A stretch of 64,000 nucleotides of DNA. It comes from an uncultured Prevotella sp. (GTDB lineage: Bacteria > Bacteroidota > Bacteroidia > Bacteroidales > Bacteroidaceae). The translations under genes and the position numbers were made by a program. Location: NCBI RefSeq assembly GCF_946407605.1, contig NZ_CAMJOS010000006.1, forward strand, positions 62,001 to 126,000. Reading direction: 5' to 3'. How positions within the stretch are numbered: position 1 is the first letter of the stretch; each line of letters starts with the position of its first letter. Below are positions 1-64,000 of this stretch, one piece after another. The notes under the pieces are model-generated. The model was given only the letters and a program-made list of their open reading frames with translations. It did no database searches and was not told the DNA's origin.

Positions 1-1078
1 ACATCATCTCCAGCACACGCAGGTTCATATACATAGTCTGTGGTCCCAGTATCATGACGCCCTCGTCATAGGCCTCACGCCACAGCGATGCATCGTTCAG
101 CAACGCCAGGTTCAGGGCACCCTCGATGGGTACATACATGATGGCGAAGTTCAGACGGTTATAGCCCTCAGGCAGGTATCTGGTGTATTCCTTCTTGGCC
201 AGACGCTTCACCTGAGCCCTTACGCTCTCGATGTGCGACTTCAGGAATTCGCTCTTCTCATGCGTACCGTCCTCGGCATTCATATAGCGCTCGTAGGCTG
301 TCAACGACATCTTCGAGTCGACAACCACATGACGGTTATTGGGGAAATGCAGGATAAAGTCAGGTACCAAGCCCTTGCCGTCGTCGCCCTTCAGGCCCTT
401 GCCACCTTTGTCTTTCAGCGTCTCCTGGGTGTCAAACTGCTCACCTTCCTTCAACTCGAGGTCTTCGAGCAGCTGTTTCAGCTTCAACTCGCCAAAGTTA
501 CCTTGAACCTTCACCTCACCAGTCAGCGCACGTGTCAGGCGGTCGGCAGTCTCACCAATGGCCACACTTTGCTGCATGCTAATCTTGATGGTCTCGTCCA
601 GACGGGTCATCGCCTCAGTCTGCTGTTCCTTGGTCTTGTCGAGGGCCTCCTTCATATCCTTCAGACTCTTCTGCAAGGGGTCTATAATCTTTGAGACCTG
701 CTCCACATTTCTCTCGCCAAGTTCCTCCTGACGCATCTTCAACACCTTCTCCGAGGTGGTCTGCATCTGCTCCCTAATTAGGTTCAGCTGACTCTTGATC
801 TGTTCCTCGTTCATGGCCTTCAAGGCAGCAAGCTGTCCTTCATGAGCCTCCTTGGTCTGTTGCAGTTGTTGGTCGTAAGATGCTTTGGTCTGAAGCAGCT
901 GCTGGTCGCAGGATTCTTTTGTCTGCTGAAGTTGCTGGTCATAGGATTCCTTGGTCTGAAGCAGCTGTTTGTCGTACGAAGCCTTGAGGTCGGTAATGCG
1001 CGACTCATACATGCGCACCACAAATATCACCACCACGACGGCGATGACAATCACAGATATGACAAGGACGATCTCCAT
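1..1078 (-). CDS. rmuC: DNA recombination protein RmuC (3' part cut by window edge)
   Basis: The minus-strand frame opens at ATG 1078 and stays open to the left edge, so 359 codons are visible and the C-terminus is missing. It starts with one membrane anchor (IVLVISVIVIAVVVVIFVV), followed by a long coiled coil and then the RmuC nuclease-like domain. Recognisable stretches are FGELKLKQLLED, VPDFILHFPNNRHVVVDSKMSL and LNFAIMYVPIEGALN. RmuC proteins are membrane-anchored and limit DNA inversions and rearrangements. The coiled coil contains four 11-residue repeats of the SYDQQLLQTKE type (about residues 32-75). It lies 15 bp downstream of asnA on the same strand and is probably co-transcribed. 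This gene is absent from the ORF track, probably because it runs off the edge. Confidence 0.93.
   Translation of the reverse strand, partial: MEIVLVISVIVIAVVVVIFVVRMYESRITDLKASYDKQLLQTKESYDQQLQQTKESCDQQLLQTKASYDQQLQQTKEAHEGQLAALKAMNEEQIKSQLNLIREQMQTTSEKVLKMRQEELGERNVEQVSKIIDPLQKSLKDMKEALDKTKEQQTEAMTRLDETIKISMQQSVAIGETADRLTRALTGEVKVQGNFGELKLKQLLEDLELKEGEQFDTQETLKDKGGKGLKGDDGKGLVPDFILHFPNNRHVVVDSKMSLTAYERYMNAEDGTHEKSEFLKSHIESVRAQVKRLAKKEYTRYLPEGYNRLNFAIMYVPIEGALNLALLNDASLWREAYDEGVMILGPQTMYMNLRVLEMM
880..1000 (-). repeat. 33-bp repeats coding hendecad coiled coil in RmuC
   Basis: Four imperfect 33-bp units encode SYDKQLLQTKE, SYDQQLQQTKE, SCDQQLLQTKA and SYDQQLQQTKE. The 11-residue period suits a right-handed hendecad coiled coil. 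Boundaries are approximate. Confidence 0.8.
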
Positions 1079-1093
1079 AGGCCACTCAAAGGA

Positions 1094-2131
1094 TTAAATC
1101 AGGGGCATACCCAGCTGACGGCACTCCTCGCGCATGTCTTCGGGCCATATCGAGGCCTGAATCTCACCAATATGAGCCTTATGCAGCAGCACCATACAGA
1201 GACGGCTCTGACCAATACCGCCACCAATACTCAAAGGCAGCTTGTCGTTGAGCAGTTGCTGGTGGAAATAAAGCTGTTCGCGCTCCTGCTTGCCCTCAAT
1301 CTCAAGCTGACGCAGCAGCGATTCCTTATCGACACGGATACCCATTGACGATAGTTCGAAGGAACGACCCAGAACAGGATACCAGATGAGGATATCACCG
1401 TTAAGACCCTTACGTCCGTCCTCGGCCACTGTGCTCCAGTCATCATAGTCAGGGGCACGTCCATCGTGCTTCTCGCCATTGGCCAGCTTGCCACCAATGC
1501 CAATCACGAACACTGCACCATATTTCTCACAAATAGCATCCTCGCGCTCCTTGGGCGTCTTGTCTGGATACATCTGAAGCAGTTCCTCAGCATGTATGAA
1601 GTGAATCTTCTCAGGCAGGAAGGCCTTCAGCTGTGGATAGGTCTCGCAGGTCAGGTATTCCGTACGACGGATGGCTGCGTAGATGCGCTCCACAATATTC
1701 TTCAGGAAGGCCAGCGTGCGGTCTTCTTTGCGGATAGACGCCTCCCAGTCCCACTGGTCCACATAGAGCGAGTGCAGGTTATCCAGTTCCTCGTCAGCAC
1801 GAATGGCATTCATATCGGTATATATGCCGTAACCTGGCTCTATCTGATATTCTGCCAGCGTGAGTCGCTTCCACTTGGCCAGCGAATGCACCACTTCGGC
1901 ATAGGCGTCGCCCAAGTCTTTAATAGGGAAAGTGACGGCACGCTCCACACCGTTCAGGTCGTCGTTAATACCCAATCCCTTCAATACGAAGAGAGGTGCA
2001 GTAACACGACGCAGACGCAACTCGGTAGAGAGGTTAGCCTGAAAGAACTCCTTAATCAGCTTGATACCCTGCTCTGTCTGCTTCATGTCGAGCAGGCGCT
2101 GATAAGCTATTGGTTTGATAACTTGACTCAT
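1094..2131 (-). CDS. asnA: Aspartate-ammonia ligase AsnA
   Basis: AsnA makes asparagine from aspartate and free ammonia using ATP. The protein (345 aa, normal length) carries class-II-synthetase-like signatures: STELRLRRVTAPLFVLKG, DLNGVERAVTFPIKDLG, KWKRLTLAEY, EPGYGIYTDMNAIRADEEL and the C-terminal SIGGGIGQSRLCM. I start it at ATG 2131 (MSQVIKPIAYQ). The longer ORF start at 2191 overlaps the promoter -33 box and lies upstream of the expected transcript start. rmuC follows 15 bp downstream. Confidence 0.96.
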   Translation of the reverse strand: MSQVIKPIAYQRLLDMKQTEQGIKLIKEFFQANLSTELRLRRVTAPLFVLKGLGINDDLNGVERAVTFPIKDLGDAYAEVVHSLAKWKRLTLAEYQIEPGYGIYTDMNAIRADEELDNLHSLYVDQWDWEASIRKEDRTLAFLKNIVERIYAAIRRTEYLTCETYPQLKAFLPEKIHFIHAEELLQMYPDKTPKEREDAICEKYGAVFVIGIGGKLANGEKHDGRAPDYDDWSTVAEDGRKGLNGDILIWYPVLGRSFELSSMGIRVDKESLLRQLEIEGKQEREQLYFHQQLLNDKLPLSIGGGIGQSRLCMVLLHKAHIGEIQASIWPEDMREECRQLGMPLI

Positions 2132-2161
2132 AAAACAATCTCTTAAATTACAATTTGGTCG

Positions 2162-2192
2162 CAAAGGTACTATAATATTATCAAATTGCAAA
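2162..2192 (-). promoter_or_regulatory. asnA promoter
   Basis: On the minus strand TTTG (2192-2189), 19 nt, then TACCTTTG (2169-2162) matches the Bacteroidota housekeeping promoter. The expected start of transcription near 2155 places a short leader before ATG 2131. Confidence 0.8.
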
Positions 2193-2265
2193 AAATCTGC
2201 CCCCTAATCTTTGTTATTCTACTGCATTTTCTGATATTTCTCTCACTTTTTGTCATTATGACCCA

Positions 2266-2294
2266 TTGTTTATCAACCTTTTTTTGTATCTTTG
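2266..2294 (+). promoter_or_regulatory. Promoter of the PL11 lyase gene
   Basis: TTG (2266-2268), 18 nt, then TATCTTTG (2287-2294), about 35 nt before the chosen ATG at 2329. This also rules out the TTG start at 2266 listed in the ORF track. Confidence 0.72.
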
Positions 2295-2328
2295 CGCCCA
2301 GAAAATAACACTAACTATATTAGAACAA

Positions 2329-5300
2329 ATGAAGAATCTTTTCTATGCACTAACAGTAGTAATGTTGATGATGTGCGGCAACGCACAGGCTCAGCGAATG
2401 ACTGACAAACTTGACCGTGGTCTCGTGGCTGTACCCTCTGGTTCTGGCTCTTTCGTCAGCTGGAGAATCTTTGGCGAGGAATACTATGATACTGAATACA
2501 ACCTTTATCGTGACGGACAGAAGGTGAACGACACCCCCCTGCGAGTATCAAACTATGTGGATGCCAATGGCAAAGCTGGCTCTAAATATCAGGTTGCCCC
2601 TGTGGTGAAAGGTCAGGAGCAGGCCAAGTGCGAGGCTGTGACTCGTCTGAACCAGCAGTACATCCAGTTTGCCGTGAAGAAGCTCTATTCGCGTCGCGGC
2701 GCTGACATAACCAACAGTTACGATATCAATGATATTGCGTTGGCCGATGTTGATGGCGATGGTGTGAGCGAGTTCATCCTGAAGCGTAACTACACACCTG
2801 ATAAGAAGTCGCCTGCCAACGACTCTGCCTATAACTGCCTGGACTGTTACAACATCAAGGGCGAACGCCTGTGGTACATCGACTTGGGTCCCAACATGGT
2901 GAGTGGTCCTGACGAGCAGTACGACGCTGTGGGCTACGACTGGGACGGCGACGGCAAGGCCGAGATACTGATGCGTGGTGCAGACAACATGATTATCCAC
3001 CATCCTGATGGTACTACGACCAATATCGGCAACATGAATGTGAACACTCGCAACACTGTGCGACAGGACGATGACAATGCGGCCTACACCAACACAGGTG
3101 CCGAGTATCTGCTTTATTTGGAAGGTGCCACTGGTAAGCCTTACGCTATTGGCAACAACGGTGCACTGTGGATGAGCTATCCTCTGCCTCGCGGCACTGC
3201 TGACAACTGGGGTGACGGCTATGGTCACCGCTCTACGAAGCACTATTTCGGTGCCCCTGTGCTTGATGGTCGCAACGCCTATATCTTCCTAGGTCGAGGC
3301 TGCTATACGAAACACCACATGAAGGCTTTCAAAGTAGACCCACAGACCCACCAGCTGTCGCTCTACTGGGAATGGAGCAATAACGAGGGATGGAACAGTC
3401 CCTGGTATGGCAACGGCTATCATAACTTCGGCATTGCCGATGTGGACTGGGACGGACGCGATGAGATCTGCTTTGGTTCAATGGTGATTGACGATAACGG
3501 TAAAGGACTCTCAACCACTGGTCTGGGACACGGTGATGCACAGCATTGTTCTGACTTCGACCCCTATCGTCACGGACAGGAGATCTTCGCCTGTAACGAA
3601 GACGAGCCTGCCATGAACTATCGCAACGCTACCACTTCGAAGATTTACTACCGTCTGCAGTCCACTGGTGATGACGGACGTGCCCTCTGTGGCAATTTCT
3701 CTAATGACTATCCTGGTGCCATAGGCCACTCATCACAGTCAGGTACTATCTCGTGCGTTGCTGACAAGGTCATCTCTGGCGGTCCTACAGGCTTTACGAA
3801 TAACTTCCGCATCTATTGGGATGGCGACCTGCTGGAGGAAGGACTCGACGGAGCCAGCAGTCGCGAGGGTGCAGCCCGTGTGTTCAAGGCTGACGGCTCT
3901 GTGGTGTTCACTGCTGATGGTACTGCCAACTGCAACTGGACGAAGAACACCCCATCGGCCACTGGCGATGTGCTGGGCGACTGGCGCGAGGAAATCATCG
4001 TGCGTACCACCGATAATAAATATGTACGCGTATATACCACGAATATCAAGACCAACTATCGCAACTACACGCTGTGGCACGACCATCAGTATCGTCAGGC
4101 TATGGTGTGGGAGAGCATGGGCTACAACCAGCCACCTCACGCCAGCTACTTCTTGGGCGAGCTTGAAGGTATCACTATCGCTCCCCCACCCTTCACGATG
4201 ACAGGCCGCACAGAGATTGCCAACAACGGCACCATTGGTACAGCGAACAATGGTCAGCATGTACTGGTATGCGAGACCAACGACACCAAGATTTCCGTTG
4301 CTGATGGCGCCAACCCCTGGGTGGCTACGTTCAACGTGCCCTCGTGGGTGCAGGGCACCAACAGCACCATTACCAATGGCAATGCCAAGATCAACTATGT
4401 ATACTACACTTGTGAGGTCACTGGCGGCGCCTTCAGTGGCGAAACCCGCGTAGTGAAACAAGGCGACGGCACCCTCCTCCTGCCCAAGGTGGCACAGACC
4501 TATAGTGGCAACACCGATGTTTGGGCAGGCACGCTGTGCTTCGATGGCGCCCTACTCAACAGCCGTCTGTGGCTCAATCGCTTTGCTGTGCTGAAGAGCG
4601 ATGGTGGACAGTTCCGTAGCATCCACATGGACTACGACGCCCACCTCGTGATTGGTGATATCAACCAGGCCAGCACCTCCATTGTCACCACCGACACGCT
4701 GGCGCTGGGCTTCGGCTCTCGCGTCATCTTTGACCTGACAGACGTTGCTGCCGACCAGCTCAACGTCAACAAGGAGCTTACCATCGAGAAGAAGAACTGG
4801 AAATATGGTCCACAATACCTCATCCCCGTCTTTGAGTTCACGCCCCACACGGCCGAGATTCCTGAGGGAAAGTTCCTGCTAGGCTCTGTGGCAGCCATCA
4901 GCGGCAACATCAGCGATATTCGCATCGAGGGACTGGGTACTCAGCATAAGACCTCTCTCATCTACGAGAACGGCAAGCTTTATCTCGAGATTGCAGGCGT
5001 TCGCGATGCTGGTCATGTATTCTGGACTGGCAGCGAGAGCAGCATCTGGGATATGGCCATCACTGAAAACTTCCGCAATGCTGAGGGACAGGAGGGCAAT
5101 AAAGACTTCTTCGTATCAGGCGATGTGGTGACCTTCAACGATGATGCCACTCGTACCAACGTATCTCTGAGCACTGACCTCGAGGCCGACAGCGTTATCG
5201 TCGATAATGATGTCAAGGCCTACGTCTTCAATGGTTCTGGCTCGCTGGTGGGCAACACCACCCTTGTGAAGCGTGGCTCAAAGATGCTTACCATCAACAC

Positions 5301-6870
5301 CGAGAACTCCTACACTGGTGGCACACGCATCTCTGGCGGTATTGTCTCTGTCAACTCGCTGGCCAACGCCAACCAGCCTAAGGGAGCCCTCGGCGGCGTG
5401 GTAACAGCCAACACCAAGTTCGTCATCGAGAATGGCGGCGAGCTGCGCACCAATGCTGCCGTCACTAATGGTTCGCCCATCAAGTTCGAGACTGAAGAAG
5501 GCGGCATCATCAATAATACTGGTGACTTCATCGTCGATAAGGCCATGAGTGGCACAGTGCTCACCAAGAAGGGCAGCGGATGGATGAAACTCAACACCAG
5601 CAACACTGCTTTGAACAAGCTCATCATCGCAGCAGGTAATGTGCAGTGTATCAACGCTAACACGCCAGCCAAGACTGTTGAGTATCAGGGTGGTACGCTG
5701 CGTGAGAACACCAGCAGCAGCTATACCGTCAACGTGCCTAAGGGCAAGCAGGGCACCTGGTATCTGGCTAACCGCGCCACCTATACCAACAAGCTCACTG
5801 GCGAGGGCACCATCACCATCTACTGCGTCACGGAGAAGGGTACCAACTACTACGCCACACGTACCCCTATACAGTGTAACTTCGCTGACTTCGAGGGTAC
5901 CATCAAGGCCACCTCAAGTCTCGATGACCCCTCACTGCTGCGCTTCACCCTTAACACCTCGAGCGGTATGCCTAAGGGCACCTTCGAGATTGCTTCAGGC
6001 GCAGAAATTCAGAATAGCGGCAAGACCTTCCACGTAGGACGTGTTGCTGGTGCTGGTAACCTAGGCGGCAGCTGCACCTTCAGCAATGGCACCAGCGTTG
6101 GTGCCAACACCTGGCAGGTGGGCAATGATGATGACTGGAGCACCAGTGTTAAGGTCACCTCTAACGCCAACTTCGTGAAGGTAGGCACAGGTCGTATCAC
6201 ATGGAGTGGCGCCAGCACCAATACTGGTAGCACACAGATTAAGAATGGTGAGCTCTGCGTCACCAGCAATGGTAAGCTCGGCACAGGTCTGCTCACCGTT
6301 GCTGAGGGAGCCACACTCTCTGGTGCCAACACCACCAGCAAGGCACTCACCAACAGCGCCTATACCATCAACGGCACACTCAGACCCGGAGCCTCAGCCA
6401 CAGCCTCTAGCGGCACTCTGTTCTTTGGTGGCAAGAACGTTACGCTCAACGCCAGCTCTACCCTCGTCATCAATGCTCAGAGCTGCGCTACAGCTAATGT
6501 TGCTGGCTGTACTGCCATCGACGGCATCAACACGCTGACCATCAATGGTACCATCCGCATACAGCCCGTCCGCAACAACACCCTGCAGGAGGGCGACAGC
6601 ATCCGCATCTTCAACGCCACCCGCTTCACGGGCAATCCTGCCGTTGAGGGCGTCGACGGCATTGAGTGGGATGCTACTCGCATCGCCGAGGGTCTGCTCT
6701 TCGTCAAACATATTGATACAGCAGTCAGCCCCGTCACCCTTCACTCATCACCCGTCACCAAGGGAGTCATCTACGATCTCCGTGGTCGTCTCGTGCGCCA
6801 AAGCACTAACACTGAAGGTCTGAAGCCAGGCATCTACCTCATCGATGGACGCAAGATTGTAATTAAGTAA
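2329..6870 (+). CDS. Giant secreted rhamnogalacturonan lyase (PL11) with autotransporter-type beta-repeat tail
   Basis: The start at ATG 2329 gives 1513 aa and a clean signal peptide (MKNLFYALTVVMLMMCGNAQAQ). Residues about 25-625 are a family 11 polysaccharide lyase (rhamnogalacturonan I endolyase). The Asp-rich calcium-binding propeller motifs are visible: DIALADVDGDGVSEF, GYDWDGDGKAEILMRG, GIADVDWDGRDEICFGS and TGDVLGDWREEI. Residues about 640-1470 are not lyase. They contain autotransporter-associated beta-strand repeats such as LVKRGSKMLTINTENSYTGG and FVKVGTGRITWSGASTNTGS, which predict a long beta helix. The C-terminus (YDLRGRLVRQ...GLKPGIYLIDGRKIVIK) looks like the short T9SS-type tail of Prevotella secreted enzymes. 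PL11 enzymes are usually about 600 aa, so the beta-repeat region more than doubles the size. A heptamer array sits in frame just before the tail. Confidence 0.93.
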   Translation: MKNLFYALTVVMLMMCGNAQAQRMTDKLDRGLVAVPSGSGSFVSWRIFGEEYYDTEYNLYRDGQKVNDTPLRVSNYVDANGKAGSKYQVAPVVKGQEQAKCEAVTRLNQQYIQFAVKKLYSRRGADITNSYDINDIALADVDGDGVSEFILKRNYTPDKKSPANDSAYNCLDCYNIKGERLWYIDLGPNMVSGPDEQYDAVGYDWDGDGKAEILMRGADNMIIHHPDGTTTNIGNMNVNTRNTVRQDDDNAAYTNTGAEYLLYLEGATGKPYAIGNNGALWMSYPLPRGTADNWGDGYGHRSTKHYFGAPVLDGRNAYIFLGRGCYTKHHMKAFKVDPQTHQLSLYWEWSNNEGWNSPWYGNGYHNFGIADVDWDGRDEICFGSMVIDDNGKGLSTTGLGHGDAQHCSDFDPYRHGQEIFACNEDEPAMNYRNATTSKIYYRLQSTGDDGRALCGNFSNDYPGAIGHSSQSGTISCVADKVISGGPTGFTNNFRIYWDGDLLEEGLDGASSREGAARVFKADGSVVFTADGTANCNWTKNTPSATGDVLGDWREEIIVRTTDNKYVRVYTTNIKTNYRNYTLWHDHQYRQAMVWESMGYNQPPHASYFLGELEGITIAPPPFTMTGRTEIANNGTIGTANNGQHVLVCETNDTKISVADGANPWVATFNVPSWVQGTNSTITNGNAKINYVYYTCEVTGGAFSGETRVVKQGDGTLLLPKVAQTYSGNTDVWAGTLCFDGALLNSRLWLNRFAVLKSDGGQFRSIHMDYDAHLVIGDINQASTSIVTTDTLALGFGSRVIFDLTDVAADQLNVNKELTIEKKNWKYGPQYLIPVFEFTPHTAEIPEGKFLLGSVAAISGNISDIRIEGLGTQHKTSLIYENGKLYLEIAGVRDAGHVFWTGSESSIWDMAITENFRNAEGQEGNKDFFVSGDVVTFNDDATRTNVSLSTDLEADSVIVDNDVKAYVFNGSGSLVGNTTLVKRGSKMLTINTENSYTGGTRISGGIVSVNSLANANQPKGALGGVVTANTKFVIENGGELRTNAAVTNGSPIKFETEEGGIINNTGDFIVDKAMSGTVLTKKGSGWMKLNTSNTALNKLIIAAGNVQCINANTPAKTVEYQGGTLRENTSSSYTVNVPKGKQGTWYLANRATYTNKLTGEGTITIYCVTEKGTNYYATRTPIQCNFADFEGTIKATSSLDDPSLLRFTLNTSSGMPKGTFEIASGAEIQNSGKTFHVGRVAGAGNLGGSCTFSNGTSVGANTWQVGNDDDWSTSVKVTSNANFVKVGTGRITWSGASTNTGSTQIKNGELCVTSNGKLGTGLLTVAEGATLSGANTTSKALTNSAYTINGTLRPGASATASSGTLFFGGKNVTLNASSTLVINAQSCATANVAGCTAIDGINTLTINGTIRIQPVRNNTLQEGDSIRIFNATRFTGNPAVEGVDGIEWDATRIAEGLLFVKHIDTAVSPVTLHSSPVTKGVIYDLRGRLVRQSTNTEGLKPGIYLIDGRKIVIK
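6732..6759 (+). repeat. In-frame heptamer array in PL11 gene
   Basis: Four 7-bp units CGTCACC, CTTCACT, CATCACC, CGTCACC run through the linker before the C-terminal tail and encode residues of VTLHSSPVTKG. Confidence 0.75.
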
Positions 6871-6871
6871 C

Positions 6872-6903
6872 AAAAAAAAGGAGGTCGAAACCTCCTTTTT
6901 TAT
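6872..6903. terminator. Bidirectional terminator between PL11 gene and cydB
   Basis: The stem AAAAGGAGGT / ACCTCCTTTT closes on a CGAA tetraloop, with an A-run on the left and a T-run on the right. It lies between two convergent genes, 2 bp after the lyase stop. Confidence 0.9.
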
Positions 6904-6921
6904 TTAGTAAGCGTGTTATTT

Positions 6922-8106
6922 TTAGTAAGCATGATCATCATTGGCTATCTCCGCTCGATCTATCTTCTTACTGTCTATCTTACGCCAGGCATAGACGATA
7001 TAAGCCAGGACGAAAGGTACGAGGAGCGAGACCCAGAACATGGTGTTGAGGGTGAAATAACTGCTGCATGAGTTCTCGAGTGTCAGTGATGACTGCAGGT
7101 CGGCAGTAGAGGGATAATAGGCCGTATGGTTCCACGCCGAGAGAAGCAGCAGAGGCAACACAGTGAGTACGGTGCCGATGCCAGCATACCAGATGCCATT
7201 ACTGGTTAATGGCGACGGGTGGAGGGTAACGGGATAAACCTCTTTGATGATGCCGTAGAGCACGAGTACGACGCCTATAAGAAGTACGACGGTGAGATAC
7301 CACATGTCGAGGGCATTATTGAGGTACTTATAGGGCTCCATCATAATCTGTCCGCTGTCATCATATGCATAGCCGTCCTTCACCATGAGATGGATGACAT
7401 AGGCCACGAAGAGCACAACGAAGATAACGGCCGAAGCCACCAACTGGTAATTAGCGCGACGGCGTATGACATCATCGGCAATATTGTTTTTGATGTAGAG
7501 AATGCCCAGCACACGCGAGAGATATAACACAGCCAAGCCCATGATGAGCACCCAGGGATTGAGCAGGGCATCGAGGCCGTGAGAGGCGTTGGCCCAATGA
7601 CTTATAACCACCGTTGACCATTGACCATTCACCATTGAATCAACATCAATGAGGTTGCCCTTCTCAACGATGAAATTAGAACCCTCGAAGAAGGTGGCCA
7701 CAGCGCCTCCAAGGAGCAAAGGACCCATGATGCCGTTGAACACGAGGAAACATTGGAAGGTCTTGGGCCCCAAGAAGTTGCCCAGCTTATTCTGGAACTC
7801 ATAACTCACTGCCTGCAACACAAACGAGAAGAGGATGAGCATCCACAACCAGTAGGCGCCGCCAAAGCTGGTGGAATAGAACAGTGGGAACGAGGCAAAG
7901 AAGGCACCACCAAAGGTGACCAGCGTAGTGAACGTGAACTCCCACTTGCGACCTGTGCTGTTTATCAGCAGGCGTCGCTCCTGTGGAGTCTTTCCCAACG
8001 CGAAAATCATGGAGTTAGCTCCCTGTACGAAGAGCAGGAAGACGAGAAGTGCTCCCAATAGTGACACGATGAAGCACCAGTAATGTTGCAAGAATTCGTA
8101 TGTCAT
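6922..8106 (-). CDS. cydB: Cytochrome bd ubiquinol oxidase subunit II
   Basis: This is the partner subunit of the high-affinity bd-type oxidase (394 aa). It starts MTYEFLQHYWCFIVSLLGALLVFLLFVQGAN and is largely transmembrane. ATG 8106 overlaps the cydA stop by 4 bp (ATGA), so translation is coupled. Two 7-bp arrays lie in frame: one encodes VMVNGQWSTVV-like residues (7613-7640), the other PVTLHPSPLTSNG (7204-7231). Both sit in loop positions rather than in obvious membrane helices. The gene ends against the terminator shared with the lyase gene. Confidence 0.96.
   Translation of the reverse strand: MTYEFLQHYWCFIVSLLGALLVFLLFVQGANSMIFALGKTPQERRLLINSTGRKWEFTFTTLVTFGGAFFASFPLFYSTSFGGAYWLWMLILFSFVLQAVSYEFQNKLGNFLGPKTFQCFLVFNGIMGPLLLGGAVATFFEGSNFIVEKGNLIDVDSMVNGQWSTVVISHWANASHGLDALLNPWVLIMGLAVLYLSRVLGILYIKNNIADDVIRRRANYQLVASAVIFVVLFVAYVIHLMVKDGYAYDDSGQIMMEPYKYLNNALDMWYLTVVLLIGVVLVLYGIIKEVYPVTLHPSPLTSNGIWYAGIGTVLTVLPLLLLSAWNHTAYYPSTADLQSSLTLENSCSSYFTLNTMFWVSLLVPFVLAYIVYAWRKIDSKKIDRAEIANDDHAY
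7204..7231 (-). repeat. In-frame heptamer array in cydB (1)
   Basis: Units GGTTAAT, GGCGACG, GGTGGAG, GGTAACG on the plus strand encode the loop PVTLHPSPLTSN in CydB. The array has the same 7-bp period as the other arrays of the window. Confidence 0.7.
7613..7640 (-). repeat. In-frame heptamer array in cydB (2)
   Basis: Plus-strand units GTTGACC, ATTGACC, ATTCACC, ATTGAAT encode DSMVNGQWST in CydB. Confidence 0.75.
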
Positions 8107-9686
8107 AATGATGGTCCTTTCTTGATTTGTTTGAGCAGGATGTTAATCTCGACAGCCAACATGGTGGTGAAGAGGATAAGGAAGAGGATGAACGTAATCA
8201 TGACGCTCGACGACTGCAAGTCGCTGACGGCAGCCCATGTGGGCAGCATATCCTGAATAGTCCAGGGTTGACGACCGAACTCAGCCACCAGCCATCCGCT
8301 CTCAGAACAGATATAGGCCAGGGGCAACAGCAGGATAGAAGCCCAGCAGAGCCAACTCGGCACGCTGTCGGCCATCTGCCAGCCATCGGAGTTGCGTTCG
8401 TCTAACAGACCTAAGGCAGACAGCAGACGACGTATGATGACTGACAACAACGGCACTCTGAACACCAGCAGGATCAGCAGTCCAAAGAACGCGATGAACA
8501 GGCACCCTAAGCCCACCATCACACGGAAGGCCCAAAAATTGATAAACACCGAGGGCACCACGTCGTTGGCATCCTTCACGTAGCCATAGCCGAAATAAGG
8601 CATGTTTGTATTGAGAATTGACAAATGAGTATTGAGGATTGACTCGTCAGCACCTTCGACCTTCGCCTTGCGATAATCGGCAAGGGCCTGTATGGCCAAG
8701 CGTCCACGTGCAATCTTCTCATTGACAGAGAGTTCCCACGTGCCGTCAGCTTTCTGATAGCCGTTGAGCAGGTCGTTGATGCCAGGCACGAACCCGTCGA
8801 GAGTGTTAGTAGCCATCATCGACAGGCCGTAGGGCACCTCCACACCCTCTACAATCTTCAGTCCCATCTCATTACCACCATCGTAGAGCGCCTCCATAGC
8901 TGCCAACTTCATAGGCTGCACCTGAGCCACTGTCTGTCCACTCTTATGACCTGTAGCACCAGCACCCATGGCGGCCACGAAGCCCACCACAGCAGCAATT
9001 TTCAGACTCTCGATGGCCAGCTCGGTCTCGCGTTTCTTCAGCAGATACCAGCCACAGACAGCACACACGAAGATGGCACCGATAATCCATGAGGAGATAA
9101 CCGTATGACAGAACTTATCGATGGCGAAGGGTGAGAGGGCCACATCAAGGAACGAGGTCATCTCGTTGCGCATGGTGTCAGGGTTGAACTCACAGCCCAC
9201 AGGATACTGCATCCATGCGTTGGCCACGAGAATCCACCATGCTGAGATGGTAGCTCCCAGACCCGTGAGCCATGTGGAGGCCAGATGGAAACCAGCCGAC
9301 ACCTTCTTCCAACCAAAGAACATCACAGCGACGAAGGTCGACTCCATGAAGAACGCCACGATGCCCTCTACAGCCAGCGGTGCACCAAAGATGTCACCCA
9401 CGAACCACGAGTAGTTGCTCCAGTTGGTGCCAAACTCGAACTCGAGGATGATACCTGTGGCCACACCCATGGCGAAGTTCACGCCAAAGAGACGCTGCCA
9501 GAACTGTGCCGTCTTCTTCCAGAAGGCCGTACGTTTTTTGTAATAAAAAGTCTCGGCAATACCCATGATGACCGCCAAGCCGAGCGTCAGCGGCACGAAG
9601 AGCCAGTGGTAGATAGCCGTGAGTGCAAACTGCGCCCTCGACCAGTCAATGGTACCGGCATCGATGTTTAAGAGTAGGTTTGTCAT
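8103..9686 (-). CDS. cydA: Cytochrome bd ubiquinol oxidase subunit I
   Basis: This is the heme-bearing, quinol-oxidising subunit of cytochrome bd (527 aa). Conserved features are AIYHWLFVPLTLG near residue 25 (heme-ligand His), a His in FCHTVISSW near residue 186, GHKSGQTVAQVQPMKLAAMEAL at the start of the quinol-binding loop, and ESGWLVAEFGRQPW near the C-terminus. It lies downstream of the DUF4492 gene and is translationally coupled to cydB. The Q-loop region carries an in-frame heptamer array that encodes SILNTHLSILNTN. Confidence 0.97.
   Translation of the reverse strand: MTNLLLNIDAGTIDWSRAQFALTAIYHWLFVPLTLGLAVIMGIAETFYYKKRTAFWKKTAQFWQRLFGVNFAMGVATGIILEFEFGTNWSNYSWFVGDIFGAPLAVEGIVAFFMESTFVAVMFFGWKKVSAGFHLASTWLTGLGATISAWWILVANAWMQYPVGCEFNPDTMRNEMTSFLDVALSPFAIDKFCHTVISSWIIGAIFVCAVCGWYLLKKRETELAIESLKIAAVVGFVAAMGAGATGHKSGQTVAQVQPMKLAAMEALYDGGNEMGLKIVEGVEVPYGLSMMATNTLDGFVPGINDLLNGYQKADGTWELSVNEKIARGRLAIQALADYRKAKVEGADESILNTHLSILNTNMPYFGYGYVKDANDVVPSVFINFWAFRVMVGLGCLFIAFFGLLILLVFRVPLLSVIIRRLLSALGLLDERNSDGWQMADSVPSWLCWASILLLPLAYICSESGWLVAEFGRQPWTIQDMLPTWAAVSDLQSSSVMITFILFLILFTTMLAVEINILLKQIKKGPSL
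8610..8644 (-). repeat. In-frame heptamer array in cydA
   Basis: Five consecutive 7-bp units (ATTGAGA, ATTGACA, AATGAGT, ATTGAGG, ATTGACT on the plus strand) fill a 35-bp segment of cydA. Because 7 is not a multiple of 3, the units are read in successive frames and give a repeated SILNT motif. Confidence 0.85.
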
Positions 9687-9708
9687 ATTATTTTAGGTTT
9701 TTAAATAT

Positions 9709-9773
9709 TTGGGGATCTTGTGGGGGACCTATGGGTCTTATAGGCCTTATGGGGGTATGGGACGGGCCTATGG
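9709..9773. repeat. Nonamer-type array between cydA and DUF4492 gene
   Basis: Degenerate 9-bp units of the kind CCTATGGGT / CTTATAGGC / CTTATGGGG fill the gap. They contain the stop codon of the DUF4492 gene (CCCATAG on the minus strand). Confidence 0.65.
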
Positions 9774-9989
9774 GCTTCGCTCTATAAGCTCCGAGGCCAC
9801 GAAGTCAGACTCAGCGCCGTCAGTGGCGTGCTGACCAATATAGTCAGGAAAGAAGAAGAGTTTGAGAACGGCGAAGATAATAATGAGTTTGATGATAATC
9901 ACGGCCCATAGCACTTTCCCCAGCGTCATGCTGCGGAAACCGTCATAATAAAGGTCAAAGGCGCGATGCCAGAACCCGATTTTCTCCAT
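9768..9989 (-). CDS. DUF4492 small membrane protein of the cyd operon
   Basis: This 73-aa protein has one strong membrane segment (VLWAVIIIKLIIIFAVLKLFFF) after the amphipathic start MEKIGFWHRAFDLYYDGF. DUF4492 proteins are repeatedly found next to cydAB in Bacteroidota and Campylobacterota. By analogy with the CydX/CydS peptides, a structural or assembly role in the oxidase is an inference. It is the first gene after the operon promoter, and its stop codon lies in a 9-bp repeat array. Confidence 0.85.
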   Translation of the reverse strand: MEKIGFWHRAFDLYYDGFRSMTLGKVLWAVIIIKLIIIFAVLKLFFFPDYIGQHATDGAESDFVASELIERSP

Positions 9990-10018
9990 AGGCCGTAACG
10001 AAAAATGTTTTCAAAGGG

Positions 10019-10050
10019 CAAAGATAGTGAAATAAAATAAAACATCCAAA
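10019..10050 (-). promoter_or_regulatory. Promoter of DUF4492-cydA-cydB operon
   Basis: On the minus strand TTTG (10050-10047), 20 nt, TATCTTTG (10026-10019). It is divergent from the promoter of the next gene, whose -33 box lies only 15 bp away, so a regulator bound here could act on both. Confidence 0.82.
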
Positions 10051-10065
10051 TTTGTGAGAGTTTTT

Positions 10066-10097
10066 TTTGGCTGTTTCGAAGAAAACCCGTATCTTTG
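10066..10097 (+). promoter_or_regulatory. Promoter of the coiled-coil protein gene
   Basis: TTTG (10066-10069), 20 nt, TATCTTTG (10090-10097), followed by a leader of about 50 nt before ATG 10155. Confidence 0.82.
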
Positions 10098-10154
10098 CAG
10101 GCGTTTCATGAGAAAGCTACACTAATTATAATTGAAAATAGGAATTATTAAAAA

Positions 10155-11024
10155 ATGAAGAAAGCACTGATAGCAGCATCTGCAATCTTAATGATTGGAC
10201 TGGCCGCACTGGTGGTATATTTGCTGATGGACAACAGACAGCTGGAGCAGGAGCGAATAGAGATGCAGGAGCTGGCCGAGTTGGACAAGCAGGAAATGGA
10301 GAACGACTACGAGCGTCTGTCGCTGCAGTATAGCGAGATGATGACGCAGATTAACAACGACTCGATTATTGCACAGCTGACACAGGAGCAGATGCGCACC
10401 CAGCAGTTGCTGCAGGAGCTGAAGCAGGTGAAGGCCAACGACGCTCGCGAGATTACCCGTCTGAAGAAAGAGCTGGCCACTGTTCGCGAGGTGCTGCGTT
10501 CGTATATCCGTCAGGTGGACTCGCTGAACCAGGTGAATCAGAACCTCATAGCTGAGAACGATCGTGTGAACAGGGAACTGGAACAGTCGAACCGTGCCAA
10601 CGAGGGTCTGAAGCAGGAGCGTCAGAACCTAACAGAGAAGGTGGCCATCGCCGCCCAGCTCGACGCCACAGGCATCAGCATGACGCTGCTGAACAAACGT
10701 CAGAAGGCAGCTAAGAAAATCAAGGATGCCAAGACTATTCAGGTGAACTTCACCATCGCTCGCAACGTGACTGCCGAGAATGGCAATCGCACGCTGTATG
10801 TACGCATCCAGACCCCTGCAGGTCAGACGCTGACAGCAGGCACCTTTGCCTATGAGAACCGTCAACTGGAGTACTCCATGAAGAAAGTGGTGGAGTATGC
10901 TGGCGAGGAGGTTAGCGTTCAGACCTTCTGGACTGTGGGCGAATACCTGGAGGCAGGACAGTATCGCGTCAGCATCTTTGACGAGGGCAACATGATTGGA
11001 ACCAAGACCTTTAACTTTGAATAA
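10155..11024 (+). CDS. Membrane-anchored coiled-coil protein, function unknown
   Basis: This 289-aa protein has an N-terminal membrane anchor (AASAILMIGLAALVVYLLM). A long Gln/Glu-rich coiled coil spans about residues 25-175, and a globular beta-rich domain about residues 185-289 (VNFTIARNVTAENGNRTLYV, YRVSIFDEGNMIG). The shape resembles other Bacteroidota periplasmic coiled-coil proteins annotated as hypothetical. I do not recognise a catalytic motif. It has its own promoter, and the TolC gene follows 27 bp downstream, so it may be co-transcribed with the exporter. Confidence 0.8.
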   Translation: MKKALIAASAILMIGLAALVVYLLMDNRQLEQERIEMQELAELDKQEMENDYERLSLQYSEMMTQINNDSIIAQLTQEQMRTQQLLQELKQVKANDAREITRLKKELATVREVLRSYIRQVDSLNQVNQNLIAENDRVNRELEQSNRANEGLKQERQNLTEKVAIAAQLDATGISMTLLNKRQKAAKKIKDAKTIQVNFTIARNVTAENGNRTLYVRIQTPAGQTLTAGTFAYENRQLEYSMKKVVEYAGEEVSVQTFWTVGEYLEAGQYRVSIFDEGNMIGTKTFNFE

Positions 11025-11051
11025 AAAGGTAAAACTACTAAGAAAAAGATA

Positions 11052-12566
11052 ATGAATATGAAAGGACTGAATAGGGTGAAAAGCGGGGTGAAAAGGTTAT
11101 TGCCTTTTTACCTTTTGACCTTTTTGCCTTTATCCGCTGGAGCCCAGCAGATGTTGAGCCTGGACAGCTGTAGAGCTATGGCCTTGCGAAACAACAAGCA
11201 GATGGGCGTCAACCAGCTGAAGCAGGAGGTGGCTGCCAACCTGAGAAAGTCGGCACGCACCAAGTACCTGCCTCACATCAGTGCCATCGGCACTTATCAG
11301 TACACCAGCGAAGAGGTGTCAATCCTGAACAACGAACAGAAGGGTGCACTCTCGAACCTAGGCACTAACGCCATGACGAAGGTGGGTACGATGGCAGCGC
11401 AGATGGGCTATCCGTTGGATGCTCTTGCACAGCAGATGCCACAGCTGGCACAAGGTCTTGGCACAGCTACTGACCTGCTGAACAATGGTGGTCAGAAGAT
11501 TGTGGACGCCCTGCGTACTGACACTCGAAACATCTTTGCAGGTACCATCATGGTGACCCAGCCCGTGTTCCTGGGGGGTAGCATCACGGCTCTGAACCGC
11601 ATTGCTGACCTGAACGAGCAGATGACGAAAAACTCGAGCGACGCACAGCGCCAGGCTATCCTCTACAGTACTGACCAGACCTACTGGCAGGTGGTGTCGC
11701 TGAAGCATAAGCAGCGTCTGGCACAGAGCTATCTGGACCTCATCAAGAAGTTCGATAGCGACGTGCAGAAGATGATTGAGGAAGGTGTTGCCACCAAGAG
11801 CGACGGCCTCAGCGTCAGCGTGAAGGTTAACGAGGCCGAGATGACGCTGCAGAAGGTGAACGACGGCTTGGAGCTGTCGAAGATGCTGCTCTGTCAGATG
11901 GTGGGACTGCCTATGGACGAAGCCATCACCCTGGCCGATGAGGACAGCGAGGACTTAGGACTCACAGGCTCTGAGACCCCTGTCAGCCCCATCAGCACCA
12001 GAGTGTCGTCAGCCATTGAGAACCGTCCTGAGCTGAAGATGCTCGAAAACACCGTTGATATCAGCAAGCAAGCTACCAACGTGCTGAAGGCAGGCAACCT
12101 GCCTATGGTAGCCTTGACAGGTGGTTATGTGGTGAGCAACCCCAATATGCTGGACGGCTTCGAAAAGAAGTTCGGCGGCTTCTGGAATGTGGGCGTGCTG
12201 GTTCGTGTGCCCCTTTGGAACTGGGGCGATGTAGCCTATAAGGTACGTGCCTCGAAGGGTGTCACCGCCATTGCCAACCTCGAGTTGCAGGAGATTCGTG
12301 AGAAGATTGAGCTGCAGGTGAACCAAAACAGCCTGAAGGTCGATGAGGCCAACAAGCGCCTGATGCTCGCACAGACAGGCATCAAGAAGGCTGAGGAGAA
12401 CCTGCGTACTGCCAACCTCGGCTTCAAGGAAGGTGTCATCGCCCCCACGGTGGTGATGGAGGCCCAGACGGCCTGGCTGCAGGCACAGTCACAGCTCATC
12501 GATGCCCAGATTGACGTGAAGCTCACACATGTTGACCTGCAGAAGTCGCTGGGTACACTCTATTAA
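11052..12566 (+). CDS. TolC family outer-membrane efflux protein
   Basis: A 504-aa outer-membrane channel protein with a signal peptide ending SAGAQQ, then LSLDSCRAMALRNNKQ and long helical hairpins with paired outer-membrane-efflux repeats (NLRKSARTKYLPHISA; NRPELKMLENTVDISKQ). It is the first gene of a TolC-HlyD-permease-permease set. ATG 11058 is an alternative start. The signal-peptide core (LPFYLLTFLPL) is encoded by 8-bp tandem units. Confidence 0.92.
   Translation: MNMKGLNRVKSGVKRLLPFYLLTFLPLSAGAQQMLSLDSCRAMALRNNKQMGVNQLKQEVAANLRKSARTKYLPHISAIGTYQYTSEEVSILNNEQKGALSNLGTNAMTKVGTMAAQMGYPLDALAQQMPQLAQGLGTATDLLNNGGQKIVDALRTDTRNIFAGTIMVTQPVFLGGSITALNRIADLNEQMTKNSSDAQRQAILYSTDQTYWQVVSLKHKQRLAQSYLDLIKKFDSDVQKMIEEGVATKSDGLSVSVKVNEAEMTLQKVNDGLELSKMLLCQMVGLPMDEAITLADEDSEDLGLTGSETPVSPISTRVSSAIENRPELKMLENTVDISKQATNVLKAGNLPMVALTGGYVVSNPNMLDGFEKKFGGFWNVGVLVRVPLWNWGDVAYKVRASKGVTAIANLELQEIREKIELQVNQNSLKVDEANKRLMLAQTGIKKAEENLRTANLGFKEGVIAPTVVMEAQTAWLQAQSQLIDAQIDVKLTHVDLQKSLGTLY
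11102..11135 (+). repeat. Octamer array coding the TolC signal-peptide core
   Basis: The 8-bp units CCTTTTTA, CCTTTTGA, CCTTTTTG, CCTTTATC encode the hydrophobic core PFYLLTFLPLS. The same design appears in the S41 protease and DUF1573 genes. Confidence 0.8.
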
Positions 12567-12599
12567 TTAGGAATCAAGCATTAAGAATAAAGCATTATC
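12565..12599. repeat. Heptamer array before the HlyD gene
   Basis: Units AATTAGG, AATCAAG, CATTAAG, AATAAAG, CATTATC fill the junction between the TolC stop codon and the HlyD start. Confidence 0.7.
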
Positions 12600-12603
12600 A
12601 GAT

Positions 12604-13593
12604 ATGAGTAATCAAGCAAAAAAACAGCATCATAACATTCTGTATGCCATCATAGGTTTTGCAGCAGTGGTTATCATCGTGGCCCTCATCGGTTTTTTCA
12701 CCCTGGGTCGCGATCCAGAGCTTATTCAGGGACAGGTTGAGGTTTCTGAATACAGAGTTTCGAGTAAGGTGCCTGGACGTATCCTGGAGATTAGGGTCAG
12801 CGAGGGCGACTTCGTTCATGCTGGCGACACGCTCGCTATTATCGACGCCCCTGAGGTGAAAGCCAAGATGAAGCAGGCACAGGGCGTACAGGATGGTGCT
12901 GCCGCCTTGGACGATATGGCCAAGAACGGTGCACGCAAGGAGATGGTGCAGAGCGCCTTCCAGCTGTTGCAGCAGGCCAAGGCCGGACTGGAGATTGCAG
13001 AGAAATCGTACAACCGTGTGCAGCGCCTCTTCGACGAGGGTGTGATGAGTGCCCAGAAGCGCGACGAGGCCTATGCTATGTTTAAGGCCTCTGAGGCTCA
13101 GGTGAAAGCCGCCCAGAGTCAATATGATATGGCTGTCAACGGTGCCCGCTCTGAGGAGAAGCGTGCCGCCCAAGCTCAGCTGGAGCGTGCCAAGGGTGCT
13201 GTGCAGGAGGTCAACGCCTATATCGGCGAGACTGTGCAGATAGCCCAGATGGACGGCGAGGTGAGCAGCATCTATCCCAAGGTGGGTGAGCTCGTAGGTA
13301 CTGGCAGTCCTATCATGACCATCTCGATGATGAACGATATGTGGGGCACCTTCAATGTGCGCGAGGACCAGCTCAACGGCTTGCAGGTAGGCACAGAGTT
13401 CACGGCTTTCATCCCAGCCTTCAACAAAGAGATTACCATGAAGGTGTATCACATGAAGGACCAGGGCTCATATGCTGTGTGGAAGGCCACGAAGGCCAAC
13501 GGTCAGTACGACCTGAAGACCTTCGAGGTGAAGGCCCGTCCCACAGAGGCTATCGAGGGCTTGCGTCCTGGCATGTCGTTGATTATCAAGTGA
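12604..13593 (+). CDS. HlyD-family membrane fusion protein
   Basis: The periplasmic adaptor of an efflux system (329 aa). It has one N-terminal membrane anchor (ILYAIIGFAAVVIIVALIGFF) and the first half of a biotinyl-lipoyl-like domain (VSSKVPGRILEIRVSEGDFVHAGDTL). A long coiled-coil hairpin lies at about residues 85-200, then the second lipoyl half (AQMDGEVSSIYPKVGELVGTGSP). The C-terminal part ends EGLRPGMSLIIK. It should link the TolC channel upstream to the two ABC-2 permeases downstream. Confidence 0.94.
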   Translation: MSNQAKKQHHNILYAIIGFAAVVIIVALIGFFTLGRDPELIQGQVEVSEYRVSSKVPGRILEIRVSEGDFVHAGDTLAIIDAPEVKAKMKQAQGVQDGAAALDDMAKNGARKEMVQSAFQLLQQAKAGLEIAEKSYNRVQRLFDEGVMSAQKRDEAYAMFKASEAQVKAAQSQYDMAVNGARSEEKRAAQAQLERAKGAVQEVNAYIGETVQIAQMDGEVSSIYPKVGELVGTGSPIMTISMMNDMWGTFNVREDQLNGLQVGTEFTAFIPAFNKEITMKVYHMKDQGSYAVWKATKANGQYDLKTFEVKARPTEAIEGLRPGMSLIIK

Positions 13594-13594
13594 T

Positions 13595-13650
13595 TTGAGA
13601 GTTGAGAGTTGAAAGTTGAAAGTCAACGTAGTTAAGGTTGAGAGTTGAAG
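13595..13650. repeat. Heptamer array between HlyD and permease genes
   Basis: Units TTGAGAG, TTGAGAG, TTGAAAG, TTGAAAG start one base after the HlyD stop. A further TTGAGAG-TTGAAG pair carries the TTG start codon of the next gene. Confidence 0.8.
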
Positions 13651-14814
13651 ACGCTGAGACTTATATTTGATACTGCGCTGCACGAGATGCAGACCATCAG
13701 TCGCCACTACATCTATCTGTGCTGTATGGTGATCTTCCCGTTGATGACGATGGTGTTCTTCACCACGTTGATGGACGACGGACTGCCTACAGAGATGCCT
13801 ATAGGTGTGGTGGACCTTGACAACACGTCAACGTCGCGCTCGCTGATACAGCGTCTCGACGCCTTCCAGATGTCGAGGGTGGTGGCCCATTATCCCAGCG
13901 TCAACGAGGCTCGCCGTGCTATTCAGGAAAATCATATCTATGCTTTCATGCTGATTCCCAAGGGCACCACCGACCAGCTGCTGGCCAGCCGTCAACCCAA
14001 GATCTCATTTTATTATTCCTATACCACCCTTGCCTCAGGTGCCCTGCTGATGCGCGACCTGAAGACCATCTCCACGCTGGGCTCTGCCTCTGTGGGACAG
14101 GCCACCATGCGTGCCAAGGGCTTTACTGACGCTCAGATACAGGCGTTTCTGCAGCCCATCCGTTTGGATCTGCACCAGATAGCGAACCCCTGGACCAACT
14201 ACAACGCTTATCTCTCCACCATGCTGGTGCCAGGTATGATGATGTTGTTCATCTTCCTCATCTCGGCCTATTCGCTGGGTACGGAGTTGAAATTCAACAC
14301 ATCGAAGGAATGGATGGCACGTGCCAACAATCGCGGCGTGGTGGCCATCATTGGAAAGTTCCTGCCTCAGACCCTTATCTGGCTGGCGCTGGTCTATAGT
14401 TACGAGTTCTACGTCTTCTATGTGCTGCACTTCCCCCACGAGGGCAGTCCCTGGATGCTTATCCTGCTGGGACTTATGCAGGTGCTGTCGGCCCAGGGCT
14501 TTGGCATCTTCGCCTTTGGTCTGATGCCTTCGCTGCGCATGTCTATGAGTGTGTGCTCGCTGTGGGCTGTGCTGTCGTTCTCTATGGTGGGTTCCGCCTT
14601 CCCAGTCATGGGCATGGATGGTGCCTTACAGTTGCTGTCGTGGCTGTTCCCCCTGCGCCATTATTACATGCTGTACCAGATTACCGTGTTCAACGGCTAT
14701 CCCTTGCTCGAGGCGTGGTTCCATTTCGCAGCGATGGCAGGCTTCATGCTGCTGCCTTGGCTGGTGATTGGAAAAATCAAGAATGCAATGTTGAATTATG
14801 TCTACATACCGTAA
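13645..14814 (+). CDS. ABC-2 type permease (YhhJ-like), first of two
   Basis: This 389-aa inner-membrane protein has one N-terminal helix (YIYLCCMVIFPLMTMVFFTTLM), a periplasmic domain (IGVVDLDNTSTSRSLIQRLDA) and five C-terminal helices. This is the ABC2_membrane_3 layout of drug and lipid exporters. The only plausible start is TTG 13645, because an in-frame stop lies two codons upstream and the next ATG (13687) would remove conserved N-terminal residues. The TTG belongs to a 7-bp repeat. The next permease overlaps it by 17 bp. Confidence 0.88.
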   Translation: MKTLRLIFDTALHEMQTISRHYIYLCCMVIFPLMTMVFFTTLMDDGLPTEMPIGVVDLDNTSTSRSLIQRLDAFQMSRVVAHYPSVNEARRAIQENHIYAFMLIPKGTTDQLLASRQPKISFYYSYTTLASGALLMRDLKTISTLGSASVGQATMRAKGFTDAQIQAFLQPIRLDLHQIANPWTNYNAYLSTMLVPGMMMLFIFLISAYSLGTELKFNTSKEWMARANNRGVVAIIGKFLPQTLIWLALVYSYEFYVFYVLHFPHEGSPWMLILLGLMQVLSAQGFGIFAFGLMPSLRMSMSVCSLWAVLSFSMVGSAFPVMGMDGALQLLSWLFPLRHYYMLYQITVFNGYPLLEAWFHFAAMAGFMLLPWLVIGKIKNAMLNYVYIP

Positions 14815-16048
14815 TAGTTTCAGACGACGAATAGACGATACCTTTTTCATCTGGCGTGAAGAGATGAAAAATGTGGTCAAGGACGAGGGCGTGCTCATCT
14901 TCTTTATCATCGTGCCGCTGCTCTATCCCCTACTCTATTCCTGGATCTATAACAATGAGACAGTCCACGAGGTGCCTGTGGCAGTAGTCGACGACTCACA
15001 CACGGCGCTCTCACGACAGTTTCTGAGGATGTGCGACGCCTCGCCTGACGTGCATGTGGCCTACTATGCGCAGGACCTTGACGAGGCCAAGTCGCTGGTG
15101 AGTCGCCAGCTGGTCAAGGGCTTCTATCTCATCCCCAGCGACTTCGAGACAAAGGTCAATCGCATGGAGCAGGCCACCATTGGCGTGTATTGCGACATGA
15201 GTCTGATGCTCACCTATAAGGCTATCTACCAGACGGCCATGCTGGTATCGATGCAGATGGGAGCAGATATTCAGACCAAGTTAGGCCAGCACTTTACCAA
15301 GCGCGAGGAGGTGATTGCGGCCCGTCCGTTGGACTATGCCGATGTGGCCATCTTCAACCCTCAGGGCGGCTATGGCTCGTTTGTGCTGCCTGGCGTGCTT
15401 ATGCTGATACTGCAACAGACGCTGGTGCTGGGCATTGGTATGTCGGCAGGTACGGCTCGCGAGCGCAACCACTATAAACAGCTTATTCCTATCAGCCGTC
15501 CCTATCAGAACGTGTTTCGTATCATCTTCGGCAAGTCGCTATGTTATTTCATGATCTACGCCCTCATGGGCACATGGCTCGTAGTGGTGGTGCCTCGTAT
15601 GTTCCACTTCCCCCAGCTTGCCACATGGCAGCCACTTCTTCTGCTGATGCTGCCCTATACGCTGGCCTGCATCTTCTTTGGTATGGTGGTGTCGTGCATG
15701 GTGAGATATCGTGAGAATGTGATGCTGTTGATGGTCTTTGTGTCAGTACCCCTGCTGTTTATGACGGGTGTCAGCTGGCCTCAGAGCAATATTCCTGGCA
15801 TCTGGCAGGGCGTGTCGTGGGTGTTCCCCTCCACCTTTGGCGTGAAGGCCTACGTGCGTCTCAACTCTATGGGTGCTACGTTAAGCGATGTATCAACAGA
15901 GATTACCGTTTTGTGGCTCCACACCTTCCTGTATTTCTGGCTGGCATGCGTGGTCTATGGCTATCAGATCTACCTGACGCGCCAAGATGCCTTCTGGCGC
16001 ATCCGCGAGATGAAGGAAAGAAAAAAAGCTAGGAAAAAAAGCAAATAA
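14798..16048 (+). CDS. ABC-2 type permease, second of two
   Basis: A 416-aa paralogue of the preceding permease. It has an N-terminal helix (GVLIFFIIVPLLYPLLYSWIY), a periplasmic domain (VPVAVVDDSHTALSRQFLRM) and a helix bundle with GSFVLPGVLMLILQQTLVLGIG, and ends in a Lys/Arg-rich tail. The pair probably forms a heterodimeric permease fed by the HlyD/TolC proteins. No ATP-binding subunit or Walker A motif is encoded in this cluster, so the ATPase must be elsewhere or the system works differently. Confidence 0.9.
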   Translation: MSTYRNSFRRRIDDTFFIWREEMKNVVKDEGVLIFFIIVPLLYPLLYSWIYNNETVHEVPVAVVDDSHTALSRQFLRMCDASPDVHVAYYAQDLDEAKSLVSRQLVKGFYLIPSDFETKVNRMEQATIGVYCDMSLMLTYKAIYQTAMLVSMQMGADIQTKLGQHFTKREEVIAARPLDYADVAIFNPQGGYGSFVLPGVLMLILQQTLVLGIGMSAGTARERNHYKQLIPISRPYQNVFRIIFGKSLCYFMIYALMGTWLVVVVPRMFHFPQLATWQPLLLLMLPYTLACIFFGMVVSCMVRYRENVMLLMVFVSVPLLFMTGVSWPQSNIPGIWQGVSWVFPSTFGVKAYVRLNSMGATLSDVSTEITVLWLHTFLYFWLACVVYGYQIYLTRQDAFWRIREMKERKKARKKSK

Positions 16049-16054
16049 TACTTC

Positions 16055-17101
16055 TTACTGAACCAACAAACGGCGTGCAAACTCGATGATGGTGTCGTAG
16101 CCTTTGGCGAAGTCCTCATCAGTCTGTTGTACGTTGTAGTCAGGTTCTATGCCAAACTCTGTTGAGTTGCCCTGTGCGTCGTACATCGGCACAGCAGAGA
16201 AGCGTACGCTCCAGCCGTTGGGCAGACTGCTGTTGAAGGGCATGCCCGCGCCTCCACCCGTATGGTCGCCCACCAGTATCACGTTGGGCAGCGTCTTCAT
16301 ATATACGGCAAACTCGTTGGCAGCACTATATACCTGACGATTGGTCAGCAACACTGCCTTTTTGTTCCATCTGAGGTTTGACGATGGTTCCAGATAGCGA
16401 GCCTCACGACCAGAGAAGTCCTGGTGTCCTGGTCCCGTCTTATGCTGGTAGTAGCCCACCAGCGTCTTCTCCTGACAGAAGCGTGCCGCCAGCTTCTCAG
16501 CGTTGGTCAACGTGCCCCCGCTGTTGTTGCGTATATCGATAATCACGCCCCTACACAGCAGCATGTATTTCATCACCTCGTCTATATTCCCCTCGCCAAT
16601 GGCGTTGTTGAAGCTCTCGTAGCGAATATAGCCGATGTTGTCGTCCAGAATCTTATAGTCCAGTCCAGAGGCAATCTGGTAGTCTGTACCCATATAGCGT
16701 CGCAGCAGGGTGTCGCTGAAGTTGGTGGGATAGTCCTCGTACCACGACCAATATCGCCCCAGGTCGTGAGCAGCCATCAGGTTCACGTGTCCGTCGCGCA
16801 GCTCGCCCAGCATGTCGCTCAGCACCTCAAACAACTGTTTGTTGGTCATCTGGTTGTTCACGCGTACCTTATATTTATTATATACCTGCTGCCAGTCCAG
16901 TCCATAGGCCTCGTGTTTATACTCAAAGAAACAGTAGTGCTCGTCCATAATCTTCCACAGCGCCTCGAAGTTGCCCATGGGCGTATCGTCATACTGCTCC
17001 TCATCCACGCAACTTGATAAAAGTAAAAAGGTAAAGAGGTAAAGAGGTAAAAAACTTTTTACCCACCCAATTATCTTGTCTATCATACGAGTTTCCATCA
17101 T
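16055..17101 (-). CDS. S41 family (C-terminal-processing-like) peptidase lipoprotein
   Basis: A cell-envelope serine protease of the tail-specific protease family. The signal peptide ends LLLSSC, a lipobox, so the mature protein (about 325 aa) is lipid-anchored. The peptidase part shows IGYIRYESFNN, GVIIDIRNNSGGTLTNAE, and the Ser-containing RQVYSAANEFAVYMK followed by GDHTGGGAGMPFN. I start at ATG 17101; ATG 17098 and 17086 are alternatives. The GTG start at 17116 in the ORF track lies inside a 14-bp repeat array and is unlikely. The hydrophobic core PLYLFTFLLL is coded by 8-bp units. It converges with the permease gene, 6 bp apart. Confidence 0.87.
   Translation of the reverse strand: MMETRMIDKIIGWVKSFLPLYLFTFLLLSSCVDEEQYDDTPMGNFEALWKIMDEHYCFFEYKHEAYGLDWQQVYNKYKVRVNNQMTNKQLFEVLSDMLGELRDGHVNLMAAHDLGRYWSWYEDYPTNFSDTLLRRYMGTDYQIASGLDYKILDDNIGYIRYESFNNAIGEGNIDEVMKYMLLCRGVIIDIRNNSGGTLTNAEKLAARFCQEKTLVGYYQHKTGPGHQDFSGREARYLEPSSNLRWNKKAVLLTNRQVYSAANEFAVYMKTLPNVILVGDHTGGGAGMPFNSSLPNGWSVRFSAVPMYDAQGNSTEFGIEPDYNVQQTDEDFAKGYDTIIEFARRLLVQ
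17023..17060 (-). repeat. Octamer array coding the S41 signal-peptide core
   Basis: Plus-strand units GTAAAAAG, GTAAAGAG, GTAAAGAG, GTAAAAAA encode the h-region and lipobox approach (LYLFTFLLL). Boundaries are approximate. Confidence 0.75.
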
Positions 17102-17103
17102 TC

Positions 17104-17173
17104 TTTCAACTTTCACCTTTCAACTTTCACCTTTCAACTTTCACCTTTCAACTTTCACCTTTCAACTTTCACC
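17104..17173. repeat. Perfect tandem array of ten heptamers
   Basis: TTTCAAC and TTTCACC alternate five times without error (a 14-bp unit x5). This is the cleanest array in the window. It lies between the DUF3316 and S41 genes, and its last unit carries the DUF3316 stop codon (TGA, 17171-17169). No spacers are present, so it is not a CRISPR. Confidence 0.95.
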
Positions 17174-17936
17174 TTTCCACCACGATTCCCACAAGGAATC
17201 GGTGAGAATAGACGTGCTGTTTCAGGTTGTTCACCTGCAACTGCTGGTAGTCGCCCAGATAGCCCAACGTGAGGGCTGTAGATGACGAGAAATGCCATGC
17301 TGCCGTGATCTGCTGGCGAAACGAGGGTTGCGAGACGAAGGTGGTTGGCACGATATTATGGTCGTAGTTGCCTAACGAGAAAATCTCGTAGTACGACTGT
17401 CCGTAGTTAGGACTGAACACCAGTCCGCATAGCGGCAGGTCCAGCTCATAGCGCAGCGAGAACTGCTTCAGCTGATAGGTGGCGATGCCTGATGGCCGCA
17501 GCTGCAGCCCTACGCGAGCCTGCGCAGGGTTGTTGCCGTTGCGAGTGTTATAGATAAACCCCAGCCCCAGATCGCACATAGCGCCCGCCTGCAGCTTCAG
17601 GTTGCCGTCCATCAGTTGCCAGGCATGATAGCGTCCTACGTAGAGGTTATAGCCGCCCTCCAGCTCTGTGCCTTTCTCAGCCCTGTCGTCACATTTCGAA
17701 AGGTTCAGCTGGTGCTGCCACACCCACGACCAATTTAAGTTTTTAGTTTTGAGGTTTGGAGTTTTGCCATACTCGCTAGTGGCGAGAAAGGTCAATCCTG
17801 TGCCTTTGAATTTCTCTTGTGAGAGGTAGGTGTCCAGTATCTGTGTGGGGCCTATGCCCAACTGGTAGCTCTTCTGAGCCAGCGTGCTGACGCTGATCAG
17901 AAGGCCGATAACCGTTAACCAATAACCCTTCACCAT
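17169..17936 (-). CDS. DUF3316-like secreted protein
   Basis: A 255-aa protein with a signal peptide ([21 protein letters not shown]) and alternating beta strands that suggest a small outer-membrane or surface beta-barrel ([38 protein letters not shown]). I assign it to the Bacteroidota family DUF3316 from overall pattern, with moderate certainty. The start codon and first ten codons lie inside one heptamer array, the stop codon lies inside another, and a third array (17733-17767) encodes [10 protein letters not shown] in the middle. It follows parC and probably shares its transcript. Confidence 0.75.
17733..17767 (-). repeat. In-frame heptamer array inside DUF3316 gene
   Basis: Plus-strand units ATTTAAG, TTTTTAG, TTTTGAG, GTTTGGA, GTTTTGC. 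On the coding strand they form AAAC-type heptamers that encode [10 protein letters not shown]. Confidence 0.7.
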
Positions 17937-17969
17937 TATCCCTTAACCCTTCACCATTAACCGTTTCAC
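17907..17969. repeat. Nine-unit heptamer array across the parC/DUF3316 junction
   Basis: Units GATAACC, GTTAACC, AATAACC, CTTCACC, ATTATCC, CTTAACC, CTTCACC, ATTAACC, GTTTCAC run without a gap. The array contains the parC stop codon (17968-17966) and the DUF3316 start codon (17936-17934) plus the first codons of its signal peptide. Confidence 0.92.
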
Positions 17970-20677
17970 GCCTCATCGTCAAACAGTCTTAGTTGTCCTG
18001 TCATCTCGTCGATGATCTGCTGCTGACTCTTGCCTGCATCGGGGTCCAGGTCTTCTGGCTCCTCCGTGCTTTCTGCGTCCTCAGCTTCCTCAGACTCTTC
18101 AGGGAAACGCACAGGCTCCAGTTCCTCGATGCTCTCTATCTGCCACGTGCTGATGCGCTTGCCCTTGGCCTTGAAGCCTTTCACGGCTATGAACTGCTCT
18201 GCATCGATATCCTCGCTGCCGCGATATTCGTCGGCGCCGCCGTAGGTCACGCGTATCAGCGGATATACCACATCGCTCAGCAGCACCTGCTGCGATTGCG
18301 GGTTCTCGCCCACGTAGTTCTGCTTGCGCTTGGTGCCCTCCATCAGGAATCGTTTCATGTAGGGATAGCCCTGGTTGTCAGCATCGAACAGCACGCAGGT
18401 CCACACCTTGTCGGGCTGGAACTTCTCTATGCGCAGGATATTCTCTTCGTAGTGGTTGTTCAGGTCGAAGTTGGTCAAGTAGAAGTCACCGTTCTTCAGC
18501 ACCACCAGTATCTGGTCATCGTCGAAGAACTCGCCCAGCAGTCGTCCGTGCTCGTCGTAGTTCAGTCGGTTCACGTCTGGGTCGAACCACACCTTGCGGC
18601 CTCCCAGCGTGGAGTGTCCCTGACTCTTCAGCGTGATGCGATGTACAGGGAACTTTGTCAGGATATTACCTTTTGACGTACGTCCCTTGATGTCTATCGA
18701 TGCAAACGAGCGCTCCAGGAACAGGTTCATGCGTGGGTGGTCGTTCAGCACCGAGGCGTCGAGCGTCACCTTGATTACCTCTGCCTCTCCGTTGGGGTTG
18801 GCTGTGAAGTAAAGTATGCGCGTGCCCGGTGTGCCCATCGTCAGGTCCACCTCTCTGTCGCGCGTGATACCCGTCACGTTAAAGCGCTTGATATAACAGG
18901 TGCCTGCCTTGCCGTCGCGATACACCATGTTATAGATGGTGCGTTTGTCGTTCTTCTTAAACACGCCCAGCCAGATGATGTTCTTACCCACAAAGAGCTT
19001 CTCTGCTACGCGCACCACCTTGAATTTTCCGTCTTTGTAGAAGATGATGATGTCGTCGATGTCCGAGCAGTTGCACACAAACTCGTCCTTCTTCAGTCCC
19101 GTGCCGATAAAGCCCTCGCTGCGGTTGATGTACAGCTTCTGGTTTGCCTCCACCACCTTCGTGGCCTCGATGGTGTCGAAGTTGCGTATCTCCGTCAGTC
19201 GCGGATGGTCCTTGCCGTACTTGTCCTTCAGGAACTGGAACCACGCTGCCGTCACCTCCACCAGGTTGGCCAGGTCACGGTCTATCGCGTCGATCTCGGC
19301 CTGTATGCGCGCCATCAGCTCGTCGGCCTTCTCCTTGTTGAACTTCAGTATGCGCTGCATCTTGATTTCCAGCAGCTTCAGTATGTCGTCCTTCGTCACC
19401 TCACGCACCAGTGTGGGATAATATGGCGTCAGACGCTCATCGATATGCTCGCACACGGCATCGAGGTTTGGTGCCTGTTCAAACTTCTTGTCTTTATAGA
19501 TGCGCTCCTCGATGAAGATTTTCTCCAGCGAACAGAAGTGATACTGCTCCAGCAGCTCGCCCTTGCGAATCTCCAGCTCCTGACGTATCAGGTCTTTGGT
19601 GCGGTCAGCCGAGTGCTTCAGCACGTCGCTCACGGTGAGGAACTGCGGTTTGTTGTCCTTGATGACGCAGCAGTTGGGCGAGATGTTGATCTCACAGTCC
19701 GTGAAGGCATAGAGGGCGTCGAGTGTCTTGTCGCTACTCACGCCAGGTGCCAGATGCACCTGTATCTCCACCTCTGCCGATGTCAGGTCTGTGACATTTC
19801 TGGCCTTGATCTTTCCCTTCTCAATGGCCTTGGTGATGCTCTCTATCAGCGATGTCACCGTCTTCGAGTACGGCAGCTCGCGAATCACCAGCGTCTTCTG
19901 GTCCAGCTTCTCAATCTTCGCGCGCACCTTCAGCACGCCGCCGCGCTGTCCGTCGTTATATTTCGACACGTCGATGCTGCCGCCCGTCTGGAAGTCAGGA
20001 TACAGGTTGAATTCCTCGCCGTGCAGATAGCTGATGGCAGCGTCGCACAGCTCACAGAAGTTATGAGGCAGAATCTTCGAGCTCAGGCCCACGGCAATAC
20101 CCTCGGCACCCTGTGCCAACAGCAGCGGGAACTTCACTGGCAGCGTGATGGGCTCCTTGTTACGTCCGTCGTAGCTCAGCTGCCATTCTGTGGTCTTGGG
20201 GTTGAACACGGTGTCCAGCGCAAACTTGCTCAGTCGCGCCTCTATATATCGTGGTGCTGCGGCGCGGTCGCCTGTCAGAATGTTACCCCAGTTTCCCTGT
20301 GTGTCTATCAGCAGGTCCTTCTGTCCCAACTGCACCAGGGCGTCGCCTATACTGGCATCGCCGTGAGGGTGAAACTGCATGGTGTGTCCCACGATGTTGG
20401 CCACCTTGTTATACCTGCCGTCGTCCATGCGTTTCATTGAGTGCAGAATGCGTCGCTGCACGGGTTTGAAGCCGTCTTCTATATGCGGCACGGCACGTTC
20501 CAGAATCACATACGAGGCATAGTCCAGGAACCAGTTCTGGTACATGCCGCTCAGGTGGTGCACCACCGAGGCGTCAAACCTGTTCACTGGCTGGTAGTCC
20601 GAGTGTCCCTCTTTCGAGCTCTCCTCTATCTGTTCAGCACTTTCCTCTATCAGTTCGTCTTTTATCTCGTCGTCCAT
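17966..20677 (-). CDS. parC: DNA topoisomerase IV / gyrase subunit A
   Basis: The DNA-cleaving subunit of a type IIA topoisomerase (903 aa). After an acidic N-terminal stretch it shows YASYVILERAVPHIEDGFKP, VGHTMQFHPHGDASIGDALV and the active-site Tyr region DRAAAPRYIEARL. The coiled-coil tower follows, then a diverged C-terminal domain (FVKV/TRILYFTANPNG/TLGGRKVWFDPDVNRL). An acidic tail ends QLRLFDDEA. The length and tail fit the Bacteroidota ParC-type protein rather than canonical GyrA. The start at ATG 20677 is chosen because the promoter lies at 20701-20732, so the longer ORF beginning at 20779 starts upstream of its own promoter. Confidence 0.93.
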   Translation of the reverse strand: MDDEIKDELIEESAEQIEESSKEGHSDYQPVNRFDASVVHHLSGMYQNWFLDYASYVILERAVPHIEDGFKPVQRRILHSMKRMDDGRYNKVANIVGHTMQFHPHGDASIGDALVQLGQKDLLIDTQGNWGNILTGDRAAAPRYIEARLSKFALDTVFNPKTTEWQLSYDGRNKEPITLPVKFPLLLAQGAEGIAVGLSSKILPHNFCELCDAAISYLHGEEFNLYPDFQTGGSIDVSKYNDGQRGGVLKVRAKIEKLDQKTLVIRELPYSKTVTSLIESITKAIEKGKIKARNVTDLTSAEVEIQVHLAPGVSSDKTLDALYAFTDCEINISPNCCVIKDNKPQFLTVSDVLKHSADRTKDLIRQELEIRKGELLEQYHFCSLEKIFIEERIYKDKKFEQAPNLDAVCEHIDERLTPYYPTLVREVTKDDILKLLEIKMQRILKFNKEKADELMARIQAEIDAIDRDLANLVEVTAAWFQFLKDKYGKDHPRLTEIRNFDTIEATKVVEANQKLYINRSEGFIGTGLKKDEFVCNCSDIDDIIIFYKDGKFKVVRVAEKLFVGKNIIWLGVFKKNDKRTIYNMVYRDGKAGTCYIKRFNVTGITRDREVDLTMGTPGTRILYFTANPNGEAEVIKVTLDASVLNDHPRMNLFLERSFASIDIKGRTSKGNILTKFPVHRITLKSQGHSTLGGRKVWFDPDVNRLNYDEHGRLLGEFFDDDQILVVLKNGDFYLTNFDLNNHYEENILRIEKFQPDKVWTCVLFDADNQGYPYMKRFLMEGTKRKQNYVGENPQSQQVLLSDVVYPLIRVTYGGADEYRGSEDIDAEQFIAVKGFKAKGKRISTWQIESIEELEPVRFPEESEEAEDAESTEEPEDLDPDAGKSQQQIIDEMTGQLRLFDDEA

Positions 20678-20700
20678 ATCTTTGGTTTTCAGTTTGACTG

Positions 20701-20732
20701 CAAAAGTACAAAAAAATGCGCAAAATACCAAA
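20701..20732 (-). promoter_or_regulatory. parC promoter
   Basis: On the minus strand TTTG (20732-20729), 20 nt, TACTTTTG (20708-20701), about 23 bp before ATG 20677. It overlaps the 5' end of the TRL remnant on the opposite strand. Confidence 0.82.
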
Positions 20733-21006
20733 AATATTTCACTATTTTCGAACTTTTTTATTTTGCAGCTGCGCAACAATCAACAGTGGTGCCGCTATCG
20801 CCGAGAAGGGTCCCGTAGGTCCTAAGGTGGGTGAGGCTCAATCTACTTACATTCTGGGCATGTGGAGCTCGCAGGGTGAGCAGAACAACATCAAGAAGGC
20901 TGCCGAGAACGGTGGCATCACGAAGGTTTCTCAGGTGGAATACATCGACAAGAGCATCTTCCTGGGTCTGGTCATCAAGCACACCACTCGTGTTTACGGC
21001 AAGTAA
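20716..21006 (+). pseudogene. TRL-like lipoprotein, probably with lost 5' end
   Basis: The frame after the Cys at about residue 19 (CATINSGAAIAEKGPVGPKV) matches the whole mature part of the TRL-like family: GEAQSTYILGMWSS, AAENGGITKVSQVEY, KSIFLGLV and HTTRVYGK. Family members begin with a lipoprotein signal peptide. Here the residues before the Cys (MRKIPKIFHYFRTFLFCS) are a poor signal sequence and coincide with the parC promoter, and no plus-strand promoter is visible. I infer that a rearrangement fused the mature TRL coding part to the parC upstream region. A functional atypical lipoprotein is the alternative. Confidence 0.6.
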
Positions 21007-21193
21007 GAACCTATAATTGCTCTTATAATTGGTCGCAGCCATGCCTCTCGGGGTGTGGCTGCGATCTTGTAAAACAACAAAAATCGCCCATTTCATCGAT
21101 ATTTTAAAGCTTAGCGCCCTCAGCCAATTGTCAAAATCTGTATCTATTATTTCCGAGATATTTACTTCTTTTTTATACTTTGTGACTTTTGAC

Positions 21194-21328
21194 TTTGTGA
21201 CATTAAGGAGGTTTCACAAAGTCAAGGGATGTTATAAGAATTATATAATATTATAATATTATATAATTTATAGTATAGTAGTAAGCGATTCTTGCTGATG
21301 ATTTATGGAAGGTGCTTAATGTCACAAA
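21194..21328. repeat. Inverted repeat enclosing a perfect AT palindrome
   Basis: Arms TTTGTGACATTAAG and CTTAATGTCACAAA are 107 bp apart. Centrally placed between them is a 30-bp perfect palindrome whose left half is AATTATATAATATTA. The layout is compatible with a miniature mobile element remnant, an operator array or a cruciform. Confidence 0.75.
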
Positions 21329-21389
21329 ATCACATGTCACAGAATCACGTTTTCTGTTAACAGATTTTCACACTACAGGGCGCGTCGGA

Positions 21390-21421
21390 TTTGGAAACGC
21401 AATGAAAATTTTGTACCTTTG
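21390..21421 (+). promoter_or_regulatory. Promoter of the HU-like gene
   Basis: TTTG (21390-21393), 20 nt, TACCTTTG (21414-21421). The leader to ATG 21545 is long (about 115 nt), which leaves room for leader regulation. Confidence 0.82.
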
Positions 21422-21544
21422 CATTGTCAAAAATTAAGCGCTGCAGTTGCTACTATTAAGACAAAAAATTGCGAGGATTAATCCGAGCAAAAACACGAGA
21501 ACTAAACTAAATGTTTAACCCTTAAAAAACACACAAACTAAACT

Positions 21545-22132
21545 ATGGCAATTCGTATTATTGCACAGCGCCGAGTGCTTAAAATCGGCAAGAATCCTGG
21601 AGTGAAGAAGTTCGTGATGCGCCCCGAGCTCTACACGTCGCTCACTGAGAAGAAGGTCTTCGCAGAGGCCGCCACCCATAGCGGCATCAGCGCAGGAGTT
21701 ATCAAGGCGGCTTGGGACGCAGCCGGCGAGGTCATCCGCACGTGGGCTACCGAGGGTCACAGCGTACCCCTGCCTGGTCTGGGCCACATGCGCTTCGGAG
21801 TCCGCTCGAAGGCTGTCGAGGGTCTGGACGATGTAAAGACCAGTCTGATCAGTACCCGCCGCATCGTGTTCACCCCCAGCGTGGACGTGAAGGACGAGCT
21901 GAAGAACACCGCCATCCAAATCACCTGCCTGGACGAGAACGGCAACGTGCTGAAGCGCGTAACCTCTGGCGACAGCGGCGAGATTGAGGACAACGAGAAC
22001 GAGAATGGAACCACGGAGAACGGAAACAACGGATCTACGGAGAATGGCGGCACCAACTCGAACACGAATCCCTCGAATCCCACGAATGGTGACAACACCG
22101 GTGGTGGTGACAACGGAGACGGCTACAACTAA
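21545..22132 (+). CDS. HU-like DNA-binding protein with Asn/Gly/Glu-rich tail
   Basis: Residues 1-125 match the divergent HU-like family of Bacteroidota: MAIRIIAQRRVLKIGKNPG, AEAATHSGISAGVIKAAWDA, VPLPGLGHMRFGVRSKAVE and RRIVFTPSVDVKDELKN. The remaining 70 residues are low complexity (ENENGTTENGNNGSTENGG), unlike the compact tail of ordinary HU. Family members usually precede a 'smalltalk' peptide gene, as here, and often an amidase, which is absent. The stop codon abuts a heptamer array. Confidence 0.88.
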   Translation: MAIRIIAQRRVLKIGKNPGVKKFVMRPELYTSLTEKKVFAEAATHSGISAGVIKAAWDAAGEVIRTWATEGHSVPLPGLGHMRFGVRSKAVEGLDDVKTSLISTRRIVFTPSVDVKDELKNTAIQITCLDENGNVLKRVTSGDSGEIEDNENENGTTENGNNGSTENGGTNSNTNPSNPTNGDNTGGGDNGDGYN

Positions 22133-22166
22133 GGTGAAAGTTGAAACTTGAAAGGTGAAACTTAAT
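22132..22166. repeat. Heptamer array between HU-like and smalltalk genes
   Basis: Units AGGTGAA, AGTTGAA, ACTTGAA, AGGTGAA, ACTTAAT follow the HU stop codon directly. Confidence 0.85.
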
Positions 22167-22177
22167 TATTTAATGCT

Positions 22178-22279
22178 ATGAAGAAAGAAACTTGGAAAAC
22201 CGTTATTCAGATTATCGTGTCGATTCTGACTGCAGCGCTGACGGCGCTGGGAACGACCTCTTGCATGGGATGCATGTAA
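22178..22279 (+). CDS. Smalltalk-family peptide (33 aa)
   Basis: This frame is too short for the ORF track. It encodes MKKETWKTVIQIIVSILTAA followed by LTALGTTSCMGCM and a stop, which matches the Bacteroidota 'smalltalk' protein family. The family is defined by its size, the KKETWK start, a single membrane segment and a position after an HU-like gene. LGTTSC resembles a lipobox. Function is unknown. A terminator follows 12 bp after the stop, so HU-like and smalltalk genes form a closed two-gene unit. Confidence 0.88.
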   Translation: MKKETWKTVIQIIVSILTAALTALGTTSCMGCM

Positions 22280-22290
22280 AAGGTAAAAAG

Positions 22291-22330
22291 AAAAGAGGAG
22301 GAGGTAGCACAAGCTATCCCCTCCTCTTTA
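22291..22330 (+). terminator. Terminator after the smalltalk gene
   Basis: A long, nearly continuous stem (AAAGAGGAGGAGGTAGC / GCTATCCCCTCCTCTTT) with loop ACAA and a short T-rich tail. Confidence 0.85.
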
Positions 22331-22458
22331 TTTGCTGTAGTCCTTAGCATAATAGTTCAAATAATGTACACAACTGGAATTGCGGTTTAAAAAGGGTTAA
22401 ATTTTTACGCAAACATTTAACAAACATTAATTTATATGGCGAATGCAGAGAAATGCTT

Positions 22459-22466
22459 TACTTTTG
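22459..22466 (+). promoter_or_regulatory. Putative -7 element of the lipoprotein cluster
   Basis: TACTTTTG lies about 44 bp before ATG 22510. No convincing TTTG box is seen 19-20 bp upstream, so confidence is moderate. Confidence 0.55.
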
Positions 22467-22592
22467 TGAACAAAATTTATTGTATACTAACAAATAAAAC
22501 AATTAAGACATGAAAAAGTATTTCTTGAGTATGATGTCCGTCATGATGATGGCATTGGTGTGTGTAGGCTTCTCAGCCTGTGGTGATGACGA
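22462..22592 (+). repeat. Leader plus signal-peptide block, copy 1
   Basis: About 130 bp, from TTTTGTGAAC through the lipoprotein signal and first acidic residues, recur nearly unchanged at 23857-23991. The mature proteins downstream are unrelated by eye. Confidence 0.88.
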
Positions 22593-22989
22593 TAATGACG
22601 GCGGCAGCGACGGTAATAGCGGCCTCGTTGGTGTTTGGAAACGCGTCTACAAGAGAACAACCACCTATCAGAAAAACGATGCTGGCCAGTGGGTTCAAGT
22701 TGGCGAACCACAGGAGAAAACATACCAATGGGGTGATGGTTTCCAGTTCTTTGACAACGGCAAATTTGTAGAGCTTGACTTTAACGAGGATGGCAGCTAT
22801 GAGGCAGATGACGATGAGCTTAAGTACAAGGTTGAGAACGGAAATCTGTATTACGTAGAGCTGGATCATGATAAAGGATGGGAATTATGGGGAGCCATCG
22901 TTATTTCTGGTAACCAGTTTGAACTGACAGAAGAAGAAATTGAAGGTTCTCGCAAAGAAGTGAAACTGAAGCGGTATGTCAGACTTTAG
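22510..22989 (+). CDS. Small lipoprotein with lipocalin-like fold (159 aa)
   Basis: The signal peptide MKKYFLSMMSVMMMALVCVG is followed by the lipobox FSAC and an acidic Asp/Gly linker, typical of surface-exported Bacteroidota lipoproteins. The mature part begins LVGVWKRVYKRTTTY and ends with short strands (GNQFELTEEEIEGSRKEVKL), like small lipocalin-type lipoproteins. I know no specific function. The next lipoprotein gene starts about 10 bp downstream, and the leader is duplicated in front of the third. Confidence 0.75.
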   Translation: MKKYFLSMMSVMMMALVCVGFSACGDDDNDGGSDGNSGLVGVWKRVYKRTTTYQKNDAGQWVQVGEPQEKTYQWGDGFQFFDNGKFVELDFNEDGSYEADDDELKYKVENGNLYYVELDHDKGWELWGAIVISGNQFELTEEEIEGSRKEVKLKRYVRL

Positions 22990-22999
22990 GATGACGACT

Positions 23000-23839
23000 A
23001 TGAAAAAGATATTTATGATGATGTCGGCCTTGCTCACGGCTGTGGTGCTGAGTGTAGGACTGACGGCCTGCGGTGACGACGGCGATGATGATGATGGTGG
23101 CGGCAGCGGCGGCATCAACGTGAAGGCGCTGGTAGGCTCGAGCTGGTATAAGTCGGAGACCTATGCTGGCGGTGAAAATGTAGAGACGAAGAAGTACTCA
23201 CTCTCGTTCAAGACCGAGTATTTCGCCACTGTACAGATTTCTGGCAACGGCGACGATGCCGACGGCCACTATCGCTGGGACTACGGCGAGAAAGACTGTC
23301 CGTTTACCATCAGCGGCAACGTGATGACCATTGAGTATAAGGGCAACAACGACTTCCAAGAGACGTTGAAGGTGACTTTCAAGAACAACAAGCCCGTGGG
23401 TTGGACTGGTGGCGGAGGCAATGCTGATGCTTCAGACGACGGTGATGATACGCCCACCACGGCAGGTACTGCCGCCATGTTCGGCTATTACTTCCCTGAG
23501 GCCTTTAGAAAATCTGCCCAAAGCTATCTCGACATGGGCTATGTTGACAATCTAGACGAGACTCATATCAAGGGATGGCATGTCGTGGACGGATCCCAAA
23601 TTGAATGGGTGGAAATGGGCATGGCAGGCAAAGACCCCACTAAGATGTACAACTGCACGGTGATAGGCAAAGACACCAAAGGCAGAGCTACGGTCTATTA
23701 CTTTGCTTTCTTGTATGCCCAGGAAGAGTATCGCTATGTGATGAAGGGCTCTACCATTCAGCTGAGCAACGGCCAGTCGCTGGAATACAAGAATGGTCAG
23801 ATTGTTGAGAGTAACAGCGTCTATATCAAGATGAAATAA
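23000..23839 (+). CDS. Lipoprotein of unknown function (279 aa)
   Basis: The lipoprotein signal MKKIFMMMSALLTAVVLSVG ends at LTAC and is followed by a GDDGDDDDGGGSGG linker. Two parts are visible: a lipocalin-like domain at about residues 40-130 (LVGSSWYKSETYAGG), then a second acidic linker and a C-terminal domain of about 130 residues (AAMFGYYFPEAFRKSAQSYL). ATG 22991 is an in-frame alternative start. It is probably translated from the same transcript as the preceding gene. Confidence 0.75.
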   Translation: MKKIFMMMSALLTAVVLSVGLTACGDDGDDDDGGGSGGINVKALVGSSWYKSETYAGGENVETKKYSLSFKTEYFATVQISGNGDDADGHYRWDYGEKDCPFTISGNVMTIEYKGNNDFQETLKVTFKNNKPVGWTGGGGNADASDDGDDTPTTAGTAAMFGYYFPEAFRKSAQSYLDMGYVDNLDETHIKGWHVVDGSQIEWVEMGMAGKDPTKMYNCTVIGKDTKGRATVYYFAFLYAQEEYRYVMKGSTIQLSNGQSLEYKNGQIVESNSVYIKMK

Positions 23840-23856
23840 CTCTCAGACACAGTTTA

Positions 23857-23991
23857 TTTTTATGAACAAAAATTATATTGTATACTAACAAACAAAACAA
23901 TTAACGACATGAAAAAGTATTTCTTGAGTATGATGACCATCATGATGATGGCATTGGTGTGTGTAGGCTTCTCAGCCTGTGGTGATGACGA
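23857..23991 (+). repeat. Leader plus signal-peptide block, copy 2
   Basis: Nearly identical to 22462-22592, including the untranslated TGTATACTAACAAA and the coding part up to GFSACGDDD. The promoter-like TACTTTTG of copy 1 corresponds here to a weaker TATTTTTATG. Confidence 0.88.
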
Positions 23992-24967
23992 TGACAACAA
24001 TAACAATGGCGGCAACGGCGGCGGAAACAACAGCGGACAGCAAGTCAGTCCCCAGGACGTTGTAGGTGAATGGTTAGCAATCGCTTTCACACCAGAAGGC
24101 GGCAAAAGAATTGAGGTTAACCGCTCTCAGGAGTCTGTGTGGGAGTATTATAAAAGATACAATATTACTGCAAACGGAAATATTGAAGAGTGGTCTATCA
24201 ACTACAGGGGCGATGAAGAGATTCGTGGTCGTGAGGAGAAGACTCTGGTTGGTAAATACCGCATAGAGGGAAGCACCTTCATTATCTACGACTTCTACGA
24301 GGGCTACAAGAACGTCAAGGCTTACGAACAGGAAGGCGGCGGCACCATGTCTAAAGATCAGCGCAGAGCTACTGTCAGCATCTCGAATTCTATCTTTTTC
24401 ATCACCGTGGATGGCTATGGCACATACGAGCTGAAGAAAACTAGCAACAATAACGAAGGCGGCAATGGCGGCTCTTCGTCTATTACGGGCGACGGCGAGA
24501 CCTATGAGTTCGACTATGGCTATTGGTATGCATACGAAATAAGTGACTCAGCGACTGAGTACGTCATTCTGTTGTTTAACTGCGCTTATTACGAGGCTTT
24601 GGAAAGACAAGATGCCAGCATGCTCCCCAACAACCTGCAGACCATGACAATCATGTTCGATGTTGACGAGGCAGCCGCCAAGGCCATCCCTGCAGGCGAT
24701 TATGCGCCCTTTGAGGCTCTGCTGGCTTCTCTTACCAAGCAGCAGTTGATGGAAGGCGAGAAACACGGCAAGCAGTATACGGCATTCTCGGAGAATTCTC
24801 CTGTAAAGATCACCAAGAGCGGCGACAAATATACCATCTCATTGGGCGAGCTCGATTTCTATGAAATGTTCAGTGGTGACAGGGAAAATGTTGCGTTTAC
24901 CAGCAAGCCATTCACATTTACAGGTACCCTTTCACAAGTTCCTGAGAAATATTTCCAATACGAATAA
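23909..24967 (+). CDS. Two-domain lipoprotein of unknown function (352 aa)
   Basis: The signal peptide differs from that of the 22510 gene at only two or three positions and ends in the same FSAC lipobox. After an Asn/Gly linker comes a lipocalin-like part (VVGEWLAIAFTPEGGKRIEV), a second linker (NNNEGGNGGSSS) and a C-terminal domain of about 160 residues (ETYEFDYGYWYAYEISDSA). It converges on no gene and is closed by a terminator. Confidence 0.75.
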   Translation: MKKYFLSMMTIMMMALVCVGFSACGDDDDNNNNGGNGGGNNSGQQVSPQDVVGEWLAIAFTPEGGKRIEVNRSQESVWEYYKRYNITANGNIEEWSINYRGDEEIRGREEKTLVGKYRIEGSTFIIYDFYEGYKNVKAYEQEGGGTMSKDQRRATVSISNSIFFITVDGYGTYELKKTSNNNEGGNGGSSSITGDGETYEFDYGYWYAYEISDSATEYVILLFNCAYYEALERQDASMLPNNLQTMTIMFDVDEAAAKAIPAGDYAPFEALLASLTKQQLMEGEKHGKQYTAFSENSPVKITKSGDKYTISLGELDFYEMFSGDRENVAFTSKPFTFTGTLSQVPEKYFQYE

Positions 24968-24993
24968 AGTGAAATAAGTAAAATAGATTAAAG

Positions 24994-25027
24994 AAAGTGC
25001 ATCAGAAATGGTGCACTTTTTTTATAG
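24994..25027 (+). terminator. Terminator after lipoprotein cluster
   Basis: The stem AAAGTGCA / TGCACTTT with a loop of 10 nt is followed by a T-run. Confidence 0.85.
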
Positions 25028-25033
25028 AATTTA

Positions 25034-25065
25034 TTTGGTTTTTTGCTCACTTATTCGTAATTTTG
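25034..25065 (+). promoter_or_regulatory. Promoter of the GH27 gene
   Basis: TTTG (25034-25037), 20 nt, TAATTTTG (25058-25065). Transcription should start near 25071, so ATG 25070 cannot be a normal start and ATG 25091 is preferred. Confidence 0.82.
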
Positions 25066-25090
25066 CACCATGATAACAATAACTAAGAAG

Positions 25091-26662
25091 ATGAAGAAAA
25101 ATATTTTACTCCTTTTGATGCTGTCCATTACGCTGACTATCAGCGCACAGCGCACACCCACGATGGGCTGGAGCTCATGGAACACCTTTGCCCTGAACAT
25201 CAACGAACAACTGATACGCCAGCAGGCCGATGCGATGCACACCACGGGTCTGCAGAAGGCGGGCTATAAGTACGTGAACATAGACGACGGCTACTGGGAC
25301 GGTCGCGACGCCGAGGGTCACCTGCGGCTGAACACGAAGCTATTCCCCAACGGCATGCGCGCCCTGGTGGACTATATCCACTCATTAGGACTGAAGGCTG
25401 GCATCTACAGCGATGCGGGCGACAACACCTGCGGCAGCGGTAACCGTCATGCTTGGGGCCTGGGTGTAGGCTTCGCGGGGCACGAGGCGGAGGACTGCAA
25501 GCTGTACTTCATAGACTGGGACTTTGATTTTATCAAGGTGGACTACTGCGGCGGCATGCACATGAGGCTGGACGAGCGCGAGCAGTACACGAAGATATCG
25601 AACGCCATCAGAAACTGCGGCAAGAAGGACATTGTATATAACATGTGCCGATGGGCATTTCCTGGCACTTGGGGCGCTGACGTAGCCGACTCGTGGCGCA
25701 CCACGGGCGACATCTACGACGCATGGAAGAGCGTGAAGGGCATACTGGCCGAGAACCTCTACCTGAGCGCCTACTGTCACGACGGACACTACAACGACAT
25801 GGATATGCTGGAGGTGGGACGCTCGATGACGAAGGTGGAGGACGAGACGCACTTCGGCATGTGGTGCATCATGAGCTCGCCACTACTCATTGGCTGCGAC
25901 ATGGCTAACATCAAGCCCGAGGCCCTGAGACTGATGTGCAACAGCGACCTTATAGACCTGAACCAGGACAAGCTGCACCTGCAGGCCTACGTGGCCGACA
26001 AGCAGGGCGAGTGCTACATCATGGTGAAGGACATCAAGACGCTGGGCGGCAAGGAGCGCGCCGTAGCCGTCTACAACCCCAGCGACGAAGACCAGAAGGT
26101 GAGGCTCGACCCCAAGACCATCGATCTAGGCGGCGCCGTGCAGTACTACGACTGCGTGATGCAGGCACCCTATCTGTACGACCAGAACGCCATTCCCGTG
26201 TATGTTCCTGCCCACGGCACGAAGATATACAAGGTGAAAGGAGGGAAACGACTGGAGCGCACACGCTATGAGGCGGAGACGGCATGGCTGAGCCGCTATC
26301 AGGAGCTGCGCAACAACCAGGCCGCGAACACCGCCATCTACGAACAGAAAGAGGGCGCCGAGGGCGGATACATCGTCAGGTTCCTGGGCAACAGCGCCGA
26401 CAACGACCTGCAATGGCAGCACGTGAACGTGAAGAAGGGCGGCGTGAAGAAGATGACCATAGCCTACTTCACCGGCGACGAGCGCGAGATGGACATCTAC
26501 GTCAACGGCAGCTTCGTGAAGACCATCAAGGTGCCCGCCGGCGACTTCAACAAACGCGAGACGGTGATGATTGAGGTGAACCTGAAGAAGGGCGACAACA
26601 CCATCAGCATCAAAAACCCACGCGGCTGGTGTCCTGACATCGATGGCATGACGATAAATTAA
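25091..26662 (+). CDS. GH27 alpha-galactosidase with C-terminal carbohydrate-binding-like domain
   Basis: A secreted retaining alpha-galactosidase (523 aa) with signal peptide MKKNILLLLMLSITLTISAQ. The catalytic (beta/alpha)8 domain starts TPTMGWSSWNTF. It contains the nucleophile Asp in FIKVDYCGG (about residue 151) and the acid/base Asp in WRTTGDI (about residue 207). A beta-sandwich follows, and residues about 390-523 (RTRYEAETAWLS ... NPRGWCPDIDGMTIN) resemble a CBM35-type module. It would release terminal alpha-galactose from plant galactosides, compatible with the pectin lyase elsewhere in the window. It has its own promoter. Confidence 0.94.
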   Translation: MKKNILLLLMLSITLTISAQRTPTMGWSSWNTFALNINEQLIRQQADAMHTTGLQKAGYKYVNIDDGYWDGRDAEGHLRLNTKLFPNGMRALVDYIHSLGLKAGIYSDAGDNTCGSGNRHAWGLGVGFAGHEAEDCKLYFIDWDFDFIKVDYCGGMHMRLDEREQYTKISNAIRNCGKKDIVYNMCRWAFPGTWGADVADSWRTTGDIYDAWKSVKGILAENLYLSAYCHDGHYNDMDMLEVGRSMTKVEDETHFGMWCIMSSPLLIGCDMANIKPEALRLMCNSDLIDLNQDKLHLQAYVADKQGECYIMVKDIKTLGGKERAVAVYNPSDEDQKVRLDPKTIDLGGAVQYYDCVMQAPYLYDQNAIPVYVPAHGTKIYKVKGGKRLERTRYEAETAWLSRYQELRNNQAANTAIYEQKEGAEGGYIVRFLGNSADNDLQWQHVNVKKGGVKKMTIAYFTGDEREMDIYVNGSFVKTIKVPAGDFNKRETVMIEVNLKKGDNTISIKNPRGWCPDIDGMTIN

Positions 26663-26680
26663 CGAACACTTTTTTAAAAC

Positions 26681-26698
26681 CACGAATTACACGAATAT
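26681..26698. repeat. Nonamer pair before lipid-kinase gene
   Basis: Two adjacent 9-bp units CACGAATTA and CACGAATAT in the 57-bp gap. They are short and could be chance, but the period matches other nonamer arrays of the window. Confidence 0.4.
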
Positions 26699-26719
26699 AA
26701 CTTCACAAAAGTACGGATT

Positions 26720-27652
26720 ATGGCAGTAGAAGAATCAAGATGGGCAATACTGTACTGTCCGAAGAAAGGATGGTTCAACACACGCAAGCGATGGAGCCGG
26801 CTGCAGCAGGAGCTGGACGCACGCAGCATACACTATGACTTCGTGCAGAGCGAGTCGGTGGAAAGCGTGGAGCGACTGATGACGATGCTCATCAACAACG
26901 GCTACAGAACCATCATCATCGTAGGTGGCGACACAGCACTCAACGATGCCGTGAACTGCTTGATGAGGCAGGAGAAGATGGTGCGCGACCAGGTGGCGCT
27001 GGGACTGGTGCCCAACGGACTGGCCAACGACTTTGCACGCTTCTGGGGCTTCGACGAGGACAACGACGCACAGACCGTAGAGTGGCTGCAGGCACGCAGG
27101 GTGAGAAAGATTGACGCAGGATGCATCACCTATCGCGACAAGAACGACCAGGAGCAGCACCGCTACTTCGTGAACTGCATCAACATTGGACTCACTGCCG
27201 ACATCATGAACCTGCGCATACAGGCTCGACAGGTGCTGGGCTCACGACAGCTGGCCTTCCTGTGGTCGCTGGTGCCCATGCTGTTTCACCCCCACGACTA
27301 TAAGATGCGACTGGAGATAGACTACGACGTGGTGGAACGCAGCGTGATGACGGTATGCGTGGGCAACGCCAGAGGCTACGGACAGACACCCAGCGCCACA
27401 CCATACAGCGGACTATTGGACGTGTCGGTGGTCTATAACCCCAAGATAAAACAGCTGCTCGAGGGCCTGTGGCTGCTGGTCACAGGACGCTTCCTGAACC
27501 ATAAGAGCGTGCACCCCTATCGCACCCGCGACATGAAGGCCGACACAGGCAAGGCGCTGGTGGGCGTCGACGGACGACTCATAGACCGACCCGTGGGCGA
27601 ATATCGCATCCATGTGGAGCCGGAGGTCATCAACTTCCTGATTCCTGCGTAG
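26720..27652 (+). CDS. Diacylglycerol/lipid kinase family protein with altered GGDGT motif
   Basis: A 310-aa protein with the DAGK catalytic fold. The nucleotide-binding motif reads VGGDTALNDAVN where the family has GGDGT(L/I)NE, and the next motif is LVPNGLANDFARFWG. The C-terminal half contains NCINIGLTADIMN and a final VGVDGRLIDRPVGEY segment with VEPEVINFLIP, as in YegS/DgkB-type enzymes. Substrate is unknown. The altered motif may mean changed activity, or it may be a clade-wide variant. A strong terminator follows. Confidence 0.85.
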   Translation: MAVEESRWAILYCPKKGWFNTRKRWSRLQQELDARSIHYDFVQSESVESVERLMTMLINNGYRTIIIVGGDTALNDAVNCLMRQEKMVRDQVALGLVPNGLANDFARFWGFDEDNDAQTVEWLQARRVRKIDAGCITYRDKNDQEQHRYFVNCINIGLTADIMNLRIQARQVLGSRQLAFLWSLVPMLFHPHDYKMRLEIDYDVVERSVMTVCVGNARGYGQTPSATPYSGLLDVSVVYNPKIKQLLEGLWLLVTGRFLNHKSVHPYRTRDMKADTGKALVGVDGRLIDRPVGEYRIHVEPEVINFLIPA

Positions 27653-27685
27653 AAAATAATGCAGCGCAAAAAAAACACGATAAGA

Positions 27686-27728
27686 GCCGAAAAGGGGACC
27701 AAAACAACCGCTTTTCGGTTTTTTTTCG
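27686..27728 (+). terminator. Terminator after lipid-kinase gene
   Basis: The stem CCGAAAAG / CTTTTCGG is followed by eight T residues. Confidence 0.87.
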
Positions 27729-27756
27729 TAAAAAAGCAAAATAATTGCCCAAATAT

Positions 27757-27787
27757 TTTGTTATCACGAGAAAAATGCGTACTTTTG
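27757..27787 (+). promoter_or_regulatory. Promoter of the glycogen operon
   Basis: TTTG (27757-27760), 19 nt, TACTTTTG (27780-27787), then a leader of about 50 nt. Confidence 0.82.
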
Positions 27788-27842
27788 GAAAATCAAATCT
27801 AAAACGAGAATTATTAACAAAATTACAAAACCTATAGGACCT

Positions 27843-29792
27843 ATGAGTTATTTACGATTCGAGAAAGCCGTGATGACAAATCTGGAGGAAAGCCTGCGTC
27901 GTGAATTGCTCCGTACCAACCGCAGTGGTGCTTACAGCGCATCAACACTGGTGGACTGTAACACACGTAAGTACCACGGACTGCTGGTGGTGCCTGTGCC
28001 AGAGATTGACGATGAGAACCATGTGCTCTTGTCGTCGCTCGACTGTACAGTGGTGCAGCACGGAGCAGAGTTCAACCTGGGACTCCATAAGTATCAAGGC
28101 AACAACTTTAGTCCCAAGGGACATAAGTACATCCGTGAGTTTGATGCCAGCCTCGTGCCTACCACCGTCTATCGCGTGGGAGGCGTCATCCTGAAACGTG
28201 AGACCATCTTCCAAGCCTACGAGGACCGTATCCTCATCCGCTATACGCTGGAGGATGCACACTCAGCCACACTGCTGCGCTTCCGTCCGTTCCTGGCATT
28301 TCGCAGCGTACGCCAGTTCACACACGAGAACTCGGTGGCCAGCCGTGAGTACCAGCAGGTGGACAACGGCATCAAGACCTGTATGTACAGAGGCTATCCT
28401 GACCTCTTCATGCAGTTTAACAAGAAAAACGAGTTTATCTTCCAGCCCGACTGGTATCGCGGCATAGAATATCCGAAGGAGCAGGAGCGCGGCTACGCCT
28501 CTAACGAGGACCTCTACGTGCCTGGCTACTTCGAGCTGCCCATCAAGAAGGGCGAGAGCATCGTCTTCGCTGCCTCAACATCGCAGATCAAGTCGAGCTC
28601 GCTGAAGGCGCTGTTCCAGAAGGAGATTGACCTGCGCGTGCCGCGCGACAATTTCTACCACTGTCTGGTTACTGCCGCCCATCAGTTCCACAACCGCGAG
28701 GCTGACGATACCCGCTATCTGCTGGCTGGCTATCCCTGGTTCAAGTGTCGTGCACGCGACACCTTTATCTCGCTGCCTGGTCTGACGCTGTCTATCAACG
28801 AGGCCGACTACTTCGAGCTGGTAATGAACACCGCCGAGCGGGGTTTGCGCGAGTTTATGGAGGGTAAGCCGCTGACGGTAAAGATTTACGAGATGGACCA
28901 GCCCGACGTGCCCCTCTGGGCCGTATGGTCTATTCAGCAGTATGCCCGCTATATGGGTCGCGACAAGGCCTTCGAGAAATACGGCAAGCTGCTGCAAGAC
29001 ATTATTATATATATAAAGGATGGCAAGCATCCCAACCTCAGGCTCGACGACAACGGACTGCTCTTTGCCGACGGACGCGACAAGGCCATCACCTGGATGA
29101 ACTCTGTGGCCAACGGCAAGCCCGTGGTGCCCCGTTCGGGCTATATCGTAGAGTTCAATGCCCTGTGGTACAACGCCCTGAAGTTCTGTGCTTCGATGGC
29201 TGCCGAGAAGGGCGACGCCAAGGGTGCCGAGGCGTTGGAGAAGCTGGCCCAGAAGACCAAGCAGTCGTTTGTCGATACGTTTGTCAACGAGTACGGCTAT
29301 CTGCTCGACTATGTCGATGGCAACATGATGGACTGGAGCGTTCGCCCCAACCAGATCTTCGCCGTAGCACTCGACTACTCACCACTCTCGCAGCAGCAGA
29401 TGAAGAGCGTGGTGGATATCTGCACACGCGAGCTGCTCACACCCAAGGGACTGCGCTCGCTGTCGCCTAAGAGTGGCGGTTACAACCCCATGTACGTAGG
29501 TCCGCAGACACAGCGCGACTATGCCTACCATCAGGGTACGGCGTGGCCTTGGCTGGGCGGATTCTACATGGAAGCCTGCCTGAAGCTGTATAAGCGCACA
29601 CGACTGTCGTTCGTAGAGCGTCAGATGGTGGGCTACGAGGACGAGATGGACTATCATGCCATCGGCACCATCTCAGAACTGTTTGACGGTAACCCACCGT
29701 TCCATGGTCGCGGAGCTATGTCGTTTGCCATGAATGTGGCCGAGATCCTGCGCACCATGAAGCTGTTGGAAAAATATTCATATCAGAAGTAA
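27843..29792 (+). CDS. Glycogen debranching enzyme (amylo-alpha-1,6-glucosidase, GH133 type)
   Basis: A cytoplasmic 649-aa protein. An N-terminal beta-sandwich domain includes LRTNRSGAYSASTLVDCNTRKYHGLLV. The C-terminal (alpha/alpha)6 domain carries AGYPWFKCRARDTFISLPGL, NGKPVVPRSGYIVEFNALWYNAL, RPNQIFAVAL and YHQGTAWPWLGGFYMEA. It removes alpha-1,6 branches during glycogen breakdown. It heads a three-gene operon with a GT4 glycosyltransferase and a GH57 amylase, a conserved Bacteroidota glycogen cluster. The start codon lies in the short 9-bp repeat CCTATAGGA-CCTATGAGT. Confidence 0.95.
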   Translation: MSYLRFEKAVMTNLEESLRRELLRTNRSGAYSASTLVDCNTRKYHGLLVVPVPEIDDENHVLLSSLDCTVVQHGAEFNLGLHKYQGNNFSPKGHKYIREFDASLVPTTVYRVGGVILKRETIFQAYEDRILIRYTLEDAHSATLLRFRPFLAFRSVRQFTHENSVASREYQQVDNGIKTCMYRGYPDLFMQFNKKNEFIFQPDWYRGIEYPKEQERGYASNEDLYVPGYFELPIKKGESIVFAASTSQIKSSSLKALFQKEIDLRVPRDNFYHCLVTAAHQFHNREADDTRYLLAGYPWFKCRARDTFISLPGLTLSINEADYFELVMNTAERGLREFMEGKPLTVKIYEMDQPDVPLWAVWSIQQYARYMGRDKAFEKYGKLLQDIIIYIKDGKHPNLRLDDNGLLFADGRDKAITWMNSVANGKPVVPRSGYIVEFNALWYNALKFCASMAAEKGDAKGAEALEKLAQKTKQSFVDTFVNEYGYLLDYVDGNMMDWSVRPNQIFAVALDYSPLSQQQMKSVVDICTRELLTPKGLRSLSPKSGGYNPMYVGPQTQRDYAYHQGTAWPWLGGFYMEACLKLYKRTRLSFVERQMVGYEDEMDYHAIGTISELFDGNPPFHGRGAMSFAMNVAEILRTMKLLEKYSYQK

Positions 29793-29804
29793 GGAGGGCC
29801 GACT

Positions 29805-31076
29805 ATGAAAGTATTAATGTTTGGATGGGAGTATCCTCCTCATGTATTCGGTGGACTTGCCACCGCTAACTACGGTATATCAGAGGGCTTGAAGGCACAG
29901 GGCGACATCGAGACGGTGCTTTGCCTGCCCCACCCCTTTGGTGATGAGAGTCAGCACGCCTGTCGCATCGTGGCTATGAACGCTGTGCCTATCGCTTGGC
30001 GCGATGTCAGCTACGACTACGTCAGACAGCGTGTGGGCAATATCATGGACCCAGAATATTACTTCAAGTGTCGTGAGCATATCTATGCCGACTTCAACTA
30101 TATGCACGTCAACGACTTAGGTGCTATGGAGTTTGCCGGAGGCTATCCCAGCAACCTGCACGAGGAGATCAACAACTACTCGATCATCGCTGGCGTCGTG
30201 GCTCGTACGGAGGAGTTCGACATCATCCACGCACACGACTGGCTCACCTTCCCTGCTGGCATCCACGCCAAGCAGGTCAGCGGCAAGCCCCTGTGCATAC
30301 ATGTTCACGCCACAGACTTCGACCGCAGCCGCGGCAAGGTGAACCCCACCGTCTATTCTATCGAGAAGAACGGTATGGACCATGCCGATTGCATCATGTG
30401 TGTGTCTGAGCTCACACGACAGACGGTCATCAACCAGTATCATCAGGACCCGCGTAAGTGCTTCACAGTACACAACGCCGTATATCCGCTGCCGCAGGAG
30501 TATCAGGACATCCCACGTCCTGACCATACGGGCAAGGAGAAGGTGGTGACCTTCCTGGGACGTATCACCATGCAGAAGGGACCTGAGTATTTCGTCGAGG
30601 CCGCTAATATGGTGCTGCATCGCACACGCAACGTGCGGTTCTGCATGGCTGGCTCTGGCGACATGATGGATGCGATGATCTACCTCGCTGCAGAGCGTGG
30701 CATCGCCGACCGCTTCCACTTCCCTGGCTTTATGCGAGGCAAGCAGGTGTACGAGTGTCTGAAGGCCAGCGACGTCTATGTCATGCCTTCTGTATCAGAG
30801 CCCTTCGGCATCTCGCCCCTCGAAGCTATGCAATGCGGCACGCCCTCTATCATCTCGAAGCAGAGTGGCTGCGCCGAGATTCTGAACAACTGCATCAAGG
30901 TGGACTACTGGGATGTGCATGCGCTGGCCGACTCCATCTACTCTATCTGTGTCAACGAGTCGCTCTTCAACTACCTCAAGGACGAGGGAAAGAAAGAGGT
31001 GGACCAGATTACGTGGGAGAAGGTGGGTCGCTGGATTCGCACACTCTATCGTCGCACACTCGGCTGGGAAGACTAA
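29805..31076 (+). CDS. GT-B glycosyltransferase (GT4/GT5-like), probable glycogen synthase of the operon
   Basis: A 423-aa GT-B enzyme. The N-terminal domain begins MKVLMFGWEYPPHVFGGLAT (the glycine-rich acceptor loop) and includes DIIHAHDWLTFPAGI. The C-terminal nucleotide-sugar domain includes VVTFLGRITMQKGPEYFVEA and the EX7E motif EPFGISPLEAMQCGTP. Position between debranching enzyme (13 bp upstream) and GH57 amylase suggests a glycogen or maltodextrin role. Sugar donor cannot be read from sequence alone. Confidence 0.9.
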   Translation: MKVLMFGWEYPPHVFGGLATANYGISEGLKAQGDIETVLCLPHPFGDESQHACRIVAMNAVPIAWRDVSYDYVRQRVGNIMDPEYYFKCREHIYADFNYMHVNDLGAMEFAGGYPSNLHEEINNYSIIAGVVARTEEFDIIHAHDWLTFPAGIHAKQVSGKPLCIHVHATDFDRSRGKVNPTVYSIEKNGMDHADCIMCVSELTRQTVINQYHQDPRKCFTVHNAVYPLPQEYQDIPRPDHTGKEKVVTFLGRITMQKGPEYFVEAANMVLHRTRNVRFCMAGSGDMMDAMIYLAAERGIADRFHFPGFMRGKQVYECLKASDVYVMPSVSEPFGISPLEAMQCGTPSIISKQSGCAEILNNCIKVDYWDVHALADSIYSICVNESLFNYLKDEGKKEVDQITWEKVGRWIRTLYRRTLGWED

Positions 31077-31080
31077 TTTA

Positions 31081-31115
31081 ATTAAGAATTAAGAGTTAAG
31101 AATTAATAGTTATGA
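31081..31115. repeat. Heptamer array carrying the GH57 start codon
   Basis: Units ATTAAGA, ATTAAGA, GTTAAGA, ATTAATA, GTTATGA. The ATG at 31112 is part of the last unit. Confidence 0.85.
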
Positions 31116-32518
31116 AAACAATTTGTTTATATTTCGAGATACATCAGATTATTCATCTGAAGAGATACCGTTTCTTCGATATCGGTACCGACCATTACTA
31201 TTACGATGACTACGAGAACGAGCGTAGCATCAGTGACATTGCAGAGCGCAGCTATATGCCCGCACTCAACACCCTGCAGCAGATGATCAAAGAGCACGGC
31301 AAGTACTTCAAGGTGGCTTTCTCGCTCTCAGGTACTGGCATCGAGCAGCTGGAGTATCATGCTCCTCAAGTCATCGAGAAACTGCAGGAGCTCAACGAGA
31401 CTGGCTGTGTAGAATTCCTCGCAGAGCCCTATAGTCACGGACTCTCGTCGCTGGCTAACCCTGAGGCTTTCGCTCGCGACATGAAGAAGCAGAGCGCCAA
31501 GATGGAGGAGCTCTTCGGCAAGAAACCTACTGTGGCACGTAACTCGTCACTGATCTATAGCGATGACATCGGCGCACAGATCGCTGCGCTGGGCTTCAAG
31601 GGCATGCTCACCGAGGGTGCCAAGCACGTGCTGGGATGGAAGTCACCACACTATGTGTACAACTGTAACATGGCACCATCGCTGAAGCTGCTGTTGCGCG
31701 ACGTAGAGCTGTCTGACGATATCTCTCTGCGCTTCAACAACGCCGAGTGGGAGGGCTATCCCCTCTTTGCCGATGCCTATATCGACCGCATCGCACGCTT
31801 CCCAGAGGAAGAGCAGATCATCAATATCTTCATGGAGCTGTCGGCACTGGGCATCGCTCAGCCCCTGAGTTCAAACATCCTGCAGTTCTTGCAGGCACTG
31901 CCCGCCTGTGCTAAGGAGAAAGGCATCACCTTCTCTACGCCTACTGAGATCTGCATGAAGACCAAGAGCGTGGGTGCCATCGACGTGCCTGACACGCTGT
32001 CGTGGGTTGATGAGGAGCGCGACTGCTCATGCTGGCTGGGTAACGCCATGCAGCGTGAGGCCTTCAACAAGCTGTATTCAGTGGCTGACCGTCTGCTCAT
32101 TGCCAACGACCCTCGCATCAATCAGGACTGGGACTATCTGCAGGCCTCTAACAACTTCCGCTTCATGACCACCAAGCCTTCTAACGTAGGTCTCGATCGT
32201 GGCATCTACAGCGGTCCGTTCGATGCCTTCACGAACTATATGAACATCCTGGGCGACTTTATCAACAGGGTCAACGCCCTCTATCCTGAGGAGATTGACA
32301 ACGAGCAGCTGAACTCGCTGCTGACCACCATCAAGAACCAGGGCGACGAGATCGAGATGAAGGACATCGAGATTGAGCGACTGAAGACCAAGTTGGCCAA
32401 GCTGCAGCCAGAGAAAAAAGAAGAGGAGCCCAAGAAGGCTGCCGCTCCAAAGAAGGCTGCCGCTAAGAAACCCGCTGCAAAGAAAGCTGCTCCAAAGAAA
32501 AAGGAAGAAGCTAAGTAA
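31112..32518 (+). CDS. GH57 family alpha-amylase-like enzyme with Lys/Ala-rich tail
   Basis: A 468-aa cytoplasmic protein. GH57 motifs are ICLYFEIHQIIHLKRYRFFD at the N-terminus, FSLSGTGIEQLEYHAP, the putative nucleophile region VEFLAEPYSHGLSSL, and FMELSALGIAQPL further on. After a coiled-coil stretch (EIEMKDIEIERLKTKLAKLQ) comes a histone-H1-like tail (KKAAAPKKAAAKKPAAKKAA) that is not part of the GH57 fold. Last gene of the glycogen operon. It probably acts on alpha-1,4-glucans, but GH57 also includes branching enzymes. Confidence 0.9.
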   Translation: MKTICLYFEIHQIIHLKRYRFFDIGTDHYYYDDYENERSISDIAERSYMPALNTLQQMIKEHGKYFKVAFSLSGTGIEQLEYHAPQVIEKLQELNETGCVEFLAEPYSHGLSSLANPEAFARDMKKQSAKMEELFGKKPTVARNSSLIYSDDIGAQIAALGFKGMLTEGAKHVLGWKSPHYVYNCNMAPSLKLLLRDVELSDDISLRFNNAEWEGYPLFADAYIDRIARFPEEEQIINIFMELSALGIAQPLSSNILQFLQALPACAKEKGITFSTPTEICMKTKSVGAIDVPDTLSWVDEERDCSCWLGNAMQREAFNKLYSVADRLLIANDPRINQDWDYLQASNNFRFMTTKPSNVGLDRGIYSGPFDAFTNYMNILGDFINRVNALYPEEIDNEQLNSLLTTIKNQGDEIEMKDIEIERLKTKLAKLQPEKKEEEPKKAAAPKKAAAKKPAAKKAAPKKKEEAK

Positions 32519-32541
32519 TTACTGACAATCATCGTATCGAA

Positions 32542-32592
32542 AAGGTCAGCTGGGAAACCGACTCTGGTAAGAGCTGGTCTCTGGCTGACCTT
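32542..32592 (+). other. Structured hairpin element after the glycogen operon
   Basis: The arms AAGGTCAGC (32542-32550) and GCTGACCTT (32584-32592) enclose a smaller helix (ACC..CTC / GAG..GGT). There is no T-run directly after the stem, so a simple intrinsic terminator is doubtful. A structured leader of preA or a small RNA is possible. Confidence 0.5.
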
Positions 32593-32666
32593 CGAATTCT
32601 TTTAGGGGCGAAGGTCCCGTTATTCCTTTTTTCAAAAATTCGTATTAATTACTAACCAACCAAATT

Positions 32667-34112
32667 ATGAACATCTACGAGGAGGCTAACAGATGTCTGC
32701 TGTGTCAGGACGCACCATGTACCAAGGCCTGTAAGACTGGCGACCCAGCACGTGCTATTCGTGCCATCAGGTTCGATAACCACAAGCCTGCGCTGCAATG
32801 GGTGAAGGCCTGTACTGACGACGACCTGGAACGGGCCGAGCAGGCATGTATCCACTACAACTGGCCCATTCGCATCAAGGAGATGATGCGTGCCATTCAT
32901 CCTGATGATGTGACAGCGCCCTACCCTTCGCTGGCCATCGATTTCTGCGGCATCAAATGCGAGAACCCCTTTTTCCTGGCATCATCGGCAGTATGCACCA
33001 ACTACGAAATGGTGGCAAAAGCCTTCGAGGCTGGATGGGGCGGTGTGTTTTATAAGACCATCTGTCTGCAGGAAATCAAAGAGGTGTCGCCACGATTCGA
33101 CGCCATGCACAGTAACGCCACCCATGGCGACTTCTACGGCTTCCGTAATATGGAGCAGCTGAGCGAGAACCCCGTGGATATGGACTTCGACATACTGCGA
33201 CGGCTGAAGCAGGACTATCCCACGAAAGTGGTCATCGCCTCAATCATGGGACAGACGGAGGAGGAATGGATGAAGCTGGCAAAGATGGCGGAAGCGGCTG
33301 GCTGCGACGCTGTGGAGCTGAACTTCTCATGTCCGCAGATGAAGCATAAGGGCATGGGCAGCGACGTGGGACAGAGTCCTGAACTGGTAAAGACCTACAC
33401 CGCCTGCGTGAAGAAGAGCGTGAAGATACCCGTAATTCCTAAGATGACACCTAACATCACGCATATCGCAGAACCTGCGATGGCTTGCGTAGAGGCTGGG
33501 GCCGATGCTATCTCGGCCATCAACACCATCAAGAGCGTGACGATGGATACCTTCGCGGAGGTCACTGGACGGCGCACCATCTCAGGCTATTCTGGCAGAG
33601 CTGTAAGACCTATCGCCTTGCGTCACATCCTAGAACTGGCTCAGATGTGCGATGGAAGAATCGTGGAACTGAGCGGTATCGGCGGCATTGAGACATGGCG
33701 CGACGCAATGGAGTTCATACAGCTGGGATGCAGCAATGTGCAGGTGTGTACGGCTGTGATGCAATACGGCTATCGCATCATCGACGACCTGATTCTGGGT
33801 CTCCAGCGCTATATGGCAAAACGCGGTGTCAACGAGCTGCAGCAACTGGTGGGCGAGAGTCTGGAGAAGTTCCTGAACCCAGACCATCTGGATCGCGACA
33901 CCATCATCTATCCGAAATTCGACAAGGAGCTGTGCGTAGGCTGCGGACGTTGTGAGGTGTCGTGCTACGACGGAGGACACCAAGCTATTGTATTCAACTA
34001 TGAGACACGTCAACCCAGACTGATTGGCACGAAGTGCGTGGGTTGTCACCTCTGTCGACTGGTATGTCCTGCAGGAGCCATCGGCGTCTCGAAACGTATT
34101 CCGAAAAAGTAA
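32667..34112 (+). CDS. preA: PreA-type dihydropyrimidine dehydrogenase subunit fused to a PreT-like N-terminal Fe-S segment
   Basis: A 481-aa protein. Residues about 90-400 are a dihydroorotate-dehydrogenase-like FMN barrel with the PreA signature NFSCPQMKHKGMGSDVGQSP, KMTPNITHIAEPAMA, SGYSGRAVRPIALR and GIGGIETWRDAMEF. The C-terminus is a two-cluster ferredoxin (CVGCGRCEVSCYDGGH and CVGCHLCRLVCPAGAI). The first 80 residues are unusual for PreA. ANRCLLCQDAPCTKACKTGD and ARAIRAIRFDN match the N-terminal Fe-S region of PreT/GltD-type reductases, but the FAD/NAD part of PreT is missing. Expected role is pyrimidine reduction with electrons from an unidentified partner. Confidence 0.88.
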   Translation: MNIYEEANRCLLCQDAPCTKACKTGDPARAIRAIRFDNHKPALQWVKACTDDDLERAEQACIHYNWPIRIKEMMRAIHPDDVTAPYPSLAIDFCGIKCENPFFLASSAVCTNYEMVAKAFEAGWGGVFYKTICLQEIKEVSPRFDAMHSNATHGDFYGFRNMEQLSENPVDMDFDILRRLKQDYPTKVVIASIMGQTEEEWMKLAKMAEAAGCDAVELNFSCPQMKHKGMGSDVGQSPELVKTYTACVKKSVKIPVIPKMTPNITHIAEPAMACVEAGADAISAINTIKSVTMDTFAEVTGRRTISGYSGRAVRPIALRHILELAQMCDGRIVELSGIGGIETWRDAMEFIQLGCSNVQVCTAVMQYGYRIIDDLILGLQRYMAKRGVNELQQLVGESLEKFLNPDHLDRDTIIYPKFDKELCVGCGRCEVSCYDGGHQAIVFNYETRQPRLIGTKCVGCHLCRLVCPAGAIGVSKRIPKK

Positions 34113-34128
34113 AAAGGTCTGTTTTTTC

Positions 34129-34159
34129 TTTGCGTTTCCCTCGATTTTCACTACCTTTG
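34129..34159 (+). promoter_or_regulatory. topB promoter
   Basis: TTTG (34129-34132), 19 nt, TACCTTTG (34152-34159). It lies only 8 nt before ATG 34168, so the message should be nearly leaderless. Confidence 0.8.
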
Positions 34160-34167
34160 CAGTCCGT

Positions 34168-36054
34168 ATGATAGTATGTATAGCAGAGAAACCCAGCGTG
34201 GCGAAAGATATAGCGCGCATTATTGGCGCCAACAGCAGTCGCGACGGGTATATGGAAGGTAATGGATATCAGGTGACTTGGACGTTTGGACACCTGTGTG
34301 AACTGAAGATGCCAGAGGACTACACGCCCATGTGGAAGGCGTGGAGCCTGTCGGCACTACCCATGATACCACCACGCTTCGGCATCCGACTGAAGGATGA
34401 CGAAGGCATCAAGAAGCAGTTTGCCACCATCGAGAAACTGATGCAGCAGGCCGACGGCATCATCAACTGTGGTGACGCCGGACAGGAGGGTGAGCTCATT
34501 CAGCGATGGGTGATGCAGAAGGCGCAGGCTAAGTGTCCTGTGCAGCGTCTGTGGATATCGTCGATGACTGACGAGGCCATCCGTGAGGGCTTCGCCAACC
34601 TGAAAGACCAAGCGGAATATCAGTCACTCTACCTGGCAGGACTGTCAAGAGCCGTGGGCGACTGGCTTCTGGGCATCAACTGCACACGCCTCTACACCAT
34701 CAAATATGGTCAGAACCGTCAGGTGCTCTCCATTGGTCGCGTGCAGACCCCTACCCTCGCCCTCATCGTGAATCGTCAGAAGGAGATTGACAACTTCAAG
34801 CCAGAGCCTTACTGGGTGCTGGCCACCGTCTATCGCGATACCACCTTCACGGCTACCTCTGGTAAGTTCACCTCGAAGGAGGAAGGCGAAAAGGCCTTTG
34901 CTGCCATCGAGGGCAAGCCCTTCACTGTGACGAAGGTGGAGAAGAAAAACGGTAAGGAGACGCCTCCCAGCCTCTACGACCTGACGTCGCTGCAGGTGGA
35001 CTGCAACAAGAAATACGGCTTTTCGGCCGAGATGACGCTGAACATCATTCAGCAGCTCTATGAACAGAAGCTGACCACCTATCCGCGTGTGGATACAACC
35101 TTCCTGCCTGACGATGTCTACGACAAGTGTCCGCAGACCATGAACGGTCTGTTTCAGGTGAAAGTGGCAGGTCAGGCACCCTACGCTGACCTGATACGTC
35201 CCTTGGGTGGCAAGCCTCTGCTGAAGTCGAAGAAGGTGTTCGACTCATCGAAGGTCACAGACCACCACGCCATCATCCCTACTGGCATCGTGCCGCAGAA
35301 CCTCACTGACGTGCAACGTAAGGTGTACGACCTGATAGCACGCCGCTTCATCGCTGTCTTCTACCCCGACTGCAAGTTTGCCCAAACCACCGTGCTTGGA
35401 GAGGTCCAGCCTGTTGCGACTGAGTCGCAACAAACAGAACAGCCCACGCAACAAACAGAACAGCAGAAGGCCATAGAGTTCAAGGTCACAGGACGCACCA
35501 TTCTCGACCCAGGCTGGCGTTCCGTATATGCCAAAGACACACAGGCCGACGATGACGAGAAGAAGCCTGAAGAGGAAGAGCGCACGCTGCCTGTATTCGT
35601 GAAAGGCGAGAGTGGCGACCATATCCCCACACTGACGGAGAAATGGACCACACCTCCTAAGTACTACACCGAGGCCACACTGCTGCGTGCTATGGAGACG
35701 GCTGGTAAGCTGGTGGAGGACGAAGAGCTGCGCCGCGTGATGAAAGAGAACGGCATAGGTCGTCCGTCAACACGTGCAGCCATCATCGAGACGCTCTTCA
35801 AGCGCCATTATATCAAGAAAGAACGTAAGAACCTGCTGGCCACACCCACTGGCATAGAGCTGATAGACCTGATTCGCGAGGAACTGCTGAAGAGCGCCGA
35901 GCTGACAGGTATCTGGGAGAAAAAACTGCGCGACATAGAAGCGCAGAAGTACGACCCACAGCAGTTTATCAACGAGCTGAAACAGCAGGTGACGGAGATT
36001 GTGCGCGACGTGATCAGCGATTCCAGCAACCGTCGTGTGCCACCAGGACAATAA
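34168..36054 (+). CDS. topB: DNA topoisomerase III
   Basis: A type IA topoisomerase (628 aa). It has a Toprim domain (MIVCIAEKPSVAKDIARIIG; NCGDAGQEGELIQRW), SRAVGDWLLGINCTRLYT, the active-site Tyr in KLTTYPRVDTTFLP, and HHAIIPTG. The C-terminus ends without zinc fingers. ATG 34168 is chosen because the promoter at 34129-34159 makes the longer ORF (34024) impossible on this transcript. An inserted segment VATESQQTEQPTQQTEQQK is encoded by a hairpin and an 18-bp direct repeat and is probably a disordered loop. Confidence 0.93.
   Translation: MIVCIAEKPSVAKDIARIIGANSSRDGYMEGNGYQVTWTFGHLCELKMPEDYTPMWKAWSLSALPMIPPRFGIRLKDDEGIKKQFATIEKLMQQADGIINCGDAGQEGELIQRWVMQKAQAKCPVQRLWISSMTDEAIREGFANLKDQAEYQSLYLAGLSRAVGDWLLGINCTRLYTIKYGQNRQVLSIGRVQTPTLALIVNRQKEIDNFKPEPYWVLATVYRDTTFTATSGKFTSKEEGEKAFAAIEGKPFTVTKVEKKNGKETPPSLYDLTSLQVDCNKKYGFSAEMTLNIIQQLYEQKLTTYPRVDTTFLPDDVYDKCPQTMNGLFQVKVAGQAPYADLIRPLGGKPLLKSKKVFDSSKVTDHHAIIPTGIVPQNLTDVQRKVYDLIARRFIAVFYPDCKFAQTTVLGEVQPVATESQQTEQPTQQTEQQKAIEFKVTGRTILDPGWRSVYAKDTQADDDEKKPEEEERTLPVFVKGESGDHIPTLTEKWTTPPKYYTEATLLRAMETAGKLVEDEELRRVMKENGIGRPSTRAAIIETLFKRHYIKKERKNLLATPTGIELIDLIREELLKSAELTGIWEKKLRDIEAQKYDPQQFINELKQQVTEIVRDVISDSSNRRVPPGQ
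35413..35464 (+). repeat. Hairpin and direct repeats inside topB
   Basis: GTTGCGACTGAGTCGCAAC (35413-35431) is an inverted repeat with a 1-nt centre. CGCAACAAACAGAACAGC occurs at 35426-35443 and again 21 bp on at 35447-35464, duplicating QQTEQ. Confidence 0.85.
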
Positions 36055-36058
36055 AACA

Positions 36059-36097
36059 GGAAAGTTTGCGTTATATATAGGTATGCGCAAACTTTTC
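36059..36097 (+). promoter_or_regulatory. Hairpin enclosing the porE start codon
   Basis: GGAAAGTTTGCG pairs with CGCAAACTTTTC (one G-U pair), leaving a 15-nt loop TTATATATAGGTATG that ends with the porE ATG (36083-36085). Such a structure could control translation start; the effect is inferred. Confidence 0.6.
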
Positions 36098-38107
36098 ACC
36101 ATATTATATATAGGGTTCATCGGCCTGCTCGTAGTAGGATGCGGTGCTGAGGGTGCCATGAAGAAGGGCGATAAGTTCTTCGAGCTGGGTGAGTACTATG
36201 ATGCTGCAACCCAGTATAAGAAGGCCTATGCACACACCAAGGCGAAGGAAAAGCCGCTGCGAGGACAGAGAGCCCTGAAGATGGCGGACTGCTATCGTCG
36301 CATCAACTATACACAGAAGGCCATCGCTGCCTATAACAATGCTGTTCGCTATAAGCAGGCGGACTCGACCGCTGTGTTCCATTTGGCACGTCTGCAACTG
36401 AAGAACGGCTCTTATAAGGATGCAGAGAAGACCTTTACGCTGCTACTTGACTCGATGCCCAACAATATACTGGTGAAAAACGGACTGCAGAGTGCCAAGA
36501 TGATTCCACAATGGAAGGCGGAAGCCGAGTATTCGGGCTATGAGGTGAAGAAGCAGGAGCTGTTTAACTCCAGACGAGCAGAATACTCGCCCATGTTGGC
36601 AGGCGACGATTACTCACAACTGTATTTCTCTTCAACACGAAATCAGGCCAGAGGCGACGAGCTGAGTGGCATCACAGGCACGAAAAATGCTGATATCTTC
36701 ATGTCGCAGATGGACGATAAAGGCAAGTGGTCAAAACCGGAAGTTATTGATAGTGAACTGAATACGGAGCTAGACGAGGGCGCATGCGCCTTTACGCCAG
36801 ACTTCAAGACGATGTATCTGACCATCTGTCGCACAGACCCCACCTACCCCCGCTATGCACAGATTGCCACCTCGCAGCGCAGCGATGCCTCGTGGGGCAA
36901 GGCCACACCACTGGAGATCACACGTGACACGCTATCCACCTTTGCACATCCTGCCATCTCGCCTGATGGCATGTGGCTCTATTTCGTCAGCGATATGCCT
37001 GGCGGCATGGGTGGCTACGACATCTGGCGCGTGGAGATAAATGCTCGTGGTATGGGTGGTGTAGAGAATCTGGGAGCGCCCATCAACACGCCTGGCAACG
37101 AGATGTTTCCTACGTTCCGTCCCAATGGCGACCTGTATTTCTCGAGCGACGGACACCCAGGATTCGGAGGTCTCGACATCTTTATTGCACAGCCCGATAC
37201 CACCCATTGGGAGCTGGAGCACCCTGGGGCACCACTTAACTCTGCTGGCGATGATTTCGGTATGACGTTCGAGGGTCTTCACAATCGCGGCTACTTCTGC
37301 TCGAACAGAGGTGATGCTCGCGGTTGGGACCATATCTTCTCGTTTGAGAAGCACGAGGTGGTGCAGACAGTGAAAGGCTGGGTGTATGAGAAAGACGGCT
37401 ACGAACTACCTGAGGCACAGGTATATATGGTAGGCAACGATGGCACTAACCTGAAGCTCAGCGTCAGAGGCGACGGTTCGTTTACAGAGTATATCAAGCC
37501 AGGAGTAGACTACGTATTCCTGGGTACCTGCAAGGGATACCTAAACCATAAGGAAGAGCTAAGGGTAGAACCTGTATTGGAGTCAGAGGAGTATGTGTTG
37601 CAGTTCCCGTTGGCATCAATCACAGCCCCCGTGCTCATCGACAATATCTTCTATGACTTCGACAAAGCCACCCTGCGACCTGAGTCGACAGAGGCATTGG
37701 ACAAGTTGATAGAGCTGTTGAACGAAAATCCCAACGTGACGATAGAGCTGAGCGCACATACCGACTATCGCGGCTCTGAGGCGTATAACGAACGACTATC
37801 GCAGAAACGTGCAGAGAGTGTGGTGAACTACCTGATAGAACATGGTATTGACGAAGCACGACTGCAACCTGTGGGCTATGGCAAGATGAAGCCTAAGACC
37901 ATCAAACGCAAGTTGACGGAGAAGTACGACTGGCTGAAAGAGGGCGACGTACTGACGGAAGAGTTTATACGCGCCATCGATGATGAGGAGAAGCAGGAGG
38001 TGCTGAACCAGTTGAACCGTCGTACGGAGTTCAAGGTTCTGCGCACCACCTATGGTATGGACCTTATACCTGCAGCCTCCACATCCGCTGAGTCAGATCA
38101 ACAATAA
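36083..38107 (+). CDS. porE: PorE-like T9SS lipoprotein (TPR, beta-propeller, CRD, OmpA domains)
   Basis: A 674-aa lipoprotein (signal MRKLFTILYIGFIGLLVVGC, lipobox VVGC). Domain order is TPR repeats at about residues 20-140, a WD40-like propeller with YSPMLAGDDYSQLYFSSTRN and HPAISPDGMWLYFVSDMPGG, a carboxypeptidase-regulatory-like segment (VKGWVYEKDGYELPEAQVY), and an OmpA peptidoglycan-binding domain (DNIFYDFDKATLRPESTEAL; ELSAHTDYRGSEAYN). This architecture and length match PorE of the type IX secretion system, which ties the machinery to the cell wall. The 3' end overlaps the convergent DUF5056 gene by 44 bp. Confidence 0.88.
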   Translation: MRKLFTILYIGFIGLLVVGCGAEGAMKKGDKFFELGEYYDAATQYKKAYAHTKAKEKPLRGQRALKMADCYRRINYTQKAIAAYNNAVRYKQADSTAVFHLARLQLKNGSYKDAEKTFTLLLDSMPNNILVKNGLQSAKMIPQWKAEAEYSGYEVKKQELFNSRRAEYSPMLAGDDYSQLYFSSTRNQARGDELSGITGTKNADIFMSQMDDKGKWSKPEVIDSELNTELDEGACAFTPDFKTMYLTICRTDPTYPRYAQIATSQRSDASWGKATPLEITRDTLSTFAHPAISPDGMWLYFVSDMPGGMGGYDIWRVEINARGMGGVENLGAPINTPGNEMFPTFRPNGDLYFSSDGHPGFGGLDIFIAQPDTTHWELEHPGAPLNSAGDDFGMTFEGLHNRGYFCSNRGDARGWDHIFSFEKHEVVQTVKGWVYEKDGYELPEAQVYMVGNDGTNLKLSVRGDGSFTEYIKPGVDYVFLGTCKGYLNHKEELRVEPVLESEEYVLQFPLASITAPVLIDNIFYDFDKATLRPESTEALDKLIELLNENPNVTIELSAHTDYRGSEAYNERLSQKRAESVVNYLIEHGIDEARLQPVGYGKMKPKTIKRKLTEKYDWLKEGDVLTEEFIRAIDDEEKQEVLNQLNRRTEFKVLRTTYGMDLIPAASTSAESDQQ

Positions 38108-38402
38108 GCCAGCAACCCAGCATACCCAGCACCATAAAGAATGGTATGGGATGGATGTTTTGCGACACCATGCGTGCCAGCGATACCAAGCTGACAATCA
38201 GCGGTTCCCAACCACGATAGACCACAAATAATATGAGGCCAACGGCCAGGCAGAACGCTGTCCAATAATGCGACAGCTGAATTGACTTGTCAGGCAAGCA
38301 GCTCAGCACACGCTCCGTAAATCCATTGTCTTCTATCTGCTGCTGACGAGCAGGCTCGAAGAACTGTTGCAGTAGTTTATCATCTATTTCCGTCATATCC
38401 AT
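38064..38402 (-). CDS. DUF5056-like small membrane protein
   Basis: A 112-aa protein. The cytosolic start MTEIDDKLLQQFFEPARQQQIEDNGF is followed by three hydrophobic segments (FCLAVGLILFVVY, LIVSLVSLARMV, FFMVLGMLGCWLIV). It is encoded directly after an ECF sigma gene with a 23-bp overlap (17 bp if ATG 38396 is used). That is the usual place of DUF5056 and suggests, by inference only, an anti-sigma or modulator role. Its end overlaps porE on the other strand. Confidence 0.75.
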   Translation of the reverse strand: MDMTEIDDKLLQQFFEPARQQQIEDNGFTERVLSCLPDKSIQLSHYWTAFCLAVGLILFVVYRGWEPLIVSLVSLARMVSQNIHPIPFFMVLGMLGCWLIVDLTQRMWRLQV

Positions 38403-38946
38403 TTTCTTTAAGGTAAGTAGTCAGTTTCTCTTTTCCCCTGCGCAAATGCGATTTCACCGTATTGGCAGGCATCTTTAATATTTTCGCTATCTCGTCAATT
38501 GAGTAGCCTTCTATCAGTTGCAGCGTCACGCAGGCCCGTTCGTCCTCCTTCAGTTGAGCCAGCGCGGTGCTAATATCCATCTTCAGTTGACTGGTTGATG
38601 ATGATACATGACCAGAAGCCAACTCCGTCTTGGAGTCTATACTCCCTTCACCATTCACCAGATACTTTTCACCATCTTTTCTCTTGTAATCGTAAAAAAC
38701 ATTATACGCAATGCGGAAGAGCCACGTTTGAAACGAAGCCACGCCGCGAAACTGCGTGATGTGCGTGTAAGCCTTCAGGAACGTGTCCTGAGCGAGGTCG
38801 TCACAGAGCGACTCGTCACCCAACGTCAGGTTGAGCAGAAACCTGCGCACAGGCGACTGATACTTCCTCACCAGCTGGTCAAAGGCCCGCCGATTGTGGA
38901 ACACAGCCACCTGGGCAACAAGGGATATGTCACTGAGCGAGTCCAT
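38380..38946 (-). CDS. ECF-type RNA polymerase sigma factor
   Basis: A 188-aa sigma-70 ECF protein. Region 2 spans about residues 20-90 (AFDQLVRKYQSPVRRFLLNL; DDLAQDTFLKAYTHI; FQTWLFRIAYNVFYDYKRK). Region 4 spans about residues 125-180 (ERACVTLQLIEGYSIDEIAK; MPANTVKSHLRRGKEKL). The sigma2-sigma4 linker contains an in-frame heptamer array encoding KDGEKYLVNGEGS. It lies between the DUF6249-like and DUF5056-like genes in one operon and converges on porE. A link to T9SS regulation, as for SigP in Porphyromonas, is only a possibility. Confidence 0.92.
   Translation of the reverse strand: MDSLSDISLVAQVAVFHNRRAFDQLVRKYQSPVRRFLLNLTLGDESLCDDLAQDTFLKAYTHITQFRGVASFQTWLFRIAYNVFYDYKRKDGEKYLVNGEGSIDSKTELASGHVSSSTSQLKMDISTALAQLKEDERACVTLQLIEGYSIDEIAKILKMPANTVKSHLRRGKEKLTTYLKENGYDGNR
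38646..38680 (-). repeat. In-frame heptamer array in the sigma-factor linker
   Basis: Plus-strand units CTTCACC, ATTCACC, AGATACT, TTTCACC, ATCTTTT encode KDGEKYLVNGEG between sigma regions 2 and 4. Confidence 0.75.
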
Positions 38947-38954
38947 CGTGAGTA

Positions 38955-39617
38955 TTATGCGTCTTCGCCTTCAGGATTGTTATTATTCTGATTGTTCTGA
39001 TTGAAAAGCTGGTCGTGCAGCGCTTGCTCCTGGCGCTTCTGACGGGCATTATAGCCTATCACCAGGTTGCCGCAGCCAATGAGCAAGATGAGTGCGCCGA
39101 TGGCGATGCCAAACTTACCAAGGATGAAGTACAGCAGGATAGCGAGACCCACACCCAGGAACATCTGTTTGATACCTTTATTCCACAGGTAGTCGTCGCG
39201 GTTGGCAATGGGCGACACAATATGAGGAGGCAGCGGTTTGCCGTTCTTGACAGCCATTTCCATCAGTCGCATCTTGTCCTTGCGGCTCTTATAGACGAAG
39301 TAGAGAATCAATCCAATAAGAGCGATAGGTGCAACGATAAAGATAAGGATGAGGACGAGGAAGAAGACCAGCACACCGCCCAGGGCTTCTACCAAGCCTT
39401 CGTCAGCGCCTACAAAATCGGAGAACGAACCAGAGTAGTTATAGTCCACATCTTCGTCTTCATCCCAGTTCCATTCATCATCATAAGCTGATTCACTCGT
39501 TGTCGTGTCTGAATACACAACCACCTCATCTACAGAGTCTTTCGGCGCCTTTGGGGCCGCCATCGATGTTGCCTGAAGGGCGAACATCATTGCCAAAGCC
39601 ATAAGAATCTTTTTCAT
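38955..39617 (-). CDS. DUF6249-like membrane protein
   Basis: A 220-aa protein with signal peptide MKKILMALAMMFALQATSMA and an acidic exported stretch (DDEWNWDEDEDVDYNYSG). It has one long membrane segment (VLVFFLVLILIFIVAPIALIGLILYFVY), a cytosolic KSRKDKMRLMEMAVKNGKPL segment, and a C-terminal pair of helices (GVGLAILLYFILGKFGIAIG). The tail is Asn/Gln rich. The layout matches the Bacteroidota family found beside ECF sigma genes (DUF6249). The start at ATG 39617 follows from the signal peptide and the upstream promoter. First gene of the sigma operon. Confidence 0.75.
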   Translation of the reverse strand: MKKILMALAMMFALQATSMAAPKAPKDSVDEVVVYSDTTTSESAYDDEWNWDEDEDVDYNYSGSFSDFVGADEGLVEALGGVLVFFLVLILIFIVAPIALIGLILYFVYKSRKDKMRLMEMAVKNGKPLPPHIVSPIANRDDYLWNKGIKQMFLGVGLAILLYFILGKFGIAIGALILLIGCGNLVIGYNARQKRQEQALHDQLFNQNNQNNNNPEGEDA

Positions 39618-39679
39618 AATCATATTGTTTTTTAATTTCTTTCTGAACGTTTGACGAAACTTTAATCGTAAAAGTTGCA

Positions 39680-39711
39680 CAAAGATAAGATTTTTTTCTT
39701 AATTTTGCAAG
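39680..39711 (-). promoter_or_regulatory. Promoter of the sigma-factor operon
   Basis: On the minus strand CTTG (39711-39708), 20 nt, TATCTTTG (39687-39680). Its -33 box overlaps the plus-strand element of the next gene. Confidence 0.7.
39700..39707 (+). promoter_or_regulatory. Promoter element of the RNA methyltransferase gene
   Basis: TAATTTTG lies 9 nt before ATG 39717, so the leader is very short. The -33 box is poor. It overlaps the divergent promoter. Confidence 0.6.
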
Positions 39712-39716
39712 CGAAT

Positions 39717-40961
39717 ATGCAATTACCTGACGAATTTGTATGCAAAACCTGCGACTTGATGGGACAGGAACGCTTCGAACGCTATCTGCAGTCGTTCGAT
39801 GAGGAGCCTCCCGTCAGCATTCGTCTAAACCCCAAGAAAACATCTGACGACAGATGGCAAATGGCAGATAAGGCCGAGCCTGTGCCCTGGTGTCGCAACG
39901 CCTACTATCTGAGCAAGCGCCCCAATTTCACCTTCGACCCGCTGTTTCATGCAGGCTGCTACTATGTGCAGGAGGCCGCTTCGATGTTTATCGACGAGGC
40001 CCTTCGCCAACATCTTCCCTCTGACATCAGCCATCTCGCATCACTCGATATGTGTGCTGCCCCAGGCGGCAAGTCAACACTCCTGCGTGCTGCACTACCC
40101 CAAGACAGCGTGCTCTATAGCAACGAGCCCATCCGCAATCGTGCCAGCATCCTGCTGGAGAACGTGCAGAAGTGGGGCTACGAGCATCATTTCGTCACCA
40201 ACCTCTACCCAAAGGACTATCGCAAGGCGAAAATGCATTTCGACCTTATCCTCTGCGATGTGCCCTGCTCTGGCGAAGGCATGTTCCGCAAGGACGAGGC
40301 CACCATCAAGGAATGGAGCCCTCAGAACGTGGAGAAATGCTGGCAACTGCAGCGCGAGATAGTGAGCGACGCCTGGCAATGCTTGAATGAGGGTGGCATC
40401 CTTATATATAGTACGTGTACCTTTAATACAAAGGAAAACGAGGAGAACGTGCGCTGGATGATGGAAGAGCTGGGTGCCGAGGTGCTACCCATAGAGACAA
40501 AAGCCGAATGGCACATCACTGGCTCGCTTCTCGAAGGTTTCCATGAGCCAGTCTATCGATTCATCCCAGGCATCACCCGCAGCGAGGGCCTCTTTGCCTG
40601 CGTTTTAAGAAAAGGAAGTTTCAAAAGTGTTCCCCCATTGGGAAAAACTTGTTCCTCCATGGGGAAAAAACTATTCCTCCAAAGGGAAAAAACTATTTCT
40701 CCTATGGAAACAAATCAGATACACGCTGACGTGCCCCATGTGGAGCTGTCCTACCAGCAGGCGATGGCCTATCTGCGCGGCGAAGCCCTTCATTTGCCTG
40801 AAGAAACGCCACGCGGCGAGGTGGAGGCATGCTTCATGGGACAGTCATTAGGGCTGGCAAAGAACATTGGCACTCGCGCCAACAACCTCTACCCCAAGCC
40901 TTGGAGAATAAAGACAACACATATCCCCAACGAATACGAACCAATAATAAAACAGATATGA
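39717..40961 (+). CDS. rRNA cytosine-C5-methyltransferase (RsmB/RsmF family)
   Basis: A 414-aa SAM-dependent rRNA methyltransferase of the NOL1/NOP2/Sun family. Motifs are [13 protein letters not shown] (SAM binding), [20 protein letters not shown] (catalytic Cys pair, first) and [18 protein letters not shown] (second). The C-terminal RsmF-type domain ends [21 protein letters not shown] tandem 22-bp repeat of four units is inserted in frame between the two domains ([20 protein letters not shown]). The stop overlaps the thyA start (ATGA). ATG 39717 is chosen because upstream residues lie before the promoter. Confidence 0.93.
40630..40715 (+). repeat. Four 22-bp tandem repeats inside the methyltransferase gene
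   Basis: Units such as TTCCTCCATGGGGAAAAAAC repeat at 22-bp spacing, the fourth shortened to 20 bp. Each unit has a small self-complementary core (TTCC..GGAA). They encode a linker between catalytic and C-terminal domains. Confidence 0.88.
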
Positions 40962-41752
40962 AGCAATACTTAGACATACTTGACCGCATTCTGAAGGAAG
41001 GTGCACAGAAGGGCGACCGCACAGGCACTGGCACCCTGAGCATCTTTGGCACCCAAAGCCGATATAATCTGGCAGAGGGTTTCCCGTTGTTGACCACGAA
41101 GAAACTCTATCTGAAGGGTATCATCTATGAACTGCTCTGGTTTCTGAAAGGCAGCACCAACATCAAGTACCTGCAGGACAACAACGTACACATCTGGGAC
41201 GAGTGGGCTGACGAGAATGGCGAGCTGGGACCTATCTATGGACACCAGTGGCGCTCATGGCCTGACTACGATGGAGGCACCATCGACCAGATACAGTATG
41301 TGGTGGACCAGATTAAGAACAACCCCAACTCACGCCGCATGATTGTCTCAGCATGGAATGTGGCAGAGGTCAACAAGATGGCACTGCCTCCTTGTCACAC
41401 CATCTTCCAGTTCTATGTGGCTGACGGAAAGCTGTCGCTGCAGCTCTATCAGCGCTCTGCCGACACCTTCCTGGGTGTGCCCTTCAACATCGCATCGTAT
41501 GCGCTGCTCTGCATGATGATGGCTCAGGTTTGCGGACTGCAGCCTGGTGAGTTTATCCACACCACTGGCGACACCCACCTCTATCTGAACCACCTGGAGC
41601 AGGCCCGTCTGCAGCTGACACGTGAGCCTCGTAAGTTACCCACGATGAAGATCAATCCTGACGTGAAGAATATCTTCGACTTCAAATACGAAGACTTCCA
41701 ACTGGAGGGCTACGACCCCTGGCCACATATCAAGGCCGAGGTATCGGTATAA
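40958..41752 (+). CDS. thyA: Thymidylate synthase
   Basis: It makes dTMP from dUMP with methylene-tetrahydrofolate (264 aa, typical length). Motifs are [22 protein letters not shown], the catalytic Cys in [14 protein letters not shown], the Arg/Asp motif [20 protein letters not shown] and [13 protein letters not shown] 40958 overlaps the preceding stop codon by 4 bp. folA, which regenerates the cofactor, lies one gene further downstream. Confidence 0.98.
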
Positions 41753-41792
41753 ACAAGAAAAGAAAAATCCATTATTCATAATTATAGCTTAT

Positions 41793-43292
41793 ATGAACAG
41801 AAAACTATTTGTTATCCTTTTCAGTCTGATTTGCTGCTGCGCTATTTATGCACAGGAGAAGAGCGAACTTCAGAAACAAGCCGAGGCCGTAGATGCCTCG
41901 CAGAATATTGCGAAAGCACGCTCGCTGTATATCCGCGCCTTTGACGACTATGCCGCCAAGGGACAGACGAAGCAGGGTGTGGAGTGTGGTGTCAAAGCCG
42001 CTGCATTGTATTACAAAGAGAGCCTCTACAAAGAGTCGTTCGAGTTGCTGCGTCGCATAGACCAAGCGATTAATGCAGACCGCAAAGCGGCCAACAGTCA
42101 GAAGGCTGGCATGCATTACTGGGTCACCAAGGAGCGTATGCAGATGTACATCAAGATGAGACGTAGCGAGAGCGCCAAAGAGCATCTGAACACGATGGAA
42201 AACTATGCCAAACAGGCTAGCGACGAAACGCTGAACGACGACCTGCTCTATAGCAAAGCCATCTTCTACTACACCTTCGGACAGAATGCCGAGGGTAATG
42301 CGGTATTCAAGGTGATGGCCGACAAGCTGACGGCATCGAAGGAATACAACAAGGTGGACGAGGTATATCAGACACTGATTGCCAACGGACGCCGCTCAGG
42401 TAATGCCAGTATGGTGGCACAGACCTACAGCAGCTATATTGTCTGGAAAGACTCTATCAATGCGCTGAAGGTGGCTGACCAGATCGGGGCACTGAACAAG
42501 CAGATTGCTGACCACGAGGCCACGATAGAAGAGAAGGACAGCTCGCTGAGCTCACGTCAGGCCATGATTGTGAGTCTGGGTATCCTCGCTGCCATCCTCG
42601 CTGGTGCGCTGGTAGTAGGCGCCATCATCCTCATGCGCTTCATCGTGCTCACCCGCAAGCAGAAGAAGACCATCAACCTGGCTAACGAGACCAACGCCCT
42701 GAAGGCTAAGTTCATCAGTAACATCGCAGCCCACCTGGAGCCAGAACTAAAGAAACTGGACACCAACAACGCCAACGTCAAGGCTATGCTGGAATTCTCA
42801 AATCACATACAGACACTCTCAGATCTGGAGAACACGCCCAGCGACAGCATCGTGCTGGAGGAAACACAGGTACAGCCCTTCTGCGAGGCACTCATCGACC
42901 AGATTCGCGACAAGGTGAAGAACGGAGTCAACATCACCGTTAACGCCCAGAAGATGAGCGTCAGCCTCAACAAGAAATATGTGTCGCACATCCTGCTCCA
43001 CCTGCTGGAGAACGCAGCTATCTACACACCTGAGGGCGGCACCGTTTGTCTGGAGTTCAAGAAACGCAGTCCCCACACCTATCAGTTCCTGGTGTCAGAC
43101 ACAGGTCAGATTATCCCAGAAGAGAAGCGCGAGGATGTGTTCAAGCCCTTCCTCGAGATACACGACCTGACCACAGGCGACGGACTGGGACTGCCCATCT
43201 GTAAGCAGATGGCGCTGAAGATGAATGGCGACCTGGAGATTGATCCAAAGTTCACCAAGGGTACACGCTTCGTGTTAGACCTACACGTGTAA
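41793..43292 (+). CDS. Atypical membrane sensor histidine kinase with TPR-like sensor
   Basis: A 499-aa protein with signal peptide (MNRKLFVILFSLICCCAIYAQ), a helical TPR-like periplasmic part at about residues 22-250, and a membrane helix (IVSLGILAAILAGALVVGAIILMRFIVL). The cytosolic part is kinase-like. The H-box region reads FISNIAAHLEPELKK instead of the usual FxxNxSHExRTPL. The ATPase part has LLENAAIYTPEGG (N box), VSDTGQIIPEE (a degenerate DxGxG box) and GDGLGLPICKQMA. No response regulator is adjacent. It may be a signalling protein with weak or no autophosphorylation. It sits between thyA and folA. Confidence 0.85.
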   Translation: MNRKLFVILFSLICCCAIYAQEKSELQKQAEAVDASQNIAKARSLYIRAFDDYAAKGQTKQGVECGVKAAALYYKESLYKESFELLRRIDQAINADRKAANSQKAGMHYWVTKERMQMYIKMRRSESAKEHLNTMENYAKQASDETLNDDLLYSKAIFYYTFGQNAEGNAVFKVMADKLTASKEYNKVDEVYQTLIANGRRSGNASMVAQTYSSYIVWKDSINALKVADQIGALNKQIADHEATIEEKDSSLSSRQAMIVSLGILAAILAGALVVGAIILMRFIVLTRKQKKTINLANETNALKAKFISNIAAHLEPELKKLDTNNANVKAMLEFSNHIQTLSDLENTPSDSIVLEETQVQPFCEALIDQIRDKVKNGVNITVNAQKMSVSLNKKYVSHILLHLLENAAIYTPEGGTVCLEFKKRSPHTYQFLVSDTGQIIPEEKREDVFKPFLEIHDLTTGDGLGLPICKQMALKMNGDLEIDPKFTKGTRFVLDLHV

Positions 43293-43340
43293 TTCTGCAT
43301 CAAAATATGATGCATGCATTATTAATTCTTCATTAACAAG

Positions 43341-43820
43341 ATGATAAGTATGATTGCTGCCGTAGCGCGCAACCGCGCTATTGGCTTCGAGAACAAACTG
43401 ATATACTGGCTGCCTAACGACCTAAAGCGCTTCAAGGCGCTAACCACAGGCCACACCATCGTGATGGGACGCAAGACCTTTGAGAGTCTGCCGAAAGGAG
43501 CACTTCCCAATCGTCGTAACTGCGTGCTGACACGCAGCACAGAGCAGTTGCCTGGCTGCGAGTGCTTCAAGGACTGGGACAGTTTCATCGCCTCGTGTCA
43601 GCCTGACGAGGACATATATATAATAGGTGGTGCCAGTCTCTATAGCGGACTGATTGACAAGGCCCAGCGCCTGTGTCTCACAGAGATTGACGATACCCCA
43701 GCACAGGCTGACACCTTCTTCCCAGACTACAGCGAATGGAAGGAGACGTGGCGCGAAGACCATGCTACAGACGAGAAGCATGCCTTTGCCTATAGCTTTG
43801 TGGATTATGTCAGAAGTTAA
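43341..43820 (+). CDS. folA: Dihydrofolate reductase
   Basis: It reduces dihydrofolate to tetrahydrofolate with NADPH (159 aa). Motifs are MISMIAAVARNRAIGFENKL, the substrate-site WLPNDLKRFKALTTG, GRKTFESLP and DIYIIGGASLYSGL. It supports thyA two genes upstream. Confidence 0.97.
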   Translation: MISMIAAVARNRAIGFENKLIYWLPNDLKRFKALTTGHTIVMGRKTFESLPKGALPNRRNCVLTRSTEQLPGCECFKDWDSFIASCQPDEDIYIIGGASLYSGLIDKAQRLCLTEIDDTPAQADTFFPDYSEWKETWREDHATDEKHAFAYSFVDYVRS

Positions 43821-43862
43821 GGAGTTAAGAAGTAAAGACGATAGAATAACAAAAACTGAGTT

Positions 43863-45026
43863 ATGAGTGAGTATCAGTATCATATCTTTTCACCATATAG
43901 GGTTTGCCCGCTGGGTGCCCATGTGGACCACCAGCACGGACTGGTGACAGGTTTCGCCATAGACAAGGGTGTGGACCTGTGGTTCAATATCAACAACAAT
44001 GGTCACGTGCATCTGGTATCGAAGACGTTTGAGGGCGAGGTGAACTTCGAGGTGGATGCTCCCTCACAGGTGAAGGAGCACCATTGGGGCGACTATGCCC
44101 GTGGTGCGAAATATGCGCTGAAGAAACGCTTCGAACTGAAAAACGGTATCGACGGCGTCATCCAAGGATCGCTGCCTGTAGGTGGCCTGTCATCATCAGC
44201 GGCAGTCCTCATCGCCTATGTGATGGCATTCTCAAAGGCCAACGGTATCACGCTGCAGCCTTTCGAGGTGGTGCAGATTGCCTCTGAGGCAGAGCGCGAG
44301 TATATTGGACTGAACAACGGACTGCTGGACCAGGCATGCATCGCCTTGGGAAAGAAAGACGGACTGCTGTTCCTTGACTGCGACAGCAACGAATGGCGCA
44401 TCATCAAGCGTCATCCAGAGATGCCTGAATTCAAGATTGGCATCTTCTTCTCTGGACTCACACGTTCGCTGGTGAATAGCGACTACAACCTGCGTGTCTA
44501 TGAATGTAAGACGGCAGCATGGAACATGCTGGCTTATACGGAGCAGCCTTTGAAGACCTTCGACAAGACTTTTTTGCGTGATATCCCCAAGGCGACCTTC
44601 GAGAAGACACGCATCGCAATGCCAGCACGTTTTGCCCGTCGTGCTGAGCACTTCTATAGCGAGTATCGTCGTGTTCGTCAGGGTGTCACCGCTTGGGAGA
44701 CAGGTAACTTGAAGCTCTTCGGCAAGCTCAGCTTCGACTCGTGTGAGAGCTCTATCCATAACTACGAATGTGGTTCGCCTGAGCTCATCGCCATCTACGA
44801 AATCATGCGGCAGCTGCCTGGCGTCTATGGTGGACGCTTCTCTGGAGCTGGCTTCAAGGGTGCCTGTATTGCCCTCGTCGATCCTGCCCATACTACAGAC
44901 ATCGAGAAGGTGCTCACCCAACGCTATCTGGATCAGTTCCCTGAATACGAAAAGACCTTCCAAGTATTCTGGGTATCGCCTGACGACGGAGCAAGATTTG
45001 TAGACCCCCTCAATCCCCCTGCTTAG
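43863..45026 (+). CDS. GHMP kinase resembling galacturonokinase
   Basis: A 387-aa sugar-1-kinase of the galactokinase family. The N-terminal signature SPYRVCPLGAHVDHQHG differs from the galactokinase GRxNLIGEHxDY form and resembles plant galacturonokinase (PYRICPLGAHIDHQ). The phosphate-binding loop is GSLPVGGLSSSAAVLIAYV and the C-terminal motif GGRFSGAGFKGACIAL. The expected reaction is phosphorylation of galacturonate (or galactose) at C1, with the nucleotidyltransferase downstream making an NDP-sugar. The last seven residues (DPLNPPA) and the stop codon are encoded by the left inverted repeat of the DUF559 cassette, so its original 3' end has been replaced. Confidence 0.85.
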   Translation: MSEYQYHIFSPYRVCPLGAHVDHQHGLVTGFAIDKGVDLWFNINNNGHVHLVSKTFEGEVNFEVDAPSQVKEHHWGDYARGAKYALKKRFELKNGIDGVIQGSLPVGGLSSSAAVLIAYVMAFSKANGITLQPFEVVQIASEAEREYIGLNNGLLDQACIALGKKDGLLFLDCDSNEWRIIKRHPEMPEFKIGIFFSGLTRSLVNSDYNLRVYECKTAAWNMLAYTEQPLKTFDKTFLRDIPKATFEKTRIAMPARFARRAEHFYSEYRRVRQGVTAWETGNLKLFGKLSFDSCESSIHNYECGSPELIAIYEIMRQLPGVYGGRFSGAGFKGACIALVDPAHTTDIEKVLTQRYLDQFPEYEKTFQVFWVSPDDGARFVDPLNPPA

Positions 45027-45471
45027 GGGGAAGCTCTTGCCCCACACATTTTCCTATGATTACATGCAAAAAAGGGATGATTTAAAAGGGTCTAAGTGGA
45101 GGACTGCTGACCCAATGACATACGAATTATTAAAAGAGGATGCTCGAAGTAATCGTAAGAACATGACAGAAGCAGAAAGCATTTTCTGGTCGGTGGTGAA
45201 GAAGAATGCTTTAGGAGAACGTTGTTTAAGACAACATATTGTAGGAGATTATATAGTTGACTTTTTGTTCCGTAGGAGTAAAGTTATAGTAGAGATTGAT
45301 GGAGGTTATCACTTCACAAACGAGCAACAGGAAAACGATGCTCTACGTACTGATTGGCTTGAGCATCAAGGCTACAAAATAGTACGTTTTACAAATGAGC
45401 AGGTTCTATTTGATACTAACAAAGTAATTGAAATAATAAAAGTCTCCCTAAGCAGGGAGATTAGAGGGTCT
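45002..45471 (+). mobile_element. DUF559 nuclease cassette bounded by inverted repeats
   Basis: The left repeat (45002-45031, AGACCCCCTCAATCCCCCTG...) and the right repeat (45443-45471, reverse complement AGACCCTCTAATCTCCCTGC...) are near-identical inverted ends of about 30 bp. Each includes a small hairpin CCCCCTGCTTAGGGGG or CTCCCTGCTTAGGGAG. Between them lies a single AT-rich DUF559 gene. The left repeat ends the upstream gene and the right repeat encodes the nuclease C-terminus. A mobile or homing cassette is inferred from this layout. Confidence 0.7.
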
Positions 45472-45477
45472 TTATGA
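45064..45477 (+). CDS. DUF559 family endonuclease-like protein
   Basis: A 137-aa protein of the DUF559 family, which has a PD-(D/E)XK (Vsr-like) restriction fold. The core is RKNMTEAESIFWSVVKKNAL, RQHIVGDYIVDFLFRRSKVIVEIDGGYHF and the late GYKIVRFTNEQVL. Candidate metal ligands are the Asp in YIVDF and the Glu/Asp of VEIDG. I start at ATG 45064; the ORF track uses TTG 45037, near the left repeat. Base composition is clearly AT-richer than the flanking kinase gene. The C-terminus (SLSREIRGSL) is encoded by the right inverted repeat, and its stop codon overlaps the next ATG (ATGA). Confidence 0.85.
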   Translation: MQKRDDLKGSKWRTADPMTYELLKEDARSNRKNMTEAESIFWSVVKKNALGERCLRQHIVGDYIVDFLFRRSKVIVEIDGGYHFTNEQQENDALRTDWLEHQGYKIVRFTNEQVLFDTNKVIEIIKVSLSREIRGSL

Positions 45478-46217
45478 AAAATATAATTTTAGCTGCTGGT
45501 TATGCAACCAGACTTGGGGAACTCACCAAGAACTTTCCCAAACCATTACTTAAAATAGGCAATAACACTATTTTGGGTAGAATGCTTGATGACATCGATA
45601 CAATCGATGACATCACCGAGCATATCATAGTTACAAATCATAAGTTTGCTCCCATATTCAAGCAATGGGCTGCAGAGCAGCATTATTCCAAACCAATAAC
45701 AATCGTCGACGATGGTACCGAAACCAACGAAACGCGCCTAGGTGCCGTAAACGATCTTCTTTTGGTATTAAACACTCCCCCTAAGCAGGGGGAGTCGGAG
45801 GGGGTCTTGGTGGTGGCTGCAGATAACTTGCTGTTCTTCTCATTCCAGGAATTCGTTGATTTCGCAAAGGCGAAGGGAACCAGCTGTATCATGTGCCACG
45901 AACAACCTTCAATAGAGAAGTTGCAGCGTACTGGTGTCGTAGAGTTGGATGCCAACAACAAGGTGCTGGGCATGGAGGAGAAGCCTCAGGTGCCCAAAAG
46001 TCACTGGGCAGTACCACCGTTCTATATCTATCTAAAGAAAGACCTCGACCTTGTACGTCACTCTGTAGAAAATGGTTGCGGCAAAGATGCACCAGGCAAT
46101 CTGGCTCATTATATGGTGGAGCACACCACAATGCACGCCTGGCCCATGAGTGCTGGACGCTTCGACATAGGCAGTCTCGACACCTACTACGAGGCGGTAG
46201 AGAAATATGGGAAATAA
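45474..46217 (+). CDS. Sugar nucleotidyltransferase family protein with repeat insertion
   Basis: A 247-aa NTP-transferase fold enzyme that joins a nucleotide to a sugar 1-phosphate. Motifs are IILAAGYATRLGELTKNFPK (nucleotide loop and PKPLL), VVAADNLLFF (metal Asp), KVLGMEEKPQVPKS and FDIGSLDTYYEA. It is the likely partner of the galacturonokinase-like kinase upstream. Eleven codons (about TPPKQGESEGV, 45775-45807) are a third copy of the cassette repeat, inserted in frame before the VVAADN motif. DNA left of that copy is AT-rich, DNA right of it resembles the rest of the window. Confidence 0.85.
   Translation: MKNIILAAGYATRLGELTKNFPKPLLKIGNNTILGRMLDDIDTIDDITEHIIVTNHKFAPIFKQWAAEQHYSKPITIVDDGTETNETRLGAVNDLLLVLNTPPKQGESEGVLVVAADNLLFFSFQEFVDFAKAKGTSCIMCHEQPSIEKLQRTGVVELDANNKVLGMEEKPQVPKSHWAVPPFYIYLKKDLDLVRHSVENGCGKDAPGNLAHYMVEHTTMHAWPMSAGRFDIGSLDTYYEAVEKYGK
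45775..45807 (+). repeat. Third copy of the DUF559-cassette repeat, inside nucleotidyltransferase
   Basis: This 33-bp copy reads, as reverse complement, AGACCCCCTCCGACTCCCCC followed by TGCTTAGGGGGAG. It has the same orientation as the right end of the cassette and keeps the reading frame. Confidence 0.88.
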
Positions 46218-46240
46218 GAAAGAGGAAATATGGAGAATAA

Positions 46241-46275
46241 AAAAAACAGGAGTTCAGCGCTCCTGTTTTTGTTTG
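46241..46275. terminator. Bidirectional terminator between nucleotidyltransferase and Lrp genes
   Basis: AACAGGAG / CTCCTGTT with loop TTCAGCG, an A-run on the left and a T-run on the right, between convergent genes. Confidence 0.9.
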
Positions 46276-46292
46276 TTGTTCTGCTTAAAACC

Positions 46293-46772
46293 TTACTCTT
46301 CTGTATCAACCATCTCCATAATGGGCAACTGGTGCTCGAATGCTGAATAGAAAGATATCAGCGTCTGCGAGCTACTGAGTCCCAGCGGCTGCAGCTTGTC
46401 GTGGATGATGGTGAGCAGATGGTGGTTGTTCTGCGCGTAGATCTTGATGAACATATCAAAGTTACCAGTGGTATAGTGACACTCCGTCACCTCAGGAATA
46501 TGCTTCAGTTCCTCTACCACTCTGTCGAAATCCTCAGGATTCTTCAGGTTCAGACCAATGAAGGCGCAGGTCTCATAGCCCAGCTTCTCTGGGTCCATGA
46601 TAAACTGTGAGCCTTTCAGGATGCCCATATTTGTTAACTTCTGAATACGCTGATGAATGGCTGCACCACTCACATCACACGCACGAGCCACCTCTAAGAA
46701 AGGTATTCTCGCATCGGCTGCAATAAGTTTCAAAATCTGCTTATCCAGCCCGTCAAGTTTCTGATTTGCCAT
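46293..46772 (-). CDS. Lrp/AsnC family transcriptional regulator
   Basis: A 159-aa regulator. The N-terminal winged helix-turn-helix is LDGLDKQILKLIAADARIPF followed by ACDVSGAAIHQRIQKLTNMG. The C-terminal RAM domain is ETCAFIGLNLKNPEDFDRVV, with EVTECHYTTGNFDMFIKIYA for effector and oligomer contacts. It probably senses an amino acid. It is a single gene with its own promoter. Confidence 0.94.
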   Translation of the reverse strand: MANQKLDGLDKQILKLIAADARIPFLEVARACDVSGAAIHQRIQKLTNMGILKGSQFIMDPEKLGYETCAFIGLNLKNPEDFDRVVEELKHIPEVTECHYTTGNFDMFIKIYAQNNHHLLTIIHDKLQPLGLSSSQTLISFYSAFEHQLPIMEMVDTEE

Positions 46773-46795
46773 ATTGCTATATTAATTTTGATGTG

Positions 46796-46827
46796 CAAAG
46801 GTAACAAGAAAATCTGACAACTACAAC
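46796..46827 (-). promoter_or_regulatory. Promoter of the Lrp-family gene
   Basis: On the minus strand GTTG (46827-46824), 20 nt, TACCTTTG (46803-46796). Confidence 0.7.
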
Positions 46828-46865
46828 AATTTGTGAAGAAAAAACGCGTTGCGTAGTTCAAATTG

Positions 46866-47321
46866 TTACTTTTCGGTAGCAGAATAGTTAACTTTCAAAG
46901 CAAACGATTGTTGTAAGGCTTTTTTAACATCTGAAATGATGCCGAAAGGAACATCGCGGTCTGCCTTGATAGAAACCGTCATGCGAGGCTGGTCTTCTGA
47001 CGACATTTTCGAACGTTCTGACTCCACATAAGCCTTGATATCATCGACAGTAGCCAGACTGTTGTTCAGCTGGATGTAAAAGCTGTCGACTGGTGCATCT
47101 TTCACACGACCAATATAGACATAGGTAACTGCCGACTTATGAGTAAGCTTCTGCAGTTCTGTGCCCTGCGGCACCTCATAACGTACCTGCAAATCCACAT
47201 CACGCATGTGGGTGACAATCATAAAGAAGAACAGCACCGTGAAGATAAGGTCGGGCAGCGACGCGGTGTTCAGCTCAGGCAACTCACGACTACGGCGACG
47301 ACGGAAGACTCCTCGTTTCAT
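46866..47321 (-). CDS. exbD: ExbD/TolR family protein (second copy)
   Basis: A 151-aa biopolymer-transport protein. It has a basic cytosolic start (MKRGVFRRRRSRELPELNTA), a membrane helix with the key Asp (SLPDLIFTVLFFFMIVTHM), and a periplasmic domain ending VKKALQQSFALKVNYS. With ExbB it forms the proton-driven motor for TonB. Its start overlaps the other exbD stop by 4 bp. Bacteroidota often carry paired ExbD proteins. Confidence 0.92.
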   Translation of the reverse strand: MKRGVFRRRRSRELPELNTASLPDLIFTVLFFFMIVTHMRDVDLQVRYEVPQGTELQKLTHKSAVTYVYIGRVKDAPVDSFYIQLNNSLATVDDIKAYVESERSKMSSEDQPRMTVSIKADRDVPFGIISDVKKALQQSFALKVNYSATEK

Positions 47322-47908
47322 CGGCCACCTCCTTCCTCTGTGATAGCCTGTTCGCTGATACGCTGCGGATAAACCATATTGATAGCCTCACGCTGCTCGT
47401 TATTACAGTTGGCCAGCGTCCTTCCAAACTGCTTCTGTGCCAGTTCCTCGCGCAACTGGTGATAGGCCCTGACGATGGCATCCTGCATCTGGAAATACAT
47501 GTCGTAAGAGGCATCGCGATGCACATCCATCATAATGACATGACGATCGCTCACCTTATAGCGTCCCAGCAGATGCACCTCACGTTCACTCATCTCAGGC
47601 AATGTAGGGTCGTCGGCATCGTTGGCCACAAAGGTCTTCACACGTTCCGTCAACGCGTCCATTGCTATGGGCTCGTCGTTGCAGGTCATCACACCATCGG
47701 CACCCAGCTTCAGGCATAACGCATTACGTTTCTTGACGATAACCTCCTGTTCTTCCGTCTGGTTCTCAGGGTTTGGCAGCTGGCGAGGCAATCCCCAGTC
47801 GCTGTCCATTGATGAGGTTACGAGGAAGAAGATCAACAGCATGAACGATATGTCGGCTGTCGATGTGGTGTTCAGACCAGGCATCTCTCTTCTTCTTCGT
47901 GCAAACAT
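47318..47908 (-). CDS. exbD: ExbD/TolR family protein (first copy)
   Basis: A 196-aa ExbD with the conserved helix TADISFMLLIFFLVTSSMD, whose Asp is needed for proton flow. Its periplasmic domain is longer than that of the second copy and carries an extra middle segment (ANDADDPTLPEMSEREVHLL). It is probably the heteromeric partner of the 46866 protein. It follows a 33-aa membrane peptide gene by 4 bp. Confidence 0.92.
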   Translation of the reverse strand: MFARRRREMPGLNTTSTADISFMLLIFFLVTSSMDSDWGLPRQLPNPENQTEEQEVIVKKRNALCLKLGADGVMTCNDEPIAMDALTERVKTFVANDADDPTLPEMSEREVHLLGRYKVSDRHVIMMDVHRDASYDMYFQMQDAIVRAYHQLREELAQKQFGRTLANCNNEQREAINMVYPQRISEQAITEEGGGR

Positions 47909-47912
47909 TGCA

Positions 47913-48014
47913 TCAGTCGTTATGGGTGGTATATTGGTGAATCACGGCCCAAGCCATCAGCACCACTATCAGTGCCATCAGCACGTAAATGGTATAGAGC
48001 AGAACGTCAATCAT
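47913..48014 (-). CDS. 33-aa single-helix membrane peptide between exbB and exbD
   Basis: This frame is too short for the ORF track. It encodes MIDVLLYTIYVLMALIVVLM followed by AWAVIHQYTTHND. Almost the whole peptide is one membrane helix. It starts 13 bp after exbB and stops 4 bp before exbD, and it fills a gap that would otherwise be unexplained in a tightly packed operon. A role as an accessory subunit of the ExbB/ExbD motor is inferred. Confidence 0.72.
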   Translation of the reverse strand: MIDVLLYTIYVLMALIVVLMAWAVIHQYTTHND

Positions 48015-48027
48015 ATCCTTACTATAT

Positions 48028-48882
48028 TTACTCTTTTACCCTTTTACTCTTTGAGATGATGTCCAACAGCGTGATAGCGCCTTCCTCCATCTGAATGGTC
48101 AGACGGTCTATGCGGCTATTGACAAAGTTATAGAACACCTGCAGTATCAAGGCCACCACGATACCAAAGATAGTGGTGAGCAGGGCCACCTTCATGCCCT
48201 CGGCCACGATGGTGGGACCAATATCACCTTCAGTCTGAATCTGGTCGAAAGCCATCACCATACCAATCACAGTACCCAGGAATCCCAGCGAGGGTGCGAT
48301 GGCGATGCACAGCTTAATCCATGAGGTGCCACGTTCCAGACGGGCTGTCTGCACAGAGCCGTAGCTGATGATGCTGCGCTCTATATCCTCGACAGGCTCG
48401 TCAATATGCATCAGTCCCTGATAGCAGACACTGGCCACAGGACCACGGGTATCGCGACAGATGGTTTTTGCTCCTTCCACATCGCCTGCTTCCACCTTTT
48501 TCTCAATGTCGGCAAGCAGTTTCTTGGTGTTAATCTCGGCCAAGGTGAGATAGATGATTCGCTCGATGCACAGCGCCAGGCCCAGCACCAATACCAGTGC
48601 CACCAATGACATGAATCGCGGGTCGCCCTCCATGAACTTCGTCTTCAACTGGTCGTGCAACCCAAAACCACCTTCGCTGGCCAGCGAGTCGAGTGCTGCC
48701 ATATCATCGGCACCTATCAGTTCTTCTACCGTCAGGTCGCCAACAGCACTATCGGCAGCCACCATCTGGGTCTCTGCCATAGAGTCAGCAACCTGCAAGT
48801 CTTGAGCCAAAGCCGGCTGTCCCAGCATCAACAAACCTGCCAGAATACCAGCAGTCATTAATCTTTTCATCATGTTATTCAA
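48028..48882 (-). CDS. exbB: ExbB/TolQ proton channel protein
   Basis: A 284-aa MotA/TolQ/ExbB family protein with an N-terminal signal (MMKRLMTAGILAGLLMLGQPALAQ) and an acidic periplasmic stretch. Three helices follow: SLVALVLVLGLALCIERIIY, and in the core domain AIAPSLGFLGTVIGMVMAF and EGMKVALLTTIFGIVVALIL. It forms the pentameric channel of the TonB motor. It lies just downstream of tRNA-Ser on the same strand with no terminator between, so read-through from the tRNA promoter is likely. Confidence 0.94.
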   Translation of the reverse strand: MNNMMKRLMTAGILAGLLMLGQPALAQDLQVADSMAETQMVAADSAVGDLTVEELIGADDMAALDSLASEGGFGLHDQLKTKFMEGDPRFMSLVALVLVLGLALCIERIIYLTLAEINTKKLLADIEKKVEAGDVEGAKTICRDTRGPVASVCYQGLMHIDEPVEDIERSIISYGSVQTARLERGTSWIKLCIAIAPSLGFLGTVIGMVMAFDQIQTEGDIGPTIVAEGMKVALLTTIFGIVVALILQVFYNFVNSRIDRLTIQMEEGAITLLDIISKSKRVKE

Positions 48883-48896
48883 AAATCAAGGGGGGA

Positions 48897-48988
48897 GCGG
48901 AGAGAACATTTTCGCCTTAGGGCTTTGAACCTGTTCCTCCTGGCGGAGAGAACAATTTCGCCTTAGGGCTTTGAACCTGTTCCTCCTA
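48897..48988 (-). repeat. Two 46-bp tandem copies of tRNA-Ser 3'-end-like sequence
   Basis: Each unit starts GCGGAGAGAACA and ends GTTCCTCCT(G/A). A third, partial unit is the real 3' end of tRNA-Ser. On the tRNA strand the units contain TGTTCTCTCCGC (the tRNA end) and GGTTCAAAGCC, which resembles a T-arm. The copies are perfectly tandem (46 bp each). Confidence 0.93.
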
Positions 48989-48989
48989 G

Positions 48990-49077
48990 CGGAGAGAACA
49001 GGATTCGAACCTGCGAACCGGTTTTGCCGGTTACACGCTTTCCAGGCGTGCCTCTTCAACCACTCGAGCACCTCTCC
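48990..49077 (-). tRNA. tRNA-Ser (anticodon GGA)
   Basis: The minus strand folds as a class II tRNA of 88 nt. It has acceptor GGAGAGG / TCTCTCC, D arm CTCGAGTGGTTGAAGAG, an anticodon loop CTGGAAA with anticodon GGA, the long variable arm AACCGG/CCGGTT, and T arm CAGGTTCGAATCCTG. CCA is not encoded. It reads UCC and UCU serine codons. Confidence 0.96.
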
Positions 49078-49094
49078 TTACTGTTAAGCGGATG

Positions 49095-49102
49095 CAAAGG
49101 TA
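49095..49102 (-). promoter_or_regulatory. Promoter element of tRNA-Ser
   Basis: TACCTTTG on the minus strand, 17 bp before the tRNA 5' end. The -33 box is not clear. Confidence 0.6.
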
Positions 49103-49154
49103 ATGCATAAAATTGACAAATGATTATTGGCAATTGATAATTTAATATTCTTTA

Positions 49155-49955
49155 TCATTTTACGCCAAACACACGAGCCACATTCTCGTTGGTACGCGCT
49201 GTCAGCTCGTCTTCGCTGATGCCATAGGCCTCTGCCATTCGCTGAATCACATAACTGATATAAGCCGACTCATTGCGCTGACCTCGCATGGGCACAGGCG
49301 CCATATAGGGGGCATCGGTCTCTAATACGATGCGGTCTAAGGGCACTGTCTGCGGAAGGGTTTCTGGCAGATGACTCTTCTTGAAGGTCAGCACACCACC
49401 CACTCCCAGCACGAACTTGTCGAACTGTAACAGTTCCTCGGCTTCTTTCTCGTTGCCAGTAAAACAATGGAACACGCCACCAGGTAACTCTTTCGCATAC
49501 CTTTTTAATATAGCCACCAGCTCGTTCTGCGCCTTGCGACAATGAATCATCAGGGGCAGTTGCATCTCTACTGACCATCGCACCTGTTCCTCGAAGGCTT
49601 CCAGTTGCTCCTGCTCAAACTCACGACTCCAATAGAAATCAAGGCCTACCTCGCCAATGGCGAGAACGGTGAAAGGTGAAGGGTGAAGGGTGAAAGGTGA
49701 CGGGAGGATAGATTTGATTTGCGCCATCTGTTCGCGCCAGTCGGCATGCACCTCTTCAGGATGCAGGCCAATCATGGGATAAAGGAAATCAGGGTATTGC
49801 TGACAGAGGCTGACGATGCGCTGCGATGACGGCAGGTCGATGGCAGGCAGGAAGATTGCTTTGCAGCCTGCCTCTCGAGCGCGCTGCATCACCTCTACCC
49901 TATCCTGGTCAAACTCCTCGCCATCCAAATGGCAATGTGTATCGATAAAGGTCAC
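49155..49955 (-). CDS. tatD: TatD family metal-dependent hydrolase
   Basis: A 266-aa TIM-barrel DNase-like protein. Metal ligands are visible in IDTHCHLDGEEF, AIGEVGLDFYW, PLMIHCRKA, GVFHCFTGN and LETDAPYMAP. Its start overlaps the polyprenyl synthetase stop by 4 bp. A heptamer array (49666-49700) encodes the loop PSPFTLHPSPFTV just before the metal-binding EVGLD motif. In homologues this region is a variable loop. Confidence 0.95.
   Translation of the reverse strand: MTFIDTHCHLDGEEFDQDRVEVMQRAREAGCKAIFLPAIDLPSSQRIVSLCQQYPDFLYPMIGLHPEEVHADWREQMAQIKSILPSPFTLHPSPFTVLAIGEVGLDFYWSREFEQEQLEAFEEQVRWSVEMQLPLMIHCRKAQNELVAILKRYAKELPGGVFHCFTGNEKEAEELLQFDKFVLGVGGVLTFKKSHLPETLPQTVPLDRIVLETDAPYMAPVPMRGQRNESAYISYVIQRMAEAYGISEDELTARTNENVARVFGVK
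49666..49700 (-). repeat. In-frame heptamer array in tatD
   Basis: Plus-strand units ACGGTGA, AAGGTGA, AGGGTGA, AGGGTGA, AAGGTGA encode PSPFTLHPSPFTV in TatD. Confidence 0.9.
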
Positions 49956-50926
49956 TTCTCCCTGTGCATCATTTCGTTAGTATACTGGCGTAACTGCTCC
50001 TTGCGAGCGCTGTCCACATGGACCTGTTCCAACAGCTTCTTGCCCTGCTCGAAGTAGAAGTTGATCTTCTCCTCGCACAACTGACGAATGCCAATCTCGT
50101 CGTATAGACGGGTGACGGCAGCCACCTTCTCAGCCCTATTGAACTCTTTCGCCTCAATCCATCGCATCAGCTCAGCACGTTGCTGGGCGTTGGCACGATT
50201 CACGGCATTGATGAGCATATAGGTCTTCTTGTTCGAGGTGATATCACCACCAATGGCCTTGCCGAAGACCTTGGGATCGCCATAGACATCGAGCAGGTCG
50301 TCCTGCAGTTGGAAGGCCAGACCAATCTTCTCACCAAACTGATACAACAGGTCGGCATCCTCCTGTGAGGCATCACCCAAGATGGCGCCCATCTTCAGGG
50401 CACAGGCCAGTAACACACTGGTTTTCAGACGAATCATCTCGATATACTCATCTTCTGTAACGTCGTTGCGTGTCTCAAAGTCCATGTCATACTGCTGTCC
50501 CTCGCCAATCTCCAGCGCTGTCTCCGTAAACAGCTCCAGCACTTGAGGCAGATGGGCGGCATCACATGCTGCCACACGCTGATAGGCCAGCACCAGCATT
50601 GAGTCGCCACTGAGGATGGCGGTGTTGTCGTCCCACTTCTTATGTACGGTAAGCTGTCCGCGACGCATGTCGGCCTTATCCATCAGGTCATCATGCAGCA
50701 GCGTGTAGTTATGATACGTCTCCAGACCCAGGGCAGGCATCAGGATGTCCTCGGGTTTTTCCTTGAAGAGGTTATAACCCAGCAGCATCAGCACAGGACG
50801 GATGCGCTTGCCGCCCAGCGAGAGCACATAGCGTATGGGATCGTAGAGCGATGCGGGTTTTCTTTCATACGGCAGGGACTCTAATCCCTCGTTCACGATT
50901 CTCAAGATTTCTTCTGATGTTGTCAT
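49952..50926 (-). CDS. Polyprenyl (isoprenyl) diphosphate synthase
   Basis: A 324-aa trans-prenyltransferase. The first Asp-rich motif is in YTLLHDDLMDKADMRRG and the second in LAFQLQDDLLDVYGD. GGKRIRPVLMLL binds the substrate diphosphate. It makes linear isoprenoid diphosphates for quinones or carrier lipids; chain length is not readable with confidence. It lies in an operon with tonB upstream (25 bp) and tatD downstream (overlap). Confidence 0.94.
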   Translation of the reverse strand: MTTSEEILRIVNEGLESLPYERKPASLYDPIRYVLSLGGKRIRPVLMLLGYNLFKEKPEDILMPALGLETYHNYTLLHDDLMDKADMRRGQLTVHKKWDDNTAILSGDSMLVLAYQRVAACDAAHLPQVLELFTETALEIGEGQQYDMDFETRNDVTEDEYIEMIRLKTSVLLACALKMGAILGDASQEDADLLYQFGEKIGLAFQLQDDLLDVYGDPKVFGKAIGGDITSNKKTYMLINAVNRANAQQRAELMRWIEAKEFNRAEKVAAVTRLYDEIGIRQLCEEKINFYFEQGKKLLEQVHVDSARKEQLRQYTNEMMHREK

Positions 50927-50951
50927 ATCTCTTGTTTTTTACCTATTTTCT

Positions 50952-51650
50952 TTACAGTTTAAAGACCACTGGTATGCACACCTTGGTGCGACAGGGCTGG
51001 TCGTTCTCGATACCTGCAGTCCAACGGGGCATCATCCTCAGCACGCGGAGCACCTCGCGATCACACATGGGGTTGAGCGACTTCACCACCTTGACATCAG
51101 TCACGGAGCCGTCTTTGTTGACGATGAACTCTGCCACCACCTTACCTTGTATCTTACGTTCCTGCGCCAGTGGGGGATATTTCAGGTTGCGCTGCAGCCA
51201 TTTCATCATCTCCACAGCACCACCAGGAAACTGCGGCAGGTCCTGCACAATGCGGAAACTGATGACATCATCGTCCATAGGTGCTGGCGGCTCTATCTCC
51301 TCCTCACCGTCCAGGGCGCTCATGTCGTTGTCCATATCTGTCTCTACTGGCTCGTCATCCTTCAGCGGCTCCACCTGTTCTTCCTCCTCAGCCACCACCA
51401 GCTTCTTCGAGGGTTCTGGCTCCACCTTCGGGGCCAGCGCCAGCTCATTTTCAAGTTGCATCATCGATGGCAGTTCCTCGTCCATCGACAGCATATCCAG
51501 CAAGTCGGGGTCGTCCAGTGGGTCGTCAGGCGTCAGGCTGTAGTTCAGGCCAACGAAGAGGAAGGCCAGTGCAACCACCAACCCCAGCGCGAATCTGGCC
51601 CATCGTCCATGCTCCAGGTCCGCCTTCCTGCTTTTCTTTACTTCCAACAT
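50952..51650 (-). CDS. tonB: TonB family energy transducer
   Basis: A 232-aa protein with an N-terminal membrane anchor (WARFALGLVVALAFLFVGLNY), an acidic Pro/Glu-rich spacer (PEPSKKLVVAEEEEQVEPLK) and a C-terminal TonB domain (QFPGGAVEMMKWLQRNLKYP, KDGSVTDVKVVKSLNPMCD, MPRWTAGIENDQP). The start at ATG 51650 is chosen because the longer ORF begins inside the divergent porQ gene and upstream of the promoter. It would work with the ExbB/ExbD set about 2 kb away. Confidence 0.93.
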   Translation of the reverse strand: MLEVKKSRKADLEHGRWARFALGLVVALAFLFVGLNYSLTPDDPLDDPDLLDMLSMDEELPSMMQLENELALAPKVEPEPSKKLVVAEEEEQVEPLKDDEPVETDMDNDMSALDGEEEIEPPAPMDDDVISFRIVQDLPQFPGGAVEMMKWLQRNLKYPPLAQERKIQGKVVAEFIVNKDGSVTDVKVVKSLNPMCDREVLRVLRMMPRWTAGIENDQPCRTKVCIPVVFKL

Positions 51651-51658
51651 TCGGTGTG

Positions 51659-51666
51659 CAAAAGTA
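51659..51666 (-). promoter_or_regulatory. Promoter element of the tonB operon
   Basis: TACTTTTG on the minus strand, 9 bp before ATG 51650. No good -33 box. Confidence 0.55.
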
Positions 51667-51729
51667 CTAAATAAAGCCGACAATAGGAAATATTTTTGTT
51701 TTTTCTTTTCATTTCTCTTACGAATTTCG

Positions 51730-51737
51730 TAACTTTG
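51730..51737 (+). promoter_or_regulatory. Promoter element of porQ
   Basis: TAACTTTG ends 10 bp before ATG 51748. The -33 region is T-rich without a clear TTTG at the right distance. Confidence 0.55.
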
Positions 51738-51747
51738 TGCCCGAATT

Positions 51748-52692
51748 ATGAAACGTTTGATGCTGTCAGTCCTGTTTTCGGCACTTGCCATGATGATTCA
51801 TGCGCAGGACAGCCAGACTGTGTTCAACTTCTTGCGACTACCCGTCAGCGCCCATGCTGCTGCACTGGGAGGCGACAACATCACACTGTCCGACGACGAT
51901 GCCTCGCTGGTGTTCCATAATCCTGCTTTACTCTATAATGTCAGCGACCGCACCTTAGGTCTCAACATGATGACCTACATGCAGGGCTCGATAACTGGTA
52001 GTGCCTCTTATTCTCAGACCATCGGTGAACGCGGCACATGGGGTGTGCAGGGACGTTTCATCAGCTATGGCGAGATGAAAGAGACCACCTATGACAACCA
52101 GCAGACGGGCACCTTTGGCGCCAGGGACATTGCGCTGGGTGGCACCTTCGCCTATGGACTTACCGACCTTATCAGTGGTGGCGTCACAGCCAAGATGGTA
52201 GCCTCATATATCGGACAGTACAACTCGCTGGCAGCGGCTGTCGACCTGGGTCTGAACTACTACGACCCTGACTCGGAATGGAGCATCAGCGCTGTGGCCC
52301 GTAATCTGGGAGGACAGCTCAAAGCCTATGATGATGACTTCGAGCGAATGCCCCTCGACCTGCAACTGGGTGTCAGCAAGCGACTTGTAGGCTCACCTCT
52401 GCGTTTCTCGGCTACGCTGGTGCGCCTCAACGACTGGCAGTATGGGATAGGCAAGCATTTCGTCTTAGGTGCCGACCTCCTGCTCTCTGAGCAGTTCTAC
52501 GTCGCAGCAGGCTATAACCCCCTGCGTGCCTCAGAGATGAAGATCACTGCTGGCGACGAGGAGAGCTCTCATGGTGCAGCCCTCTCGCTGGGTGCCGGCA
52601 TGATGCTTGAACGCCTGCAGCTCCACATCGCCTATGGCAAGTATCACGTCAGCAGCACCTCGCTGATGATTAACTTCAGCTATGCACTCTGA
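51748..52692 (+). CDS. porQ: PorQ-type T9SS outer-membrane protein
   Basis: A 314-aa beta-barrel of the PorV/PorQ family. The signal peptide (MKRLMLSVLFSALAMMIHAQ) is followed by the family hallmark TVFNFLRLPVSAHAAALGGD, and alternating strands run to a C-terminal aromatic-ending strand (SLMINFSYAL). PorQ belongs to the T9SS attachment complex that anchors cargo at the surface. cmk follows, separated by a nonamer array; porQ beside cmk is a frequent Bacteroidota order. Confidence 0.87.
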   Translation: MKRLMLSVLFSALAMMIHAQDSQTVFNFLRLPVSAHAAALGGDNITLSDDDASLVFHNPALLYNVSDRTLGLNMMTYMQGSITGSASYSQTIGERGTWGVQGRFISYGEMKETTYDNQQTGTFGARDIALGGTFAYGLTDLISGGVTAKMVASYIGQYNSLAAAVDLGLNYYDPDSEWSISAVARNLGGQLKAYDDDFERMPLDLQLGVSKRLVGSPLRFSATLVRLNDWQYGIGKHFVLGADLLLSEQFYVAAGYNPLRASEMKITAGDEESSHGAALSLGAGMMLERLQLHIAYGKYHVSSTSLMINFSYAL

Positions 52693-52695
52693 CGT

Positions 52696-52749
52696 CCCAT
52701 CAAACCCATTAGACCCATTCACCCCATTAGACCCATTAGACCCATAAAA
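52696..52749. repeat. Six-unit nonamer array between porQ and cmk
   Basis: Units CCCATCAAA, CCCATTAGA, CCCATTCAC, CCCATTAGA, CCCATTAGA, CCCATAAAA are contiguous and fill the whole gap. Confidence 0.93.
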
Positions 52750-52754
52750 AAAAC

Positions 52755-53444
52755 ATGAAAAAGATTACAATAGCAATAGACGGCCACTCTTCGTGCGGCA
52801 AAAGCACAATGGCCAAGGAACTTGCCCGTCGTGTGGGCTATGTTTATGTTGACACAGGCGCCATGTATCGCTGCGTCACCCTCTATGCCCTACGCCATCA
52901 GCTCTTTGCAGCCGACGGCAGCGTACTCGAGGAACAGTTGCGCCAGGTAATGCCTGATATCAACATCGACCAGCGCCTCATCGATGGCAAGACCACCACA
53001 TTCCTCAATGGCGAGAATGTGGAACTCGAGATACGCAGCCTCGAGGTGAGCAGTCACGTCAGCCCCATCGCTGCCATCCCCTTTGTGCGTACAGCCCTTG
53101 TGGCCCAGCAACAGAAGATGGGACTCGAAGGTGGTATCGTGATGGATGGACGCGATATCGGCACCACTGTCTTCCCCAATGCCGAACTCAAGATCTTCGT
53201 CACAGCCAGTGCAGAGGTACGTGCCCAGCGCCGCTACGACGAGTTGCAGCAAAAGGGAATGCCTGCCGACTATGCCGACATTCTGAAGAACGTACAGGAG
53301 CGCGACTATATCGACTCGCATCGTGATGTCTCTCCCCTCCGTCAGGCCGACGATGCCCTTCTCCTCGACAACAGCCACATGACCATCGACGAGCAGAACC
53401 AGTGGCTCATGCAGCAGTTCGAGAAAGCCATTTTAAAGGGATAA
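52755..53444 (+). CDS. cmk: Cytidylate kinase
   Basis: It phosphorylates CMP/dCMP (229 aa). Motifs are [20 protein letters not shown] (P-loop), [35 protein letters not shown] and [16 protein letters not shown], all typical of Cmk. It is preceded by the nonamer array and probably transcribed with porQ. Confidence 0.97.
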
Positions 53445-53502
53445 TCCTTTCATTGAAAGGCCCTATTCCTTTAAATCAAAGGGGGCCTCTGTATAAAAAA
53501 AG

Positions 53503-55656
53503 CTACTTTCTGATAAGCGTGGAACCCTTGATGACTGAGGGACCATCGAGCTGGAGGGCGTAGAGACCGGAAGGTAAGGTGGTGAGCGAAAGACGATAGA
53601 CGGACTGGCCAGCAGGGAGACGGACATCACGCTGCAGACGACCTCCAATGGTGAAGAGTCGCAGACGGGCCGAGACAGCGAGGGGCTCAGGAAGCGTGAT
53701 GACGAGTTCACCACCACTAACGGCGATGCGGGCAGCAGTATGCTGCTGCGAGATAGTCTCCACGCGGTCGAGGCCAAGGATATAAAGGAGTCCCCGATAG
53801 ACATCAATCTCGCCATAGCCATACTCGTTGTTGGGCCACGACATTGACTCGTCATAATGGCGTGAGGTGTGACTGATAACATCCATGACCTGCTCTGGCG
53901 TGAGGTCAGGCTTGGCCTGTAGCCACAGGGCGATGGCACCAGCCACAGCAGGACACGACATCGAGGTGCCACTATTACTGTTCCAGGCATAGGTACGCCC
54001 ATTAAAGTCGACATGTGCCACATCCCACTTGATATCATCATTGTCAGGGTGCGTCTCGAGATAGAAACTGCTATACGATGAGACGATATTATTACCTGGT
54101 GCCATCACATCAGGCTTAAGACGCCCATCAAAGGTTGGTCCCACCGATGAGAACGGTGCACGCACACCCCCATTTCCCAGCCAGTATTTCTTCCACTCAC
54201 CATTCATATTCTGGATGCTGTCGCGATAGGTGGTGGAGCCCACACAGATGACGCAAGGCGCACTGGATGGGCTGTTGATATTACAGATATACTCGCCAGC
54301 ATCGAGGTTGGGGTTCAGCGCATTGGTAGTCAGACTGCCATTGACATGGAAATACTCCACATCCGCATCGATGCCCACCACCTCGACAGACACAGGATGG
54401 CGACTGCCCACATAGCCTGTGGTTAGGACAGAGACATCATAACAGATGTCGCGAGGGTCGTAACATGAGACATAGGCCTCAGCCTTTACAGCCAGCATAT
54501 AGTCATCGAACTTCAAGAGCGAAGACTGCACGGAGTCAGGCTGTGCCAGCACCTCGCGGGTATCTACCAGCAACGTGTCTGGTTTTTCGCGATAGACCAC
54601 GAATCGCAGGGAGAAATCATCCGCCGACTTGAAGGTGAGCATCATCTCCCGACCGCCACATGACAGGAAAGCCCCCATAGAAGGCTCACCCTGATATTTG
54701 CGGAACCACGTCTTACGAGAGGCATTATTGCCAGCCGACGAGACAATGATGCAGCCTGGTCCAGTGATACTGTCAAGCATCTCATAGAACAGGCAGTCAT
54801 AGCCCCAGAAGTCCTGGTCTGAGCCCTCACTAAACGATGCCACACAGGGCTTACCCACACTCTTGGCATAGTCGAACAGATACTTAAAGCCAAGGACATC
54901 GGTGGCGAAGGTATATTTATAGATGTCAGCCGAATCGATATAGGCCAGATCATCAGACACCGCATTGGCCACCAGACAGATATCAGCCTCAGGTGCCATA
55001 CCGCCATAGGGCGAGTTGTAGCCACTCCCCGCAGCAGTGCCTGTGGTGTGGGTGCCATGTGTGATATCGAGTCCATCGCGAGAATGTCCCAAAGCCAGCA
55101 AGGCCTCGCGCCCCACATAGTCGCGTCCCACATAGAAAGGACTGCCCACCGTATCCTGGGTAACCATATCCCACATGCAACGGATGCGATAATTGGTGGT
55201 GTCACGACTATAGAACGTAGGATGCGTCAGGTCGAACCCCACATCCATCACTCCCACCACGACGCCCTGTCCTGTAAAGGCCTGCGGCAGGTTCTGACCA
55301 GCATGGGCAGGCTGCACGTTGAGGTGCTCACGGATATGGTCGTTGGTGAGACTATTACCCCTCCTGGCCTCGATGCGCAGGATGCGGGAGTCGAGCGAGA
55401 GAGCACCCAACTGGTCAACAGGAATGCTGACGATATGCACGTTGCCTGCGCTGGTCAGCACACGACAGCCATGATCCTCAAGCGCCTGATGGTCAGAGAC
55501 TTTCACAAAGGCGCAGAGCTCTTTTGACGAAGCAGGAGAAGGGAGATGCCTGGCCAGCTGACGCACGAGAGGCGACAGCTTTCCGTATTGCGGACGCTGG
55601 GCAGGCGCGACAGATGCCAACAGCCAAAACAGCAGTATGGTCAGTTTAATCCTCAA
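53503..55656 (-). CDS. Subtilisin-like (S8) secreted protease with T9SS-like C-terminal domain
   Basis: A 717-aa secreted serine protease with signal MRIKLTILLFWLLASVAPAQ and a prodomain to about residue 115. The catalytic Asp is in VVGVMDVGFDLTHPTF, His in DITHGTHTTGTAAG and Ser in NSGTSMSCPAVAGAIALW. An inserted beta domain separates the His and Ser segments. The C-terminal 80 residues (ARLRLFTIGGRLQRDVRLPA; LSLTTLPSGLYALQL) look like a type A T9SS sorting domain. The start overlaps the ispH end by 11 bp. Confidence 0.92.
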   Translation of the reverse strand: MRIKLTILLFWLLASVAPAQRPQYGKLSPLVRQLARHLPSPASSKELCAFVKVSDHQALEDHGCRVLTSAGNVHIVSIPVDQLGALSLDSRILRIEARRGNSLTNDHIREHLNVQPAHAGQNLPQAFTGQGVVVGVMDVGFDLTHPTFYSRDTTNYRIRCMWDMVTQDTVGSPFYVGRDYVGREALLALGHSRDGLDITHGTHTTGTAAGSGYNSPYGGMAPEADICLVANAVSDDLAYIDSADIYKYTFATDVLGFKYLFDYAKSVGKPCVASFSEGSDQDFWGYDCLFYEMLDSITGPGCIIVSSAGNNASRKTWFRKYQGEPSMGAFLSCGGREMMLTFKSADDFSLRFVVYREKPDTLLVDTREVLAQPDSVQSSLLKFDDYMLAVKAEAYVSCYDPRDICYDVSVLTTGYVGSRHPVSVEVVGIDADVEYFHVNGSLTTNALNPNLDAGEYICNINSPSSAPCVICVGSTTYRDSIQNMNGEWKKYWLGNGGVRAPFSSVGPTFDGRLKPDVMAPGNNIVSSYSSFYLETHPDNDDIKWDVAHVDFNGRTYAWNSNSGTSMSCPAVAGAIALWLQAKPDLTPEQVMDVISHTSRHYDESMSWPNNEYGYGEIDVYRGLLYILGLDRVETISQQHTAARIAVSGGELVITLPEPLAVSARLRLFTIGGRLQRDVRLPAGQSVYRLSLTTLPSGLYALQLDGPSVIKGSTLIRK

Positions 55657-56587
55657 ATCTCAAAAGTTCATCCCTGCATTGCTCCATCAGCCATTTTGGT
55701 GTAGAGGTAGCTCCGCAGATGCCTACCGTCTGAATATCCTTGAGCCACTCAGCATGAATCTCCTCCGGTCCCTCAATCTGATGCGTGTTGGGATTCACTC
55801 GCAGGCACTCGTTATAAAGCACCTTACCGTTAGAGCTCTTCCTTCCGCACACAAAGAGGATCAGGTCGTGACGTGCTGCAAACTGCGAGATGTTAGGCAT
55901 GCGGTTGGCCACAGAACGACAGATAGTATCAAAGCTCTGGAACACAGCATCAGGTGAGATATGCGCCTGGATATATGCCACGATACGGTGGAACTCATCC
56001 AGCGACTTCGTGGTCTGACTGTAAAGATAGATATCACGCGAGAAGTCGAGTTTCGTCACCTCGTCGAAGTTCTCAATGACGATAGCAGTTGACTGCGTCT
56101 GTCCCACCAATCCCAACACCTCAGCATGACCTTTCTTGCCAAAGATGACAATCTGGGGGGAAAGACTATCCTCTTTCCACCTTCCACTTTCCACTTTCCT
56201 CTTTCCTCTTTCTTGCGTCCCTTCGGTAGCAAGCGACCTTAGGTCGAGCGCCTCTTTCCACTTTTCCTTGATACGGTTCTGCAGCTTCAGCACCACAGGA
56301 CAGGTAGCATCGATAATCTCGATATTATTCTGACGGGCCAACTCGTAGGTGGCAGGCGGCTCACCATGAGCACGCAACAGCACCTTGACATCGTGCAACT
56401 CACGCATATCGTCGTGGTTGATGGTGACGAGTCCCATCTGTCGTAAGCGTTCACACTCCATGCCATTGTGTACAATATCGCCCAGGCAATAGAGCGTCTC
56501 GCCCTGTGCCAGCTCTTCTTCGGCTTTCTTGATGGCGGTGGTCACTCCAAAGCAGAAGCCACTGCCGTTGTCTATCTCTATCTGCAT
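55646..56587 (-). CDS. ispH: 4-hydroxy-3-methylbut-2-enyl diphosphate reductase (IspH) with repeat-derived insertion
   Basis: The last enzyme of the MEP isoprenoid pathway, with a 4Fe-4S centre. Its three Cys ligands are visible in GSGFCFGVTTA (residue 12), DATCPVVLKLQ and FDTICRSVANR. ATG 56587 gives the canonical start MQIEIDNGSGFCFG; the longer ORF start lies in a repeat array. The protein is 313 aa, about 25 residues longer than usual. The excess is LRSLATEGTQERGKRKVESG and following residues, encoded by a heptamer array and its flank, and it sits between conserved segments. It lies downstream of meaB. Confidence 0.93.
   Translation of the reverse strand: MQIEIDNGSGFCFGVTTAIKKAEEELAQGETLYCLGDIVHNGMECERLRQMGLVTINHDDMRELHDVKVLLRAHGEPPATYELARQNNIEIIDATCPVVLKLQNRIKEKWKEALDLRSLATEGTQERGKRKVESGRWKEDSLSPQIVIFGKKGHAEVLGLVGQTQSTAIVIENFDEVTKLDFSRDIYLYSQTTKSLDEFHRIVAYIQAHISPDAVFQSFDTICRSVANRMPNISQFAARHDLILFVCGRKSSNGKVLYNECLRVNPNTHQIEGPEEIHAEWLKDIQTVGICGATSTPKWLMEQCRDELLRFED
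56174..56215 (-). repeat. In-frame heptamer array in ispH
   Basis: Plus-strand units TTTCCAC, CTTCCAC, TTTCCAC, TTTCCTC, TTTCCTC, TTTCTTG encode GKRKVESGRWKED within a non-conserved IspH loop. Confidence 0.9.
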
Positions 56588-56600
56588 TTTTCTTTCTTTT

Positions 56601-56640
56601 ATGGGTCTTATGGGACTCATAGGCCTATTGGGCTTATAGG
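56601..56640. repeat. Nonamer array between ispH and meaB
   Basis: Units ATGGGTCTT, ATGGGACTC, ATAGGCCTA, TTGGGCTTA with a partial fifth. It contains the meaB stop codon (56636-56634). Confidence 0.8.
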
Positions 56641-57728
56641 CTCCTGAAATAATCGTCTAACAAATCACCGGCAGCCACGAAGCTGGTCTTCTGTCCCAAG
56701 AGCACCGACTGCTCAGCGGCAGACAGTTTCTCGCGGATTTGCGGGTTGTTATAGAAGTTCAGGCGCAACTGCTCGTTGATGGTCTCATACATCCAGTACT
56801 TAGCCTGTTCGTTGCGACGATAGTCGAAGTAGCCATTCGCCTTCACGAAGTCAAAATACTCGTATATCATGTCCCACACCTCCTTGACGCCAGTGCCATA
56901 GAAACCACTGTAACACAGCACCTTAGGACTCCACCCACTCTCGGACATGGGGAAGAAATGGAGGGCGTTGCGGAAGTTGGTGGCAGCCATCTGACAGCGG
57001 TCCACATTATCGCCATCACACTTGTTGATGACGATACCATCCGATATCTCCATGATACCGCGCTTGATGCCCTGCAGCTCGTCACCAGTACCAGCCACCT
57101 GAATCAACAGGAAGAAGTCGACCATAGAATGACAGGCCGTCTCACTCTGTCCCACACCTACGGTCTCCACGAAAATCTTGTCGAAGCCAGCAGCCTCACA
57201 CAGGATGATGGTCTCACGCGTCTTACGGGCTACACCACCCAGAGAACCAGCAGATGGACTAGGACGGATGAACGAGTCGGGATGTATGGCGAGCTTCTCC
57301 ATACGGGTCTTGTCGCCCAGGATGCTACCCTTGGTACGTTCGCTACTGGGGTCTATGGCCAGCACAGCCAGTCGCCCACCCTTCTCTTTCAGCAGGTGGA
57401 TGCCAAACTCATCGATGCTGGTGGACTTACCAGCCCCTGGCACACCACTGATGCCGATGCGTACACTGTTGCCGCTATAAGGCAGACATTTGTTGATGAC
57501 CTCCTGCGCCTTGGCCTGATGGTCGGGGTTGACACTCTCTATCAGGGTCACCGCCTGACTGAGGATGGTGACATCGCCCTTGACGATACCCTCAACCATC
57601 TCAGCAGCTGACAACTCACGACGACGGAAACGGCCTCGTTTCAGGTAGGGGTTGACGATAGATGGCTGTTCCACACCACTATTCACCTGCAGGCCTGCAA
57701 ACTCTGAACTATTCTCGGGATGTTCCAT
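56634..57728 (-). CDS. meaB: MeaB/ArgK family GTPase (methylmalonyl-CoA mutase chaperone)
   Basis: A 364-aa G3E-type GTPase that protects and loads methylmalonyl-CoA mutase. Motifs are GISGVPGAGKSTSIDEF (P-loop), LAVLAIDPSSERTKGSILGD, FVETVGVGQSETACHSMVD, GIVINKCDGD (base specificity) and the C-terminal dimerisation arm. The mutase itself is not in the window. It fits the propionate/succinate metabolism expected for Prevotellaceae. Confidence 0.95.
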   Translation of the reverse strand: MEHPENSSEFAGLQVNSGVEQPSIVNPYLKRGRFRRRELSAAEMVEGIVKGDVTILSQAVTLIESVNPDHQAKAQEVINKCLPYSGNSVRIGISGVPGAGKSTSIDEFGIHLLKEKGGRLAVLAIDPSSERTKGSILGDKTRMEKLAIHPDSFIRPSPSAGSLGGVARKTRETIILCEAAGFDKIFVETVGVGQSETACHSMVDFFLLIQVAGTGDELQGIKRGIMEISDGIVINKCDGDNVDRCQMAATNFRNALHFFPMSESGWSPKVLCYSGFYGTGVKEVWDMIYEYFDFVKANGYFDYRRNEQAKYWMYETINEQLRLNFYNNPQIREKLSAAEQSVLLGQKTSFVAAGDLLDDYFRSL

Positions 57729-57748
57729 GATTATCTTGTTATTTCTTT

Positions 57749-57780
57749 CGTTATCACGTTATGTCGTTATGTCGTTAAAG
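57749..57780. repeat. Octamer array between meaB and DUF1573 gene
   Basis: Units CGTTATCA, CGTTATGT, CGTTATGT, CGTTAAAG are contiguous in the short gap. Confidence 0.8.
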
Positions 57781-57781
57781 A

Positions 57782-58876
57782 TCATTTCACGTTAACCTTG
57801 ATGACCACCTTCGCGTGGTCGGGATCATTGGTAATCATCAGCACACGGGGTTTCTGACGCGCCTTGAGCAACTGACTCCTGTCAGACATCGCAATCTTGA
57901 GCTTTGTCGACTCACGGGGTTGCAGCTCGCGCTTGTCGAGTGTCACCTTCAGGCCCTTCGTAAACATCTGTAATGATGATATCTTCAGGGCAGTACGTCC
58001 CGTGTTAGTGATGGTAATCACCTCACTTTTACGCTTCTTGCCTTTGACCACGCCCAGTGTCAGCGAGTCGGCAGAGAGCTCCAGATGGGGCGCATACTGT
58101 TTGTTGCTGCCAGCATACAACGTGGTGTTGGGCAGCAGCACCACCGACACAGGCAACTCCGTATCAGCACTCACCCTATTACCCAGCTGCTCAGCCAGAT
58201 AGACCGTGGTCTGCGTCAGTCCGAAGTCATGAAGATGCTCAGTGTTCAACATCAGCGTCACCTTGCCAGAACGACCAGGTGCCAGCGTCTCGGGTGTTGC
58301 CATCGAAATGAGATAAGGTGGCAGATGCTGTATGTTAGGCGTCATCACACTACCGCCATTGTTCAGCACGTGAATCTCCACCTCAGGATGCTCGCCCTGT
58401 TTCACATCATCAAACTCCACATTATTCACATCTGCCAGCAGGTCGCCAAAGGCATAGGGGTAGTTCTTCGAGTGGTCAGTCAACTCAGTCACCACCACAC
58501 CCTTCATTGTCAACCAAAGCGGCTTCTCTGAATGGTTGAACCATACAGCGGCCTGCTTCGTGAAATGTCCTAACTGACGGGCATCGAAGGTCATGGAGAT
58601 GGTGAACCTATCACCACCACCAATGCTCTTCTTGGGGTAGTCCACCTTGGTGCATCCACAGTCGGTCTTGACGTCAACGATAGAAAGATGACGACTGCCT
58701 TTGTTCTTCAGTTGGAAGGTGGCTGTCACAGGCATCTCAAAGCCCGTCTTTCCCACGTTAACCTCAGGATGGTCAACCTGTACCTTCTGGGCATTTAAAG
58801 GTAGAAAGGCAAACAGGTAAAAAGGTAAAATACCCAATACCCGCCATAACACCTTATTTATTTTCTTATGAGTCAT
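57782..58876 (-). CDS. DUF1573 domain secreted protein
   Basis: A 364-aa exported protein. Its signal peptide MTHKKINKVLWRVLGILPFY continues LFAFLPLNAQ, with the core encoded by 8-bp units. The first domain is DUF1573: TATFQLKNKGSRHLSIVDVK followed by the conserved TDCGCTKVDYPKKSIGGGD. Two further immunoglobulin-like (ASH-type) segments follow (ITNTGRTALKISSLQMF). The function of DUF1573 is not established. It lies 13 bp downstream of the A2M-like gene. Confidence 0.88.
   Translation of the reverse strand: MTHKKINKVLWRVLGILPFYLFAFLPLNAQKVQVDHPEVNVGKTGFEMPVTATFQLKNKGSRHLSIVDVKTDCGCTKVDYPKKSIGGGDRFTISMTFDARQLGHFTKQAAVWFNHSEKPLWLTMKGVVVTELTDHSKNYPYAFGDLLADVNNVEFDDVKQGEHPEVEIHVLNNGGSVMTPNIQHLPPYLISMATPETLAPGRSGKVTLMLNTEHLHDFGLTQTTVYLAEQLGNRVSADTELPVSVVLLPNTTLYAGSNKQYAPHLELSADSLTLGVVKGKKRKSEVITITNTGRTALKISSLQMFTKGLKVTLDKRELQPRESTKLKIAMSDRSQLLKARQKPRVLMITNDPDHAKVVIKVNVK
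58799..58837 (-). repeat. Octamer array coding the DUF1573 signal-peptide core
   Basis: Plus-strand units AAGGTAGA, AAGGCAAA, CAGGTAAA, AAGGTAAA encode LPFYLFAFLPLN. Same design as in the TolC and S41 genes. Confidence 0.8.
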
Positions 58877-58889
58877 TCCTTTTACAATT

Positions 58890-61800
58890 TTAGTCTTTTA
58901 CTTCTATGGTTTGCGATTTGGCAACACCGCGGAACTCAGGACTATAGGCACAACTGGCGGTGCAGGTGCCTGTCTCATAGGTGCCCACGCGGTCAATGTA
59001 ATACTCTGTCTCAATGACGTGCTTACCCTTCGACAGCCTATCGAAATAATAGTTGGTAGAGCAGTCGCGAGGTGTGGTATAGTAGCCCCAGCGATACCCA
59101 CTCACCTGATAGACAGGCTCCATACATGCAGCCCGTTTGTCGATGACCTGTACAAAGTCATAATCGCGGTCAGCCTCGATGGTGATGCGGACTATCACGC
59201 GCTGACCCACATGACACTGGCCACTCATCACCTCATGCTTATCACTACTCAGCATCTCACGCTTCACGCTGATGCCACTGTTCTGCTCCTCAACCTCGCT
59301 GGTGTTCTGCATATACTGCATATAGACAGCACCCCACGAGGTTCCTGTAGAGGTCTTCTCGGCAGTAAACAGCTTCTTGTCATCACCAGACATGGCGGTC
59401 TTCACATAACCAATGCCGGCAGTAGCCTGTGAGGTCTCAATCTCGTTACCATCAACCTTCAGGACGGTCTTAGCCTGAGCCTTCAGTGCCTCGCTATTGC
59501 CATTGAGGAAGGCATACACAGCATCAGCACTATTGATAGGCGTATCCCAGGCCTGGTTGCGCTTCTCCTGCAACAGCCAGCGCTGCATCTCCTCGATGGT
59601 CTGCTTGTCATTGGGTGTCAGTCGTTTGATGGCCTCAATGGCAGCCACCTGTGTGGGTATGCGGAAGTTACGCCAGGAGTAGAAGGCACGTGGTGTGTCG
59701 TAATAGCGCCCCATCTCCTCTTTATAGACGGTATATTCCTTCAGACTCTTGATATAGGTCTTATCGTTCAGCACGATAGCCGACATCGCCTTGTCGTAGA
59801 TGCTCTGGTTACGTGTCTCCTTCTTTAATAATTTAATAAGGTATGCGTTAGCCTCCTGTACGTTGGCAGGCAGTGAACGACCATCAAGGGTACAGATGTA
59901 AAGCCACTGCAAGGCCATATGACTGGGGAACGTGGGTGTCCAGCCACGTTTGGCGTCTTTCTTCATCTCACGTACCATCTCCACAATCTCCTTACCCATA
60001 AAGCTGAAGGCATCACTGAGCATCTCACGGGTGTCAGACTGTTTGGTGGTCATCTGGTTCAGACGTACCAACATCTCACTGATCTCGACAGTCATATACA
60101 TCGAGCCAGTCATGCCAGGCCACCAGCTCCATGAGCCATCATCCTGTTGCAGGTCCTCAAGGTTCTCCAGCGAAGTGGCCAGACGCTGCTCCATCAGAGC
60201 CTCATCGAAGAAGTCAGCCAGACGTTCCTTCTGTTCCTGTTCACGGTTAGCATCTGCCACCCATGGTGTCTCGTCGAGTATCAGGTCCTTGAGTTCCTCG
60301 TTCTTCTGCAGACTGCTCATCAACGAGGTCTCGCTACCCTGTTCCCTACTCCAGGCCTCAAACACGCTCTTGGCCTGCGGGTTCTGCTTCAGTATATGAC
60401 GACCTATGGCGTTGGCATAGAAAGAGGCAGCCTGACAGAGGGCGCAGTTGTCGTGTGGATGACCCACAACAGGCAGGGCCTGAATCATCAGCCAGGCGGG
60501 GTTGTTGGTGTATTCAATTGAGAATTGAGAGTTGAGGTTCGAGGTCTGAGGCTTCAGACTATTGAGGTCAATAGTCTTTGTGCCAGGCTGGTTCTGCGTG
60601 AAAGGCACGGTCTTGGTCACACGTTCCTTGTTGGGCAGGATGGGCAGGTAGTGCTGCTCACCATCGCTGAAGCCACTGCCAATGACCATCACCTTGGCTA
60701 CGAGCAGACTGCGGGTCTCATGACTGCAATCATAGGGGAAGGCGACGGCAATGGTAGCGTTTGCGGTTATCTCCACATGCTGCTCATCAGCATAGACCAC
60801 CTCCATGGTCTCTGGGTCAAGCAACTCCAGTCGGGCTTTGCCGCTAATGGTCTTGTCACCGGTATTGAAGATACGGGCAGCGATAAAAGCCTTGTCGCCC
60901 TGACGCACAAAACGCGGCAGGTTAGGCTGTATCATCACATCCTTCTTAGCAACCACCTCATCAGCCAAGATACCAGTCTTCATATCCTGGGTATGGGCCA
61001 GACCCATGAAACGCCAGGTAGTCAGACTCTCAGGCAACGTGAACTTAATAGTCACCTTACCCTCGCTATCAGCCTGCAACTGAGGATAGAAGAAAGCGGT
61101 CTCAATCAGGTTCTCACGCATCTGAGGCGCCATCTCTCCTACTGTCCCTTCCGCTGCTTGACTACTTCCAGTAAGGCGTTTGGCATGACTACCAAGACTA
61201 CCTTCACCACCAACTATATCCAGTCCTGCTATGCGACCTTGCAGGGATTCATCAACATTTTCCGCATCCAAACCAGTGAAGGCGGCATCAGCACTCACCT
61301 CCTTCATTTCCACCACTTCGTCAACAACACTCTCGTTGACCATCAGGACTTTTGTCTCAGCCAATGCCCCAAGTGCTCTCCTGCCAGAGAACATTGGACG
61401 GGCATAATAGGCGGGATAGACAGAGTGGTCAAACTTATTAAACGACAGCTCACGATAGCTCAGCGGTTTCTGTGTCACGCTACCCAAACAGCTACTCATC
61501 ATCCAGGTGCGACTGTTCCATGTGGTCGAGGGCATGGGCAGGTTGAGATAAGGTATCAGCATCCAACTATGAGGCACGAGCTGATCCAGGCTCTTGTCAT
61601 AGAGCGTGGCCATCAGCTGCGCATTAAAGGGTTTCCCGTCAGGGCTAAAGGTGTTACATGGTTTACCGTCAGGTCCAACGATAGTCAGGGTCCATTCCTC
61701 CTGTTGTCCTGGTTCCAGACGATTACGGAAGGTCTCCCACTTCAATTGCAGATTACTGTCGGGCACAGGACGACGGAGTGACTTCTCATGATGATACGTC

Positions 61801-64000
61801 TTACCATCTTTTATCCAAGCATAGGTGATGGTGAGACCATTGCCATACGACTCCTGGTAGTTCAGCTTGCGGTTGACAAGCTCGTTGCTCTTGTCAATAG
61901 AGCCCCGCTCCACAATAGTATTCCCTGCCAGAAGGGTATAGACCATATGCACATCCTTAGCTGACGAGCCAACCTGTAATGTCACAGGCGTACCGTCATT
62001 AGGGAAATAATCATGGGACACAAAGAACCAGTCATCAGTCTCTGTGGCAGGACGCTTATCATCAAGCGAGAAGACCACGAAGTCCTGTTTCACCGTATCT
62101 TCACCACAGATAGCTTCCACCTGGTATTTTCCACTCTTCAACTTTGCCAGCGACACATACTTATTGGTATTGACGGTCAGCCAGTCCTGACTACGCTTAC
62201 CCTCCGGCGTCAAGCGATAACTCACCTCTCCTTCGATATCGGTGCCAGCGGCATTACGCAGATGGAACAGCAGTCCCGCATTACTCTCTGCCAGCACCTT
62301 TTCAGGCACGTCTATGCTGAGGGCAGTCTTCCTGTTACCCAAAGGCAATGACAGCTCACCATGATGGGTCTCACCAGCCTGGTCAGTCACATCAGCCATC
62401 ACCACGAAATTATAGAACATGGGATAACGGGTCTTGGGCATCACCAGAGGCGTAGGTATCGTAAACGAGCCATCAGCATCGGTCACAGTCTCTCCGCTCA
62501 TCATGATATTATCCTCTGTATCCTCACCTATCGTCACCTGATTCCAATAGCTGGAATAACGCCACCACCAATAGGCCCGGCGACGTTCCACCTTATATGT
62601 CACTGTGGCACCTTGCACAGGCACGCCAGCATACGAACGGGCAGTACCTTTCACCTGCAGGGTGTCACCATCGGCATAGTTCTCCTTCACCTCAGGTATC
62701 TCCACCTCAAAGGTAGGACGCTTGTATTCCTCCACAGAGAAGTACTTGCCTTGCACGCCAACCTCCACGGAGTACATGCCGGAGAGTCCCTGACGGGGCA
62801 GCGTAAAGTCAGCGGCACAGGTGCCATAGTCATCGGTGATCAGCGTCTGTGATGCCACCTCCTTATGATTGGCATCATAGAGTATGGCTTTCACGGTCTT
62901 ACCCTTCTCTACGCTGTGCTTATAGCCATCTTCCGTCTGATACAGGATAGCAGCCATGTGTACCTTCTGACCAGGACGGTAGATGGAACGGTCCAGGAAT
63001 ATCTCGGTATGCGACAGCACCCGTTGGGCTTCTCTGAAGCTGAACCAATTACTCTGATACACATCAGGACAGGCATTATCACTGGTGGTAAAGGCATAAA
63101 GCTCTGAAGGTCGCGTGCCATTGATCTTATACTCACACTCACCCTTTGCATCAGTCGTCAGCGTGACATAGTCCAGACGCACCCTCAAGCGCAACTGGGC
63201 ACCCTTCACGGGCTGTCCCGTGATAGCATCCACCACCACATAACGCATTCTTTCGTCTGGCAGTCTCTGCGAGAGCACACGCAGACCACTGACATACAGA
63301 AGGGCACGCTCTACATTGTCTGACTTCGGCGAGCTCTCAAACTCCAACATATAGATACCTACAGGCAGGGCGGGCAGTGTCAGCGAGTCTTCATAGAACT
63401 CATAAGGTGCCTTACCCTCATACTGTCGGGTCTGTGTCAGCTCAGGCATGGCTTTCAGATGAGGCTTCACCCTCTGATAACCATCCTTATTACGAAGATA
63501 TACACGCCCCAGCTCCCTGGCAGTGGTCTTCACCTGATAGACACGCATGGTCATCTTCGAGACGCTGCGCATCTGCTTCAGCTTAACCACATAAGGATGC
63601 TGAGGCAGGATGATCTCTTCACCACTGGCAAGGAACGTCAGAGCCTTCAGCTCGTTTTGATAATTCCTGAGCATATTCATGCGATGCCAGGAGCCCCAAC
63701 GCTGCAGGGCCATCTCGAGATAGCCCCACTGCTGTTTCGCTGTGGCATCGGTATGTTCACGCATATACCGATAATACAGGATAGCAGCCTCTCCCACCTC
63801 TGGCAGATCGGCATAGACATTGATGAGTGAGTCAATACGAGCCAGACAGGTAGAGCCTTCGCATTTCTCATACATGCCATTCATCTGCTGCGACAGCAAG
63901 GCGATACTGCTCATCAGCGCAGCCTCGCGGTTCGAGGTCTTGGAATAGTAGTCACGCAGCACGTCATAGCGCTGGGTCTCATAACCAATCACACTTAGCA
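58890..64000 (-). CDS. Alpha-2-macroglobulin-like protein, 5' end beyond window
   Basis: At least 1700 residues. The frame stays open to the right edge, so the GTG at 63992 in the ORF track is not a real start. Visible parts are MG domains with DRSIYRPGQKVHMAAILYQ (the bait-entry YRPGQ signature) and LPRQGLSGMYSVEVG, a middle A2M segment with FFYPQLQADSEGKVTIKFTL and LPESLTTWRFMGLAHT, the thioester-domain helices and a receptor-binding-like end. The thioester motif CxEQ is replaced by CALC (60446-60435). A segment DAENVDESLQGRIAGLDIVG resembles a TonB plug. It probably acts in envelope defence or protease trapping without thioester chemistry. Confidence 0.9.
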   Translation of the reverse strand, partial: LSVIGYETQRYDVLRDYYSKTSNREAALMSSIALLSQQMNGMYEKCEGSTCLARIDSLINVYADLPEVGEAAILYYRYMREHTDATAKQQWGYLEMALQRWGSWHRMNMLRNYQNELKALTFLASGEEIILPQHPYVVKLKQMRSVSKMTMRVYQVKTTARELGRVYLRNKDGYQRVKPHLKAMPELTQTRQYEGKAPYEFYEDSLTLPALPVGIYMLEFESSPKSDNVERALLYVSGLRVLSQRLPDERMRYVVVDAITGQPVKGAQLRLRVRLDYVTLTTDAKGECEYKINGTRPSELYAFTTSDNACPDVYQSNWFSFREAQRVLSHTEIFLDRSIYRPGQKVHMAAILYQTEDGYKHSVEKGKTVKAILYDANHKEVASQTLITDDYGTCAADFTLPRQGLSGMYSVEVGVQGKYFSVEEYKRPTFEVEIPEVKENYADGDTLQVKGTARSYAGVPVQGATVTYKVERRRAYWWWRYSSYWNQVTIGEDTEDNIMMSGETVTDADGSFTIPTPLVMPKTRYPMFYNFVVMADVTDQAGETHHGELSLPLGNRKTALSIDVPEKVLAESNAGLLFHLRNAAGTDIEGEVSYRLTPEGKRSQDWLTVNTNKYVSLAKLKSGKYQVEAICGEDTVKQDFVVFSLDDKRPATETDDWFFVSHDYFPNDGTPVTLQVGSSAKDVHMVYTLLAGNTIVERGSIDKSNELVNRKLNYQESYGNGLTITYAWIKDGKTYHHEKSLRRPVPDSNLQLKWETFRNRLEPGQQEEWTLTIVGPDGKPCNTFSPDGKPFNAQLMATLYDKSLDQLVPHSWMLIPYLNLPMPSTTWNSRTWMMSSCLGSVTQKPLSYRELSFNKFDHSVYPAYYARPMFSGRRALGALAETKVLMVNESVVDEVVEMKEVSADAAFTGLDAENVDESLQGRIAGLDIVGGEGSLGSHAKRLTGSSQAAEGTVGEMAPQMRENLIETAFFYPQLQADSEGKVTIKFTLPESLTTWRFMGLAHTQDMKTGILADEVVAKKDVMIQPNLPRFVRQGDKAFIAARIFNTGDKTISGKARLELLDPETMEVVYADEQHVEITANATIAVAFPYDCSHETRSLLVAKVMVIGSGFSDGEQHYLPILPNKERVTKTVPFTQNQPGTKTIDLNSLKPQTSNLNSQFSIEYTNNPAWLMIQALPVVGHPHDNCALCQAASFYANAIGRHILKQNPQAKSVFEAWSREQGSETSLMSSLQKNEELKDLILDETPWVADANREQEQKERLADFFDEALMEQRLATSLENLEDLQQDDGSWSWWPGMTGSMYMTVEISEMLVRLNQMTTKQSDTREMLSDAFSFMGKEIVEMVREMKKDAKRGWTPTFPSHMALQWLYICTLDGRSLPANVQEANAYLIKLLKKETRNQSIYDKAMSAIVLNDKTYIKSLKEYTVYKEEMGRYYDTPRAFYSWRNFRIPTQVAAIEAIKRLTPNDKQTIEEMQRWLLQEKRNQAWDTPINSADAVYAFLNGNSEALKAQAKTVLKVDGNEIETSQATAGIGYVKTAMSGDDKKLFTAEKTSTGTSWGAVYMQYMQNTSEVEEQNSGISVKREMLSSDKHEVMSGQCHVGQRVIVRITIEADRDYDFVQVIDKRAACMEPVYQVSGYRWGYYTTPRDCSTNYYFDRLSKGKHVIETEYYIDRVGTYETGTCTASCAYSPEFRGVAKSQTIEVKD
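60516..60557 (-). repeat. In-frame heptamer array in the A2M-like gene
   Basis: Plus-strand units AATTGAG, AATTGAG, AGTTGAG, GTTCGAG, GTCTGAG, GCTTCAG encode SLKPQTSNLNSQFS, just before the thioester-domain region. Confidence 0.88.

Follow-up and report, generated by a model that had tools for sequence, protein, structure and literature searches.

A DUF559 nuclease gene between inverted hairpin repeats: a probable family of mobile elements in Bacteroidota

In the 64-kb stretch of DNA analyzed here (the window), a gene of the DUF559 family stands between a kinase gene and a nucleotidyltransferase gene, with inverted repeats at its two ends and a third copy of the repeat inside the downstream gene. 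The locus raises the question of whether these parts form a mobile unit and, if so, how such a unit could settle in so tight a place. The features that bear on this question are the following.

43863..45026, forward strand: GHMP/galactokinase-like kinase, the upstream host gene, whose stop codon TAG (45024-45026) lies within the left repeat.
45002-45031, forward strand: left terminal repeat, AGACCCCCTCAATCCCCCTGCTTAGGGGGA, with the head AGACCCCCTC followed by the hairpin TCCCCCT-GCTT-AGGGGGA.
45037..45477, forward strand: DUF559 gene, encoding a predicted nuclease, between the terminal repeats.
45443-45471, reverse strand: right terminal repeat, TCTCCCTAAGCAGGGAGATTAGAGGGTCT, inverted, encoding the nuclease C-terminus VSLSREIRGSL.
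45474..46217, forward strand: sugar-phosphate nucleotidyltransferase (NT), the downstream host gene, whose ATG overlaps the nuclease stop codon TGA.
45775-45807, reverse strand: solo repeat, CTCCCCCTAAGCAGGGGGAGTCGGAGGGGGTCT, in frame in a variable loop of NT, to which it adds PPKQGESEG.

The three repeats had been reported in a first-pass annotation, and they lie where it placed them. The window holds exactly three copies of their 12-nt core, CCCTGCTTAGGG, all at the kinase-nuclease-NT locus, and none of 100 shuffled windows held three or more copies, with one mismatch permitted. The two ends had also been described as near-identical. This is true of the cores, all three of which are identical, but the longer repeat stretches are 85-90% complementary, and the left and right ends represent two sub-types that differ consistently in relatives too. 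Other details proved accurate: the gene between the ends is AT-rich (37% G+C in the nuclease ORF vs 52% in the window), the left end supplies the kinase stop codon, the right end codes for the nuclease C-terminus and stops 2 bp before the ATG of NT, and the third copy is in frame in NT. The cassette as a whole is a unit of 470 bp, and the start codon of its nuclease is ambiguous (TTG at 45037 or a later ATG). Because the structure model of NT was too poor (pLDDT 47.7), the placement of the solo repeat in a loop rests on an alignment.

The window ORF matches DUF559 (PF04480) with E=1.2e-29 and 102.8 bits, vs a curated cut-off of 20.6. An AlphaFold model of the nuclease, for which 32 homologues were used, has high confidence (pLDDT 88.8). 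When this model was used in a fold search, only NGO0050 (3hrl) and the catalytic domain of I-Bth0305I (3r3p) were found at E<1e-3, with Vsr a weaker match behind both, and a sequence-profile search put the same two proteins on top (3hrl, E 1e-26; 3r3p, E 4e-7). The fold relation to EDxHD homing endonucleases is at TMq 0.60-0.64. In the 122-aa segment starting at 45109, the residues E23, D51, E62, D64 and H68 are invariant and of catalytic type, and all of them are present in the window nuclease. Judged by its model, the window protein is a nuclease of the Vsr/EDxHD type with a PD-(D/E)XK-like fold and with its acidic active-site residues in place, and is predicted to cleave DNA; the first-pass annotation had given a Vsr-like PD-(D/E)XK fold for the family. 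The EDxHD enzymes are homing endonucleases with a two-metal type mechanism (PMC3943268). Because dN/dS is 0.12-0.26 in most close pairs of these nucleases with dS<1, we conclude that the nuclease is maintained by selection. A role in a defence system was considered and set aside, as PADLOC gave just weak matches, to other nucleases.

If the cassette had been inserted between kinase and NT, related genomes might preserve the empty site, and the first-pass annotation had named clean empty sites as support for its view. Such sites exist, both at this junction and in a DegT aminotransferase described below. In five relatives (L043, L045, L047, L050 and L052) the kinase-NT junction is empty and the genes are directly joined, e.g., GATTTGTAGAAGTATGAAA; in empty relatives the end of the kinase gene overlaps the next gene as ATGA. 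The cassette occupies the same place in L038 and L057, with more carriers in L067-L072 and L074, and about ten species' loci carry a nuclease there. The left-end type of the window is also found at the left end in L057 and L067-L072. The nucleases of the kinase-NT carriers form one clade (support 100/99), which implies that the insertion is old and has largely been inherited. By this comparison of sequences, the window cassette is old at the kinase-NT site and not a recent jump. In places it has decayed, since the L072 nuclease at this site has a premature stop. Short pairs of a left and a right end with no gene between them are present nearby and in other genes. Copies of the window type also tend to lie close to the nuclease: of the 15 copies in G037, 6 are within 2 kb of it, as are 4 of the 26 in G067, where about 0.02-0.03 would be expected. 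In L070 (5664-5791), four window-type repeats stand head-to-tail with a spacing of 36 bp, which suggests local amplification.

The NT loop carries repeats in several relatives as well (L038, L039, L045, L053, L059 and L245), in at least two forms, and the alignment shows it to be empty in most others. In L040, L041 and L060, unrelated short repeats of the QIENRKSENRKS type lie in frame in this loop, which therefore tolerates more than one repeat family. The genome of the window, which is of the Prevotella type, has the nuclease as its sole DUF559 gene, and the repeat core at two more sites outside the window: an inverted pair in an epimerase and a tandem in a protein that resembles the AlkD type in sequence. 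All three of its non-cassette repeat sites (NT, epimerase, AlkD-type) are in frame inside genes. A short tandem repeat, GTGCACTCCAGCGGCGTTGTCTTTATTCCCGTTCTTCCC, in an apparent AlkD-type coding region lies at 1720-1795 of L003, the end of contig C6 of this genome. We also observed eight copies of another repeat class, with the pattern CACCCCCNRCCCCTC, which is typical of other DUF559 subfamilies. As the only DUF559 gene of this genome differs in type, these copies are possibly relics of a lost element.

To learn how general the arrangement is, we considered 200 Prevotella genomes, mostly metagenome-assembled sequences, of which 121 have DUF559, in 1-8 copies each. Inverted terminal repeats, called at a score of at least 14, were present at 62 of 78 named DUF559 loci from Prevotella and other Bacteroidales, vs 2 of 442 control windows, which were of the same length and taken elsewhere in the same loci. 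They also occur at most of 30 other DUF559 loci from a first scan of the genus, and about 20% of the named loci have no recognisable inverted ends. At 73 loci the left end can be folded into a C-rich hairpin of at least 6 bp, a descriptive figure since the hairpins were picked for pairing; the sequence of the arms varies between loci and matches within each hairpin. Genomes with DUF559 have a median of 11 repeats (mean 18.8) and those without it a median of 0 (mean 3.0), kinship being ignored. The mean of 18.8 far exceeds two ends per cassette, and the repeats are scattered genome-wide as solos, tandems and short inverted pairs. The association of repeat number with DUF559 (MWU p=1.6e-14) is correlational and likewise ignores kinship, and it is the same when the genomes are stratified by Y1_Tnp. 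Repeat type follows the nuclease too. At least five copies of the window-type core were found in all four genomes with a window-type nuclease (5, 15, 26 and 14 copies) vs 4 of the 196 others (p=1.1e-6, kinship ignored), many of which bear other DUF559 genes. The first-pass annotation had proposed an association between the repeat and DUF559 as a test of its idea, and the association thus extends to the subfamily.

These figures bear on the alternative that DUF559 is passenger cargo, and that the repeats are MITE- or REP-like sequences moved in trans by another enzyme, e.g., the HUH transposase Y1_Tnp or an insertion sequence. REP systems elsewhere do employ Y1_Tnp (PMC6006769), and the genome of the window has six Y1_Tnp matches. 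Moreover, repeat pairs that contain no nuclease are common, and some genomes with no strong DUF559 match are rich in repeats (60 in G101, 28 in G177 and 23 in G148). Window-type repeats also occur in G008, G027, G151 and G167, which have no window-type nuclease; either loss of the nuclease or the action of another agent could account for such cases. However, among the 200 Prevotella genomes the presence of Y1_Tnp fails to predict repeat number, either overall or within strata, while repeat type tracks nuclease subfamily. In addition, the cargo between the ends is repeatedly DUF559, in dozens of lineages, and purifying selection acts on it. We regard the passenger explanation as unlikely, though it retains a small but real chance.

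The unit appears to move. DUF559 proteins that are 80-90% identical have unrelated flanks in four pairs of loci (L106/L127, L106/L112, L093/L112 and L085/L109), and the nucleases of L202 and L217, which are 82% identical, lie inside two unrelated proteins. Inverted repeat pairs lacking a nuclease have unrelated interiors, also within one genome. One repeat pair, in L307 (570-1420; genome G124), surrounds ~800 bp of DNA other than DUF559, in which a tandem repeat of ~65 bp occurs several times. The element begins A-G-(A/C)-C. At resolvable insertion sites about 2-7 host codons have been replaced and no target-site duplication was seen, the genomes compared being different species. No target motif is visible around the insertions; the bases upstream are A-rich and often come right after a stop codon. 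No excision product was seen in these genomes.

An enzyme related to I-Bth0305I might instead be a strict homing endonuclease, which cuts one conserved host site and is copied from the occupied allele, with the repeats serving as flank-tolerance sequence. Some sites are indeed occupied again and again: the kinase-NT site across species by a single clade, the start of the LeuRS editing domain both in Prevotella and in a second family within its class, and MetH in two genera, while N-terminal fusions to IspF and Gmk recur. Yet such copies at the same site fit plain vertical inheritance equally well. Homing does not disperse repeats genome-wide, as is seen here. Although empty alleles exist, close relatives of the nuclease occupy unrelated sites, and the kinase-NT lineage alone is site-bound. 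A strict homing gene was rejected on this ground, and we think it improbable.

The copies inside host proteins show how far the accommodation can go. Of 105 loci classified, 15 have a nuclease frame that stays open across the right repeat and continues into the protein downstream. The nuclease lies mid-protein in LeuRS, ValRS, the CCA-adding enzyme, MazG and an ABC-F-type ATPase, as well as in DegT aminotransferases, an epimerase and a helicase; its N-terminal fusions to IspF and guanylate kinase (Gmk) are found in many species. Across the phylum, nesting was also found in LeuRS, MetH and the type I restriction protein HsdR, and in DNA methyltransferases identified by sequence. Pfam finds host domains split around DUF559, including in G117, whose genome is a single contig, so that an assembly artefact is less likely. 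The DegT protein of G117 reads VEV-nuclease-SVL and its relatives, which are empty, read VEV-NGE-SVL; PDB 2po3 aligns on both sides of the insert, which is flanked by its residues 184 and 187. In the CCA-adding enzyme, two species have inserts at different sites, replacing 4 or 7 host codons, and each is the empty reference for the other. LeuRS contains the full cassette in L204 and, at the identical point in L094, a repeat pair with no nuclease. In L254, L257 and L204, from different families of one class, LeuRS is split where its editing domain begins, possibly through the same old insertion or else through repeated homing. The repeats themselves translate as Gly/Pro-rich linkers, e.g., APSNLPQLGEA and SPSGGRLEGA, and 17 of 30 window-type solos examined are in frame in long ORFs. 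Together with the three sites in the window's own genome, these bear out the earlier suggestion that solo repeats are left behind. It had also been suggested that the unit inserts without breaking operons; this is borne out, and the in-frame copies go further. To judge from the open frames, copies inside or fused to proteins of core metabolism and translation apparently leave these proteins not visibly broken.

It is conceivable that such inserts are eliminated at the RNA or protein level, as with an intron, an intein or a ribosome bypass, to give a host protein without the nuclease. Inserts of 110-180 residues in core enzymes might be expected to disturb them, and pairing between the repeats is conceivable. 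However, the internal inserts have an open reading frame continuous with that of the host, something neither splicing nor bypass would require (although this set is biased, having been found by open frame), many cassettes are merely N-terminal fusions, and Pfam detects no intein domain in the 15 fusion proteins scanned. We consider removal very improbable. Finally, an ordinary, non-mobile operon gene whose hairpin is due to chance or regulates transcription or mRNA stability would suit the arrangement conserved in about ten species' loci, and operon hairpins often act on mRNA, but empty sites and unrelated insertion contexts refute this as a general account, as do dispersal to many loci and into coding sequence and the inverted ends at most DUF559 genes, and it is scarcely credible.

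Among known systems, the closest in layout are the REP/BIME (REPIN)-RAYT systems, or REPtrons, in which hairpin repeats accompany a repeat-flanked gene for TnpAREP, an HUH Y1 transposase (PMC6006769, PMC3733652). In both, short repeats that form hairpins and share a conserved head are dispersed as singles and inverted pairs, and both have one repeat-flanked nuclease gene in low copy number whose type matches that of the repeats. Identity with REP-RAYT was rejected, as the gene between the repeats here is DUF559 and not HUH/Y1, and Y1_Tnp is not tied to the repeats. The repeats here, unlike those of REPtrons, occupy not just intergenic DNA but also coding genes, whose frame they keep. REPtrons reportedly do not move as whole units (PMC6006769), whereas the DUF559 nuclease itself is found at different loci and inside host proteins. 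With the EDxHD homing endonuclease I-Bth0305I the nuclease shares the profile and fold relation and the conserved E, D, E, D and H residues. In contrast to I-Bth0305I and Vsr, the DUF559 element has no intron, intein or NUMOD-type DNA-binding part, consists of a domain of only ~110 aa with dispersed repeats attached, and often has no fixed site.

Elements that live in coding sequence are also known. Rickettsia palindromic elements (RPEs) are palindromes that enter unrelated metabolic genes in frame and add a peptide to their products; a review describes them only as repeats of ~150 bp coding for a short peptide (PMC10969869). The likeness to our elements, i.e., in-frame palindromic insertion in unrelated genes, is one of working and does not imply common origin, and RPEs differ in that the DUF559 elements have full versions with a nuclease that is itself nested in frame. 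MITEs and PARCELs are spreading short elements, with inverted repeats or as dyad-symmetric coding sequence (PMC10969869, PMC2996958). For the DUF559 elements, no target duplication was seen between the different species compared, and the interiors of their pairs within one genome are unrelated; PARCELs differ as tandem amphipathic ORF repeats with no assigned function. In the open-access literature searched, we found no described mobile element that matches the in-frame nuclease-repeat arrangement, and no link of DUF559 with such repeats or with mobility, although a description elsewhere is possible.

Genome comparison documents movement between loci, empty sites, dispersed repeats, their tie to DUF559 and its subfamilies, and in-frame nesting. 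We consider it probable that the 470-bp unit belongs to a mobile-element family of Bacteroidota, with one DUF559 nuclease gene between inverted hairpin repeats. The best reading is of a REP-like element in which a Vsr/EDxHD-type nuclease replaces the HUH transposase, adapted to operons and coding frames. By analogy, its layout would work like a REPtron with another enzyme, and we propose the following mechanism. The nuclease would recognize the repeat hairpin, cut target DNA, or both. During repair, the element or a repeat copy would be put in, typically swapping out a few codons; repair is suggested because no duplication was seen and few codons are replaced. Copies would then survive where they are harmless. 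Such places are right after a stop codon, with translational coupling to the next gene as in the window; the beginning of a downstream gene, to which the nuclease is fused; and a loop within a protein, where the frame is kept and the repeat serves as linker. Copies that are in frame or coupled may be shielded, as any frameshift in the nuclease gene would damage the host gene too. We infer that the nuclease drives movement, that insertion proceeds via repair and that host coupling protects the element. The fuller proposal, to which we give an even chance, is that of a new mobile-element class moved by its own nuclease, with hairpin repeats as stop-free linkers, nested in frame and without splicing in core proteins such as aminoacyl-tRNA synthetases, the CCA-adding enzyme and methionine synthase, and with a nuclease protected by selection on its host. 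If it is true, part of DUF559, a common family of unknown function, would have a function, and a second enzyme class would stand behind REP-like repeats. There would also be a mobile element that lives in core proteins without splicing, and the odd ‘DUF559 fusions’ of Bacteroidota would be directly explained.
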